Assembly (NCBI RefSeq): GCF_027706745.1
Contig: NZ_JAQFWP010000061.1
Location: forward strand, 1-44,823
Source: Nocardiopsis suaedae
GTDB lineage: Bacteria; Actinomycetota; Actinomycetes; Streptosporangiales; Streptosporangiaceae
Direction of reading: 5' to 3'
DNA length: 44,823 nucleotides
Shown: one piece after another, positions 1 through 44,823 of the stretch
Layout of the letters: each line of letters begins with the position of its first letter
Position numbering within the stretch: the first letter of the stretch is position 1
Program-made: the position numbers and the translations under genes
The notes under the pieces: generated by a model
What the model saw: only the letters and a program-made list of their open reading frames with translations
Told to the model about the DNA's origin: nothing
The model's database searches: none

Positions 1-194
1 TCTGGCCGTCGCTGCCTCCTTTCCCGCGCCCCGACCACCCGCTACCCGGCCGGGGGGTGGGGCCCAGAAGACCGGTGCGCCCGCTGAACTCGCCAGAGGC
101 GGACGGGCGGCCCGGGAAGCGGGGTATGCGCTTTCCTCCGGTGCCGGGACGGGGGGTTCCCAGCGGGCGCACCGGATGCCTACCGTTCGGGGTG
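1..194. other. Upstream region without a recognised gene
   Basis: No gene is recognised before the cellulase operon. An open frame runs into the GH48 gene from base 57, but its translation is low-complexity Pro/Arg/Ala sequence before the signal peptide, so it is treated as non-coding leader. No convincing -35/-10 pair was identified. Confidence 0.5.
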
Positions 195-208
195 TGGGAG
201 CGCTCCCA
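195..208. promoter_or_regulatory. CelR/CebR-type operator, perfect 14-bp palindrome
   Basis: The bases read TGGGAGCGCTCCCA. This is exactly the operator described for CelR of Thermobifida fusca and CebR of Streptomyces, LacI-family repressors released by cellobiose. It lies 155 bp upstream of the GH48 start codon, so cellobiose induction of the three-gene cellulase operon is the natural reading. The cognate repressor does not seem to be the LacI gene at 13267, whose own intergenic region has a different palindrome. Confidence 0.9.
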
Positions 209-238
209 AGCGGTGGCGCCGCCGCTTGGGAGCTCCCC
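206..238. promoter_or_regulatory. Second, compressed operator-like palindrome and hairpin
   Basis: A second palindrome, TGGGAGCTCCC at 227-237, equals the CelR site without its central GC. The two palindromes are joined by a near-perfect inverted repeat (CCAAGCGG at 207-214 and CCGCTTGG at 222-229). The whole block from 196 to 237 can therefore fold as one long stem-loop, or offer two operator-like sites in mirror orientation. Whether the shortened palindrome binds a LacI dimer is unknown. Confidence 0.55.
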
Positions 239-362
239 CCCCCCGGCAGTGCCGCCGTCCCTGACCCGACGCCCGCCCTCCGCCCCTCCCGCTCCCCCGC
301 GCGCCCGCGCCCCCCTGCCGCACCCCGCGCCGGGAGAGGAGCATCCCCTGGAGGTATCCCCC

Positions 363-3266
363 ATGAGCCCCCGGCACCGACCCCTGCGCCTGCTCGCGGG
401 CGCGCTGACCGCCGCGCTCGCCGCGGTGCTCGCCCCCGCCGCCCCCGTCCACGCCGCCGCCTCCTGCTCGGTCGACTACGAGGTCGCCGACGAGTGGGGC
501 GGCGGCTTCACCGCCGCCGTCACCGTGGTCAACGGCGACGAGCCCGTCTCCGGCTGGTCGCTCGGCTGGACCTTCCCCGACGGCCAGCAGATCACCAACG
601 GCTGGAACGGCGCCTTCTCCCAGGAGGGGGACGAGGTCACCGTCTCCCACCCGGGTTGGAACCCCGACCTGGACCCCGGCGAGGCCGCCTCGTTCGGGTT
701 CCAGGCCTCCCTCACCGGCGCCAACGGCGCGCCCACCGGGTTCACCCTCAACGGCACCCCGTGCGACGGCGAGGGCGACAACACCCCGCCCGAGGTCGCG
801 CTGACCGCCCCCGAGGACGGCGCCGCGCTGCTCGCCGACGACCCGATCGCCCTGGCCGCCGAGGCCTCCGACGCCGACGGGGAGGTCGAGCGCGTCGTCT
901 TCCAGGCCGACGGCACCGAGATCGGCGCCGACGACACGGCCCCCTACACGGCGGACTGGTCCGGCGCCGAGCCGGGCCGGTACTCGCTGACCGCCACCGC
1001 GGTCGACGACCAGGGGGCGGCGACCACCTCGGCCCCGGTCGCGGTGCAGGTGCTGGCCGAGCCGGAGGTCACCGCGCGGCCCTCCTCGGTCAGCGTCCGC
1101 CAGGGCGGGACCGCCTCCTTCGAACTCGAACTGTCCACCGCCCCCGAGGACGGCGTCCAGGTGGAGGTGGCCCGCACCGGGGGCAGCGAGGACATCACCG
1201 TCGCCGGCGGCGCCTCCCTCTCCTTCGGGCCCGACGACTGGGACGAGCCGCAGGAGGTGACGGTCGCCTCCGCGGACAACGGCGGCGACCCGGCCTCGGC
1301 CGTGCTCACCGCGTCGGCCGAGGGGTACGGCTCCGCCGAGGTCGAGGTCACCGAGATCGAGGGGTCGGCCTCCGACTACGACGCGGCGTTCCTGGAGCAG
1401 TACGACAAGATCAAGGACCCCGACAGCGGGTACTTCCGCGCGTTCGACGGGCTGCTGGTGCCCTACCACTCGGTGGAGACCCTCATCGTGGAGGCGCCGG
1501 ACCACGGGCACGCCACCACCTCCGAGGCGTTCAGCTACTACCTGTGGCTGGAGGCCGCCTACGGCAGGGCGACCGGCGACTGGGAGCCCTTCACCGACGC
1601 GTGGGCGTCGCTGGAGGAGCACATCGTCCCGGGCACTGAGGACCAGCCCACCAACGCCGCCTACGACCCGTCCTCCCCGGCGACCTACATCCCCGAGCAG
1701 GACGAGCCCCAGGGGTACCCGTCCGCGCTGGACCAGAGCGTGCCCACCGGCGAGGACCCGCTGGCCGAGGAGCTGAGCGGCACCTACGGCACGGACGAGG
1801 TCTACGGCATGCACTGGCTGCTCGACGTGGACAACACCTACGGGTACGGGTTCTGCGGCGACGGGTCCGACGACGCGCCCGGCTACATCAACACCTTCCA
1901 GCGCGGGTCGCAGGAGTCGGTGTGGGAGACCGTCCCGCACCCCTCGTGCGAGACCTATGCGCACGGCGGCGAGAACGGGTTCCTCGACCTGTTCACCGAC
2001 GACCAGCAGTACTCGCAGCAGTGGCGCTACACCAACGCCCCCGACGCCGACGCCCGCGCGGTCCAGGTGGCGCACCTGGCGCAGACGTGGGCCGAGGAGC
2101 AGGGCAACGCCGGCGCCGTGGCCGGGGTGGTCGACGACGCCGCCCGCATGGGCGACTACCTGCGCTACGCCATGTACGACAAGTACTTCAAGCGGATCGG
2201 CGACTGCGCCGGGGAGCACGAGTGCCCCGGCGGGCAGGGCAAGAACAGCGCCCACTACCTGATGTCCTGGTACTACTCCTGGGGCGGCGCCATGGAGAGC
2301 GCCCAGTACCCGTGGGCGTGGCGGATCGGCGGCAGCTCGGCCCACCAGGGCTACCAGAACCCCATGGCCGCCTACGCCCTGTCGGAGACCGAGGCGCTCA
2401 CCCCCGCGTCGCCGACGGCCGCGGAGGACTGGGCCACCAGCATGGACCGCCAGCTGGAGTTCGTGCAGTGGCTCCAGTCGGCCGAGGGCGGCATCGCCGG
2501 GGGCGCCACCAACAGCTGGGCCGGGCGGTACGCCGACCCGCCCGAGGACGCGGCCCGGTTCTACGGCATGTACTACGACTGGCAGCCGGTGTGGCACGAC
2601 CCGCCGTCGAACAACTGGTTCGGCTTCCAGGTGTGGAACATGGAGCGGATCGCCCAGCTCTACAGCACCACCGGCGACGAGCGCGCCGGGGAGATCCTCG
2701 ACGCCTGGGTCCCCTGGGCGCTGGAGAACACCGAGATCGGGACCGGCGGGGAGTTCGCGGTCCCGTCCGACCTGGAGTGGTCCGGCCGCCCCGACGACTG
2801 GACCGGTTCGCCGACCGGGAACCCGGACCTGCACGTGGAGGTCGCCTCGCACGGGCAGGACGTCGGCGTGGCCGCCGGGCTGGCCAAGACGCTGATGCAC
2901 TACGCCGCCGGGTCGGGCGACTCCGCCGCGCGCACCGCCGCCGAAGGGCTGCTCGACGCCCTGCTGGAGCACCGGGACGACCTCGGCATCGCCGTCGAGG
3001 AGACCCGGGCCGACTACGCGCGCTTCGACGACGAGGTGTACATCCCGCAGGGCTGGTCGGGCGAGATGGCCAACGGCGACCCGGTGGGGCCCGGGGCCAC
3101 CTTCACCTCGATCCGGTCCTTCTACCGGGACGACCCGCAGTGGCCGAAGGTCGAGGCCTACCTGGAGGACCCGGACGGGCCCGCTCCCTCCTTCACCTAC
3201 CACCGGTTCTGGTCCCAGACCGAGATCGCCACGGCGTTCGCCGTCCACGACGAGCTGTTCGGCTGA
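363..3266 (+). CDS. cel48A: Secreted GH48 reducing-end exocellulase with CBM2
   Basis: This gene encodes a 967-residue secreted processive cellobiohydrolase acting on crystalline cellulose from the reducing end. A signal peptide covers about residues 1-31, ending APVHA. A family 2 cellulose-binding module lies between Cys35 and Cys134. Two beta-sandwich modules follow: an Ig-like one (about 142-231) and a Calx-beta-like one (about 234-333). The GH48 catalytic domain runs from about 338 to the end. The GH48 signature VEAPDHGHATTSEAF is present; by comparison with clostridial Cel48F, Glu377 and Glu388 correspond to the conserved acidic pair, Glu388 being the likely acid. T. fusca Cel48A has one FnIII between CBM2 and GH48, so the double spacer differs. 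The start was chosen for the signal peptide and GGAGG at 351-355. It is the first gene of the operon, behind the CelR-type operator. Confidence 0.93.
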   Translation: MSPRHRPLRLLAGALTAALAAVLAPAAPVHAAASCSVDYEVADEWGGGFTAAVTVVNGDEPVSGWSLGWTFPDGQQITNGWNGAFSQEGDEVTVSHPGWNPDLDPGEAASFGFQASLTGANGAPTGFTLNGTPCDGEGDNTPPEVALTAPEDGAALLADDPIALAAEASDADGEVERVVFQADGTEIGADDTAPYTADWSGAEPGRYSLTATAVDDQGAATTSAPVAVQVLAEPEVTARPSSVSVRQGGTASFELELSTAPEDGVQVEVARTGGSEDITVAGGASLSFGPDDWDEPQEVTVASADNGGDPASAVLTASAEGYGSAEVEVTEIEGSASDYDAAFLEQYDKIKDPDSGYFRAFDGLLVPYHSVETLIVEAPDHGHATTSEAFSYYLWLEAAYGRATGDWEPFTDAWASLEEHIVPGTEDQPTNAAYDPSSPATYIPEQDEPQGYPSALDQSVPTGEDPLAEELSGTYGTDEVYGMHWLLDVDNTYGYGFCGDGSDDAPGYINTFQRGSQESVWETVPHPSCETYAHGGENGFLDLFTDDQQYSQQWRYTNAPDADARAVQVAHLAQTWAEEQGNAGAVAGVVDDAARMGDYLRYAMYDKYFKRIGDCAGEHECPGGQGKNSAHYLMSWYYSWGGAMESAQYPWAWRIGGSSAHQGYQNPMAAYALSETEALTPASPTAAEDWATSMDRQLEFVQWLQSAEGGIAGGATNSWAGRYADPPEDAARFYGMYYDWQPVWHDPPSNNWFGFQVWNMERIAQLYSTTGDERAGEILDAWVPWALENTEIGTGGEFAVPSDLEWSGRPDDWTGSPTGNPDLHVEVASHGQDVGVAAGLAKTLMHYAAGSGDSAARTAAEGLLDALLEHRDDLGIAVEETRADYARFDDEVYIPQGWSGEMANGDPVGPGATFTSIRSFYRDDPQWPKVEAYLEDPDGPAPSFTYHRFWSQTEIATAFAVHDELFG

Positions 3267-3280
3267 CGGCGGCCGACGGA

Positions 3281-3289
3281 AAGGAGGAG
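3281..3289 (+). promoter_or_regulatory. Strong ribosome binding site fixing a GTG start
   Basis: AAGGAGGAG sits five bases before the GTG at 3295. The spacing and the signal-peptide-like residues that follow decide the start of the GH5 gene. Confidence 0.8.
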
Positions 3290-3294
3290 ACCCC

Positions 3295-4839
3295 GTGCGA
3301 CGCCGACTCACGGCACTCGCCCTCGCCGCCGTCCTCGCCGCGGCCCCGGTGGCGGCGGCCCCCTCCGCCGGGGCGGACCCCGCCCCGGCGGCTCCGGCGG
3401 GCACCGGTGAAGGCCCCTGGAGCGCGGAAGGCGCCCAGCTCGTGGACGCCTCCGGTGAACCGGTCCGGATGACCGGTGTCAACTGGTTCGGCTCGGAGAC
3501 CGAGACCTACGCCCCGCACGGGCTCTGGGCCCGGAACCTGGAGGACATGGTCGCCCAGATGGCCGGGCTGGGCTTCAACACCATCCGCCTGCCCTACTCC
3601 AACGAGGCGCTCGACCCGGGCGCCGAGCCCTCCGGCATCGATTTCGAACTCAACCCCGGCCTGGAGGGCCTGTCCGGACTGGAGATCATCGACCGCGTCG
3701 TGGAGGAGGCGGACGCGCACGGCATGCGGGTCGTGCTCGACCGGCACCGCCCCGCGGCGGACTCCCAGTCGCCGCTCTGGTACACGCCCGACCGGCCGGA
3801 GAGCGAGTGGATCGACGATTGGACGATGCTCGCCGAGCGGTACGCGGGCGACCCCACCGTCATCGGCGCCGACCTGCACAACGAACCGCACTCCACCGCG
3901 GACGGGCAGGGGGCGTGCTGGGGGTGCGGAGACCCCGAGCGGGACTGGCGCCTGGCCGCCGAGCGCGCGGGCGAGGCCGTCCTGGAGGCCAACCCGGACT
4001 GGCTGGTCATCGTCGAGGGCGTGGACTGCGTCCCCGGCACCCCGGCGCCCGAGTGCGGCTGGTGGGGCGGCAACCTCTCCGGCGTCCCGGAGCACCCGGT
4101 GCGCCTGAGCGACCCGGACAAGCTCGTCTACTCCGCGCACGAGTACGCCACCTCGGTCGCCGACCAGGACTGGTTCGACGACCCCGCGTTCCCGGACAAC
4201 ATGCCCGGGCTGTGGGACGCCTTCTTCGGGCACATCGAGCACGACGGGGCCGCCCCGCTGCTGCTCGGCGAGTTCGGCACCACCCTGCAGGACCCGCGCG
4301 ACGGGGTCTGGCTGGGCGAGCTCATGTCCTACCTCGGCGAAGGGCCGACCGGGGTCGACTTCACCTACTGGTCCTGGAACCCCAATTCCGGGGACACCGG
4401 CGGCATCCTCCAGGACGACTGGACCACCGTCGACCAGGACAAGTACGCCTACCTGGAGCCCTACCTGCTGCCGCCCGGCGGCGGGGGCGGAGGCGGGGAC
4501 GGCGGCGGTCCGCCGGACGGCGCCGCGTGCACCGTCGACTACCGGGTCACCGACGCCTGGGACGCCGGCTTCACCGCGGAGGCCGTGCTGACCAACGACG
4601 GCTCCACGGCCCTGGAGGACTGGACGCTGACCTGGACGGCCCCGGAGGGCGTGCGGGTCGCCAACGGGTGGGGCGCCCGGGTCTCCCAGGACGGGGGCAC
4701 CGTCACCGCGTCCGCCCCCGACTGGGCGCGCGCACTGGAACCCGGTGCCTCGTCGGCCGTCGGCGTCCAGGCCACGGGGCCCTCCGCACCCGCACCCGAT
4801 GACTTCCGGATCGGGGACACCGCCTGCGCCACCGCCTGA
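3295..4839 (+). CDS. Secreted GH5_1 endo-1,4-beta-glucanase with C-terminal CBM2
   Basis: The 514-residue product is an endocellulase of the Acidothermus E1 type (GH5 subfamily 1). A signal peptide covers about residues 1-27. The catalytic domain (about 40-400) contains the E1 hallmarks GVNWFGSET, GFNTIRLPYSNE, VVLDRHRP, DLHNEPH with acid/base Glu197, ACWGCGD, and LLLGEFGTTL with nucleophile Glu326. A Gly-rich linker is followed by a family 2 cellulose-binding module starting at Cys412 and ending just before the C-terminus. Translation starts at GTG, 28 bases after the GH48 stop, which supports co-transcription. It would make internal cuts that feed the two exocellulases on either side. Confidence 0.93.
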   Translation: MRRRLTALALAAVLAAAPVAAAPSAGADPAPAAPAGTGEGPWSAEGAQLVDASGEPVRMTGVNWFGSETETYAPHGLWARNLEDMVAQMAGLGFNTIRLPYSNEALDPGAEPSGIDFELNPGLEGLSGLEIIDRVVEEADAHGMRVVLDRHRPAADSQSPLWYTPDRPESEWIDDWTMLAERYAGDPTVIGADLHNEPHSTADGQGACWGCGDPERDWRLAAERAGEAVLEANPDWLVIVEGVDCVPGTPAPECGWWGGNLSGVPEHPVRLSDPDKLVYSAHEYATSVADQDWFDDPAFPDNMPGLWDAFFGHIEHDGAAPLLLGEFGTTLQDPRDGVWLGELMSYLGEGPTGVDFTYWSWNPNSGDTGGILQDDWTTVDQDKYAYLEPYLLPPGGGGGGGDGGGPPDGAACTVDYRVTDAWDAGFTAEAVLTNDGSTALEDWTLTWTAPEGVRVANGWGARVSQDGGTVTASAPDWARALEPGASSAVGVQATGPSAPAPDDFRIGDTACATA

Positions 4840-4868
4840 CGGCGGCGCCCGCCCCGGTCCGGAAGGGG

Positions 4869-4892
4869 CGGCGCCCGGCCCGCCGGGCGCCG
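4869..4892. other. Strong intercistronic stem-loop in the cellulase operon
   Basis: CGGCGCCCGGC at 4869-4879 pairs with GCCGGGCGCCG at 4882-4892, giving an almost loop-free 11-bp stem between the GH5 and GH6 genes. A second, bulged GC-rich hairpin (about 4842-4872) overlaps its left side. There is no U-run, so it may be an attenuator, a processing or stability element, or a terminator of the high-GC type. Confidence 0.55.
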
Positions 4893-4962
4893 GTCCCAGC
4901 ACCCCCACCCCCCGGCCCGCCGCACCGACACCGCGCGGCGGGCCACCCCCAGAGGAGGATCG

Positions 4963-6711
4963 ATGAGAGCACAGACCCACCGCCGCCACCGGCGGTGGCC
5001 GGGACGGGCCGCGGCCGGCGCCTCGGCGCTCGCCCTGGGCGCGGCCGCGTTCGCCGTCGGCTCCCCGGCGCAGGCCGCCGCGGGCTGCACGGTGGACTAC
5101 ACGGTGGCCAACGACTGGGGCTCCGGGTTCACCGCCGAGGTGGCGGTGACCAACCTGGGCGACCCACTCGACGCCTGGACGCTGGAGTGGGACTTCGCGG
5201 GCGACCAGCAGGTCACCAACGGCTGGAACGGCGACTTCTCCCAGGACGGGGCGCACGTGGAGGTGACGGGGGCGGGGCACAACGCGACCCTGGGCACCGA
5301 CGCCACGGCGCAGTTCGGGTTCAACGGGAACTACAGCGGCGACAACGCGGTGCCCGGGACCTTCACGCTGAACGGTGTGGAGTGCGACGGCACCGCCGAC
5401 CCCGGCCCGGACCCCGACCCGGATCCGGACCCCGAGCCGGGGGAGCGCGTCGACAACCCCTTCGCGGGCGCCGACACCTACGTCAACCCCGTGTGGTCCG
5501 AGAACGCCGCCTCCGAACCCGGCGGCGATGCCGTGGCCGACGAGTCCACCGCCTTCTGGATGGACCGCATCGGCGCCATCGAGGGCAACGACAGCCCCAC
5601 CACCGGCGACATGGGCCTGCGCGACCACCTCGACGAGGCCCTGGAGCAGAGCTCCGGGGACCGGCCGATGGTGATCCAGACCGTCATCTACAACCTGCCC
5701 GGCCGGGACTGCGCCGCACTGGCCTCCAACGGTGAGCTGGGCCCCGAGGAGATCGGCCGGTACAAGCAGGAGTACATCGACCCGATCGCCGAGATCCTCT
5801 CCGACGAGAAGTACGCCGACCTGCGCATCGTCGCCACCATCGAGCCCGACTCGCTGCCGAACCTGGTCACCAACGTGGGCAGCGCAGAGGGCGCGACCGA
5901 GGCGTGCAACACCATGCTCGAGAACGGCAACTATGTGGAGGGCGTGGCCTACGCCCTCGACACGCTGGGCGACATCCCCAACGTCTACAACTACGTCGAC
6001 GCCGGGCACCACGGTTGGATCGGCTGGGACACCAACCTCGGACCGGCGATGGACCTGTTCTACGAGACCGCGAACTCCCACGGCGCCTCGCCGGACGACG
6101 TGCACGGGTTCGTCACCAACACCGCCAACTACTCGGCGCTGACCGAACCGCACTTCGACGTGGGCGACACGGTCGGCGGGCAGCAGATCCGCCAGTCGGA
6201 CTGGATCGACTGGAACCAGTACGTCGACGAGCTGACCTTCGCCCAGGGGCTGCGCGAGGAGGCGGTCTCCGCCGGGTTCAGCGCCGACACCGGGATGCTG
6301 ATCGACACCTCCCGCAGCGGGTGGGGCGGCCCGGAGCGGCCCTCGGGCCCCAGCTCCTCGACCGACCTGAACACCTTCGTCGAGGACAGCCGCGTCGACC
6401 GCAGGATCCACGTCGGGAACTGGTGCAACCAGTCCGGCGCGGGGCTGGGCCACCGGCCCGCCGCCGAGCCCGAGCCGGGGATCGACGCCTACGTCTGGGT
6501 GAAGCCGCCCGGCGAGTCGGACGGCTCCAGCGAGGAGATCCCCAACGACGAGGGCAAGGGCTTCGACCGGATGTGCGACCCCACTTATGAGGGGAACCCG
6601 CGCAACGGGAACAACCCGTCCGGCGCCCTGCCGGACGCCCCGCTGGCCGGCCACTGGTTCTCCGCCCAGTTCCAGGAGCTGCTGGCCAACGCCCACCCGT
6701 CGGTGGGCTGA
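4963..6711 (+). CDS. cel6B: Secreted GH6 exocellulase (Cel6B type) with CBM2
   Basis: This 582-residue protein resembles T. fusca Cel6B, a cellobiohydrolase attacking cellulose from the non-reducing end with inversion. A signal peptide (about 1-40) precedes a CBM2 starting at Cys42 (GCTVDYTVANDWGSGF). A Pro-Asp repeat linker (about 146-161) and the GH6 domain (about 165-582) follow. Key residues are visible: Asp249 in NLPGRDCAA and the candidate acid Asp296 in EPDSLPN. Late signatures include WVKPPGESDG and GKGFDRMCDP. The start follows AGAGGAGG at 4951-4958. Together with the GH48 and GH5 enzymes it completes a reducing-end exo, endo and non-reducing-end exo trio. Confidence 0.93.
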   Translation: MRAQTHRRHRRWPGRAAAGASALALGAAAFAVGSPAQAAAGCTVDYTVANDWGSGFTAEVAVTNLGDPLDAWTLEWDFAGDQQVTNGWNGDFSQDGAHVEVTGAGHNATLGTDATAQFGFNGNYSGDNAVPGTFTLNGVECDGTADPGPDPDPDPDPEPGERVDNPFAGADTYVNPVWSENAASEPGGDAVADESTAFWMDRIGAIEGNDSPTTGDMGLRDHLDEALEQSSGDRPMVIQTVIYNLPGRDCAALASNGELGPEEIGRYKQEYIDPIAEILSDEKYADLRIVATIEPDSLPNLVTNVGSAEGATEACNTMLENGNYVEGVAYALDTLGDIPNVYNYVDAGHHGWIGWDTNLGPAMDLFYETANSHGASPDDVHGFVTNTANYSALTEPHFDVGDTVGGQQIRQSDWIDWNQYVDELTFAQGLREEAVSAGFSADTGMLIDTSRSGWGGPERPSGPSSSTDLNTFVEDSRVDRRIHVGNWCNQSGAGLGHRPAAEPEPGIDAYVWVKPPGESDGSSEEIPNDEGKGFDRMCDPTYEGNPRNGNNPSGALPDAPLAGHWFSAQFQELLANAHPSVG

Positions 6712-6720
6712 CCGGAACCG

Positions 6721-6762
6721 CCGCGCCCCCGCCAGCTCTTCCCCCCTCCGGCGGGGGCGCGG
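6721..6762. terminator. Bidirectional terminator between cel6B and the epimerase
   Basis: A perfect 13-bp inverted repeat (arms 6721-6733 and 6750-6762, CCGCGCCCCCGCC and its complement) with a 16-base pyrimidine-rich loop lies between two convergent genes. It would stop transcripts from both sides. Confidence 0.8.
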
Positions 6763-6769
6763 TGCGGTC

Positions 6770-7678
6770 TCACTCCCCGCCGACGGCGGCGACGGTCAGC
6801 TCCATGGAGAGCCGCTCTCCCGGCTCCAGCACGGACAGGCCGTCGCCGCTGTTGAACGCGTCCGGCGCGCAGGTCATCGGCTCGATGGCGACGGCCCTCC
6901 GGTGGTCGGGACCATCAGGCAGGGCCAGCGTGTACACCTGCACCCATCCGCACCCGGCCGACCAGCCCACCCGCACCCCGCGCCCGTCGGGCCCGGTCAG
7001 GACGGCGGCCGGGGAGGGGGCCGCGGCGGCGCCGGTGAAGGCGTGGTCGATCGCGGCGTCCCCGATGGGGCGCGGCGTGGTGAAGTCGAGGCCCAGGTCG
7101 GCGGCGGGCTTGCGGCCGGTGGGGATCAGCCGCTCGTCGACGGTGAGCACCTCCGGGCAGGGCAGGTGCAGGGTCCAGTCGTCGCAGGTGCCGCCCCCGG
7201 CGGTGAAGTAGGGGTGCGCGGACAGCCCGGCCGGGGCCGGTCCGTGCCCGGCGTTGGCGGCGGTCAGGGTGAGCGAGAGCCCGTCCGGCCCGAGGGCGTA
7301 GCGGGCGCGCAGCTCCAGGGTGAAGGGGTAGCCGGGGCGCGGCCAGAGGGTCTCGGCGAGGGTGAGGGCGTCCTCCCCGCGCTCCTCCACCCGCCAGCGG
7401 TTCCACAGCGCCAGGCCGTGCAGGGCGGTGCCGCGCTCCGGCTCGTCGACCGGCAGGACGTGGTCGTGCCCGCCGAAGCGGTAGCGGGCACCGGCGATCC
7501 GGTTGGGCCAGGGCGCGAGGACGGCCCCCGCGTAGCGGGGGAAGGGGACGGTCTGCGACCGGTCGAACAGCAGGTCGCGGCCGCCGTACCGGACGCCGCG
7601 CAGGGCGGCGCCGAGCTCGGATACGACGGCCTCGTACGGGCCTGCGGTCAGCCGGTGGTGCGGGATGTCGAGGGGCAT
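6770..7678 (-). CDS. Aldose 1-epimerase family protein
   Basis: The 302-residue product belongs to the galactose mutarotase (aldose 1-epimerase) family, cytoplasmic enzymes interconverting alpha and beta anomers of sugars. Family landmarks are APWPNRIAGARY, GTALHGLALW with the first catalytic-type His, and GLSAHPYF with the second. It is the last gene of the minus-strand sugar operon, 31 bases after the GH3 gene, and could speed anomer equilibration of the sugars released by that glycosidase. No strong Shine-Dalgarno precedes the ATG, so translation may depend on the upstream gene. The exact sugar is not visible from sequence. Confidence 0.85.
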   Translation of the reverse strand: MPLDIPHHRLTAGPYEAVVSELGAALRGVRYGGRDLLFDRSQTVPFPRYAGAVLAPWPNRIAGARYRFGGHDHVLPVDEPERGTALHGLALWNRWRVEERGEDALTLAETLWPRPGYPFTLELRARYALGPDGLSLTLTAANAGHGPAPAGLSAHPYFTAGGGTCDDWTLHLPCPEVLTVDERLIPTGRKPAADLGLDFTTPRPIGDAAIDHAFTGAAAAPSPAAVLTGPDGRGVRVGWSAGCGWVQVYTLALPDGPDHRRAVAIEPMTCAPDAFNSGDGLSVLEPGERLSMELTVAAVGGE

Positions 7679-7709
7679 GGCGGGGAGCGTACCCCGGGCG
7701 GACCGGCGC

Positions 7710-10046
7710 TCACCGGGGCGGGTCGGCCTCGGCCGGGGTGGTCAGCACGCGGGCGCCGTCCAGGCGCCGCACCCCTCCGGTGACGGTGAAGCGGGCGCGC
7801 AGCGGCAGGTCCTCGCTGGAGCCCCCGGCCGCCAGGGTGAACGCGCCCGGTTCGACGATCCGGCGGCCGTCGCGGCCGGTGAAGGAGGTGCGGTCGGCGT
7901 GCAGCCGGAACCGGACCCGGCGGGACGCGCCCGCGGGGACCGCCACCCGCAGGTAGCCGACCAGCTCCCGTTCGGGCCGGGTGACCTGCGCCGTCTCATC
8001 GGACAGGTAGAGCTGCACCACCTCGTCGCCGTCGCGCCCGCCGGTGTTGCGGACCGTCACCGCCGCCTCCAGTTCGCCGTCGGCGGGGATCTCCTCGGTG
8101 CTCAGCTCCAGTCCGGTGTAGGCGAAGGACGTGTAGGACAGGCCGTGCCCGAACGGGTAGAGCGGCGAGGGGTCGAGGTTGGAGATGCCCTCGCTGGCCC
8201 GCCCCAGCGGCGGCACCAGGTAGGGGGCGGGCTGGCCGCCGGGGTGGCGGGGGATGCCGATGGGCAGCCGCCCGCCGGGGGCGACGCGCCCGGACAGCAC
8301 ACCGGCGACGGCCGCCCCGCCCTCCTCGCCGGGCAGGAACGCCTGGACCAGCGCGGCGCACCGGTCGGCGTAGGCGCCCAGGGCGTAGGGGCGGCCGGAC
8401 ACGCAGACCAGCACCACCGGTGTGCCCGTGCCCAGGACCGCCTCCACCAGCTCGCCCTGGACGCCGGGCAGCTCCAGGTCGGCCGCGTCGCAGCCCTCGC
8501 CGGAGGTGCCGGTGCCGAACAGCCCGGCCAGGTCGCCCACGGCGACGACGCAGACGTCGGCGCGGGCGGCGGCCTCCACGGCCTCCGGGATGCCGGAGCG
8601 GTCCTCCTCGCGGACGGGGACGCCGTGGGCCTGCTCCACCGCGGCGCCGGGGAACTCGGCGCGCACCGCGTCGGCCAGGGGGTCCACGCGCACGCCGGTG
8701 CCGCGGTCGGCGTACCGGGACAGCACGTGGTTGGGGAAGGAGTAGCAGCCCAGGAAGGTGCGGGGCTCGGCCGAGCACGGGCCGACGACGGCGATCCGGC
8801 CCTCGGCGGCGGGGCCCAGCGGCAGCGCGCCCCGGTTCTCCAGCAGGACCACCGAGGCCTCGGCGGCCTCCCGGGCCAGGGCGCGGTTGGCGGCCGAGTC
8901 CAGGTCCGCGTCGGGCCCGCCGCCGTCGGCCTCGGGGACCGGCGGCGCGTCGGCGTCCAGCAGCCCCAGTTCGGCCTTCTGCCGCAGCACCCGGCGCAGG
9001 GCGCGGTCGACCAGGCGCTCGGGGAGCTCCCCCGCGGCGACCGCCTCGGCCAGCCGGGGGTAGGCGTCGCCCTCGGGCAGCTCGACGTCGATCCCGGCGC
9101 GCAGGGCCAGGGCGCCGGAGGCGGCCCGGTCGGCGGCGACGCGGTGGGTGATGTCGAGGAAGGGGATCGACCAGTAGTCGGAGACGACCGTCCCGGTGAA
9201 GCCCCACCGGTCCCGCAGCACGCCGGTGAGCAGCTCCTCGTCGGCGGCGGCGGGCAGCCCGTCGATGTCGCTGTAGGAGTTCATCACCGAGCGGGCGCCT
9301 CCCTCGCGCACGGCCGTCTCGAACGGGGGGAGGATGACGTCGGCGAACTCGCGCGGCCCGACCGGGACGGGGGCGTGGTTGCGGCCCGCGCGGGAGGCCG
9401 AGTACCCGGCGAAGTGCTTGAGGGTGGCGACGACGCCGTTCTCCTCCAGGCCGCGGACGTAGGCGGTGCCGACGGTGCCCACCAGGTAGGGGTCCTCGCC
9501 CATGGTCTCCTCCACGCGGCCCCAGCGCGGGTCGCGGGCCACGTCCATGAGGGGGGCCAGGCCCTGGTGGACGCCCAGCGCGCGCATGTCGCGGGCGATC
9601 GCCCCGGCCATCCGGCGGACCAGGTCCGGGGAGAAGGCGGCGGCCCAGGCCAGGGGGGTGGGGTAGACGGTGGCGCCGTAGGCGGTCACCCCGGTCAGGC
9701 ACTCCTCGTGGGCGATCGCGGGCAGGCCCGTGCGCGTGCCGTCGGTGAGCCGCTTCTGCAGGGCGGCCAGGCGGGCGCGGCCCTCGCGCACGGAGACCGG
9801 TGCGCTGCCGAAGACGCGGGTCAGGTGCCCCAGGCCGTGCTCGGAGGCCTCCTCGTAGCCGAGGTGCCCCTGCTGGAAGGCGTGCTCCATGGGGGCGACG
9901 CCGCCGTCCCCGCCCCCTTCCGGCCCCTCCCGCTCCTCCGGGCGCGGCCAGTAGGAGGAGAGCTGGGCCAGCTTCTCCTGCACGGTCATGGAGGCGACCA
10001 GGGCCTCGACCCGCTCCTCGGCGGTGGGCGGGGTGTGCTCGGGCAT
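7710..10046 (-). CDS. bxlA: GH3 beta-glycosidase, BxlA-type (beta-xylosidase or beta-glucosidase)
   Basis: This 778-residue GH3 enzyme has no signal peptide, so it should hydrolyse imported oligosaccharides in the cytoplasm. The order is an N-terminal TIM barrel with KHFAGYSASRAGRNHAP and the nucleophile Asp290 in VVSDYW, then an alpha/beta sandwich (TSGEGCDAADLELPG, PLYPFGHGLSYTSF), then a C-terminal fibronectin-type-III-like domain. From memory, motifs such as DVELPEGDAY and GCYSFPNHV resemble streptomycete BxlA beta-xylosidases, and the bxlEFG-like genes before it agree, but beta-glucosidase activity cannot be excluded. The start at 10046 is set by AAGGAGA five bases upstream. The gene lies 35 bases after the second permease gene. 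Confidence 0.85.
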   Translation of the reverse strand: MPEHTPPTAEERVEALVASMTVQEKLAQLSSYWPRPEEREGPEGGGDGGVAPMEHAFQQGHLGYEEASEHGLGHLTRVFGSAPVSVREGRARLAALQKRLTDGTRTGLPAIAHEECLTGVTAYGATVYPTPLAWAAAFSPDLVRRMAGAIARDMRALGVHQGLAPLMDVARDPRWGRVEETMGEDPYLVGTVGTAYVRGLEENGVVATLKHFAGYSASRAGRNHAPVPVGPREFADVILPPFETAVREGGARSVMNSYSDIDGLPAAADEELLTGVLRDRWGFTGTVVSDYWSIPFLDITHRVAADRAASGALALRAGIDVELPEGDAYPRLAEAVAAGELPERLVDRALRRVLRQKAELGLLDADAPPVPEADGGGPDADLDSAANRALAREAAEASVVLLENRGALPLGPAAEGRIAVVGPCSAEPRTFLGCYSFPNHVLSRYADRGTGVRVDPLADAVRAEFPGAAVEQAHGVPVREEDRSGIPEAVEAAARADVCVVAVGDLAGLFGTGTSGEGCDAADLELPGVQGELVEAVLGTGTPVVLVCVSGRPYALGAYADRCAALVQAFLPGEEGGAAVAGVLSGRVAPGGRLPIGIPRHPGGQPAPYLVPPLGRASEGISNLDPSPLYPFGHGLSYTSFAYTGLELSTEEIPADGELEAAVTVRNTGGRDGDEVVQLYLSDETAQVTRPERELVGYLRVAVPAGASRRVRFRLHADRTSFTGRDGRRIVEPGAFTLAAGGSSEDLPLRARFTVTGGVRRLDGARVLTTPAEADPPR

Positions 10047-10081
10047 GCTTCTCCTTGTTCGGGGCGGGGAAAGGACGGGGG

Positions 10082-10906
10082 TCAGCGGCCGAACCCGGCC
10101 GTGAGCCCGGCGACGAGCTGGCGGCGGGCGACGGCGTACACGGCGGCCACGGGCAGGACGGACAGCACGACGGCGGCCAGCAGGCCGGGCACGTCGACCC
10201 CGAAGGCGCCCTCGAACGCCCACAGCGTCATCGGCAGCACCCGGGTGCTCTCGCTCTGGGTGAGGACCAGCGGGAACAGGAAGCCGTTCCACACCTGGAG
10301 CGCGTCGTAGACGCCCACCGTGATGAGGGCGGGGCGGGTCAGCGGCAGGGCCAGGCTCCAGAGGATCCGCCACTCCCCGGCGCCGTCCACCCGCATCGAG
10401 GCGAACAGGTCCTCGGGCACGTCGCGCAGGAAGTTGACCAGGATGAGCACGGTCAGCGGGACGGCGAAGGCGGCCGAGGGCAGGACGAGCGCGGCCAGGG
10501 TGTCGTAGAGGCCCAGCTGCACGATGAGGTAGTAGACGGGGATGATGGTGGCCTGGATGGGGATGGCGATGCCCAGCAGCGCCGTCTGGAACACCCGGCG
10601 GGCGAACCGGGTGCGGCCGCGCACCACCACGTAGGCGGCCATCAGCGACACGGCCAGGGTCGCGGCCACCGCGCCGGCCGTGACCACCACGCTGTTGGCG
10701 AAGTAGCCGAGGAACCCGGCGTCCAGGACGCGCCCGTAGGCGGCCAGGGTCGGGTCGGAGGGCGGGACCAGCGGGTTGGCCTCGTAGTAGTCGGCCTGCG
10801 TGCGCAGGCTGGTCACGACGATGTAGTAGACGGGCAGCACCGTGACGGCCAGCCAGAGCCAGCCGCCCAGGGCGCCCAGGACGTTGGGCCGGGTCCGTTC
10901 CGCCAT
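10082..10906 (-). CDS. bxlG: ABC sugar permease, MalG type (BxlG-like)
   Basis: The 274-residue product is an inner-membrane permease of a carbohydrate-uptake (CUT1) ABC transporter. About six hydrophobic segments are visible, and the EAA-like loop reads DGAGEWRILWSLALPLTRPAL. Its ATG shares one base with the TGA of the preceding permease (TGATG), so translation is coupled. No ATPase gene lies nearby; such actinobacterial importers usually borrow the multi-purpose MsiK ATPase encoded elsewhere, which is the expected partner here. Confidence 0.88.
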   Translation of the reverse strand: MAERTRPNVLGALGGWLWLAVTVLPVYYIVVTSLRTQADYYEANPLVPPSDPTLAAYGRVLDAGFLGYFANSVVVTAGAVAATLAVSLMAAYVVVRGRTRFARRVFQTALLGIAIPIQATIIPVYYLIVQLGLYDTLAALVLPSAAFAVPLTVLILVNFLRDVPEDLFASMRVDGAGEWRILWSLALPLTRPALITVGVYDALQVWNGFLFPLVLTQSESTRVLPMTLWAFEGAFGVDVPGLLAAVVLSVLPVAAVYAVARRQLVAGLTAGFGR

Positions 10907-11775
10907 CACGCGCCCTCCTGCCGGCTCTCCATGCGGTGGGCGCCGGAGAGCCGGTTGAGTCCGAGCGCCAGGGCCAGGCCGACGGCGACCAGCACCACGC
11001 CGACCGCGCTCGCCTGGCCCATGTCGTAGGAGCGGAACCCGGTCAGGTACATGTCCAGCGGGAGGATGCGGGTGGCGCCGCCGGGCCCGCCCGCGGTCAG
11101 CACGAACACCAGGTCGAAGTAGGTCAGGGAGCCGACGAGCATCAGCGTGGAGGAGGTCACGATCGTGTACTTGAGCTGGGGGAGGGTGATGTGCAGGAAC
11201 TGGGAGGCCGGCCCCGCGCCGTCGATCCGCGCCGCCTCGTAGAGGGAGGCGGGGATCTGCCGGACCCCGCCCTGGTAGAGCAGGGCGTGGAACGGGATGA
11301 AGCACCAGCCGACGACGAACACGACCACGCCCAGGGCCAGGTCGGGGTCGCCCAGCCAGTCGCGGGCCAGCAGCGGCAGGTCCAGTGCGGCGCCGAAGCC
11401 GAAGTTCGGGTCGAGCAGGCCCTTGAAGGTCAGGGCGACCGCGGCCGAGCTGAACAGCAGGGGGAGGAAGTACAGCACCGCCAGCACCTCGCGGTGGCGG
11501 GTGCGGGAGGCGGTGTACACCCCCAGCAGCAGGCTGACGGGCGCCTGGAAGAGGTAGCCGAACACGGTCAGCTTGACCGTCAGCCAGACCGCGTTCCGGG
11601 TCACCGGGTCCGCCGCGGCGTTCACCCAGTTGTCCGCCCCGGCCCACTGCGGGGCGCCCAGCCCGTCCCAGGACATGAAGGAGAGGACGACCACCCCGGC
11701 GAGCGGGACCAGCGCGAAGACTCCGAAGAGCACCAGCGCCGGGGCGGCCATCCAAGGCGAGGGACCGCCCCTCAC
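10906..11775 (-). CDS. bxlF: ABC sugar permease, MalF type (BxlF-like)
   Basis: This 289-residue protein is the partner permease of the CUT1 importer. Several transmembrane segments are clear, and the cytoplasmic EAA loop reads EAARIDGAGPASQFLHITLP. The GTG at 11775 is chosen because it overlaps the stop codon of the binding-protein gene by four bases (GTGA), a usual coupling arrangement. The ATG at 11751, with GAGGGG about 15 bases upstream, is the alternative and would shorten the protein by eight residues. The gene is part of the operon binding protein, permease, permease, glycosidase, epimerase. Confidence 0.87.
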   Translation of the reverse strand: MRGGPSPWMAAPALVLFGVFALVPLAGVVVLSFMSWDGLGAPQWAGADNWVNAAADPVTRNAVWLTVKLTVFGYLFQAPVSLLLGVYTASRTRHREVLAVLYFLPLLFSSAAVALTFKGLLDPNFGFGAALDLPLLARDWLGDPDLALGVVVFVVGWCFIPFHALLYQGGVRQIPASLYEAARIDGAGPASQFLHITLPQLKYTIVTSSTLMLVGSLTYFDLVFVLTAGGPGGATRILPLDMYLTGFRSYDMGQASAVGVVLVAVGLALALGLNRLSGAHRMESRQEGA

Positions 11776-13073
11776 AGCGTGCTGTCCATGGCCGCGCCGA
11801 ACTCCTCGGGCGTCAGCTCGCCGAGGAAGAGCAGGTCGAGGTTGGACAGCAGCTCCTGGGCCTGGTCGGGCGGGAGCGCCTGGTCCCAGGAGAGCTGGAA
11901 GTGCCCGGCGTCGCGCACCATGCCGTAGGTGAACTCCAGGTGGGCCGGGTCGTCCTGTTCGGCGATCTCCTCCTCCAGGCCGGTGACCGGCGGCACGGCG
12001 CCCAGGTCCAGCAGGGACTGCACGTTCTCCTCGCTGTAGACCTGGTCGTTGATGTAGTCGACCGCGGTCTGCCGGTCCTCCTCGGAGGCGTCGGAGGAGA
12101 CCGACCAGAAGTTGGCGGGGTTGCCGACGATGTTCGACGGGTCGCCGGAGCCGTCCTCGACCTCTGGGAACGTGGTGTAGCCCAGGCCGTCCTCCACGAA
12201 CTCGGGCGCGTCGGAGACCATGTTCGGGTAGACCCAGCTGCCCTGCAGCAGCATCCCGGCCTTGCCGGTGTGCAGCAGGGCGGTGTCGGCGCCGGAGTCG
12301 GCGTCCACCGAGGCGAAGCCGTCGCCGAAGGCGCCCGCCTCGACCAGGTCGGAGATGGCGGTGGCGGCCTCGATGACGGCCGGGTCGGACCAGGCGCCCT
12401 CCTCGCCGTCGAGGATGCGCTGGAAGGCCTCGGGCCCGCCGACGCGGTCGGTGAGGTACTGGATCCACATCAGCTCGGGCCACACGCTCTGCCCGGCCAG
12501 GGCGATGGGCACGACGTCCTCGTCCTTCAGGGCGTCGACGGCCTCCAGCATGTCCGCGAAGGTCTCCGGCGGCTCGACCCCGGCGTCGGCCAGGACCTCC
12601 TCGGTGTAGTAGAGGACGACCGGCTGCGCCTGGTTGTTGGGCACGGCGTAGACCTCGCCGCCGACCTCGGCGTTGGCGGCCACCGAGGGCAGGAGTTTGT
12701 CGGTGACGCCGTCGACCTGCCCGGACAGGTCCTGGACCTGGCCGCTTTGCGCGTAGTCGGCCAGGGTGCCGCCGGACCAGTTGAACACCAGGGTCGGGGC
12801 GTTGCCGGAGCCGACGGCGGTGCGGATCTTCTCCTTGTAGGCGTCGTTGGCGAACCACTCGACGGAGATCTCGCGGTCCGGGTTGGCCTCGTTCCAGGAC
12901 GCGAAGGAGGTCCGGAACGCCTCCTCCGATCCGCCGGTCAGGGCCCAGGCGGTGGCGCCGCCGTCGCCGGGGTCGGAGCCGCCTCCGCCGAAGCCGCCGC
13001 AGCCGGCGGCCGCGGACAGGGTGAGGACGGCGGCTGCGGCCGTCAGGGTGCGTCCCGCACTGCTCGGTGCCAT
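11772..13073 (-). CDS. bxlE: Sugar-binding lipoprotein of ABC importer (BxlE-like)
   Basis: The 433-residue product is an extracellular solute-binding lipoprotein (family 1) that captures oligosaccharides for the two permeases. A lipoprotein signal ends in the lipobox LSAAAGC, after which the mature Cys would be lipid-anchored. The mature part has the typical opening WALTGGSEEAFRTSFASWNE and features such as NDAYKEKIRTAVGSGNAPTL and AVPNNQAQPVVLYY. The ATG at 13073 gives the compact lipoprotein signal and has GGAAGGGA upstream; an in-frame ATG at 13145 would add a non-signal extension. It is divergent from a LacI regulator. By similarity to BxlE, xylobiose or related oligosaccharides are likely ligands, but cello-oligosaccharides are possible. 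Confidence 0.88.
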   Translation of the reverse strand: MAPSSAGRTLTAAAAVLTLSAAAGCGGFGGGGSDPGDGGATAWALTGGSEEAFRTSFASWNEANPDREISVEWFANDAYKEKIRTAVGSGNAPTLVFNWSGGTLADYAQSGQVQDLSGQVDGVTDKLLPSVAANAEVGGEVYAVPNNQAQPVVLYYTEEVLADAGVEPPETFADMLEAVDALKDEDVVPIALAGQSVWPELMWIQYLTDRVGGPEAFQRILDGEEGAWSDPAVIEAATAISDLVEAGAFGDGFASVDADSGADTALLHTGKAGMLLQGSWVYPNMVSDAPEFVEDGLGYTTFPEVEDGSGDPSNIVGNPANFWSVSSDASEEDRQTAVDYINDQVYSEENVQSLLDLGAVPPVTGLEEEIAEQDDPAHLEFTYGMVRDAGHFQLSWDQALPPDQAQELLSNLDLLFLGELTPEEFGAAMDSTL

Positions 13074-13127
13074 GGGGGTCCGTCCCTTCCGCCGGGCCCG
13101 AGGGGGTGCGGACCGCGGCAGTGAGTG

Positions 13128-13140
13128 CGAAATATTTTCG
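13128..13140. promoter_or_regulatory. Putative LacI operator 1 (CGAAATATTTTCG)
   Basis: This palindrome lies 55 bases upstream of the binding-protein start in an unusually AT-rich stretch. It differs from the site at 13237 by one base. Streptomycete xylanase and bxl promoters have been reported to carry CGAAA/TTTCG palindromes, which agrees with a BxlR-like repressor. Confidence 0.7.
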
Positions 13141-13236
13141 TTCAATTTCCGACGGTTTTCGTGAGTGGCATCACAGTAAGAACGGGGTATGTCCGTGTCA
13201 ACGCCCTGAAGTGGTCTCGATTTCGACGCGAATCAA

Positions 13237-13249
13237 CGAAATTTTTTCG
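13237..13249. promoter_or_regulatory. Putative LacI operator 2 (CGAAATTTTTTCG)
   Basis: This is the second copy of the 13-bp palindrome, 18 bases before the regulator ATG and just upstream of TATAGG. Its centre is 109 bp from that of operator 1. It is placed to give autoregulation, and the two sites could form a loop across the divergent promoter region. Confidence 0.7.
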
Positions 13250-13266
13250 GTATAGGGTGGCCGCAC

Positions 13267-14346
13267 ATGGAGCCGGTGGACGGGAGGCGGGCGGTGGACG
13301 GTGGACGTCCGACCCTGGAGGCGGTGGCGGCCGCGGCCGGGGTGTCCAAGGCGACGGTGTCCAAGGTGCTCAACGGGCGCCCGGGGGTGGGTGAGCGGAC
13401 CCGGGCGCGGGTGCGCGAGGCCGTCCGGGACCTGGACTACGCGCCGAGCACGGGGCCGCGCGACCCCGACCCGGCCCCCGCGGTGCACGTCGTCTTCGAC
13501 AGCATGGTCAGCCTGTACGCGCTGCAGGTGCTGGACGGCCTGCTCTCCGCCGGGCGGGACCTGGACGCCGAGGTGGTGACCAGTGCGCTGGCCTCCGCGG
13601 AGGCGGCCGGGCCCGCACCGCTGGGGGTGGACCTGATCGAGCGGCTGGCGGCCCGGCGCCGGTCCGGGCTGGTGGTGGTCACCTCGCGGCTGGCGCCCGG
13701 GGAGGTCGCCGCCTGCCGCCGTCTGGGCCTGGGGCTGGTCGTGGTCGACCCGATCAACCCCCTGGACGAGGACGTGGTGAGCGTGGGCGCCACCAACTGG
13801 GCCGGGGGCGTGCAGGCCACCGAGCACCTGCTCGCCCTGGGCCACCGGAGGATCGCGCACGCCGGCGGCCCCGCCGGGTCGGTGCCCGCGCGCGAGCGGC
13901 TGCACGGGTTCCGGGAGGCCCTGGAGTCGGCGGGGGCCGCCCCCGGGCCGGTGCTGGCGGCGCCGGAGGACCCGCCCGCGTTCACCGTGGAGGCGGGGCG
14001 GAGGATGGCCGCCCGGTTCCTGGACGCCGCCGACCCGCCCACGGCGGTCTTCGCGGCCAGCGACACGGTCGCCGTCGGCGTCCTGCAGGAGGCCCGCGTG
14101 CGGGGCCTGTCGGTGCCCGACGACCTGAGCGTGGTGGGCTTCGACGACACCCACGGCGCGATGTGGACCGACCCGCCGCTGACCTCGGTGCGCCAGCCGC
14201 TGCACGACATGGGGCGGGTGGCGATGCGCACGGTGCTGCAGCTGGCCCGGGGGCAGAGCCCGGACTCCCACCACGTGCAGCTGGCGACCCGCCTGGTGGT
14301 GCGGGGGTCGACGGCGCCGCCCCCGGGTGGGCCCCCGTCGCGGTAA
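13267..14346 (+). CDS. bxlR: LacI-family repressor, BxlR-like
   Basis: The 359-residue product has an N-terminal LacI helix-turn-helix and hinge (about residues 17-65; LEAVAAAAGVSKATVSKVLNG) and a periplasmic-binding-protein-like sensor domain with typical segments GHRRIAHAGG and PDDLSVVGFDDT. It should repress the divergent sugar-uptake operon until an oligosaccharide inducer binds. Two nearly identical 13-bp palindromes lie between the two start codons. GTG at 13294 (GGGAGG six bases before it) is a credible alternative start; the upstream ATG at 13267 has GGGTGG seven bases before it. The assignment as BxlR rests on gene order and operator type. Confidence 0.85.
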   Translation: MEPVDGRRAVDGGRPTLEAVAAAAGVSKATVSKVLNGRPGVGERTRARVREAVRDLDYAPSTGPRDPDPAPAVHVVFDSMVSLYALQVLDGLLSAGRDLDAEVVTSALASAEAAGPAPLGVDLIERLAARRRSGLVVVTSRLAPGEVAACRRLGLGLVVVDPINPLDEDVVSVGATNWAGGVQATEHLLALGHRRIAHAGGPAGSVPARERLHGFREALESAGAAPGPVLAAPEDPPAFTVEAGRRMAARFLDAADPPTAVFAASDTVAVGVLQEARVRGLSVPDDLSVVGFDDTHGAMWTDPPLTSVRQPLHDMGRVAMRTVLQLARGQSPDSHHVQLATRLVVRGSTAPPPGGPPSR

Positions 14347-14526
14347 CGAGTCGATAACTCCGCGCCGATGGCGTGCGACCTGCGGAGATGTGGGTCGGGC
14401 GCCTGTCGGTGTGTTCAGCGTTCATCCAGGTCAGAGCGGTATGCGAACAGCGTGTTCGGGTCTTTCGGGCCGCCGGGCGTCGGGATAGGAAGGGGCTCCC
14501 ACGAGGCGGACACTGAGGAGGCGGAG

Positions 14527-15398
14527 ATGACCGTGCTGGTGACCGGTGCGACGGGCCACGTCGGCCGACTGGTGGTGCGCGGGCTGCTCGGGGCGGGGGT
14601 ACCGGTGCGGGCGCTCACCCGGGGGGGCGGGGCCGGTCTTCCGGCCGGGGTGGAGGTCGCCCGGGGCGACCTCCGGCGGCCGGACGGCCTCGCCGATGCC
14701 CTGCGCGGCGTCGAGCGCATGTACCTGTTCCCGGTGGCCGAGACGGCCGAGGAGGTGGTCGGGCGCGCGGTGGAGGCCGGGGTCCGGCGCATCGCCGTGC
14801 TCTCGTCGGGGGCGGTGACCGCGGGCTTCGACACGGATTCCACCTGCCGGTCGAGCGGGCCGTCGAGCGGTCGGGGGCCGAGTGGACGCATGTGCGGCCG
14901 GGCGAGTTCGCGCTGAACAAGCTGTGGCTGTGGGGGCCGTCCGTGCGGGAGGAGGGGGTGGTGCGCGCCCCGGAGCCCGACGCGGCGTGGAACCCCGTGC
15001 ACGAGGCGGACGTCGCGGACGTGGCCGTCGTCGCGCTCACCGGGGACGGCCATGCCGGGAAGGCCTACACCTTCGGAGGGCCGCACATGGTCAGCCGCCG
15101 GGAACAGGTCGGGGCCATCGCCCGGGCGGTCGGGCGGCCGGTCCGCTTGGAGCGGGTCAGCCCCGAGCGGGCCCGGGAGTACTACCGCGCCCAAGGCGGC
15201 TTCGCGGCCGAGAACGCGGACATGCTGCTCGGGTTCACCGACTACGGGGGAGACGCGGCCGACCCGCAGGAATGGGCGCAGGAGGCGGAGCGGGCGGTCC
15301 AGGCGATGGGCGAGCCGGAGACGGCCGAGCAGGCGACGGGGCGCCCCGCCCGCACATTCGAGCAGTGGGCGCGCGACCACGCCGCGGACTTCCGTTGA
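14527..15398 (+). pseudogene. NmrA-like NAD(P)-binding protein, frameshifted
   Basis: The first part (14527 to about 14838) encodes a Rossmann-fold start, VLVTGATGHVGRLVVRGLL, and continues to SSGAVTAGFDTD. The reading then moves to another frame, where HLPVERAVERSGAEWTHVRP and the rest of an atypical short-chain dehydrogenase (NmrA/NAD(P)H-binding family) follow to a TGA at 15398. One extra base near 14837-14842 would restore a full protein of about 290 residues. It is therefore either a recent one-base deletion or a sequencing error; nothing else in the gene is damaged. GAGGAGG precedes the ATG. Family members bind NAD(P) and act as redox sensors or quinone reductases; the substrate is unknown. 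Confidence 0.8.
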
Positions 15399-15403
15399 GC
15401 AGC

Positions 15404-15442
15404 TTATATGTCATTGTAGTTATATAACCCTTCGGGTATATT
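15404..15442 (+). promoter_or_regulatory. Leaderless promoter with overlapping operator
   Basis: TTGTAG (15414-15419) and TATATT (15437-15442) are separated by exactly 17 bases. Transcription would start about seven bases later, at the A of the ATG at 15449, giving a leaderless mRNA; no Shine-Dalgarno is present. The inverted repeat TTATAT-N12-ATATAA (15404-15427) covers the -35 and is a good operator candidate for the ArsR-family protein encoded immediately downstream. The block is a clear AT island in the GC-rich sequence. Confidence 0.7.
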
Positions 15443-15448
15443 GAAGTC

Positions 15449-15772
15449 ATGTCCCTCCCGTTCACCGCGCTGGCCGACCCGACGCGGCGCCGCATCCTCG
15501 ACCTGCTGCGCCGCCGCCCGCACCTCGCCGGGGAGATCGGCGAGGCCCTGGGGCTCAGCCAGCCCGGCGCCTCCAAGCACCTGCGGGTGCTGCGCGAGGC
15601 CGGGCTGGTCCGGGTGCGGCGGGAGGCGCAGCGCCGGTGGTACGAGCTGGACCCCGCGCCGCTCGCCGAGATGGACGCGTGGCTGGCCCCGTACCGGCGC
15701 ACGTGGCGGGAGAGCCTGGACGCGCTGGAGCGCCACCTCGACGAGGGGCGCGGACCCGAGGAGGAGCCATGA
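15449..15772 (+). CDS. ArsR-family winged-helix repressor (SRPBCC-linked)
   Basis: This 107-residue protein is a small ArsR/SmtB-type winged helix: FTALADPTRRRILDLL, then the recognition region LGLSQPGASKHLRVLREAGLV and the wing RREAQRRWYELD. No metal-binding Cys motif is present, so it is probably one of the many ArsR proteins paired with an AHSA1/SRPBCC gene rather than a metal sensor. Its stop overlaps the start of that partner gene (ATGA). The start at 15449 fits both the domain boundary and a leaderless promoter. Confidence 0.88.
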   Translation: MSLPFTALADPTRRRILDLLRRRPHLAGEIGEALGLSQPGASKHLRVLREAGLVRVRREAQRRWYELDPAPLAEMDAWLAPYRRTWRESLDALERHLDEGRGPEEEP

Positions 15773-16662
15773 CCGCGGACGAACTGACGACCGTCGACGG
15801 CCGCCCGGCCCTGCGCATGGAGCGGCGCCTGGCCCACCCCGTCGAGGAGGTGTGGCGGGCGGTCACCGAGCCCGAGCGGCTGAGCCGCTGGTACCCGTTC
15901 GCGGTGGTCGCCCTGGAGCTGCGCCCCGGCGGGGCGATGCGCTTCGACGACGGCGAGGGGACCGTCATGGACGGGACGGTCGTCGAGGTGGACCCGCCCC
16001 GGCGGTTCTCCTTCAGCGAGCACGCGCCGGAGGGGATGCACCGGGAGACCGACGACCTGGTCCGCATCGACCTGGAGCCGGACGGCGACGGGTGCCGGCT
16101 GGTGTTCACCCACGTCTTCGACGACCGGCCGGGCGCGGCGAGCTACGCCGTCGGCTGGGACCTGTGCCTGCGGATGCTGGGCACGGTGCTGGACGGGCGG
16201 GAGCCGGACTGGCCGACGCCGCCGCAGGGGGCACTGGAGGAGCGCATCGACGCCCTCGGCCTCGGTGCGGGCCGCGTGGAGGACGGGCCGGGCGGGCCGG
16301 TGCTGACCGTGGAGCGCCAGCTCACCCGCCCGGCGGACGAGGTGTGGGCGGAGATCGCCGGGGATAGGGCCGGGAACGCCGCAGGGGACGGCGTTCCGGA
16401 AGGGCTCCTCGTCCCCGGGGTGGCGGCGTCCGGCCGCACCGAGGCGAAGCCGCCGGAGCTGTTCGAGTACGCCTGGAGCGCCGACAGCGCCGACGCCGGG
16501 CGGGTGCGGTGGGAGCTGTCCGCGGGGACCGGGCACGGGGCGCGCCTGGTGGTGACCCAGACCGGCCGCGCGGCCGACCGCCCCCTCCTGGAGGCCGCCC
16601 TTCCGGCCTGGGAGCGGCGGGTCCGCGAGGTCGGCCGCCGGGTCGCGGGCCTGGAGGGGTGA
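15769..16662 (+). CDS. Tandem SRPBCC (AHSA1-like) protein
   Basis: The 297-residue product contains an AHSA1/SRPBCC domain (about residues 12-150; ERRLAHPVEEVWRAVTEPERLSRW, then LELRPGGAMRF and VVEVDPPRRFSFSE) and a second, weaker copy (about 175-285; VERQLTRPADEVWAEI). These helix-grip folds bind hydrophobic ligands; no catalytic residue can be named. Its ATG overlaps the ArsR stop, so the two proteins are made together, as is common for this pair. The gene ends one base from the convergent XRE regulator gene, with no room for a terminator between them. Confidence 0.82.
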   Translation: MTADELTTVDGRPALRMERRLAHPVEEVWRAVTEPERLSRWYPFAVVALELRPGGAMRFDDGEGTVMDGTVVEVDPPRRFSFSEHAPEGMHRETDDLVRIDLEPDGDGCRLVFTHVFDDRPGAASYAVGWDLCLRMLGTVLDGREPDWPTPPQGALEERIDALGLGAGRVEDGPGGPVLTVERQLTRPADEVWAEIAGDRAGNAAGDGVPEGLLVPGVAASGRTEAKPPELFEYAWSADSADAGRVRWELSAGTGHGARLVVTQTGRAADRPLLEAALPAWERRVREVGRRVAGLEG

Positions 16663-16663
16663 G

Positions 16664-17479
16664 TCAGTCCGCCGACCCCGCGAGGGCCCGCAGCAGCTCG
16701 GCCGTCGCGGGGTCGGCGGGGTAGAAGGTCTCGACCGCGATCTCGTCCAGGGTGACGTCGCGCGCCGCCCCGAACACGGTGACGGTGTACAGGAGCGACA
16801 GGTCACCGTGGTCGGTGGCCACGCGCATGGGGACCGCGATGTCGTCGAGGTGCCCGGGCGCGGGCGCCTCCGGGGCGCCGTCCGCGGCGGAGGCGCCCGC
16901 CGGGGCGGGGTAGGCGCTCAGCTCCGCCAGCAGGTCGGCCAGGCCGGGGGCGGCGGTGCGGTCGAGCTGGCGGCGCACCCGCCGCAGCACGTGCGCCCGC
17001 CACTGGGCCAGGTTGCGGATGCGCGGGGCGAGGCCGCGGGGGTGCAGGGTCGCGCGCAGCATGTTGAGCCGCGGCTCGGCCAGGTCCGGCGGCATCTCCG
17101 CCAGGAACGCCGCCATCACCGGGTTGGCCGCCAGCAGGTCCCAGTGCACGTTCACCGCCACCGCCGGGTTCGGGACCTGGCCATCCAGGACCGAGCGCAC
17201 CGCGTCGGCGGCCGCGCCCAGGTCGGTGAAGGGGCGCTCGGCGTGCGCCGGGGCGAACCCGGCCGCCAGGTGCAGCGCGTTCCGCTCGCGCAGCGGCACC
17301 TCCAGCTCCTCGCACAGCCGCTCGACCATCTCCGAGCTCGGGGCCGACCGCCCCGTCTCCAGGCAGCTGAAGTGGCGGGTGGACACGTCGGCGGCGAGCG
17401 CCACGTCCATCTGCGTCCGCCGCCGGTGCGTGCGCCAGCGCCGGAGGAGCTCTCCGAACGGTTCAGTGGTGGCCGTCAT
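16664..17479 (-). CDS. XRE-family regulator with MmyB-like ligand domain
   Basis: The 271-residue product has an N-terminal XRE helix-turn-helix (about residues 5-65; RRRTQMDVALAADVSTRHFSCLETGRSAPS) and an MmyB-like C-terminal domain (about 100-270), whose marks are AVNVHWDLLAANPVMAAFL and the Arg-rich segment NLAQWRAHVLRRVRRQL. MmyB-type proteins regulate methylenomycin and many short-chain dehydrogenase genes, usually as divergently oriented pairs. Here the divergent gene is a SnoaL-like protein. The ATG at 17479 is favoured over an in-frame codon at 17530 because the HTH starts directly after it. Confidence 0.85.
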   Translation of the reverse strand: MTATTEPFGELLRRWRTHRRRTQMDVALAADVSTRHFSCLETGRSAPSSEMVERLCEELEVPLRERNALHLAAGFAPAHAERPFTDLGAAADAVRSVLDGQVPNPAVAVNVHWDLLAANPVMAAFLAEMPPDLAEPRLNMLRATLHPRGLAPRIRNLAQWRAHVLRRVRRQLDRTAAPGLADLLAELSAYPAPAGASAADGAPEAPAPGHLDDIAVPMRVATDHGDLSLLYTVTVFGAARDVTLDEIAVETFYPADPATAELLRALAGSAD

Positions 17480-17513
17480 GCGCCGAGCCTGGCGCATTCC
17501 CGGCGGCGCGGCA

Positions 17514-17530
17514 ATGACCCGCGAGGTCAT
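17514..17530. promoter_or_regulatory. Palindrome ATGACC-N5-GGTCAT, possible operator
   Basis: A perfect 6-bp inverted repeat with a 5-base spacer lies in the divergent region 34 bases upstream of the XRE regulator start. Its position fits an autoregulatory site that also controls the SnoaL-like gene. Confidence 0.45.
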
Positions 17531-17610
17531 CGACGGGCCGCGCCGGGCGGTCCAGGCTCTTCGTCAACGGCGGTGCCATCAGGCGCCGCGCCGACGGGGA
17601 GGAGCAGGCG

Positions 17611-18033
17611 ATGACCGACGGGGGACCGGACACGGCCGCGGCCGTCGAGCGCTACCTGGAGTTCTGGAGCGCGGAGACCACGGAGCGTCGGCGCGCGCTC
17701 GCGCCAGGGGTGTTCACCGGGGACGTGGGCTACCGCTCGCCGGTGGGCGCGATGGACGGACCCGAGGCGCTCGTCGACTTCGGCGCGCAGTTCAACGCGC
17801 ACATGGGCGCCGTGGCCTACGTCGCCCGCAGGGAGCCGGAGTCCCATAACGGCCGGGTGCGGCTGCTGTGGGAGATCCGGCTGCCGGACGGGACCTCGTT
17901 CGCCGAGGGCACCGACGTGCTGACGGTGGCCCCGGACGGGCGCGTGGAATCGGTGACCGCGTTCCTGGACCGGGAACCGGAGGGCTTCGAGCACGGCACG
18001 GACGGCGGAGACGGCGGAGACGGCCGCCACTGA
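17611..18033 (+). CDS. SnoaL-like (NTF2 fold) protein
   Basis: This 140-residue protein looks like a SnoaL/NTF2-fold domain: an N-terminal helix (VERYLEFWSAET), the loop VGYRSPVGAMDGPEALVDF, then strands RVRLLWEIRLPDGTSF and GRVESVTAFLD. Such domains can be cyclases, isomerases or simple binding proteins, and no active-site residue can be assigned. The C-terminus is an irregular Gly-Asp tail. GGGGAGGAG about eight bases before the ATG supports the start. It is divergent from the MmyB-like regulator and 23 bases ahead of the YHS-domain gene, so those two may be co-transcribed. Confidence 0.72.
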   Translation: MTDGGPDTAAAVERYLEFWSAETTERRRALAPGVFTGDVGYRSPVGAMDGPEALVDFGAQFNAHMGAVAYVARREPESHNGRVRLLWEIRLPDGTSFAEGTDVLTVAPDGRVESVTAFLDREPEGFEHGTDGGDGGDGRH

Positions 18034-18056
18034 CCGCAGGACCACGGGAGGACGGC

Positions 18057-18692
18057 ATGTTCCTGATCGAGATCGCGCACCCCGAGGGGGCGCTGGCGGA
18101 CGAGGACCGCAGGACGGTCGCGGCGGAGATCGTCGCGGGGCTGACCGGAGCGGGTGAGGAGGAGGCCGCCGAGGAGACCATGCGGTGGGCCCGCCGCATG
18201 ACGCACGTCGCGTTCCGCGGGCTCGGCGGCTGGACGACCGGAGACGGGCCGGTCACCGACGGGGCCGCCCCGCCGGTGTGGGTGACCGTCACCCTCCCGG
18301 AGCACTGGCGGGAGGAGTCGGCGCGGCACTGCATGGGCTGGATCCGCCGAGCCGTCCGCAAGGTGGACGAGGCGCACGGGTGGGAGCGGGTCGGCGGCGA
18401 CCTGTGGGTCAACATCGTCGGGGTGGCCGACGGCAGCATCGGCCTGAACGGCAAGCCCGCCACAGGGGAGTCGGTGGTGGAGTACATGACCGCGGACTTC
18501 CGCGCCGCGTTCGAGGAGGGCAGGGTCGCCCTCCCCGAGGGGAGGCTGCTCGACCCGGAGTGCGGCATGCAGGTGGCGGACGGCCCACGCGCGATGGTCC
18601 TCGAGCACGACGGGGTCCGCTACGGGTTCTGCGCGGAGGGCTGCCGGACCGCCTTCGCGAAGCGCCATGGGATCGAGGTCCCGGCGGCCTGA
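18057..18692 (+). CDS. Protein with C-terminal YHS metal-binding domain, tautomerase-like N-terminus
   Basis: The 211-residue product ends in a YHS domain (about residues 162-205): LDPECGMQVADG, then GVRYGFCAEGCRTAFAKR, with three Cys positioned as in YHS modules of copper enzymes and transporters. The preceding 155 residues resemble tautomerase-superfamily folds in length and pattern (MFLIEIAHPEG; VNIVGVADGSIGLNGKPAT), but residue 2 is Phe, not the catalytic Pro, so a tautomerase reaction is doubtful. GGGAGG lies upstream of the ATG. The combination may bind a metal or a small aromatic ligand; the function is unknown. Confidence 0.7.
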   Translation: MFLIEIAHPEGALADEDRRTVAAEIVAGLTGAGEEEAAEETMRWARRMTHVAFRGLGGWTTGDGPVTDGAAPPVWVTVTLPEHWREESARHCMGWIRRAVRKVDEAHGWERVGGDLWVNIVGVADGSIGLNGKPATGESVVEYMTADFRAAFEEGRVALPEGRLLDPECGMQVADGPRAMVLEHDGVRYGFCAEGCRTAFAKRHGIEVPAA

Positions 18693-18697
18693 GAGGG

Positions 18698-20179
18698 TCA
18701 CGGGCGGGTCCCGATGCGGCGCAGCGCCACCGCGGACGCCGCGGCCAGGGTCAGCACCAGCGCCGCACCGGTCCACCCCGCCGCGTTCATCCCCGCGGTG
18801 AACGCCTCCTCGGCCCGTTCCGGAACGCCTTCGGGGGTGCCGTCGGCCGCGGCGAGGTCGGAGAGGCTGTGGGCGCCGGGGCCCATCCGGGCCCCGTAGA
18901 CGGCGGCGGAGAGGCTGCCCATCAGGGCGATCCCCGCCGCCAGCCCCAGCTCCTGGACGGTCTCCGACAGCGCCGCGGCCGACCCGGCCCGCTCCGGCGG
19001 GGCGGCGCCGACCACCAGGTCGGTGCCGAGCGCCGCGATCGCCCCCAGGCCCAGGTAGACGAGGGTGAACGCGGTGACCACCGGGACCGGGCCGCCGCCG
19101 GGCGCGGCCGTGCCGAGCAGGAGGTAGCCCGTGGAGGAGAGCGCGAGCACCCCGGAGACCACGAAGCCCGGGCGGACCCACCGGGTGAGCACCGGCGCCG
19201 CGGTGGAGGAGAGCACCATCGCCAGCGCGGGCGGGCCGAACCACAGTCCCGCCTCCAACGGCGGCAGCCCTTCGATGATCTGCAGGTGGCGCGTGGTCAG
19301 CAGCATCGTGCCGCCCACGCCCACCAGCCCGGCCAGCATCATCGCCAGGGCCGTGCCGAAGGCGGGGTTCCGGAATAGGGACACGTCCAGGAGCGGGTCG
19401 GTGAGGCGGCGCTGGCGGCGCACGAACACGGCGGTGACGACCGCGCCGGCCGCCGCGGCGGCCGGCACCGTCGCGTCCAGGCCCTCCGCGGCGGCGTGCT
19501 TGACCGCGTAGACGACCGGCAGGACGGCGGCCAGGGACAGGGCGACGCTGGCGAGGTCGAGGCGGCCCGCGTGCGGCGCCCGGTACTCGGGCAGCAGCAG
19601 CGGGGCCAGGGCGAGCATCGCCCCGATGACCGGGACGGCGAGCAGGAACGCCGCGCCCCACCAGAAGTACTCCAGCAGCGCGCCGCCGACCAGCGGACCG
19701 GCGGCCATGCCCCCGGCGAAGAACGTCGCCCACAGCCCGATCGCCAGTGCGCGCTGCCGCGGGTCGGTGAACAGGGTGCTGATCAGCGCCAGGGTGGAGG
19801 GCATGAGGGTGGCCCCTGCCACGCCCAGGGCGGCGCGGGCGGCGATCAGCGTCTCGGGTGTGGGGGCGTAGGCGGCCGGGACGGAGGCGGCCACGAACGC
19901 CGCGCCCCCGATCATCAGCAGCCGCCGCCGGCCGATGCGGTCGCCGAGCGTGCCCATGGTGACGAGGAATCCGGCGATCATGAAGCCGTAGGCGTCCACG
20001 ATCCACAGTTCCTGGGCGGCGCTGGGGCGCAGGTCCGCCGCCAGCGAGGGCAGGGCCAGGTGGAGCACGGTCAGGTCCAGTCCCAGCAGGACCGTGGGCA
20101 GGGCGAGCACGGCCAGGCCCGCCCACGCGGCGGGTCCGGCCCGTCCGGTGCGGGTCCGGGCGGCGGTGGTTCGGAGCAC
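18698..20179 (-). CDS. MFS multidrug exporter, DHA2 family (14 TMS)
   Basis: The 493-residue membrane protein belongs to the drug:H+ antiporter-2 family (SmvA/QacA-like). The motif-A equivalent GTLGDRIGRRRLLMIGG and the family motif LDLTVLHLALPSLAADL near the N-terminus are clear, and hydrophobic segments cover nearly the whole chain, enough for 14 helices. The GTG start at 20179 has AAGGG upstream; no ATG gives a sensible N-terminus. It is divergent from an AfsR-like SARP regulator, so drug or metabolite export under that regulator is likely. Its end is five bases from the convergent YHS-domain gene. Confidence 0.88.
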   Translation of the reverse strand: MLRTTAARTRTGRAGPAAWAGLAVLALPTVLLGLDLTVLHLALPSLAADLRPSAAQELWIVDAYGFMIAGFLVTMGTLGDRIGRRRLLMIGGAAFVAASVPAAYAPTPETLIAARAALGVAGATLMPSTLALISTLFTDPRQRALAIGLWATFFAGGMAAGPLVGGALLEYFWWGAAFLLAVPVIGAMLALAPLLLPEYRAPHAGRLDLASVALSLAAVLPVVYAVKHAAAEGLDATVPAAAAAGAVVTAVFVRRQRRLTDPLLDVSLFRNPAFGTALAMMLAGLVGVGGTMLLTTRHLQIIEGLPPLEAGLWFGPPALAMVLSSTAAPVLTRWVRPGFVVSGVLALSSTGYLLLGTAAPGGGPVPVVTAFTLVYLGLGAIAALGTDLVVGAAPPERAGSAAALSETVQELGLAAGIALMGSLSAAVYGARMGPGAHSLSDLAAADGTPEGVPERAEEAFTAGMNAAGWTGAALVLTLAAASAVALRRIGTRP

Positions 20180-20230
20180 GGGGATCCCTTCTTCGCTGCG
20201 TACGGCGGCCACCACCCTGGGGAGGGCCGC

Positions 20231-20260
20231 GCACGCCGCACGCACGCCGCGCGCACGCCG
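20231..20260 (+). promoter_or_regulatory. Three direct repeats GCACGCCG at exact 11-bp spacing
   Basis: GCACGCCG starts at 20231, 20242 and 20253, one copy per helical turn, in the gap between the MFS exporter and the SARP regulator. SARP proteins bind short direct repeats spaced 11 bp apart, so this is a strong candidate binding site for the regulator encoded at 20297, controlling itself, the exporter, or both. Confidence 0.65.
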
Positions 20261-20284
20261 GGGCCGGGCTCCGGCGGGACTCAG

Positions 20285-20290
20285 TAGGTT
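20285..20290 (+). promoter_or_regulatory. Possible -10 (TAGGTT) of a leaderless SARP transcript
   Basis: TAGGTT ends seven bases before the ATG at 20297. The GGAGG at 20291-20295 is only one base from that ATG, too close for a normal ribosome binding site. A leaderless start is therefore plausible; no convincing -35 is visible. Confidence 0.4.
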
Positions 20291-20296
20291 GGAGGA

Positions 20297-22879
20297 ATGC
20301 GATTCGGGGTGCTCGGGCCGCTGGACGTCCGGGGCGGCGACGGTGGGCCGGTCGCCGTCCCCGAAGGGAAGGTCCGGGCGCTCCTGGCCGACCTGCTCGT
20401 GCACGGCGGGCGTCCCGTCCCCGCCGACCGGCTCGTGGAGGACCTGTGGCCCGGGCGCGCCCCGGGCCGCCCCCTCAACACGCTGCAGACCAAGGTCTCC
20501 CAGCTCAGGAAGTTCGTCGGCGCCGACCGGGTGCTGCTGTCGCCGGCCGGGTACCGGCTCCGCGTCGGGGAGGGTGAGGTCGACGCCGACCTGTTCGAGC
20601 GCGCCGTCGCGGGCGGGGCGCTCACCGAGGCGCTGGGGATGTGGCGCGGCCCGGCCTATGCCGAGTTCGCCGAGGCGCCCTTCGCCCGGGCCGAGGCCGC
20701 CCGGCTGGAGGAGCTGCGGCTGACGGCGGTGGAGGAGCTGGCCGCGGCGCGGGCGGAGTCCGGTGGCGCGGCGGCGATGGCCGGCGAGCTGGGCGCGCTG
20801 GCCCGCGCGCACCCGCTGCGGGAGCGGCTGCACGGCCTGTACATGCTGGCCCTGTACCAGGCGGGGCGGCAGGGCGAGGCCCTGGAGGCCTATGAGGGGC
20901 TCCGGCGCAGACTCCGGGACGAGCTGGGCGTCGACCCGGGCCCAGAGGCCGCCGGGGTGCACGCGCGCCTGCTGCGCGGGCGGGTCTCGCCCTCCTCGCC
21001 CGCCTCCGCACCGCGGGGCGGCCTGCCGTGCCCGCCCACCGCGCTGATCGGCCGCGAGGAGGACGCCGCGCGGGTCCGCGCGGCGCTGCGCGCCCCGGAC
21101 GCCGGCGTCCCGGTGACGGTGACCGGGCCCGGGGGCGTGGGCAAGACCCGCCTGGCGCTGGAGGTGGCGCGGTCCTCCGCCGGGGACTTCCCGGACGGCG
21201 TGTGGGTGGTCGAGCTGGCCGGGCTGGACCGGAGGGCGTCCGCATCCGACGTCGCCGAGCGCGTGGTCACCGCCCTGGGGCTGTGCGACGGGGCCGCCGA
21301 CGACGACGCGGACGACCTGGTGGAGTGGTGCCGCTCCGCCCTGGACGGCCGGCGCTGCCTCCTGGTCCTGGACAACTGCGAGCACGTCATCGACGCGGTC
21401 GCCGCCCTGGTGGCGGCGGTGGCGTCCGCCGACGGCGTACGGACGGCGGTGACCAGCCAGGAGGCCCTGGGCATGCCGGGGGAGACCGTGCTCCCGCTGG
21501 CGCCGCTGCCCGACGCGGACGCGGTGCGGCTGTTCGCCGAGCGCGCCCGCGCCGCCGACCCGGGGTTCGCGCTGACCGCGCACAACGCGCAGGACGTCGC
21601 CGCGGTCTGCCGCCGCCTGGACGGCATCCCGCTCGCCGTCGAGCTGGTCGCGGCCCGGATGCGGTCGCTCACTCCCGCCGAGGCCGCGGCCGGGCTCGAC
21701 GACCGCTTCGCGCTGCCGACCGGCCCCGGGCGCGGCAGGCCGTCCCGGCAGCGCACCCTGCGGTCGATGATCGACTGGAGCTGGGGGCTGCTGGACGGCG
21801 GGGAGCGCGCGGTGCTGCGCCGCCTGGCCGTGCACCGCGACGGCTGGACGGCGGACGCGGCCCGCGCCGTCTGTCCCGGCGCTCCGGGGCCCACGGCCGC
21901 CTCCGGTGTGCTCGGCGTCCTGTCCTGCCTGGTCGACCGGTCGCTGGTGGTGCGCGAGGGCGGGCGGTACCGGCTGCTGGAGTCGGTCGCGGCCTACTGC
22001 GCCGACCGGCTGGAGGAGGCCGGCGAGACCGGGGAGGTGCGGCGCCGGTTCACCGCCTTCCACGTGGAGCACGCCGAGCGGACCGGGCCTGGGCTGTGCG
22101 GGGGCGGTCAGCGCGAGGCGCTGGGGGAGCTGGACGCCGAGACGGTGAACAAGCGCGCCGCGCTGGAGGAGGCCGTGCGCGCCGGGGACGCGGAGGGCGC
22201 GCTGCGCCTGGCCGGGGCGCTGGCCTGGTTCTGGCGGCTGCGCAACCGGGTGGGGGAGGCGCGGCGCTCGCTCGACGCCGCGCTGGCCGTGCCCGGCGGC
22301 CCGCCCGCGGCGCGGGCCCTGGCCGAGGCCTGGCGGGCGGCCTTCGACGGGCGCGTCCCGACCTGCGGCTCAGCCGACCCCGGCACGCGGGCGCGCCTGC
22401 TGTGGTGCGCGCGGATGTCGGGCGCCCCCGGCGGGGAGGTCGCCGCCCGCGTCGAGGAGGTCCGGGCCCGCGCCGCGGCGGCGGGCGACCGCTGGGCCGA
22501 GGCGGCGGTTCCGGTGCTGCGGGCCGAGTGCGAGGCGGCCGAGTGCGAGGGGACCGACGGGGGTGGCGCGGACGCCGCGTGCGGCGCGGAGCTCTTCGGC
22601 GCCCTCGGGGACCGCTGGGGGCGGCTGCGGGGGCACATGGCGCTGGCGCGGGCGCGCGGCGCTGACGGCCCGCTGGCGGAGGACCTGCGCGCGGCCGAGG
22701 AGCTGGGCCTGTGGGGCGAGGCGGCCGAGGCGCTGCTGCTCTTGGGACGGATCGCGGACGCCCGGGGCGACCGGCCCGGGGCGCGGGCGCGGTACGCGCG
22801 GGCCCTGCGCATCGCCGAGGAGCACTCCTACGGGCGCGGTGCGGCCCAAGCGCGTGTGTCTTTGGACTCGGTCGAATAG
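20297..22879 (+). CDS. AfsR-like SARP regulator with NB-ARC ATPase
   Basis: The 860-residue product has an OmpR-like DNA-binding domain (about 1-90; FGVLGPLDVRGG, RPLNTLQTKVSQLRKFVG), a bacterial transcriptional activation domain (about 95-235; LHGLYMLALYQAGRQGEALEAY, LGVDPGPEAAGVHARLL), and an AAA/NB-ARC-type ATPase (about 250-560) with Walker A GPGGVGKTRLALEV and Walker B RCLLVLDNCEHV. A C-terminal helical region follows without obvious TPR consensus. AfsR/SARP proteins activate secondary-metabolite or stress genes. It is divergent from a DHA2 exporter, with phased repeats between them, so a drug- or metabolite-responsive pair is likely. Confidence 0.9.
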   Translation: MRFGVLGPLDVRGGDGGPVAVPEGKVRALLADLLVHGGRPVPADRLVEDLWPGRAPGRPLNTLQTKVSQLRKFVGADRVLLSPAGYRLRVGEGEVDADLFERAVAGGALTEALGMWRGPAYAEFAEAPFARAEAARLEELRLTAVEELAAARAESGGAAAMAGELGALARAHPLRERLHGLYMLALYQAGRQGEALEAYEGLRRRLRDELGVDPGPEAAGVHARLLRGRVSPSSPASAPRGGLPCPPTALIGREEDAARVRAALRAPDAGVPVTVTGPGGVGKTRLALEVARSSAGDFPDGVWVVELAGLDRRASASDVAERVVTALGLCDGAADDDADDLVEWCRSALDGRRCLLVLDNCEHVIDAVAALVAAVASADGVRTAVTSQEALGMPGETVLPLAPLPDADAVRLFAERARAADPGFALTAHNAQDVAAVCRRLDGIPLAVELVAARMRSLTPAEAAAGLDDRFALPTGPGRGRPSRQRTLRSMIDWSWGLLDGGERAVLRRLAVHRDGWTADAARAVCPGAPGPTAASGVLGVLSCLVDRSLVVREGGRYRLLESVAAYCADRLEEAGETGEVRRRFTAFHVEHAERTGPGLCGGGQREALGELDAETVNKRAALEEAVRAGDAEGALRLAGALAWFWRLRNRVGEARRSLDAALAVPGGPPAARALAEAWRAAFDGRVPTCGSADPGTRARLLWCARMSGAPGGEVAARVEEVRARAAAAGDRWAEAAVPVLRAECEAAECEGTDGGGADAACGAELFGALGDRWGRLRGHMALARARGADGPLAEDLRAAEELGLWGEAAEALLLLGRIADARGDRPGARARYARALRIAEEHSYGRGAAQARVSLDSVE

Positions 22880-22943
22880 ACCAATTCTCGTCCGAGCGGC
22901 GAGAACGCCTGGTGTGCCGGGGTTCGGCGACCCCGGGCCGCGC

Positions 22944-22970
22944 GGAGTCATTTTTGACTTACTCCAGAAA
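22944..22970 (+). promoter_or_regulatory. furA promoter/operator region
   Basis: An AT-rich block carries the inverted repeats GGAGT/ACTCC (22944-22948, 22961-22965) and AGTCA/TGACT (22946-22950, 22955-22959), the latter including a -35-like TTGACT. TTGACTTACTCCAGAAAAG (22954-22972) closely resembles, from memory, the conserved furA promoter element of mycobacteria and streptomycetes, where FurA represses itself and katG. Confidence 0.65.
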
Positions 22971-22989
22971 AGAGGTGAGACTCCGAGGT

Positions 22990-25711
<2,722 letters not shown>

Positions 25712-25727
25712 TCCCGTGCGATGAGTG

Positions 25728-25762
25728 AGGGCCGGTCCGGGCGCACGCCCGGGCCGGCCCTT
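25728..25762 (+). terminator. katG terminator hairpin
   Basis: AGGGCCGG-T-CCGGGC (25728-25742) pairs with GCCCGG-G-CCGGCCCT (25747-25761), a 15-bp stem with one G-U pair and a 4-base loop. It lies 16 bases after the katG stop and also separates katG from the convergent arsenic island. Confidence 0.8.
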
Positions 25763-25782
25763 CGTCATGCGCGCGCCCGCGC

Positions 25783-26643
25783 TCAGGCGGGGGCGCACTC
25801 GTACTCCGAGTGGCGGCGCTCCAGCAGGACGGTGTCGCGCCACTGCCCGTCCAGGCGGGCGACGCGCTCCCGGACGCCGACGGTCCGGAACCCGGCGGAG
25901 CGGTGCAGGGCCAGGCTCGCCTGGTTCTCGGGGAAGACCGACGTCTGCAGCGTCCACAGCCCCTCGTCCGCGTCGGCCTCGGTGACCTGGCGGTGGACGA
26001 GCGCCTTGCCGACGCCGCGCCCGCGGAAGGCGTCCCCGACGTACACCGACGTCTCAGCCACCCCGGAGTAGGCCGCCCGGGCCGACGCCGGCGCCGCCGC
26101 GGCCCACCCCGCGACCTTCCCGTCCGCCTCGGCGACCCAGCGGTGGCCTTCGAGCCACGTGGCGCCGAGCTCCTCGGCGGTGGGCACCTCGGTCTCGAAG
26201 GCGGCGTTGCGGGTGGCGATGCCCTCGCCGTAGATCCGCCGCACGTCCTCCATGTCGCCGGGCTCCATCGCCCGGACCGCCACGTCGGCGGGCAGGTCGG
26301 CGGGGCAGCAGGGCCGCGCGGAGAGCAGGCCCATGACCGCGTCGGCGGCGTGCGGCAGGCCGGTGCAGCAGGCGGGGTTGACCGCCACCCGGGTGGAGGT
26401 GCCCTCCCGGGTCAGCACGACGAAGCCGGCCTCGGCGAGCCTGCGCAGGTGGTGGGAGACGGTGGGCTGGCCGATGCCCAGCTCCGCCGCGAGTTCACCG
26501 ACCCCGGCGCCGCCCGGCCGGGTGGCCACCGTGTGCAGCAGGCGGACCCGGGTGGGCTCGGCCAGGCAGGCGAACCAGGAGGCGTAGGTCGCGGCGTCGG
26601 CGGGGTCCAGGGGCGGGGGCGCGGGGTCGGTCGTCAGTGCCAT
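25783..26643 (-). CDS. ArsR regulator fused to ArsN-type GNAT acetyltransferase
   Basis: The 286-residue product is a two-domain fusion. Residues about 15-100 are an ArsR winged helix (ASWFACLAEPTRVRLLHTV, GIGQPTVSHHLRRLAEAGFV), followed by the paired-Cys segments ACCTG and PCCPAD, suited to bind As(III). Residues about 120-285 are a GNAT acetyltransferase close to phosphinothricin acetyltransferases: MEDVRRIYGEGI, ETSVYVGDAFRGRGVGKALV, QTSVFPENQASLALHRSAGF and WRDTVLLERR. ArsN1 proteins of this kind acetylate the antibiotic arsinothricin. The fusion would join sensing of arsenic to detoxification of an arsenical antibiotic. It is divergent from a flavoprotein gene, with three operator-like sites between. 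Confidence 0.88.
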   Translation of the reverse strand: MALTTDPAPPPLDPADAATYASWFACLAEPTRVRLLHTVATRPGGAGVGELAAELGIGQPTVSHHLRRLAEAGFVVLTREGTSTRVAVNPACCTGLPHAADAVMGLLSARPCCPADLPADVAVRAMEPGDMEDVRRIYGEGIATRNAAFETEVPTAEELGATWLEGHRWVAEADGKVAGWAAAAPASARAAYSGVAETSVYVGDAFRGRGVGKALVHRQVTEADADEGLWTLQTSVFPENQASLALHRSAGFRTVGVRERVARLDGQWRDTVLLERRHSEYECAPA

Positions 26644-26652
26644 GGGTTCATT

Positions 26653-26723
26653 ATCGACCACCGTCGATGGTTGCGTCCATCGATCCTCATCGATAAAGTC
26701 CGATTCAATCGACGGGTATCGAT
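26653..26723. promoter_or_regulatory. Three ATCGAY-N4-RTCGAT operator sites
   Basis: Sites at 26653-26668 (ATCGACcaccGTCGAT), 26679-26694 (ATCGATcctcATCGAT) and 26708-26723 (ATCGACgggtATCGAT) have the same 16-bp palindromic layout, with half-sites exactly 10 bp apart. They fill the 94-bp gap between the ArsR-acetyltransferase fusion and the flavoprotein gene. Similar sites lie in front of acr3/arsC and arsR2. ArsR-family binding is the natural inference. Confidence 0.75.
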
Positions 26724-26737
26724 GAAAGGTGGCGGAG

Positions 26738-28132
26738 ATGGCGGACCATGCCGAGGGGCTCCCGGTCGCCGTGGTCGGAGCCGGGCCGGTGGGACTGGCC
26801 GCGGCGGCGGAGCTGGCCGAACGGGACGTGCCGGCCGTCGTGCTGGAGAAGGGCGGGAGTGCCGGAGCCGCGGTCGCCGAGTGGGGGCACGTGCGGCTCT
26901 TCTCGACCTGGCGCGACCTGGTCTCCCCGGCCGCGGACAAGCTGCTCGCCGGGACCGGATGGACCCGCCCGGACGAGGGCGCCTACCCGACGGGCGCCGA
27001 CTGGGTCCACGAGTACCTCGAACCGCTCGCCGCCGCGCTGGGGGAGCGGGTGCGGTTCGGCACCGAGGTGGTCGGGGTGAGCCGCCGCGGCCGCGACCGC
27101 GTCGTGGACGCCGACCGCGAAGAGCAGCCCTTCACCGTGCGCGTGCGCACGGCCGACGGCCGCGAGGAGCGCGTCCTCGCCCGCGCCGTCGTCGACGCCT
27201 CGGGCACGTGGGCGTCCCCCGGCCCGCTGGGCGCCGACGGGCTTCCCGTGCCCGGCGAGGCCGCAGTGGCCGACCGCCTCTCCTACCGGGTCCCCGACCT
27301 GGGCGACCCGGCCGTTCGGGCGCGGTACGCGGGGCGGCGCACGGCCGTGGTCGGCAGCGGGCACTCGGCCCTGACCGCCCTGGTCGCGCTGGCCGACGCC
27401 GCCGAGCGCGACCCGGGGACCCACGCGGTATGGGTACTGCGCCGGGGAGAGGTGGGCGACGCCTTCGGTGGAGGCGACGCCGACCAGCTGGCGGCGCGAG
27501 GCGCGCTCGGGGAGAGGGCGCGCCGGGCGGTGGAGTCTGGGCACATCACGGTCGAGGCGGGGTTCCGCACCACCGGTGTGCGTGCCGAAGGGGGCCGCCT
27601 GGTCCTGACCGCCGAGGACGGCCGCGAGCCGGACCCGGTGGACGAGGCCGTCGTGCTGACCGGCTTCCGCCCCGACCTGTCGCTTCTGTCCGAGGTCCGG
27701 CTGGGGTTGGACGCCACCCTGCAGGCGCCCGTGGCACTCGCCCCGCTCATCGACCCCAACGTGCACTCCTGCGGCACCGTCTACCCGCACGGTGCGCAAG
27801 AGCTGTCCCACCCGGAGCCGGGGTTCTACCTGGCCGGGATGAAGTCCTACGGCCGCGCGCCCACGTTCCTGGCGCTGACCGGGTTCGAGCAGGTCCGCAG
27901 CATCGCCGCCGCGATCGCGGGCGACCACGAGGCGGCGGCCCAGGTGGAGCTGGTTCTCCCCGAGACGGGGGTGTGCCAGGGCTCGGGCCTGCCCGACGCC
28001 GCCGAGGCGGCCCAAGTGGAGGCCGCCGGGGGCGGGTGCTGTGGGCCCACCGCGGGGCCTCAGCCGGTGGAGGCGGATCCGGGTGCCGTGGCGGGGGCGG
28101 GGAAGAACCTGCGGGCCCATAGGGAGACGTAG
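26738..28132 (+). CDS. FAD/NAD(P)-dependent oxidoreductase of ars cluster (ArsO-like)
   Basis: The 464-residue protein has two dinucleotide-binding motifs, VAVVGAGPVGLAAAAEL near the N-terminus and RTAVVGSGHSALTALVAL near residue 205, as in flavin monooxygenases and thioredoxin-reductase-like enzymes. The late segment PEPGFYLAGMKSYGRAPTFL is typical of flavoproteins found in actinobacterial ars operons, some called ArsO. The reaction is not established; oxidation or reduction of an arsenical is an inference from the neighbours. The tail carries GGGCCGP, a vicinal Cys pair that could bind As(III). The ATG at 26738 has AAAGGTGG upstream; GTG at 26729 is less likely. Its last 73 bases overlap the convergent acr3 gene. 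Confidence 0.78.
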   Translation: MADHAEGLPVAVVGAGPVGLAAAAELAERDVPAVVLEKGGSAGAAVAEWGHVRLFSTWRDLVSPAADKLLAGTGWTRPDEGAYPTGADWVHEYLEPLAAALGERVRFGTEVVGVSRRGRDRVVDADREEQPFTVRVRTADGREERVLARAVVDASGTWASPGPLGADGLPVPGEAAVADRLSYRVPDLGDPAVRARYAGRRTAVVGSGHSALTALVALADAAERDPGTHAVWVLRRGEVGDAFGGGDADQLAARGALGERARRAVESGHITVEAGFRTTGVRAEGGRLVLTAEDGREPDPVDEAVVLTGFRPDLSLLSEVRLGLDATLQAPVALAPLIDPNVHSCGTVYPHGAQELSHPEPGFYLAGMKSYGRAPTFLALTGFEQVRSIAAAIAGDHEAAAQVELVLPETGVCQGSGLPDAAEAAQVEAAGGGCCGPTAGPQPVEADPGAVAGAGKNLRAHRET

Positions 28133-29172
28133 ACCAGGCCGACCAGCACGGGCACCTCGATCAGCGGGCCGACCACGCCGGCCAGCGCCTGGCCCGAGGC
28201 CACGCCGAACACGCCGATCGCCACGGCGATGGCCAGCTCGAAGTTGTTGCCCGCGGCGGTGAAGGCCAGGGTGGCCGAGCGGTCGTAGGGCAGGCCCACG
28301 CCGCGGCCGAAGGCCATCGACAGGCCCCACATCAGCACGAAGTAGACCAGCAGCGGAACCGCGATGCGGGCCACGTCCAGCGGGGCCGAGGTAATGGCCC
28401 CGCCTTGCAGGGCGAAGAGCACCACGATGGTGAACAGCAGGCCGTACAGGGCCAGCGGGCCGACGCGGGGCAGGAACCGGTCCTCGTACCAGGCGCGGCC
28501 CTTGGCGCGCTCGCTGAAGGTGCGGGTGAGGTACCCGGCCAGCAGCGGGACGCCGAGGAAGACGGCCACCATGGCGGCGATCTCCCAGCCGGAGACGTCG
28601 ATGCCGCTGGTGGGCAGGCCGAGCCATCCGGGCAGCACCGAGAGGTAGAACCAGCCGAGCACGCCGAAGGCCAGCACCTGGAACACCGAGTTGAGGGCCA
28701 CGAGCACGGCGGCGGCCTCGCGGTCGCCGCAGGCCAGGTCGTTCCAGATGACGACCATGGCGATGCAGCGGGCCAGGCCGACGATGATCAGCCCGGTGCG
28801 GAACTCGGGCAGGTCCGGCAGCAGGAGCCAGGCCAGGGCGAACATCAGCGCCGGGCCGATCACCCAGTTGAGGACGATGGAGGAGGCGAGCAGGCGGGTA
28901 TCGCGCGTCACCGAGTCCAGCCGGTCGTAGCGGACCTTGGCCAGGACGGGGTACATCATCACCAGCAGGCCGATCGCGATCGGCACCGAGATGCCCTGCA
29001 CCTTGACCGCGTCCAGGGCGCCCTGCAGGCCCGGGACCCAGCGGCCGAGCAGCAGCCCGGCGGCCATGGCCAGGCCGATCCACAGGGGGAGGAGGCGGTC
29101 GAGCGCGGACAGCCGCGCCGCGTCGGGCGCGTGGTGCTGCGGCGCGGGCGCGTCGGCCTCGGGGCGGGCCAT
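28060..29172 (-). CDS. acr3: Acr3-family arsenite efflux permease
   Basis: The 370-residue membrane protein is an Acr3 arsenite exporter of the BASS superfamily with about ten hydrophobic helices. The essential membrane Cys is in GLARCIAMVVIWNDLACGD, and FTAAGNNFELAIAVAIGVFG is the second strongly conserved Acr3 segment. It would extrude As(III) produced by ArsC. GGAGGAG precedes the ATG by six bases. It is divergent from arsC, with two operator-like sites in the 125-bp gap, and its last codons are antisense to the end of the flavoprotein gene. Confidence 0.93.
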   Translation of the reverse strand: MARPEADAPAPQHHAPDAARLSALDRLLPLWIGLAMAAGLLLGRWVPGLQGALDAVKVQGISVPIAIGLLVMMYPVLAKVRYDRLDSVTRDTRLLASSIVLNWVIGPALMFALAWLLLPDLPEFRTGLIIVGLARCIAMVVIWNDLACGDREAAAVLVALNSVFQVLAFGVLGWFYLSVLPGWLGLPTSGIDVSGWEIAAMVAVFLGVPLLAGYLTRTFSERAKGRAWYEDRFLPRVGPLALYGLLFTIVVLFALQGGAITSAPLDVARIAVPLLVYFVLMWGLSMAFGRGVGLPYDRSATLAFTAAGNNFELAIAVAIGVFGVASGQALAGVVGPLIEVPVLVGLVYVSLWARRFFPAPATAPGSASTG

Positions 29173-29220
29173 GGCTTCTCCTCCGGGAACGGGGCGGGGC
29201 GGGTCGCCCGGCCACGATAC

Positions 29221-29252
29221 ATCGACGTAGGCTGATATCAACACGGATCGAT
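29221..29252. promoter_or_regulatory. Two back-to-back ars operator sites
   Basis: ATCGACgtagGCTGAT (29221-29236) is directly followed by ATCAACacggATCGAT (29237-29252). Both fit the 16-bp ATCRRY-N4-RYYGAT pattern seen in front of the ArsR-acetyltransferase fusion, and they lie in the acr3-arsC divergent promoter region. Confidence 0.65.
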
Positions 29253-29297
29253 GGGTTCGGTCCGTGCGTCACCATCGCTCCACAGAGAGGCGGCACC

Positions 29298-29705
29298 GTG
29301 TCGGACACCCCCAGCGTCCTCTTCGTCTGCGTGCACAACGCCGGGCGCTCCCAGATGGCGGCCGGGCTGCTGGCCCACCTCGCGGGCGACCGCGTCGAGG
29401 TGCGGTCCGCGGGCTCCGAGCCGGCCGAGTCGGTCAACCCGGCGGCCGTGGAGGCCATGGCCGAACTCGGCATCGACATCACCGCCGAGCGGCCCACGGC
29501 CCTCACCCCGGACGCGGTCCAGGCCCGCGACGTGGTGATCACCATGGGGTGCGGCGACGCCTGCCCGGTCTTCCCCGGCAAGCGCTACCTCGACTGGAAG
29601 CTCGACGACCCGGCCGGGCAGCCGGTGGACGCGGTGCGCAGGGTGCGCGACGACATCCGCGCCCGGGTCGAGTCCCTGATGGCCGAGCTGGGGGTGGCCG
29701 TGTGA
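29298..29705 (+). CDS. arsC: Arsenate reductase, low-molecular-weight phosphatase type
   Basis: The 135-residue cytoplasmic enzyme reduces arsenate to arsenite. The phosphatase-like loop CVHNAGRS near the N-terminus provides the attacking Cys and the Arg, and LDWKLDDPAG carries the conserved acidic-proline motif. Further Cys in MGCGDACPVF could take part in thiol relay; in actinobacteria such enzymes use thioredoxin or mycothiol, which cannot be told here. Translation probably starts at GTG 29298, with GAGAGG upstream. It is divergent from acr3, so reductase and exporter share one control region. Confidence 0.9.
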   Translation: MSDTPSVLFVCVHNAGRSQMAAGLLAHLAGDRVEVRSAGSEPAESVNPAAVEAMAELGIDITAERPTALTPDAVQARDVVITMGCGDACPVFPGKRYLDWKLDDPAGQPVDAVRRVRDDIRARVESLMAELGVAV

Positions 29706-29741
29706 CCGGGGCCCCCGGGGAGGGGGAGGGCGCGGCGGCGC

Positions 29742-30053
29742 TCAGCAGGGGCGGTAGCGCCCCTGGGCCCCCTCGGCGCGGGCGGCGAGGGTGTTCAGCT
29801 CCCCGGCCAGCTCGGCGACGGCCTCGGCGCGCAGCCGGTAGTAGGTGTAGCGCCCGCGCGGCTCCGTCTCCACCAGCCCGGCCTCGCGCAGGATCTTCAG
29901 GTGGTGGCTGACGGTCGGCTGCCGGGCGCCGGTCTCCTCGATGAGGTGGCAGGTGCACAGCTGCTCGTCCGCCAGCAGGGCCACGATCCGCGCCCGCAGC
30001 GGATCCCCGAGCAGGGCGGTGGCCCGCTCCCCGAGGGGGGCATCGGAGGACAT
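29742..30053 (-). CDS. arsR: ArsR arsenite-responsive repressor
   Basis: The 103-residue winged-helix repressor has the classical sensor motif in EQLCTCHLIEETG (the ELCVCDL-type Cys pair for As(III)), followed by the recognition region ARQPTVSHHLKILREAGLVE and the wing GRYTYYRLR. The C-terminus ends in a further Cys. ATG at 30053 is chosen; ATG at 30059 would add two residues. A 16-bp ars-type palindrome (30052-30067) covers both start codons, which implies tight autoregulation. It is convergent with arsC and 36 bases from it. Confidence 0.9.
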   Translation of the reverse strand: MSSDAPLGERATALLGDPLRARIVALLADEQLCTCHLIEETGARQPTVSHHLKILREAGLVETEPRGRYTYYRLRAEAVAELAGELNTLAARAEGAQGRYRPC

Positions 30054-30067
30054 CAGCATGACCTGAT
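30052..30067. promoter_or_regulatory. ars-type operator over the arsR start codon
   Basis: ATCAGCatgaCCTGAT has the same half-site spacing as the other ars operators in this window and overlaps the start of arsR. Binding here would block initiation directly. Confidence 0.5.
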
Positions 30068-30076
30068 GCCACCATG

Positions 30077-30108
30077 CCGCCGGGGCGCCGTCAACCGCGC
30101 CCCGGCGG
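30077..30108 (-). terminator. Terminator after the DUF6745-like gene
   Basis: CCGCCGGGGCGC (30077-30088) and GCGCCCCGGCGG (30097-30108) form a perfect 12-bp stem with an 8-base loop. It lies 30 bases past the stop of the minus-strand gene and separates it from arsR. Confidence 0.75.
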
Positions 30109-30138
30109 GCGGTACGGGGGGCCGAGCCGGGCGGTGGT

Positions 30139-31860
30139 TCAGTCCGTGCCGTCCCGGTACTCGTAGGCGTTGCCCTCCTCGGTCATGATCAGGGTCAGCG
30201 CGGTGCTCATCGCGCGGGCGGAGGCCTTCCGGGCCGCGTACTCCTCGGGGGTGGACGGCGGGGTGAGCTTCAGCTCCCGGATGAGCTCCTCGATGGCCGC
30301 GATCTCCTCGGCCTCCTCGTCGTCCTCGTGCTCCAGGTGGTCGTCGAGCGCCTCGGCGGCGAGCAGTTCCAGGGCCTCCTTCAGGTCGCGGCCCAGCACC
30401 CGGGACCCGCCCTCGGAGTCGGCGTACAGGACCGGGCGCCGGGGGCCGCCGCCGCACAGGTAGTAGGTGCCGCCCGCGCCCTCGGTGGCGAAGGGCTCCA
30501 GCTCCTGGCCGCCGATCAGGTGCACCTCCTCCACGTGCTCGATGTCGTCCTCCATCTCCATGTCCAGGGCGGAGACGTCGTCGGGCATCCACTGCTCCTC
30601 GCGCGGGCCGGTCAGCCACGCCGCCGCGGCCACCGGGTCGTCCATGTCGGTGGGGACGAGGAGGCAGGCCCCGTCGTGGGCTCCGCCGGACCGGACCACC
30701 ACCCGGGACGGGCGGCCGAACAGCGGCTCGGGCAGGTCGTACAGGGCGAGCGAGGACGCGGGCTCGTCCGGATCGGCGGTGGGCCCGGCCACGGGCTCCA
30801 GGCCCAGGTCGGCCACCATCCGCGCCCAGCCGAGCCGTTCGGCGGCGCACCGGCGCACGTCGCCCGCGTCGTGCCGGACCGTGTCCGGGCCGAGCTCGGC
30901 CTCCGCGCGCCGCCGGATCTCCTCTTCGGGCGCGAAGGCGATGTCCTCGGCCGTCCACCCGGGCACGATCGCGCTCGGCGGCATCTGGTGCGCGTGCCAC
31001 AGGTGGACGCCGAACCCGTCGGCGAAGCGCACCGCGGGCCCGTCCGCCCGGTGCAGCCGTCCGTGGGGGCCGGTGTGGACCTCCACGGGCGGGTCGGTGG
31101 CCAGCAGCACCCCGTCGAAGGGCCACCACGGGCCGAGGGCGGGGGCGATGTGCAGGAGCGGGTGGTCGTCCGGAGAGCCGTCCCGGTCCTCGGCGGCCCC
31201 GAGCAGGAGCGCCGTCAGCACCCGCGCCGGGTGGTCCGGGTGGCGCACCCTTCTGACGAGCTTCCCCCACAGGTCCTTGTCGTCAGGGGTCCGGGCGAGG
31301 GCGGGTCCGGCCTCCTCCCGCAGGTCCGCGGGCAGGAGGGCGTCGGTGAGCGCGGCCACGGCCGCCTCCCGGAGACGGTCGGAGAACTCCGGGTCGGCCG
31401 GGTACCGCGCCTGGATCTGGGCCTGCTTCATCACCCAGTGGCCCGTCCACATCGGGCTGGGGACCAGGTCCTCGGCGGCGAAGTGGAGGGATGCCAGCTC
31501 CCGTTCAGGGGTGTCTCCCGGGAGGAGGCGGCCGGCGTGGACCACCCCGGCGAGCGGGTGCGGTGGCGCGATCCGCTCGAACGGGACGGGTGTGCTGTGG
31601 CGGGCCCACTCCCCGGCGGCGGGGCTGCCGGCGCGTTCGAGCTCCTTGCCGCCGAACGCCAGCGCGTAGGCGGCGACCATGCCCGCCATGGGCGAGTCGA
31701 ACCACACGATCAGCGGCGGCTCCATGCCCTGCTCCCGGTAGAGGCGGGCGAAGCCGTCCTCGACGGCCGCCCGGTCGGGGTTCGCGGCCCGCGTCTTCCA
31801 CCGCTCGGCCAGGCCTTCGAGCGTGCGTCGGTCGTCGTCGGAGATCGGGTCCAAAGGCAC
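30139..31860 (-). CDS. DUF6745-like protein of unknown function
   Basis: This 573-residue soluble protein is recognised only tentatively as DUF6745-like, from segments such as GPHGRLHRADGPAVRFADGFGV, LWHAHQMPPSAIVPGWTAEDI and the N-terminal MEPPLIVWFDSPMAGMVAAY. A very acidic stretch near the C-terminus (DDHLEHEDDEEAEEIAAIEEL) is probably helical or coiled. No catalytic motif, signal peptide or membrane segment is visible. The GTG start at 31860 follows GAGGAG by seven bases. It stands alone between its own terminator and the OYE terminator, with no partner gene to suggest a role. Confidence 0.7.
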   Translation of the reverse strand: MPLDPISDDDRRTLEGLAERWKTRAANPDRAAVEDGFARLYREQGMEPPLIVWFDSPMAGMVAAYALAFGGKELERAGSPAAGEWARHSTPVPFERIAPPHPLAGVVHAGRLLPGDTPERELASLHFAAEDLVPSPMWTGHWVMKQAQIQARYPADPEFSDRLREAAVAALTDALLPADLREEAGPALARTPDDKDLWGKLVRRVRHPDHPARVLTALLLGAAEDRDGSPDDHPLLHIAPALGPWWPFDGVLLATDPPVEVHTGPHGRLHRADGPAVRFADGFGVHLWHAHQMPPSAIVPGWTAEDIAFAPEEEIRRRAEAELGPDTVRHDAGDVRRCAAERLGWARMVADLGLEPVAGPTADPDEPASSLALYDLPEPLFGRPSRVVVRSGGAHDGACLLVPTDMDDPVAAAAWLTGPREEQWMPDDVSALDMEMEDDIEHVEEVHLIGGQELEPFATEGAGGTYYLCGGGPRRPVLYADSEGGSRVLGRDLKEALELLAAEALDDHLEHEDDEEAEEIAAIEELIRELKLTPPSTPEEYAARKASARAMSTALTLIMTEEGNAYEYRDGTD

Positions 31861-31999
31861 GGGCGCTCCTCGTGTGCGGTCGTCTGAGACCGGTCGGACG
31901 CCGCCGGGAGGGGCCGGGTTCCCATCGAGGCGTAAGGCCGTCGGATACGGCCCGGCGCCGTGCTCACCCCGTCTCGCTCCGGGGGAGACGCCACAGGTG

Positions 32000-32025
32000 C
32001 CGCCCGGGGGTGGTCCCCCGGGCGG
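32000..32025 (-). terminator. Terminator after the Old Yellow Enzyme gene
   Basis: CCGCCCGGGGG (32000-32010) and CCCCCGGGCGG (32015-32025) form a perfect 11-bp stem with a 4-base loop, 14 bases downstream of the minus-strand stop. Confidence 0.8.
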
Positions 32026-32039
32026 TCCGGGAGCGGCGG

Positions 32040-33137
32040 TCAGTACTGGAACGGGGGATAGGTGATGTAGCCGGTGTCGCCGCCCTGGTAGTAGAAGGAC
32101 CGGTCGGCCTCCTCCAAGGGCAGATCGGCGCGCAGGCGCTCGACCAGGTCGGGGTTGGCGATGAAGGCGCGGCCGAAGGAGATCAGGTCGGCGCCCAGGT
32201 CGAGCCAGTGCTCGGCCGACTTCCGGCCCGCGGGGACGGGGCTCTGCGGGTCCGACGGGTTCATGATCAGCGTTCCCGGCCACGCGCGGCGCAGGGCCAG
32301 GAGCGTCGGCTCGTCGGCCGTGGCCTCCAGGTGGACGTAGGCCAGGCCGAGCGGCGCCAGCGCGGCGAGCAGCGCGCCGTAGAGCTCGGGGACGTCCTCG
32401 TCGATCGCGTCCCAGATCCCCGCCCCGGGGGAGAGGCGGATGCCCACCCGCTCGGCGCCGACCGCCTCGGCCGTCGCAGTCACGGCCTCGACGGCGAACC
32501 GGATCCGGCCCTCGACCGACCCGCCGTAGACGTCGGTGCGCAGGTTCGCGTTGGACGCGAGGAACTGGCCGATGAGGTAGCCGTTGGCGCCGTGCAGCTC
32601 CACGCCGTCGAACCCGGCCTCGACCGCGCGTTCGGCCGCCGCCGCGTAGGACAGCGCCTCGGACGCGGCCTCCTCGGTGCTGAGCGCGCGCGGGACCGGG
32701 GCCGGCTGCGGCCCGCTGGGTGTGAAGACCTCGGCGCCCCGGGCGGCGACGGCCGACGGCCCCACCGGCTGCATCCCGGTGGTGTCCGGGTGGCTGATCC
32801 GGCCGCCGTGCATGATCTGGGCGAAGATGCGGCCGCCGTTGGCGTGCACGGCGGAGGTGACCTGCCGCCACGACTCCGTCTGCTCATCGGTGTGCAGGCC
32901 GGGGGTCCTCGGGTTGGACTGGCCGACCCGGTTGGGCTGGATCCCCTCGGACACGATCAGCCCGGCGGTGGCGCGCTGGGCGTAGTAGGCCGCCATGGAG
33001 GCGTCGGCCAGCCCGCGGCCATCGGAGCGGACCCGCGTCATCGGCGCCATGACCACGCGGTTCGGTAGGCGCAGGCCGCCGAGGGCGGAGGCGTCGAAGA
33101 GGGTCGCGGTGCGGTCGCTGGTTCTCGTTTCGGTCAT
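32040..33137 (-). CDS. Old Yellow Enzyme family ene-reductase (NemA-like)
   Basis: The 365-residue FMN enzyme belongs to the Old Yellow Enzyme family, NADPH-dependent reductases of activated C=C bonds, quinones, nitro compounds and other electrophiles. Marks in order are NRVVMAPMTRVRS, FAQIMHGGRISHP, the His-Ala-Asn motif in GVELHGANGYLIGQFL, and the phosphate-binding end ISFGRAFIANPDL. Length is normal. It is divergent from a MerR-family regulator, and the promoter between has a 20-bp spacer with a dyad, so induction by an electrophile through MerR-type DNA untwisting is expected. The -10 ends six bases before the ATG, so the mRNA is probably leaderless. Confidence 0.93.
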   Translation of the reverse strand: MTETRTSDRTATLFDASALGGLRLPNRVVMAPMTRVRSDGRGLADASMAAYYAQRATAGLIVSEGIQPNRVGQSNPRTPGLHTDEQTESWRQVTSAVHANGGRIFAQIMHGGRISHPDTTGMQPVGPSAVAARGAEVFTPSGPQPAPVPRALSTEEAASEALSYAAAAERAVEAGFDGVELHGANGYLIGQFLASNANLRTDVYGGSVEGRIRFAVEAVTATAEAVGAERVGIRLSPGAGIWDAIDEDVPELYGALLAALAPLGLAYVHLEATADEPTLLALRRAWPGTLIMNPSDPQSPVPAGRKSAEHWLDLGADLISFGRAFIANPDLVERLRADLPLEEADRSFYYQGGDTGYITYPPFQY

Positions 33138-33143
33138 GCCGGT

Positions 33144-33175
33144 ACGCTAAAAGCTGACATTGATGTGAGGGGCAA
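33144..33175 (-). promoter_or_regulatory. MerR-type promoter with 20-bp spacer and dyad
   Basis: Read on the minus strand, TTGCCC (33175-33170) and TAGCGT (33149-33144) are 20 bases apart, longer than the usual 17 as in MerR-activated promoters. The dyad CTGACATTGATGTGAG (33154-33169) occupies the spacer. Transcription would start at about 33137, the first base of the OYE gene. Confidence 0.75.
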
Positions 33176-33231
33176 GCGCGGCAGGGGCGCTGTGGCCGGA
33201 GTCACGGCGCCGGTGGCCGACGGGAGGGCGA

Positions 33232-33666
33232 ATGCGGATCGGCGAACTGTCCGAGCGGTCGGGCGCCAGCGTCCGGTCGCTGCGCTACTACGAGGAGCAG
33301 GGGCTGCTCACCAGCGAGCGCAGCCCGAGCGGGCAGCGGCACTACGCCGAGGGAAGCGTGGACCGGGTGCGCTTCCTGCGGCGGCTGTTCGCGGCCGGGC
33401 TGTCCAGCCGCGCCATCGCCGAGCTGCTCCCGTGCGTCGACGCACCGAGCACGCGGCACACCGACGAGGCGTGGGAGGTGCTGCTCGCGGAGCGGGAGCG
33501 CCTGGACGCCCACATCGCCGAGCTCCAGCGGACCAGGGAATCGCTGGACGAGGTCATCGACGCCAACCGCCGCCACCGGGCGGGGGAGCACCCGCACCGG
33601 TGCGCCTCCGTGGAGGCGCCGGACCCCCGGTCTACGGTCTGGGCGGGAGAAGCAGTTCAGGCATAG
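33232..33666 (+). CDS. MerR-family transcriptional regulator
   Basis: The 144-residue regulator starts with a MerR winged helix (MRIGELSERSGASVRSLRYY, EEQGLL, SGQRHYAEGSVDRVRFLRRL) and continues with the dimerisation coiled coil (LLAERERLDAHIAELQRTRESLDEVID). Cys429-type metal ligands of MerR are not evident; single Cys residues occur in LLPCVDAP and HRCASVE, so redox or electrophile sensing is possible. It is divergent from the Old Yellow Enzyme gene, whose 20-bp-spaced promoter it very likely controls. A small conserved gene follows 12 bases downstream. Confidence 0.9.
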   Translation: MRIGELSERSGASVRSLRYYEEQGLLTSERSPSGQRHYAEGSVDRVRFLRRLFAAGLSSRAIAELLPCVDAPSTRHTDEAWEVLLAERERLDAHIAELQRTRESLDEVIDANRRHRAGEHPHRCASVEAPDPRSTVWAGEAVQA

Positions 33667-33678
33667 GGGGCACCGGCG

Positions 33679-34107
33679 ATGGGACGCACGCTCGCGCAGA
33701 AGATGGGGGTGAAGCCGGGGCACCGCCTGCTTGCGCTGGGCGCGCCGGACGGCTATCCCGGCCTGCTGCAGCCGCCCGAGGGCGTGCGCATCGACACGTC
33801 CATGGCCGAGGGCGCCGCCTACGACGGGATCCACGTGTTCGTCCGCGACAGGGCGGACGTCGAGGCGAAGGTCCCGCCACTGCTGCCCCACGCGCGCGGG
33901 GGCCTGCTGTGGGTCGGTTACCCGAAGCGGAGCGGGGGCATCCCGACCGACATCAGCCGCGACCAGGGATGGGAGGCGTTGGGCGCCGCCTCCTGGGACG
34001 CCGTGGCCCAGGTCGCCGTCGACGCCGACTGGTCGGCCCTGCGCTTCCGCCCGGTCGCCGACGTCTCCTACACCCCGGGCTCCAAGCGCGCGCGGGCCGG
34101 GGAGTGA
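33679..34107 (+). CDS. Small conserved protein, DUF3052-like
   Basis: The 142-residue protein has the pattern LAQKMGVKPGHRLLALGAPD, then IHVFVRDRADVEAKVPPLLP, GGLLWVGYPKRSGGIPTDI and WSALRFRPV. This is a Rossmann-like small protein often labelled DUF3052 in actinobacteria; the family name is from memory and its function is unknown. It follows the MerR gene by 12 bases and may be co-transcribed. Its 3' end overlaps an antisense AraC remnant. Confidence 0.65.
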   Translation: MGRTLAQKMGVKPGHRLLALGAPDGYPGLLQPPEGVRIDTSMAEGAAYDGIHVFVRDRADVEAKVPPLLPHARGGLLWVGYPKRSGGIPTDISRDQGWEALGAASWDAVAQVAVDADWSALRFRPVADVSYTPGSKRARAGE

Positions 34108-34250
34108 GAACGGGGCCAGGCGACGTCGTCCACCGCCAGGAACGGCTCCCCGGCGACGGCCGCGGGGGTCGTCCCGGTGAACGCGACGACGTCGCGGTGC
34201 AGGTGGGACTGGTCGGCGTAGCCCGCCTCCGCCGCGGCGCGGGCCGGGCC
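34068..34250 (-). pseudogene. AraC-family regulator, 3' remnant
   Basis: The minus strand encodes the end of an AraC-type DNA-binding domain: AAAEAGYADQSHLHRDV, then VAFTGTTPAAVAG and a short tail to a TAG at 34068-34070. The N-terminal sensor and first helix-turn-helix are missing. The frame loses similarity at about 34250, where a truncated hydrolase begins on the other strand, so a deletion or insertion joined two gene fragments here. Confidence 0.75.
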
Positions 34251-34965
34251 CCGACACGGGGGACGCGGTGCGGCAGGACGGCCCCCGGGACGCCCCCGCG
34301 CTCGTCCTGATCCACGGGCTGGCCGGGTCGGCCCGCTGGTGGGACCCGCTGGTGCCGAGACTGGCCGGGTCCCACCGCGTCATCCGGGTCGACCTGCTCG
34401 GGCACGGCCGTTCGGCCAAGCCGACCGGGGGCGGGTACTCGGTCCCCGAGCAGGCGCGCCGGGTGGGTGAGGTCCTGGACCGGCTGGGAGTGGAGGAGGC
34501 GGTGGTCGTCGGGCACTCCACCGGCGGCTCGGTGGCCACGGCCCTCGCCGAGCGGCGGGGCGACCTGGTGGGCGGGCTCGTGCTCATCGGCTCAGGGCCC
34601 CGGTTGGACGCCTTCGCCTCGGACGGGGGCGTCGGGCGGCTCCTGTTCGTCCCGGTGGCCGGGCAACTGCTGTGGAGGCTGAGGACCGACGGCATCCTCC
34701 GCCAAGGGATGAGCACCGCGTTCAGCCGACCGACGCGTACCTGGAGGAGCGCGCGCTCCCCGACCGCCTGCGTGCGCTCGACAAGCCGCTGCTCGTGGTC
34801 TTCGGTGAGGAGGACCGGAGGTGGCGTCCCTCGTCCGCAGCCGAGTACCGCACCGTTCCGGGCTCCAGGATCGAGCTGATCCCGGGTGTCGGCCATTCCC
34901 CCATGCTGGAGGCCCCCTCGCGAACGGCCGCGCACCTGCTGTCCTTCACCGCGGAGGCGGGGTGA
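34250..34965 (+). pseudogene. Alpha/beta hydrolase, truncated and frameshifted
   Basis: The region encodes an alpha/beta hydrolase in two frames. The first (from about 34250; a GTG at 34268 is possible) gives ALVLIHGLAGSARWW with the oxyanion region, VIRVDLLGHGRSAKP and the nucleophile elbow VVVGHSTGG. Around 34725 the frame changes and the remainder reads DAYLEERALPDRLRALDKPL, FGEEDRRWRPSSA and VGHSPMLEAP with the catalytic His. By comparison with family members about 30 residues of the cap region are missing at that point, so it is an internal deletion with a frame change, not a single-base error. The N-terminal strand is also cut. It is unlikely to be active. Confidence 0.78.
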
Positions 34966-35036
34966 ACGGCGCCGGTTCCGGACCGGCCGACGCCGAAGCG
35001 CCGGCCGGTCGGCGGATCACGCCCGGTTCTGCCGGG

Positions 35037-36101
35037 TCAGTTCTGCAGGGTCAGCAGGCCGGGCCGGTAGGGCAGGAGGCCGTAGTCGGTGCCGTCGGAG
35101 TCGGGGGAGCGTCCCTGGTAGAGGAACCGCAGGTTGCAGGGGTCGATGGACATGTCCTGGTCGGCGTCGGTGCGGATCAGCTCGCCGTGGCTGATGTCGT
35201 CGGTCCACCAGGCGCCGCTGTTGGCCTTGCCCGCGAAGGGGCTCCACTCGTCGGCGGCCTGCGGCGTCCACGCGCCGTCCAGGCTGTCCGCCGTGAACGA
35301 GCGGAAGTACCGGTCGCCCTGCGCGCCGATGGCCTCGACGATCATGAGGTACCCGTCCTGGCCTTCGAGGCTGTAGACCTGGACCCCTTCGAACAGGTCG
35401 TTCCTGTCGTCGGACATGACGACCGTCGAGGTCGAGCCGAAGCTGCCCGGGAAATCGCCGATGGGCATGCCGGCGCGGTAGATCCTGCCGTTGTCACCGG
35501 CGAAGAACAGGTACATGTCCGTGTCGTCGCCGATGAGCGCCTGATCGATGGGGCCCGTGTCGGAGTCGCCGATGCTGCCGTCGAACAGCGTCCGCGGCGC
35601 CGACCAGCCGTACACGTTGGCGGGGTCGTCCGATGTCCGATAGGAGAAGGAGGGGCCGCCCCACTGATAGGCGAGCACCCAGACGTCCTTGGGCGCGAAA
35701 TAGAAGAGCGACGGGGCGACGGCCGGGAAGGGCATCCCGTTCTGACCGGCCGAGGCCATTCCGGACCAGTCGTCGAACAGGTCGAAGTTCAGCGATCCCC
35801 ACGACGATCCCCAGTCGTGGTTGGTCGCGTAGACGAGGTTCTGTCCGTTGTAAGGGGCGTGGGTGAAGTCCTTGAGGGAGACCCACTGCGGCGAGGGCTG
35901 CGCGAGCGGGCCGGTCGACGACCAGTCGTACGACGAGGGGAGGGCGCACGCGGCGTCGTCGGCGGCCTCTACCGCCTCCACCTCGGCGGACGCCGGGGCG
36001 GCCAGGGAGCCGCCGACCGCCAGGGCGGCCGCGGCGGCGACGGCGGCCCGCGGAAACCGGCCGCGCGGCCGAAGGGACGAAAATGTTTCAGGAATGGGCA
36101 T
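35037..36101 (-). CDS. Secreted GH62 alpha-L-arabinofuranosidase
   Basis: This 354-residue enzyme removes arabinofuranosyl side chains from arabinoxylan. A Tat/Sec-like signal peptide (about 1-40; [20 protein letters not shown]) precedes the GH62 five-bladed propeller, which fills the rest: [77 protein letters not shown] and ending [13 protein letters not shown]. The catalytic Asp/Glu positions of the family lie in these conserved segments, including LKDF, GPIDQ and LFEGVQVY. No binding module is attached, unlike many streptomycete homologues. GGAGGAAG precedes the ATG. Lac-like operators upstream suggest LacI-family control by a hemicellulose sugar. Confidence 0.93.
36078..36090. promoter_or_regulatory. 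Weak CGAAA/TTTC palindrome inside GH62 start region
   Basis: CGAAAATGTTTCA within the first codons of the GH62 gene resembles the two bxl-type palindromes at 13128 and 13237. It may be a secondary BxlR-like site, but it is degenerate and coding. Confidence 0.25.
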
Positions 36102-36180
36102 GCCGCTTCCTCCGGGGCCCAGATCCGCACGGCCGGATCCCGAATGGGTGCACCGAGGGATCTGGGCCCCACATAGGGGA

Positions 36181-36290
36181 TGTGAGCGTTAACAATCAGC
36201 GACGCACCGGCGCGGGGTGAATGAGCCCGGTGCCTCGCCGTCGAATGTGAGCGATAACATGCCGAACGTCAACCAGTGTTATCCGCACAA
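36181..36290. promoter_or_regulatory. Cluster of lac-like operators upstream of GH62
   Basis: TGTGAGCGTTAACA (36181-36194) and TGTGAGCGATAACA (36246-36259) are near-identical LacI-family palindromes, 65 bp apart. A degenerate third copy in the opposite sense, TGTTATCCGCACAA, is at 36277-36290. They lie 80-190 bases upstream of the GH62 start. No LacI gene adjoins, so the repressor acts in trans. Confidence 0.75.
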
Positions 36291-36553
36291 TGTTCCGGAC
36301 GCTCCGTGTCCGCTGGTCGGGGCACACCCGCGAAAAGGTTTCCGGGGGCCGCGCGCGGCCCGCCGACGTCGTCGCGGTGCCTCCACCTGAGCGGGCCCTT
36401 GTACCGCCTACTGTTCAGGGGGCTGCTCCCCGTCTCGTGGATCCTCGCCCTGCACGAGCGGCGGCCGGAGGTGCCCGCGATCCTGCGCGCCGCGAGACGA
36501 AGGACGCCCTCTGCGCGGGGATGCGCCTACGCTACCTCCCCCCTGAACACGTC
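36291..36553. other. Intergenic stretch without a recognised gene
   Basis: No protein family is recognised on either strand. A 113-residue open frame (36276-36617, plus) contains a hydrophobic piece (GPLYRLLFRGLLPVSWILAL) that could be a gene remnant, but it has no start signal and its end runs into the hairpin and tRNA-like sequence. Confidence 0.45.
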
Positions 36554-36583
36554 GTGCGGGCCGAGATCAGACGCGACCCGCAC
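36554..36583 (-). terminator. Hairpin matching the tRNA-Leu terminator
   Basis: GTGCGGG (36554-36560) and CCCGCAC (36577-36583) bracket an inner region that shares its outer bases with the terminator of the intact tRNA-Leu (40208-40237). It follows the tRNA-like 3' remnant on the minus strand by 35 bases. Confidence 0.55.
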
Positions 36584-36618
36584 CGTGGTTCCGGTCACCC
36601 CCATGGGAGTCCGGTGAG

Positions 36619-36655
36619 TGGCCGAGGGGGACTCGAACCTCTGGCACATGCCTTC
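36619..36655 (-). other. tRNA-like 3' remnant, possible attachment site
   Basis: On the minus strand the sequence reads as a T arm and acceptor end: GGTTCGAGTCC followed by CCCTCGGCCA. It parallels the 3' end of tRNA-Leu(GAG) at 40256. The T stem is imperfect and the 5' part of a tRNA is absent. It may be a decayed duplicate left by integration into a tRNA gene, or the end of a different truncated tRNA. Confidence 0.45.
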
Positions 36656-36677
36656 GACCTGTCCACGCCCCGCCGGG

Positions 36678-37379
36678 TCAGCGATGGGTGATGCGGGCGA
36701 GCCGGTCGCGGACCGACCGGGCGGAGGCGGGGTGGCCGTGGCCGAACAGCAGACGGCGCGGACCCTCGGCGAGCACGGTGCGCACACTGCTTTCGATCTC
36801 GGTGAGGCTCTGGGCGAAGAAGGGGGCGTCCGGCCGGTCACCGCGCAGCATGCTTCCGGCCAGCAGGTCCCCGACCAGGGCGTCGCCCTCGCCGTGGTGC
36901 AGCAGGCTGAGCGACCCCGGGGTGTGGCCGGGGGTGTGCAGCGCCGTCACCGGCGCCCCGTGGTGGGCAAGGTCGGTGCGGCCGTCCAGCACGATGTCCG
37001 GGGTGAAGGCCGGGAAGGTCGGACGCATCGTGCGGCGAAGCACGTGCCCGAAGGGGCGCAGCGCGTCGTAGAAGACGCTGGTGCCGTTCCTGGCCCAGTC
37101 GGCCTCGGCGGCGTGCACCGCCACGGGCACATCCAGCCGCCGGCGGAGCTCGGCGGCGCCGCCGGCGTGGTCGGGGTGGCAGTGGGTCAGCACGATCAGC
37201 GACACCTCCGCAGGGTCGACACCGGCGCGGGCCAGGCCGCGCAGCAGCCGCGGCTCGTGCCCGGCCGGGCCGGCGTCCACCAGTACGGTGCGTTGTCCGC
37301 GCACCGCGTAGGCGGTGGACTGCAGCAGGTCGACGGCCACGACCGCGCGCCGGTGCGGTCGGCCGGTGTGCTCGATCAT
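36678..37379 (-). CDS. Metallo-beta-lactamase-fold hydrolase
   Basis: The 233-residue protein is a metallo-beta-lactamase superfamily hydrolase. The metal motif HCHPDHAGG, the HTPGHTPGSLSLL segment, GDLLAGS with the bridging Asp, and a late His in LLFGHGHPAS provide the usual two-metal site. Family members hydrolyse thioesters, lactones or glutathione adducts; the substrate is not visible. Its ATG overlaps the stop of the flavin monooxygenase gene (ATGA), so both are made from one transcript and may act in sequence on the same compound, for example opening a lactone or ester formed by the oxygenase. Confidence 0.85.
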   Translation of the reverse strand: MIEHTGRPHRRAVVAVDLLQSTAYAVRGQRTVLVDAGPAGHEPRLLRGLARAGVDPAEVSLIVLTHCHPDHAGGAAELRRRLDVPVAVHAAEADWARNGTSVFYDALRPFGHVLRRTMRPTFPAFTPDIVLDGRTDLAHHGAPVTALHTPGHTPGSLSLLHHGEGDALVGDLLAGSMLRGDRPDAPFFAQSLTEIESSVRTVLAEGPRRLLFGHGHPASARSVRDRLARITHR

Positions 37380-39010
37380 CGCCGCCCTCCCGGCATCGGG
37401 GTGACGGTCGGGGAGAGCACCACGGCCAGGCGGCCCGCGAGACGCCGGGAGTCCGGCGGTCCGGCATAGCCGATGTGGCGGTCGGGACGCACCAGGTAGG
37501 CGGTGGGACCACGGCCGTACAGCTCCTCGGCCTGCCGCCCCCGGTCCAGTACGGCGCGTACCCCCGGCTGCGGGGCCGTCTCCGAGACGTCCCAGTTCGA
37601 GGTCAGTACCAGCGCCGCCACCGTGTCGGGACGGTGGCCCGGCATGGTGACCAGCTCCCGGGCACGCCCGAGGAGGGCCGTGCTGTCGCCGTGCCCGGCG
37701 AGCAGCAGGCTGTGCCGGTCGTGGGGCAGCAGGTCGTGCAGGCGGACCGTGCGGTCGGCGACGCCGTCGAACAGCTCGAGGTCGGGCAGCCGGTCCCCAG
37801 CGTGCAGGTGGGCGGCGTGGCCGTGTACGGCCGGGGTGCCCCGGTAGCCGTGGCTCAGCTGGGACAGGCGTCGCGCCATCGTGTGCCGTGCCGGTGGGGC
37901 GGCCTGCAGCATGGCCATGGTCGCGTCGCGCAGGTGGCGCCGCGGGTCGCCGCGCAGCAGCATGGCCCGCGCACCCAGGTGGGTGAAGGAGACGACCTGC
38001 TTGGCCACGCGGTGTCGTTCGGCCTCGTAGCTGTCCAGCAGCCCCACCGGGGCGTGCCCGGAGGCGACGGTGGCGAGTTTCCAGCCGAGGTTCATCGCGT
38101 CGCCCACGCCGAGGTTCAGCCCCTGGCCGCCGAACGGGGTGTGGACGTGGGCGGCGTCGCCGGCGAGGAACACCCGGCGCCGCCGGTAGCCGGTGGCCTG
38201 GCGATGGGCGAGGTTGAACGTCCAGAACTGGTCCACCGACTCGATGGTGCCCTCGATGCCGGTGCGGGCCATCGCCTGCTGGGCGTCGGCGAGGTCCGGC
38301 TCGACCGGGTCACCGTTGCGGTCGTGGTGCTGGGTGTAGGCCAGCCGGTACCGGCGGTCGCCCGGCAGGGGGAACACACCGTAGATGCCGTCGGTGTCGG
38401 CGGAGAAGGCCATCTCGTTGCGGGGCAGCGGCCAGTCCACCACGGCGTCGCACAGCACCCAGTCGTCGGCGTAGGCCGCGCCGGCGAACTCCACGCCGAG
38501 GAGGTCGCGCACCGTGCTGTGGGCACCGTCGCAGCCGACCAGCCACGCGGCCGCGACGGTCTCGGTTCCACCGTCGGGGGTGGTGACCGTGGCGGTCACC
38601 CCCTCGGGGGTCTGCTCGATGCCGGTGCAGGTGGTCTCGCGTTCCACCGGCACGCCCATCGCGGTGAGGCGGTCGATCAGGATGTGCTCGGTGCGGGCCT
38701 GTGGAATGTCGACCATGTGGGGGTATGCGGTGTCGGCCAATTCCCGGAAGTCCACGCTGACGCGGTCCCGGTGGCCGGTGCGCAGGGTGAGGATGTCGAC
38801 GCGTCGGCCTTCGGCGAGGACCCGGGCGGCCACGCCCAGGTCACGGAAGTGTTCCAGGGTGCGGGCGTGGAGAGCGGCGGACTTGGTGAGCTCCAGGACT
38901 CCGGGGTGCTTGTCGATGATGCGGACCGCGACCCCTAGACGGTGCAGCTGGAGGGCGAGGACGAGTCCCGTGGGACCCGCCCCGACGACCAGCACTTGGG
39001 TTCGTTGCAT
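37376..39010 (-). CDS. Class A FAD monooxygenase (aromatic/polyketide hydroxylase type)
   Basis: The 544-residue flavoprotein shows the three class A marks: GxGxxG in VLVVGAGPTGLVLALQLHRL, the DG motif in WLVGCDGAHSTVRDLLG, and the GD motif in VFLAGDAAHVHTPFGGQGLN. A thioredoxin-like C-terminal domain follows, as in PgaE, MhpA-like and rifampicin or tetracycline-modifying oxygenases. It would hydroxylate an aromatic or polyketide substrate with NAD(P)H and O2. AGGAGG precedes the ATG at 39010. It is divergent from a TetR repressor and coupled to a metallo-beta-lactamase-fold gene, a typical inducible detoxification or catabolic module. Confidence 0.9.
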   Translation of the reverse strand: MQRTQVLVVGAGPTGLVLALQLHRLGVAVRIIDKHPGVLELTKSAALHARTLEHFRDLGVAARVLAEGRRVDILTLRTGHRDRVSVDFRELADTAYPHMVDIPQARTEHILIDRLTAMGVPVERETTCTGIEQTPEGVTATVTTPDGGTETVAAAWLVGCDGAHSTVRDLLGVEFAGAAYADDWVLCDAVVDWPLPRNEMAFSADTDGIYGVFPLPGDRRYRLAYTQHHDRNGDPVEPDLADAQQAMARTGIEGTIESVDQFWTFNLAHRQATGYRRRRVFLAGDAAHVHTPFGGQGLNLGVGDAMNLGWKLATVASGHAPVGLLDSYEAERHRVAKQVVSFTHLGARAMLLRGDPRRHLRDATMAMLQAAPPARHTMARRLSQLSHGYRGTPAVHGHAAHLHAGDRLPDLELFDGVADRTVRLHDLLPHDRHSLLLAGHGDSTALLGRARELVTMPGHRPDTVAALVLTSNWDVSETAPQPGVRAVLDRGRQAEELYGRGPTAYLVRPDRHIGYAGPPDSRRLAGRLAVVLSPTVTPMPGGRR

Positions 39011-39049
39011 GGTGGGGAGCCTCCTCTGTGGGTGGTGACTCATTAAACA

Positions 39050-39119
39050 AAAGCGAATGTTCCTTCTTTTTAGATGCTGGCGGTCGGGCGGTGCGCTGTC
39101 AAGAGCGAGCATTCGCTTT
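39050..39119. promoter_or_regulatory. Divergent TetR operator region
   Basis: AAAGCGAATG (39050-39059) recurs inverted as CATTCGCTTT (39110-39119). The right copy lies inside the palindrome AGCGAGCATTCGCT (39104-39117). These sites flank the promoters of the monooxygenase and the TetR gene and are likely TetR operators. Confidence 0.6.
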
Positions 39120-39130
39120 ATTATGGGGCC

Positions 39131-39727
39131 ATGCCCCGCGTCACCGCCGAGTATCTCGCCGCCCGCCGCGGCCACATCCTGTCCGCAGCCGCCGCGCGGT
39201 TCGCCCGCGACGGCTTCCACCGCACCTCGATGCAGGACGTCATCGACGAGGCCGGACTGTCACCCGGAGCGGTGTACCGGTACTTCCGCAGCAAGGACGA
39301 GATCATCATCGCCATCTCGCTGGAGGCGATCGGCTCGGTGGAGCGGGTCGTGCAGGAGGCGCTCCGGGAGCACCGGTCGGTGCCCGACCTCGTTGTCGGG
39401 CTGCCGGCCGCCATCACCGGGCTCGACGACGCCGACGACCGGATGCGGCTCGCCGTCCAGGCCTGGGGGGAGGTGCTGCGCAACCGCGACCTGGCCGACA
39501 GGATGGCCGGTGAGCTGGCCCGGCTGGAGTCGGCGCTGCGCGACCGGGTGGAGATGGGCCGGCGCGACGGCGACGTCGCCGAGGAGGTGGACGCCGATGC
39601 CGTGGCCCACGTGCTGCTCGCGGTCGTCCAGGGCTTCATCCTGCAGCGGGCATGGAACCCGCACCTGTCGGCGGAGGCCTACGGCCGGGCGGCCCGGGAC
39701 GTCGTCGCCGGGCAGCTGGCACGCTGA
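39131..39727 (+). CDS. TetR-family repressor
   Basis: The 198-residue regulator has an N-terminal TetR helix-turn-helix (RGHILSAAAARFARDGFHRTS, then MQDVIDEAGLSPGAVYRYFRSKDEII) and a helical ligand-binding domain. ATG at 39131 is chosen because the HTH then starts at the usual position; an upstream in-frame start at 39074 would run through the operator. It is divergent from the flavin monooxygenase and very likely represses it and itself until a substrate-like ligand binds. Confidence 0.9.
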   Translation: MPRVTAEYLAARRGHILSAAAARFARDGFHRTSMQDVIDEAGLSPGAVYRYFRSKDEIIIAISLEAIGSVERVVQEALREHRSVPDLVVGLPAAITGLDDADDRMRLAVQAWGEVLRNRDLADRMAGELARLESALRDRVEMGRRDGDVAEEVDADAVAHVLLAVVQGFILQRAWNPHLSAEAYGRAARDVVAGQLAR

Positions 39728-39904
39728 CCGGCCCCCGGCCGCCGCGGGGGAGTGCTCCCATGGACGCTACTGATACTCGGAAGCCTCGCCTCCCTCGCGG
39801 CGACCATGGCCGTCGCCGAGCCGACGGCGTGGTCGGCGGAGAGTCGCCATGGATCCACCGGCCGCGGGCGGGAGGCTCTTGCCGGTTCCTGGCATGCGGT
39901 ACTC
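39728..39904. other. Non-coding stretch after tetR
   Basis: No family is recognised on either strand. Short open frames here have no start signals. Confidence 0.45.
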
Positions 39905-40028
39905 CACGCGGGGTGGAGAGCACGAGCACTCGGTAGCCGTCGTTGAGCAGGAGTTCAACCAGGTCGGCTGTGCCCTCGGGGGCCGGAGCGCCGGAGGCCA
40001 CGAGGTAGAGGCTCGGGGCGTTCGCCAT
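39905..40028 (-). pseudogene. Flavoprotein (Dfp/CoaC-like) N-terminal remnant
   Basis: From an ATG at 40028 the minus strand encodes APSLYLVASGAPAP, then VELLLNDGYRVLVLSTP, the first strand-helix-strand of a phosphopantothenoylcysteine-decarboxylase-like flavoprotein. After about 42 residues the sequence becomes low-complexity and the rest of the family is absent. It is a truncated fragment. Confidence 0.5.
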
Positions 40029-40207
40029 GGAAGCGGTGTAGGAGTCGGCCGTCCCGGGCTAGGCAGAACGTCATTGCCGAGGCCTCAGAGAGCATCGAGC
40101 CGGACGTGCCTGTATCCAGACGACCCGGATCCGGAGAACCACCCCATCGCCAAGGCTGCAGGGCGGCGACGGTGGCCAGGGATGTACACCCGCCCCCGAA
40201 ACACACA

Positions 40208-40237
40208 GTGCGGGCCGAGGGAAGCCTCGACCCGCAC
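40208..40237 (-). terminator. tRNA-Leu terminator
   Basis: GTGCGGG-C-CGAGG (40208-40220) pairs with CCTCG-A-CCCGCAC (40225-40237), a 12-bp stem with one mismatch and a 4-base loop, 18 bases past the tRNA 3' end on the minus strand. Confidence 0.75.
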
Positions 40238-40255
40238 AACATGTACGAACTGGCG

Positions 40256-40340
40256 TGTCCGAGGGGGGACTTGAACCCCCATGCCCTTAACGGGCACTAG
40301 CACCTCAAGCTAGCGCGTCTACCTATTCCGCCACCCGGAC
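40256..40340 (-). tRNA. tRNA-Leu (anticodon GAG)
   Basis: The 85-base minus-strand gene folds as a class II tRNA. The acceptor GTCCGGG pairs with CTCGGAC plus discriminator A. The anticodon stem CTAGC/GCTAG encloses the loop TTGAGGT, giving anticodon GAG for CUC codons. The long variable arm TGCCCGTTAAGGGCA is typical of leucine tRNAs, and the T arm contains GGGGGTTCAAGTCCCCC. The 3' CCA is not encoded and must be added. Its terminator follows at 40208-40237. Confidence 0.95.
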
Positions 40341-40470
40341 TCGGTCCGCGTCGTCGCGCGGACACGGTCAACCATAGCAAAGGTCTGAGCCCGGGCGTAC
40401 ATCGTTTTCCGCCGGGGTGGAGCATGGGAAGGTCGGATCCACACGTCGCCGAGAGGAGCTGGTGCACACC

Positions 40471-41799
40471 ATGCCCGAGACCGAAGGCAGCGGTGCCCTG
40501 AGCGGGGCCGAGGCGGAGGTCGTCGACCTCTGCCGGGAGCTCATCGCCATCGACACCTCCAACTACGGGGACATGTCGGGTCCGGGGGAGCGGGAGGCCG
40601 CCGAGTACGTCGCCGGGAAGCTGGACGAGGTCGGCATCGAGCCGCGGGTGCTGGAGTCGGCCCCCGGGCGGACCAGCGTCATCGCGCGCATCCCCGGCGA
40701 GGACTCCTCGCGTGCGCCCTTGCTCGTGCACGGGCACCTGGACGTGGTGCCCGCCGACGCCGCCGACTGGACCCGCGACCCCTTCTCCGGCGAGATCGCC
40801 GACGGGTGCGTCTGGGGCCGCGGCGCCGTCGACATGAAGGACATGGACGCCATGGCCCTGGCCGTCTTCCGCGAGCGGGTGCGCTCCGGGCGCCGGCCGC
40901 CGCGCGACGTGGTCCTCGCCTTCCTCGCCGACGAGGAGGCCGGGGGCACCTACGGCGCCCAGTGGCTGGTCGCCAACCACCCCGAGCTGTTCGCCGACTG
41001 CTCCGAGGCCATCAGCGAGGTCGGCGGCTTCAGCTTCACCGTGGAGGAGAACCGGCGCCTCTACCTCATCGAGACCGCCGAGAAGGGCATCGCCTGGATG
41101 CGCCTCAAGGCGCGCGGCACCGCCGGGCACGGGTCGATGGTCAACGACGACAACGCGGTGACCGAGCTCGCCGAGGCCGTCGCCCGGCTCGGCCGCCACG
41201 AGTTCCCCGTCCGGCTCACCAAGACCGTGCGCACCTTCCTGGAGGAGGTGTGCGACGCCTTCGGCATCCCCTTCGACGAGGAGGACCCCGAGGCGGTGCT
41301 CTCCCGCCTCGGCCCCATCGCCGGGATGATCGGCGCCACCCTCCGCAACACGCTCAACCCCACCGTCCTCGAGGGCGGCTACAAGGCCAACGTCATCCCC
41401 GGCTCGGCCGGGGCCCAGGTCGACGGGCGGTTCCTGCCCGGGATGGAGGAGGAGTTCTTCGCCGAGGTGGACCGGCTGCTCGGCCCCGACGTCGAGCGCG
41501 AGTTCATCCACCACCTCCCCTCCGTGGAGACCGACTTCGAGGGCGGCCTGGTCTCGGCCATGGCGCGCGCCCTTGAGGAGGAGGACCCCGGCTCCCGCGC
41601 GGTGCCCTACTGCCTGTCCGGCGGCACCGACGCCAAGAGCTTCCAGCGGCTCGGCATCCGCAACTACGGCTTCGCCCCGCTGCGCCTGCCCCCGGAGCTG
41701 AACTTCTCCGGCATGTTCCACGGCGTGGACGAGCGCGTCCCCGTGGACGCCCTGCGGTTCGGCGCGCGGGTGCTGGACCGGTTCATCGACATGAGCTGA
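40471..41799 (+). CDS. M20-family metallopeptidase/deacylase
   Basis: The 442-residue product is an M20/ArgE-type dimetal hydrolase. Metal ligands are in VHGHLDVVP, GRGAVDMKDMDAM and the catalytic Glu pair LADEEAGG; a late ligand His is in FSGMFHGVDERVP. The inserted dimerisation domain contains KARGTAGHGSM. No signal peptide is present. The substrate could be a peptide or an N-acyl amino acid. ATG at 40471 gives a normal N-terminus, with GAGAGGAG 12 bases upstream; GTG at 40462 is the alternative. It stands next to tRNA-Leu, a common actinobacterial arrangement, and ends at a terminator. Confidence 0.9.
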   Translation: MPETEGSGALSGAEAEVVDLCRELIAIDTSNYGDMSGPGEREAAEYVAGKLDEVGIEPRVLESAPGRTSVIARIPGEDSSRAPLLVHGHLDVVPADAADWTRDPFSGEIADGCVWGRGAVDMKDMDAMALAVFRERVRSGRRPPRDVVLAFLADEEAGGTYGAQWLVANHPELFADCSEAISEVGGFSFTVEENRRLYLIETAEKGIAWMRLKARGTAGHGSMVNDDNAVTELAEAVARLGRHEFPVRLTKTVRTFLEEVCDAFGIPFDEEDPEAVLSRLGPIAGMIGATLRNTLNPTVLEGGYKANVIPGSAGAQVDGRFLPGMEEEFFAEVDRLLGPDVEREFIHHLPSVETDFEGGLVSAMARALEEEDPGSRAVPYCLSGGTDAKSFQRLGIRNYGFAPLRLPPELNFSGMFHGVDERVPVDALRFGARVLDRFIDMS

Positions 41800-41835
41800 G
41801 GCGGGGCCCCGGAGGCGGTTCCGGAGGCGGTGAGG

Positions 41836-41860
41836 CGGGCCGGAGAATTTTTCCGGCCCG
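41836..41860 (+). terminator. Rho-independent-like terminator after M20 gene
   Basis: CGGGCCGG (41836-41843) and CCGGCCCG (41853-41860) form a stem around an AT-rich loop, followed by a T-rich tail (TTTCGCTGTTTTC). Confidence 0.75.
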
Positions 41861-41994
41861 TTTCGCTGTTTTCGCTGCGCCAATAGCGCACCGTGGTGCT
41901 AGCGTGACTCTCAGTCTGCGGGACACGTTCCCGCCGTCGACCGGGTTCTCCGGTCGGCGCACCCGTGCGTCTTCTTCACCCGAGGTGGCTTTCC

Positions 41995-43062
41995 ATGGTG
42001 CAGGTCGGCAGCGGCAGGCGGGTCCGCCCCGCCGGTGCCCTGCGCCTGCCGGGCGTCCGCGCCCTGCGCCGCCTCGCGGTCGTCACCGGCCTGGTGGCCG
42101 GCGGGTGGCTGGTCGGCGCCTCCGCGGCGCACGCCGCCGACGACGCCTTGGCCGAGGTCCCCGTGGTGAGCGGGGCCGCCGGCCGGGCGGTCGACGAGGC
42201 GCAGGCCGCCCAGGAGGAGCGGGAGACGCGGCAGGGGCAGGAGGCGGCGGCGCCTTCGGAGGCGGAGCCGTCGGGGACGGAGTACGGGAAGGCCGAGCGG
42301 CGGCCCGCGCGCGGTGTGTCGGGTGCGGTGGACGGAACCGTTGATTCCACCGTGCGCAGCGCCGACGCGGCCGTCCGGTCCGTCGGCTCCGAGGTCGGGA
42401 CCACGGTCGGCTCCACGGTCGACTCCGCGGAGGGCGCCGTCGGGGACCGGGTGGTCGCCGACACCGTCCGCTCCGGCCGCGAGGGCGTCCGCGAGGGGGT
42501 CCGCGAGATCGCCGGGGAACCGCTCGGCGAGCCGCTGCGCACCTCCCTCGGCGAGGGGGAACTCGCCTCGGCCGTCTCCGAGGGGCTCGGCGCCGACGCC
42601 GCCGGCACCTCCGACCGGGTCCGCGACGGGCTCGGGCGGATCGTCGGAGGCGGTCTGGGCGCCGCCCCCGAGCACCCGGCCTCCCGCACCGATGAGGGCG
42701 CGCACGAGCGCGACCGCGCCGGTGCCCGCGCACGCGGCGCCCGGGAGCGCGCCGCGGCCGCCCTGGCCGACCACGCGGGCGCCGAGCGCCCCGCGGCCAC
42801 CGGCGGTACCGCCGTCGCCGGTTCCGAGGGCGGGCGTGCCGTCGAGCACGCCCCCGCCCCCGACACCGACGGCGCCTGGAACGGCTCGGACTCGGCCGCG
42901 ACCGGCGTGTCCTCGTCGCCCTTCCCCGCGCCCGCGGCCGGATTCTGGCTGCAGCAGCGCGGCGCCGTGCTGCGCCCCGCCGCCCAGCGCGCGTTCCTTC
43001 CCGGCGACCCGGCCCTGGTCGTCCGCGACGCCGCGGACGACCCGTCGTACTCGCCCGACTAG
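41995..43062 (+). CDS. Secreted Ala/Gly/charged-rich protein of unknown function
   Basis: The 355-residue product starts with an Arg-rich region and a hydrophobic segment (RRLAVVTGLVAGGWLVGASAAHA) that reads as a cleavable signal. The mature chain is low in hydrophobic residues and contains a helical-looking part with heptad-like Val/Ser/Asp pattern (TVDSTVRSADAAVRSVGSEV, TVGSTVDSAEGAVGDRV), suggesting an extended coiled or fibrous region, then RVRDGLGRIVGGGL and a hydrophilic tail. No family is recognised. GAGGTGG precedes the ATG, and TAGCGT at 41900-41905 is a possible -10. It lies directly before a chaplin gene, so a role in the cell surface or aerial hyphae is an inference. Confidence 0.75.
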   Translation: MVQVGSGRRVRPAGALRLPGVRALRRLAVVTGLVAGGWLVGASAAHAADDALAEVPVVSGAAGRAVDEAQAAQEERETRQGQEAAAPSEAEPSGTEYGKAERRPARGVSGAVDGTVDSTVRSADAAVRSVGSEVGTTVGSTVDSAEGAVGDRVVADTVRSGREGVREGVREIAGEPLGEPLRTSLGEGELASAVSEGLGADAAGTSDRVRDGLGRIVGGGLGAAPEHPASRTDEGAHERDRAGARARGARERAAAALADHAGAERPAATGGTAVAGSEGGRAVEHAPAPDTDGAWNGSDSAATGVSSSPFPAPAAGFWLQQRGAVLRPAAQRAFLPGDPALVVRDAADDPSYSPD

Positions 43063-43198
43063 TACTCCCACTCCAGGCGGCGGGCGCCGCCCGGCCCCGG
43101 CGTGCGCGCCGCGGCCGCCCCGCGCCCCCGCCCCGTCGCCGTGCCCCGCTCCGGTGACCTCCCGCGACACGTCCGCTCCACGGAAAAGGATCCGACCC

Positions 43199-43900
43199 AT
43201 GTCCAGGACCACACTCGCCGCCCTCGCGGCCGCAGGCGTCATCGCCGCGGCGGCCGCCCCGGCCGCCGCCTCGACGACCGGCGGCGACGGGTCGCTGCTC
43301 GGCGGCAACCAGGCCGGCGCCGACGCCGACGCCCCGGTCAACGTCTGCGGAAACGCGGTGGCCGTGCTCGGAACGGCCGGGGCGACCTGCTCGGACTCCG
43401 GCGCGGGGACCTCCGGCGGCTCGGAGTCCCCGACGACCGGCGGCGACGGGTCGCTGCTCGGCGGCAACCAGGCCGGCGCCGACGCCGACGCCCCGGTCAA
43501 CGCCTGTGGCAACGCGGTGGCGGTCGGGGGGAGCGCCACCGCGTCCTGCGACGGGTCCGACGGGGAGGACGGCTACGACGAGCCGTTCCCGGAGGAGAGC
43601 CCCGACGGCTACGCGCCGGAGGAGGAGTCCCCCGGCGGCTACGCCCCGCCCGAAGAGGACGAGCGCGAGGAGGGGCAGGCCGGACCCGAGGAGGAGCGGG
43701 AGAGCGGGGAGTCCGCCCCCGTGGCGGCCCCGCCCGCCGCGTCCCCCTCCGCCGCGGCCCCGCCCGCGGCGGCCGAGGAGGCCGCGGGCGGCCTCCCGGT
43801 GACCGGGCCCGGCGCGGTGGCGACCGCCGTCGCCGGGGCCGCGGCCCTCGGAGCGGGCCTGGCGGCGCTGGTCGCCGGGCGGCGCCGCAGGAGGGCGTGA
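43199..43900 (+). CDS. Long chaplin with two chaplin domains and LPVTG sorting signal
   Basis: The 233-residue surface protein has a signal peptide (about 1-25) and two chaplin domains of the pattern GNQAGADADAPVNVCGNAVAV, each with the usual two Cys. A long Pro/Glu/Ala-rich wall-spanning region follows, and the C-terminus carries LPVTG, a hydrophobic helix and the tail GRRRRRA, a sortase signal. Long chaplins are anchored to the wall and support the amyloid-like hydrophobic coat of aerial hyphae made with short chaplins. AAAAGGA precedes the ATG. The two domains share a 72-bp identical DNA repeat, so one is a recent copy of the other. Confidence 0.92.
   Translation: MSRTTLAALAAAGVIAAAAAPAAASTTGGDGSLLGGNQAGADADAPVNVCGNAVAVLGTAGATCSDSGAGTSGGSESPTTGGDGSLLGGNQAGADADAPVNACGNAVAVGGSATASCDGSDGEDGYDEPFPEESPDGYAPEEESPGGYAPPEEDEREEGQAGPEEERESGESAPVAAPPAASPSAAAPPAAAEEAAGGLPVTGPGAVATAVAGAAALGAGLAALVAGRRRRRA
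43272..43502 (+). repeat. 72-bp perfect direct repeat in the chaplin gene
   Basis: Bases 43272-43343 and 43431-43502 are identical over 72 bp and 159 bp (53 codons) apart. They encode the front half of each chaplin domain. Confidence 0.9.
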
Positions 43901-43932
43901 AGGACCAGGCTTCCCGGTCCGCGAGGACCGGG

Positions 43933-43983
43933 GGCTGACGCGAGTCCCGCGGGCACGGCCCGCCCGCGGGGTTCACGTCAGCC
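43933..43983 (+). terminator. Two-part hairpin after the long chaplin gene
   Basis: GGCTGACG (43933-43940) pairs with CGTCAGCC (43976-43983), and inside it CCCGCGGGC (43946-43954) pairs with GCCCGCGGG (43962-43970), separated by symmetrical 5-base internal loops. It is very stable and likely ends the chaplin transcript. Confidence 0.75.
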
Positions 43984-44162
43984 GCCGCTCGGCCAGAGCG
44001 GAGCTGACACAGGGCGTGCACCACCCACGCATCAGGGTGTGACCGGAGCGCGCCCCCGTCCGGCCCAGGACGTGCCGGCGCCCGATCCACGGACGCCGGG
44101 GCGCGAGCGGTCACGCACGGTTCCATCTCATTTCCACGCTGTACTCTGAAAGGAAATCCCAC

Positions 44163-44823
44163 ATGCGCAAGTGGGTTCGCACCTCCGCCAAGACGGCCCT
44201 GCTCACCGCCGGGTTCGTCGCGCTGGGCGCCGGTGTCTCCTTCGCCGACTCCGCGCCCGTCACCTCGGGCAACGGCTCCATCGGCGGCGGCAACCAGATC
44301 GTGGGCAACGCCGACGTGCCCGTGAACGTCTCGGGCAACGCGATCGCCCTGGGCGGCAGCACCGCCAACGCCACCTCCAAGGACACCGGCGCCCGCGTCA
44401 TCGACGACAACGGCGACGACGGCCCGATCACCTCGGGCAACGGCTCGGTCCTGGGCGGCAACCAGGGCGTGCTGGACCTGGACGTCCCGGTCAACGCCTC
44501 GGGCAACGCGGTCGCCGGGGTGCTCAGCAGCGCCGCCGCGACCTCCGAGGACAGCGGCGCCTGGGTGCTGGAGAGCGGCCGCAGCGGCCACAGCGCCCCC
44601 GTCACCTCGGGCAACGGCTCGGCCGGCGGCGGCAACCAGATCGTGGGCCACGGCGACGTGCCCGTGAACTTCTCCGGCAACGCCATCGCGGCCGGGCTGA
44701 GCGCGGCCCACGCCGCCTCCAAGGACACCGGCGCGTTCGTGGTCCACGACCGCGCGGGCCAGGACGAGGGCCCGATCACCTCGGGCAACGGCTCGGTCCT
44801 GGGCGGCAACCAGGGCGTGCTGG
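44163..44823 (+). CDS. Secreted protein of tandem cysteine-free chaplin-like repeats (partial)
   Basis: This open frame continues past the window end; 220 codons are visible. After a signal peptide (about 1-28; TALLTAGFVALGAGVSFA) come four repeats of about 57-59 residues. They alternate between type A (SAPVTSGNGS, GGGNQIVG, DVPVNVSGNAIA) and type B (GPITSGNGSVLGGNQGVL, DVPVNASGNAVAG). Each keeps the chaplin order Gly-Asn-Gln, VPVN, GNA but has Ser in place of the first chaplin Cys and no second Cys. AAAGGAAA lies about nine bases before the ATG. A surface-fibre or amyloid-type role is inferred from chaplin resemblance and position. Confidence 0.88.
   Translation, partial: MRKWVRTSAKTALLTAGFVALGAGVSFADSAPVTSGNGSIGGGNQIVGNADVPVNVSGNAIALGGSTANATSKDTGARVIDDNGDDGPITSGNGSVLGGNQGVLDLDVPVNASGNAVAGVLSSAAATSEDSGAWVLESGRSGHSAPVTSGNGSAGGGNQIVGHGDVPVNFSGNAIAAGLSAAHAASKDTGAFVVHDRAGQDEGPITSGNGSVLGGNQGVL
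44250..44823 (+). repeat. A-B-A-B tandem repeats of the cysteine-free chaplin-like gene
   Basis: Unit starts are 44250 (A), 44421 (B), 44592 (A) and 44769 (B, cut by the window end). The two B units are identical over the 55 bases visible, and the A units share most of their first 75 bases. The higher-order period is about 345 bp. Confidence 0.9.

Follow-up and report, generated by a model that had tools for sequence, protein, structure and literature searches.

A cysteine-free, multi-unit, chaplin-derived gene beside a wall-anchored chaplin in Nocardiopsis suaedae and its relatives

Chaplin units build up the water-repellent coat found in Streptomyces. A gene for a tandem chain of such units, free of cysteine, was found at the end of the window (i.e., the whole 44,823-nucleotide stretch analysed here, from Nocardiopsis suaedae). 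Its complete relatives in the Nocardiopsidaceae were mostly free of cysteine as well and carried no wall anchor, and the conserved locus held a cysteine-bearing chaplin immediately upstream. By sequence comparison the chain is classed as chaplin-derived; its multi-unit architecture and the split locus are new, while the lack of cysteine alone was already known from ChpE. The explanation that we favour, as rather better than an even bet, is that the gene encodes a secreted, unanchored tandem chaplin that would co-assemble with cysteine-bearing chaplins in a hydrophobic, amyloid-like hyphal coat; secretion, co-assembly and coat function are suggested by analogy with chaplin biology.

The reading frame ran from 44163 to 44822 with no stop before the contig end and encoded 220 residues (Table 1). 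Its third-position GC was 0.991, where the other two forward frames had 0.671 and 0.566, and beyond residue 30 the fragment matched itself at 55% at an offset of 114, compared with a shuffle maximum of 25% (n = 1000); therefore the chain is coding and truly repetitive, and the feature is real. An offset of 114 corresponds to two units and is in line with an alternation of two unit types, A and B. Successive unit starts (44259, 44427, 44601 and 44775) were 56, 58 and 58 residues apart, while TRF recovered a period of 174 nt (3.3 copies, 71% matches). The earlier note on this DNA had described a chaplin-derived, multi-unit protein without cysteine and with A/B-like alternation, which was borne out: the fragment contained no cysteine and its relatives fell under the Pfam chaplin family. 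Its term 'near-identical' for the repeats was too strong, as the 46-residue unit cores were 63–78% identical in pairwise comparison within the window. The hydrophobic N-terminus, judged by eye to be signal-peptide-like, was conserved across the 26 proteins of an alignment of relatives (A2). In the one pair compared, N. suaedae and N. chromatogenes, 23 of 202 codons differed, of which 15 were silent and 8 non-silent.

Table 1. Coordinates of features in the window
Feature	Position	Strand	Evidence or remark
M20-family peptidase	40417..41799	+	ORF; fixed point of the conserved locus
365-aa ORF	41965..43062	+	Secretion-like N-terminus (by eye); no Pfam or NCBIfam match at E<=1
Wall-anchored chaplin, 233 aa	43199..43900	+	Two Cys-bearing units, LPVTG sorting signal; ChpA-C 25.1 bits, cut-off 21
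CCATCTCAT, 5' of the gene	44123..44131	+	Possible promoter element, by eye; similar CATCTCAT/CTTCTCAT precede many relatives' genes (by eye)
Cys-free multi-unit chaplin gene, 5' part	44163..44823	+	220 aa; frame runs off the contig end
Signal-peptide-like start MRKWVRTSAKTALLTAGFVALGAGVSFAD	44163..44249	+	Judged by eye; strongly conserved in alignment A2
Unit 1, type A	44259..44426	+	Start 2 residues before SGNGS
Unit 2	44427..44600	+	Front half type B; rear half like first full unit of C131 (by eye)
Unit 3, type A	44601..44774	+	Start 2 residues before SGNGS
Unit 4, type B	44775..44823	+	Interrupted by contig end

The genome comprises 139 contigs and 6.97 Mb; the window is contig C61 in full and ends within unit 4. 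The 3' part of the gene is probably carried by contig C131 (3232 nt), which starts in frame with a partial unit, continues with two further full units, and then encodes a Gly/Asp linker and a Pro/Leu-rich tail before a stop codon at 1021–1023; the next gene encodes a topoisomerase (Pfam Topoisom_bac, 268.7 bits). With the C131 units added, pairwise identity of unit cores ranged over 63–83%. The first 16 nt of C131 were identical to the window end, and its first 55 nt to window positions 44460–44514; this repetition would account for a contig break at that point. Two contigs of N. chromatogenes likewise end at a unit border of the chain gene. If the putative join of C61 and C131 is correct, on which the copy number depends, then the N. 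suaedae chain likely has at least six units. The ending of C61 within a unit and the 55-nt repetition would also be expected if the architecture were an assembly artefact caused by repeat collapse. This is highly improbable, given that uninterrupted complete genes of the same build were found in N. endophytica (439 aa, 4 units), in the 3-contig genome G002 (462 aa, 5 units) and in others; all that is at stake is the exact unit number in N. suaedae. The earlier note had looked to an extension of the sequence for the full repeat number and any anchor: a probable 3' part was obtained, and none of 35 complete Nocardiopsidaceae relatives had an anchor (see below). At the other end of C131, positions 3171–3204 hold a stretch that we take to resemble a Nextera sequencing adapter; since it sits where the topA frame stops, this contig end is probably an artefact.

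Relatives were collected by a genome scan with two peptide patterns, one of which demands serine at the first cysteine site and thereby biases the sample. The scan matched 218 stretches, 112 of which encode a relative, and the best 80 of the 112 were kept (76 loci). The Nocardiopsidaceae-type set comprised 43 loci (42 from the scan plus L050); five were dropped for having no start by pattern (L060, L061, L065, L086 and L096), and three of the remaining 38 because their frames run off the contig (L073, L103 and L116). The 35 complete proteins were 338–569 aa long with 2–7 units. Cysteine was absent from 31, and the other four kept a single pair, in unit 1; hence, normal cysteine-bearing chaplin domains further downstream, which the earlier note had named as counting against its view, did not appear in these 35. 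Neither a C-terminal hydrophobic segment nor an LPxTG-like motif was present in any of the 35. A second sample was drawn with a profile. At E<=1e-10 it matched 113 of the 150 genomes in the GTDB family, and 30 loci (L135–L164) were taken and yielded 21 rows. Sixteen rows were complete proteins without an anchor, as judged from the tail by eye; of these, 14 were Cys-free, one (G027) was scored CCC, with cysteine in three of three units, and one (G012) was mixed. The remaining rows were four Cys-bearing proteins with a basic tail and one open frame. This sample shares species with the pattern scan, and the start pattern misses some relatives (L161 and L163 among them). The unanchored tail was thus consistent across both samples, and the lack of cysteine is a rule with exceptions. 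The cysteine-bearing, unanchored chains of the Nocardiopsidaceae-type genomes G027 (L199) and G012 (L200) may represent intermediates or may have arisen by conversion from the neighbouring gene.

The Pfam family PF03777 (ChpA-C) was matched at E<=0.01 by all 26 proteins in A2, of which 24 were Cys-free and two had one cysteine-bearing unit. The signal of the Cys-free chains was weak: the N. endophytica protein (L059), the one A2 member whose score is known, reached 32.4 bits (cut-off 21) with no single unit passing alone, and the window fragment gave 12 bits, below the cut-off, compared with 185.7 bits over 8 stretches for the Cys-bearing L099. HHalign comparison of 179 Cys-free units with 136 cysteine-bearing units from the corresponding locus of Streptosporangiaceae and Thermomonosporaceae gave 98.2% (pairwise E = 5.7e-14); the match to 20 Streptomyces-type chaplin domains was weaker (91.1%, pairwise E = 1e-6). 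The core GGNQ..VPVN..GN was retained in the Cys-free units. No relative of the chain was found in the PDB at E<=0.1, and NCBIfam gave no match for the window fragment. A match to an unrelated characterised family, which the earlier note had named as counting against its view, was not obtained, Pfam returning ChpA-C; side matches to Extensin_1 (2/26), LRR_6 (2/26) and SasG_E (1/26) were weak and were taken as low-complexity.

Two features that define chaplins were lacking, and the chain is accordingly filed as a variant rather than a standard member. Chaplin domains other than ChpE have two conserved cysteines, and 179 of 183 units had none (a count that leaves out G027, G012 and the anchored neighbour in L103). 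The column of the first cysteine held Ser in 79 of these 179 units, Ala in 58, Thr in 41 and Asp in one, and that of the second mostly Ala (81), Ser (62) and Asn (20). The earlier note, which had the first cysteine replaced by Ser and the second missing, needs correcting here: alanine and threonine also occur at the first site, and the second site is aligned and replaced. In addition, chaplin domains are described with three GN motifs (PMC13251363). By inspection, the unit consensus kept GGN and (S/A/T)GN, with an extra SGNG before the unit, and lacked the third GN motif ahead of the second cysteine site.

The M20 peptidase gene and topA flanked the chain gene both in Nocardiopsidaceae and in Streptosporangiaceae/Thermomonosporaceae (topA was confirmed by Pfam). 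Across 77 loci from both groups (the 76 scan loci plus L050), topA was present in 60 and the peptidase in 48; contig ends truncate many of these loci, and some represent other chaplins. A cysteine-bearing chaplin of 1–3 units lay upstream of the chain gene at 36 of 38 Nocardiopsidaceae loci, with the first cysteine present in 48 of 48 units; 34 of the 36 proteins carried an L(P/A)xTG-like motif. The two exceptions were L091 (Marinactinospora), where the chain gene was present and the 5 kb seen held truly no such chaplin, and L094, where a contig end left 710 bases of upstream sequence. At 20 Streptosporangiaceae/Thermomonosporaceae loci, no chaplin-like frame was found upstream on the same strand of the fetched stretch (5 kb for 19, about 0.6 kb for L107). 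Anchor and cysteine would thus seem to be held by a separate gene in Nocardiopsidaceae now. In seven of seven genomes of a genus labelled Streptomyces-like, a short Cys-bearing chaplin and a long chaplin came after this M20 gene; the label reflects 80–86% identity of the short chaplin, over about 42 aa, to seven Streptomyces plasmid records, six of them annotated as chaplin. The chaplin pattern was absent from 20 of 30 M20 loci with flanks of at most 1.5 kb, and the window's own locus was among those 20. The 365-aa ORF, adjacent to the anchored chaplin, had C-terminal residues that were conserved in Nocardiopsidaceae. Elsewhere in the N. suaedae genome, chaplins above the Pfam cut-off occurred on contigs C25 and C31, and contig C12 had a short ORF resembling a chaplin; the chaplin on C25 (2579–3529) has three Cys-bearing units and LPVTG, where usual descriptions give two units.

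Among known systems, ChpE of Streptomyces coelicolor is alike in having a chaplin domain without the two cysteines and in being secreted and unanchored (PMC3079736, PMC5618241). ChpE is a single domain of about 55–63 aa, whereas the chain has tandem units, linkers, a Pro-rich tail and no third GN motif (ChpE being compared by description, not by alignment). Short chaplins (ChpD-H) likewise have a single domain, in contrast to the 2–7 units of the complete relatives. The long chaplins (PF03777) resemble the chain in having more than one unit in a secreted protein, and a long chaplin stands at the M20 locus of the Streptomyces-like genomes; they differ in having two domains, mostly with cysteine, and a sortase signal. 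Likeness in build was also seen in 20 proteins from Nonomuraea, Actinomadura, Acrocarpospora and kin (among L099–L127), which lie next to topA, begin with MR(K/T)W and use the same unit, but have 7–8 units, 12–14 cysteines, a C-terminal hydrophobic segment and a basic tail (20/20). Serine occupied the first cysteine site of unit 1 in 18 of these 20, and further Cys-bearing multi-unit relatives contained 8–15 cysteines. No description of the 12–14-Cys proteins was found in the literature searched. The earlier note's statement that known chaplins have one or two disulfide domains was contradicted by these unit numbers, by ChpE (PMC3079736) and by one domain of ChpB that is described without cysteine (PMC13251363). 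The rodlins RdlA and RdlB are secreted coat proteins too, a likeness drawn from published descriptions alone. Chaplin-like genes were noted in Nocardiopsis dassonvillei in 2013 (PMC4255298). Among the literature matches listed, with subscription journals mostly outside the search, none dealt with a multi-unit chaplin free of cysteine, which agrees with the earlier note in knowing of no described function.

The hyphal coat is described as containing chaplins, the short ones lowering surface tension and the long ones being wall-anchored (PMC3079736, PMC5618241). On the favoured explanation of a co-assembling tandem chaplin, the predicted signal peptide would export the chain, which would stay soluble because no disulfide could lock it into oligomers, as proposed for ChpE; the linked units would then co-assemble, at the air-water interface, with the short Cys-bearing chaplins and with the upstream wall-anchored chaplin. 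Even without cysteine, a chain of linked units would still bring several units together. The same elements could instead form a non-amyloid extracellular matrix or adhesive fibre, in which the chaplin skeleton would persist only as a scaffold for repeats; its Gly/His/Asp linkers and acidic, Pro-rich tail would give a polymer that is hydrated and flexible, or a chain that binds ligands. Such a fibre would suit the loss of both cysteines and of the third GN motif, the weak Pfam scores, the long His/Asp/Gly linkers of some members (L083 and L093, for example) and the conserved non-repeat segment between units; six mature relatives, moreover, were acidic (pI 4.1–4.6) and weakly hydrophobic overall (GRAVY -0.21 to 0.07). 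The weak Pfam signal, the missing third GN motif and this low hydropathy also count against the co-assembly explanation, as do the cysteines retained in some chains, the lack of an upstream partner in L091 and the two genomes without the chain gene described below. We regard the matrix fibre as unlikely, though not far-fetched, since the unit cores of the Cys-free chains were no less hydrophobic (mean GRAVY 0.44) than Cys-bearing units (0.29) or Streptomyces-type domains (0.31), the core motif is kept, and ChpE is reported to form amyloid despite its lack of cysteine (PMC3079736).

A decaying or neutral paralogue, whose function was taken over by the anchored neighbour, would account for the loss of cysteine and anchor and for a unit number varying from 2 to 7; moreover, the chain gene was missing between the M20 gene and topA in two Nocardiopsidaceae-type genomes (L196 and L197). 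This is improbable when set against 35 complete frames, start and tail conserved in the 26 aligned proteins, a majority of silent codon changes in the pair compared (15/23) and retention of the Cys-bearing neighbour at 36 of 38 loci. In L197, three direct repeats with a shared core, 130–136 nt apart, were seen at 5799–6132, at the place of the missing chain gene, with topA on one side and a gene that looks anchored on the other; these are perhaps a small repeat array.

An elaboration of the co-assembly explanation concerns nucleation. Disulfide-linked chaplin oligomers have been proposed as nuclei in Streptomyces (PMC3079736, PMC5618241), and peptide linkage of units might replace these in the chain. 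The Nocardiopsidaceae would then possess a split system, in which one gene keeps disulfides and anchor and the tandem-unit gene nucleates by covalent peptide linkage in place of the disulfide-linked dimers; if so, the Streptosporangiaceae protein (mostly one Cys-free unit, then Cys-bearing units and a hydrophobic C-terminus) would hold both jobs. This is doubtful and is offered tentatively, the chaplin disulfide being called intramolecular in two reviews (PMC5618241, PMC7766987). The purpose of the chaplin cysteines is itself an open point, as fibrils reportedly do not require them in vitro, but Cys-less ChpH is reported to leave aerial growth severely compromised (PMC3079736). A mostly Cys-free family with an adjoining Cys-bearing anchored partner, and with intermediates, amounts to a natural experiment on their role, and Cys-free multi-unit chains that are perhaps surface-active are candidates for materials work.

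In the topA tree (60 rows), a single branch (support 100, by a quick method) separated the 20 Cys-bearing rows from the others, with contig-cut genes scored as Cys-free and with G027 and G012 absent, these being placed later among the Nocardiopsidaceae. Gain and loss of cysteine are indistinguishable on this tree; loss in Nocardiopsidaceae is the simplest reading because the Streptomyces-type chaplins at the M20 locus have cysteine. The four rows with one Cys-bearing unit needed three changes, and the exceptions may have arisen through retention, conversion or regain. For these units (L083, L085, L093 and L098), a source in recent gene conversion by the anchored neighbour was not supported: unit 1 was 48–52% identical to the anchored unit (ungapped, so that an indel lowers the figure) and 55–73% identical to its own chain. 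Conversion is possible in G027, where chain and neighbour look alike by eye. Unit number seems to have been changed by recombination, because N. endophytica has four units against probably at least six in N. suaedae, and because unit 2 of the window appears by eye to join a B-type front to a rear half resembling that of another unit. One record in the topA tree, L075, is named Glycomyces fuscus and fell among Nocardiopsis; this name is possibly wrong.
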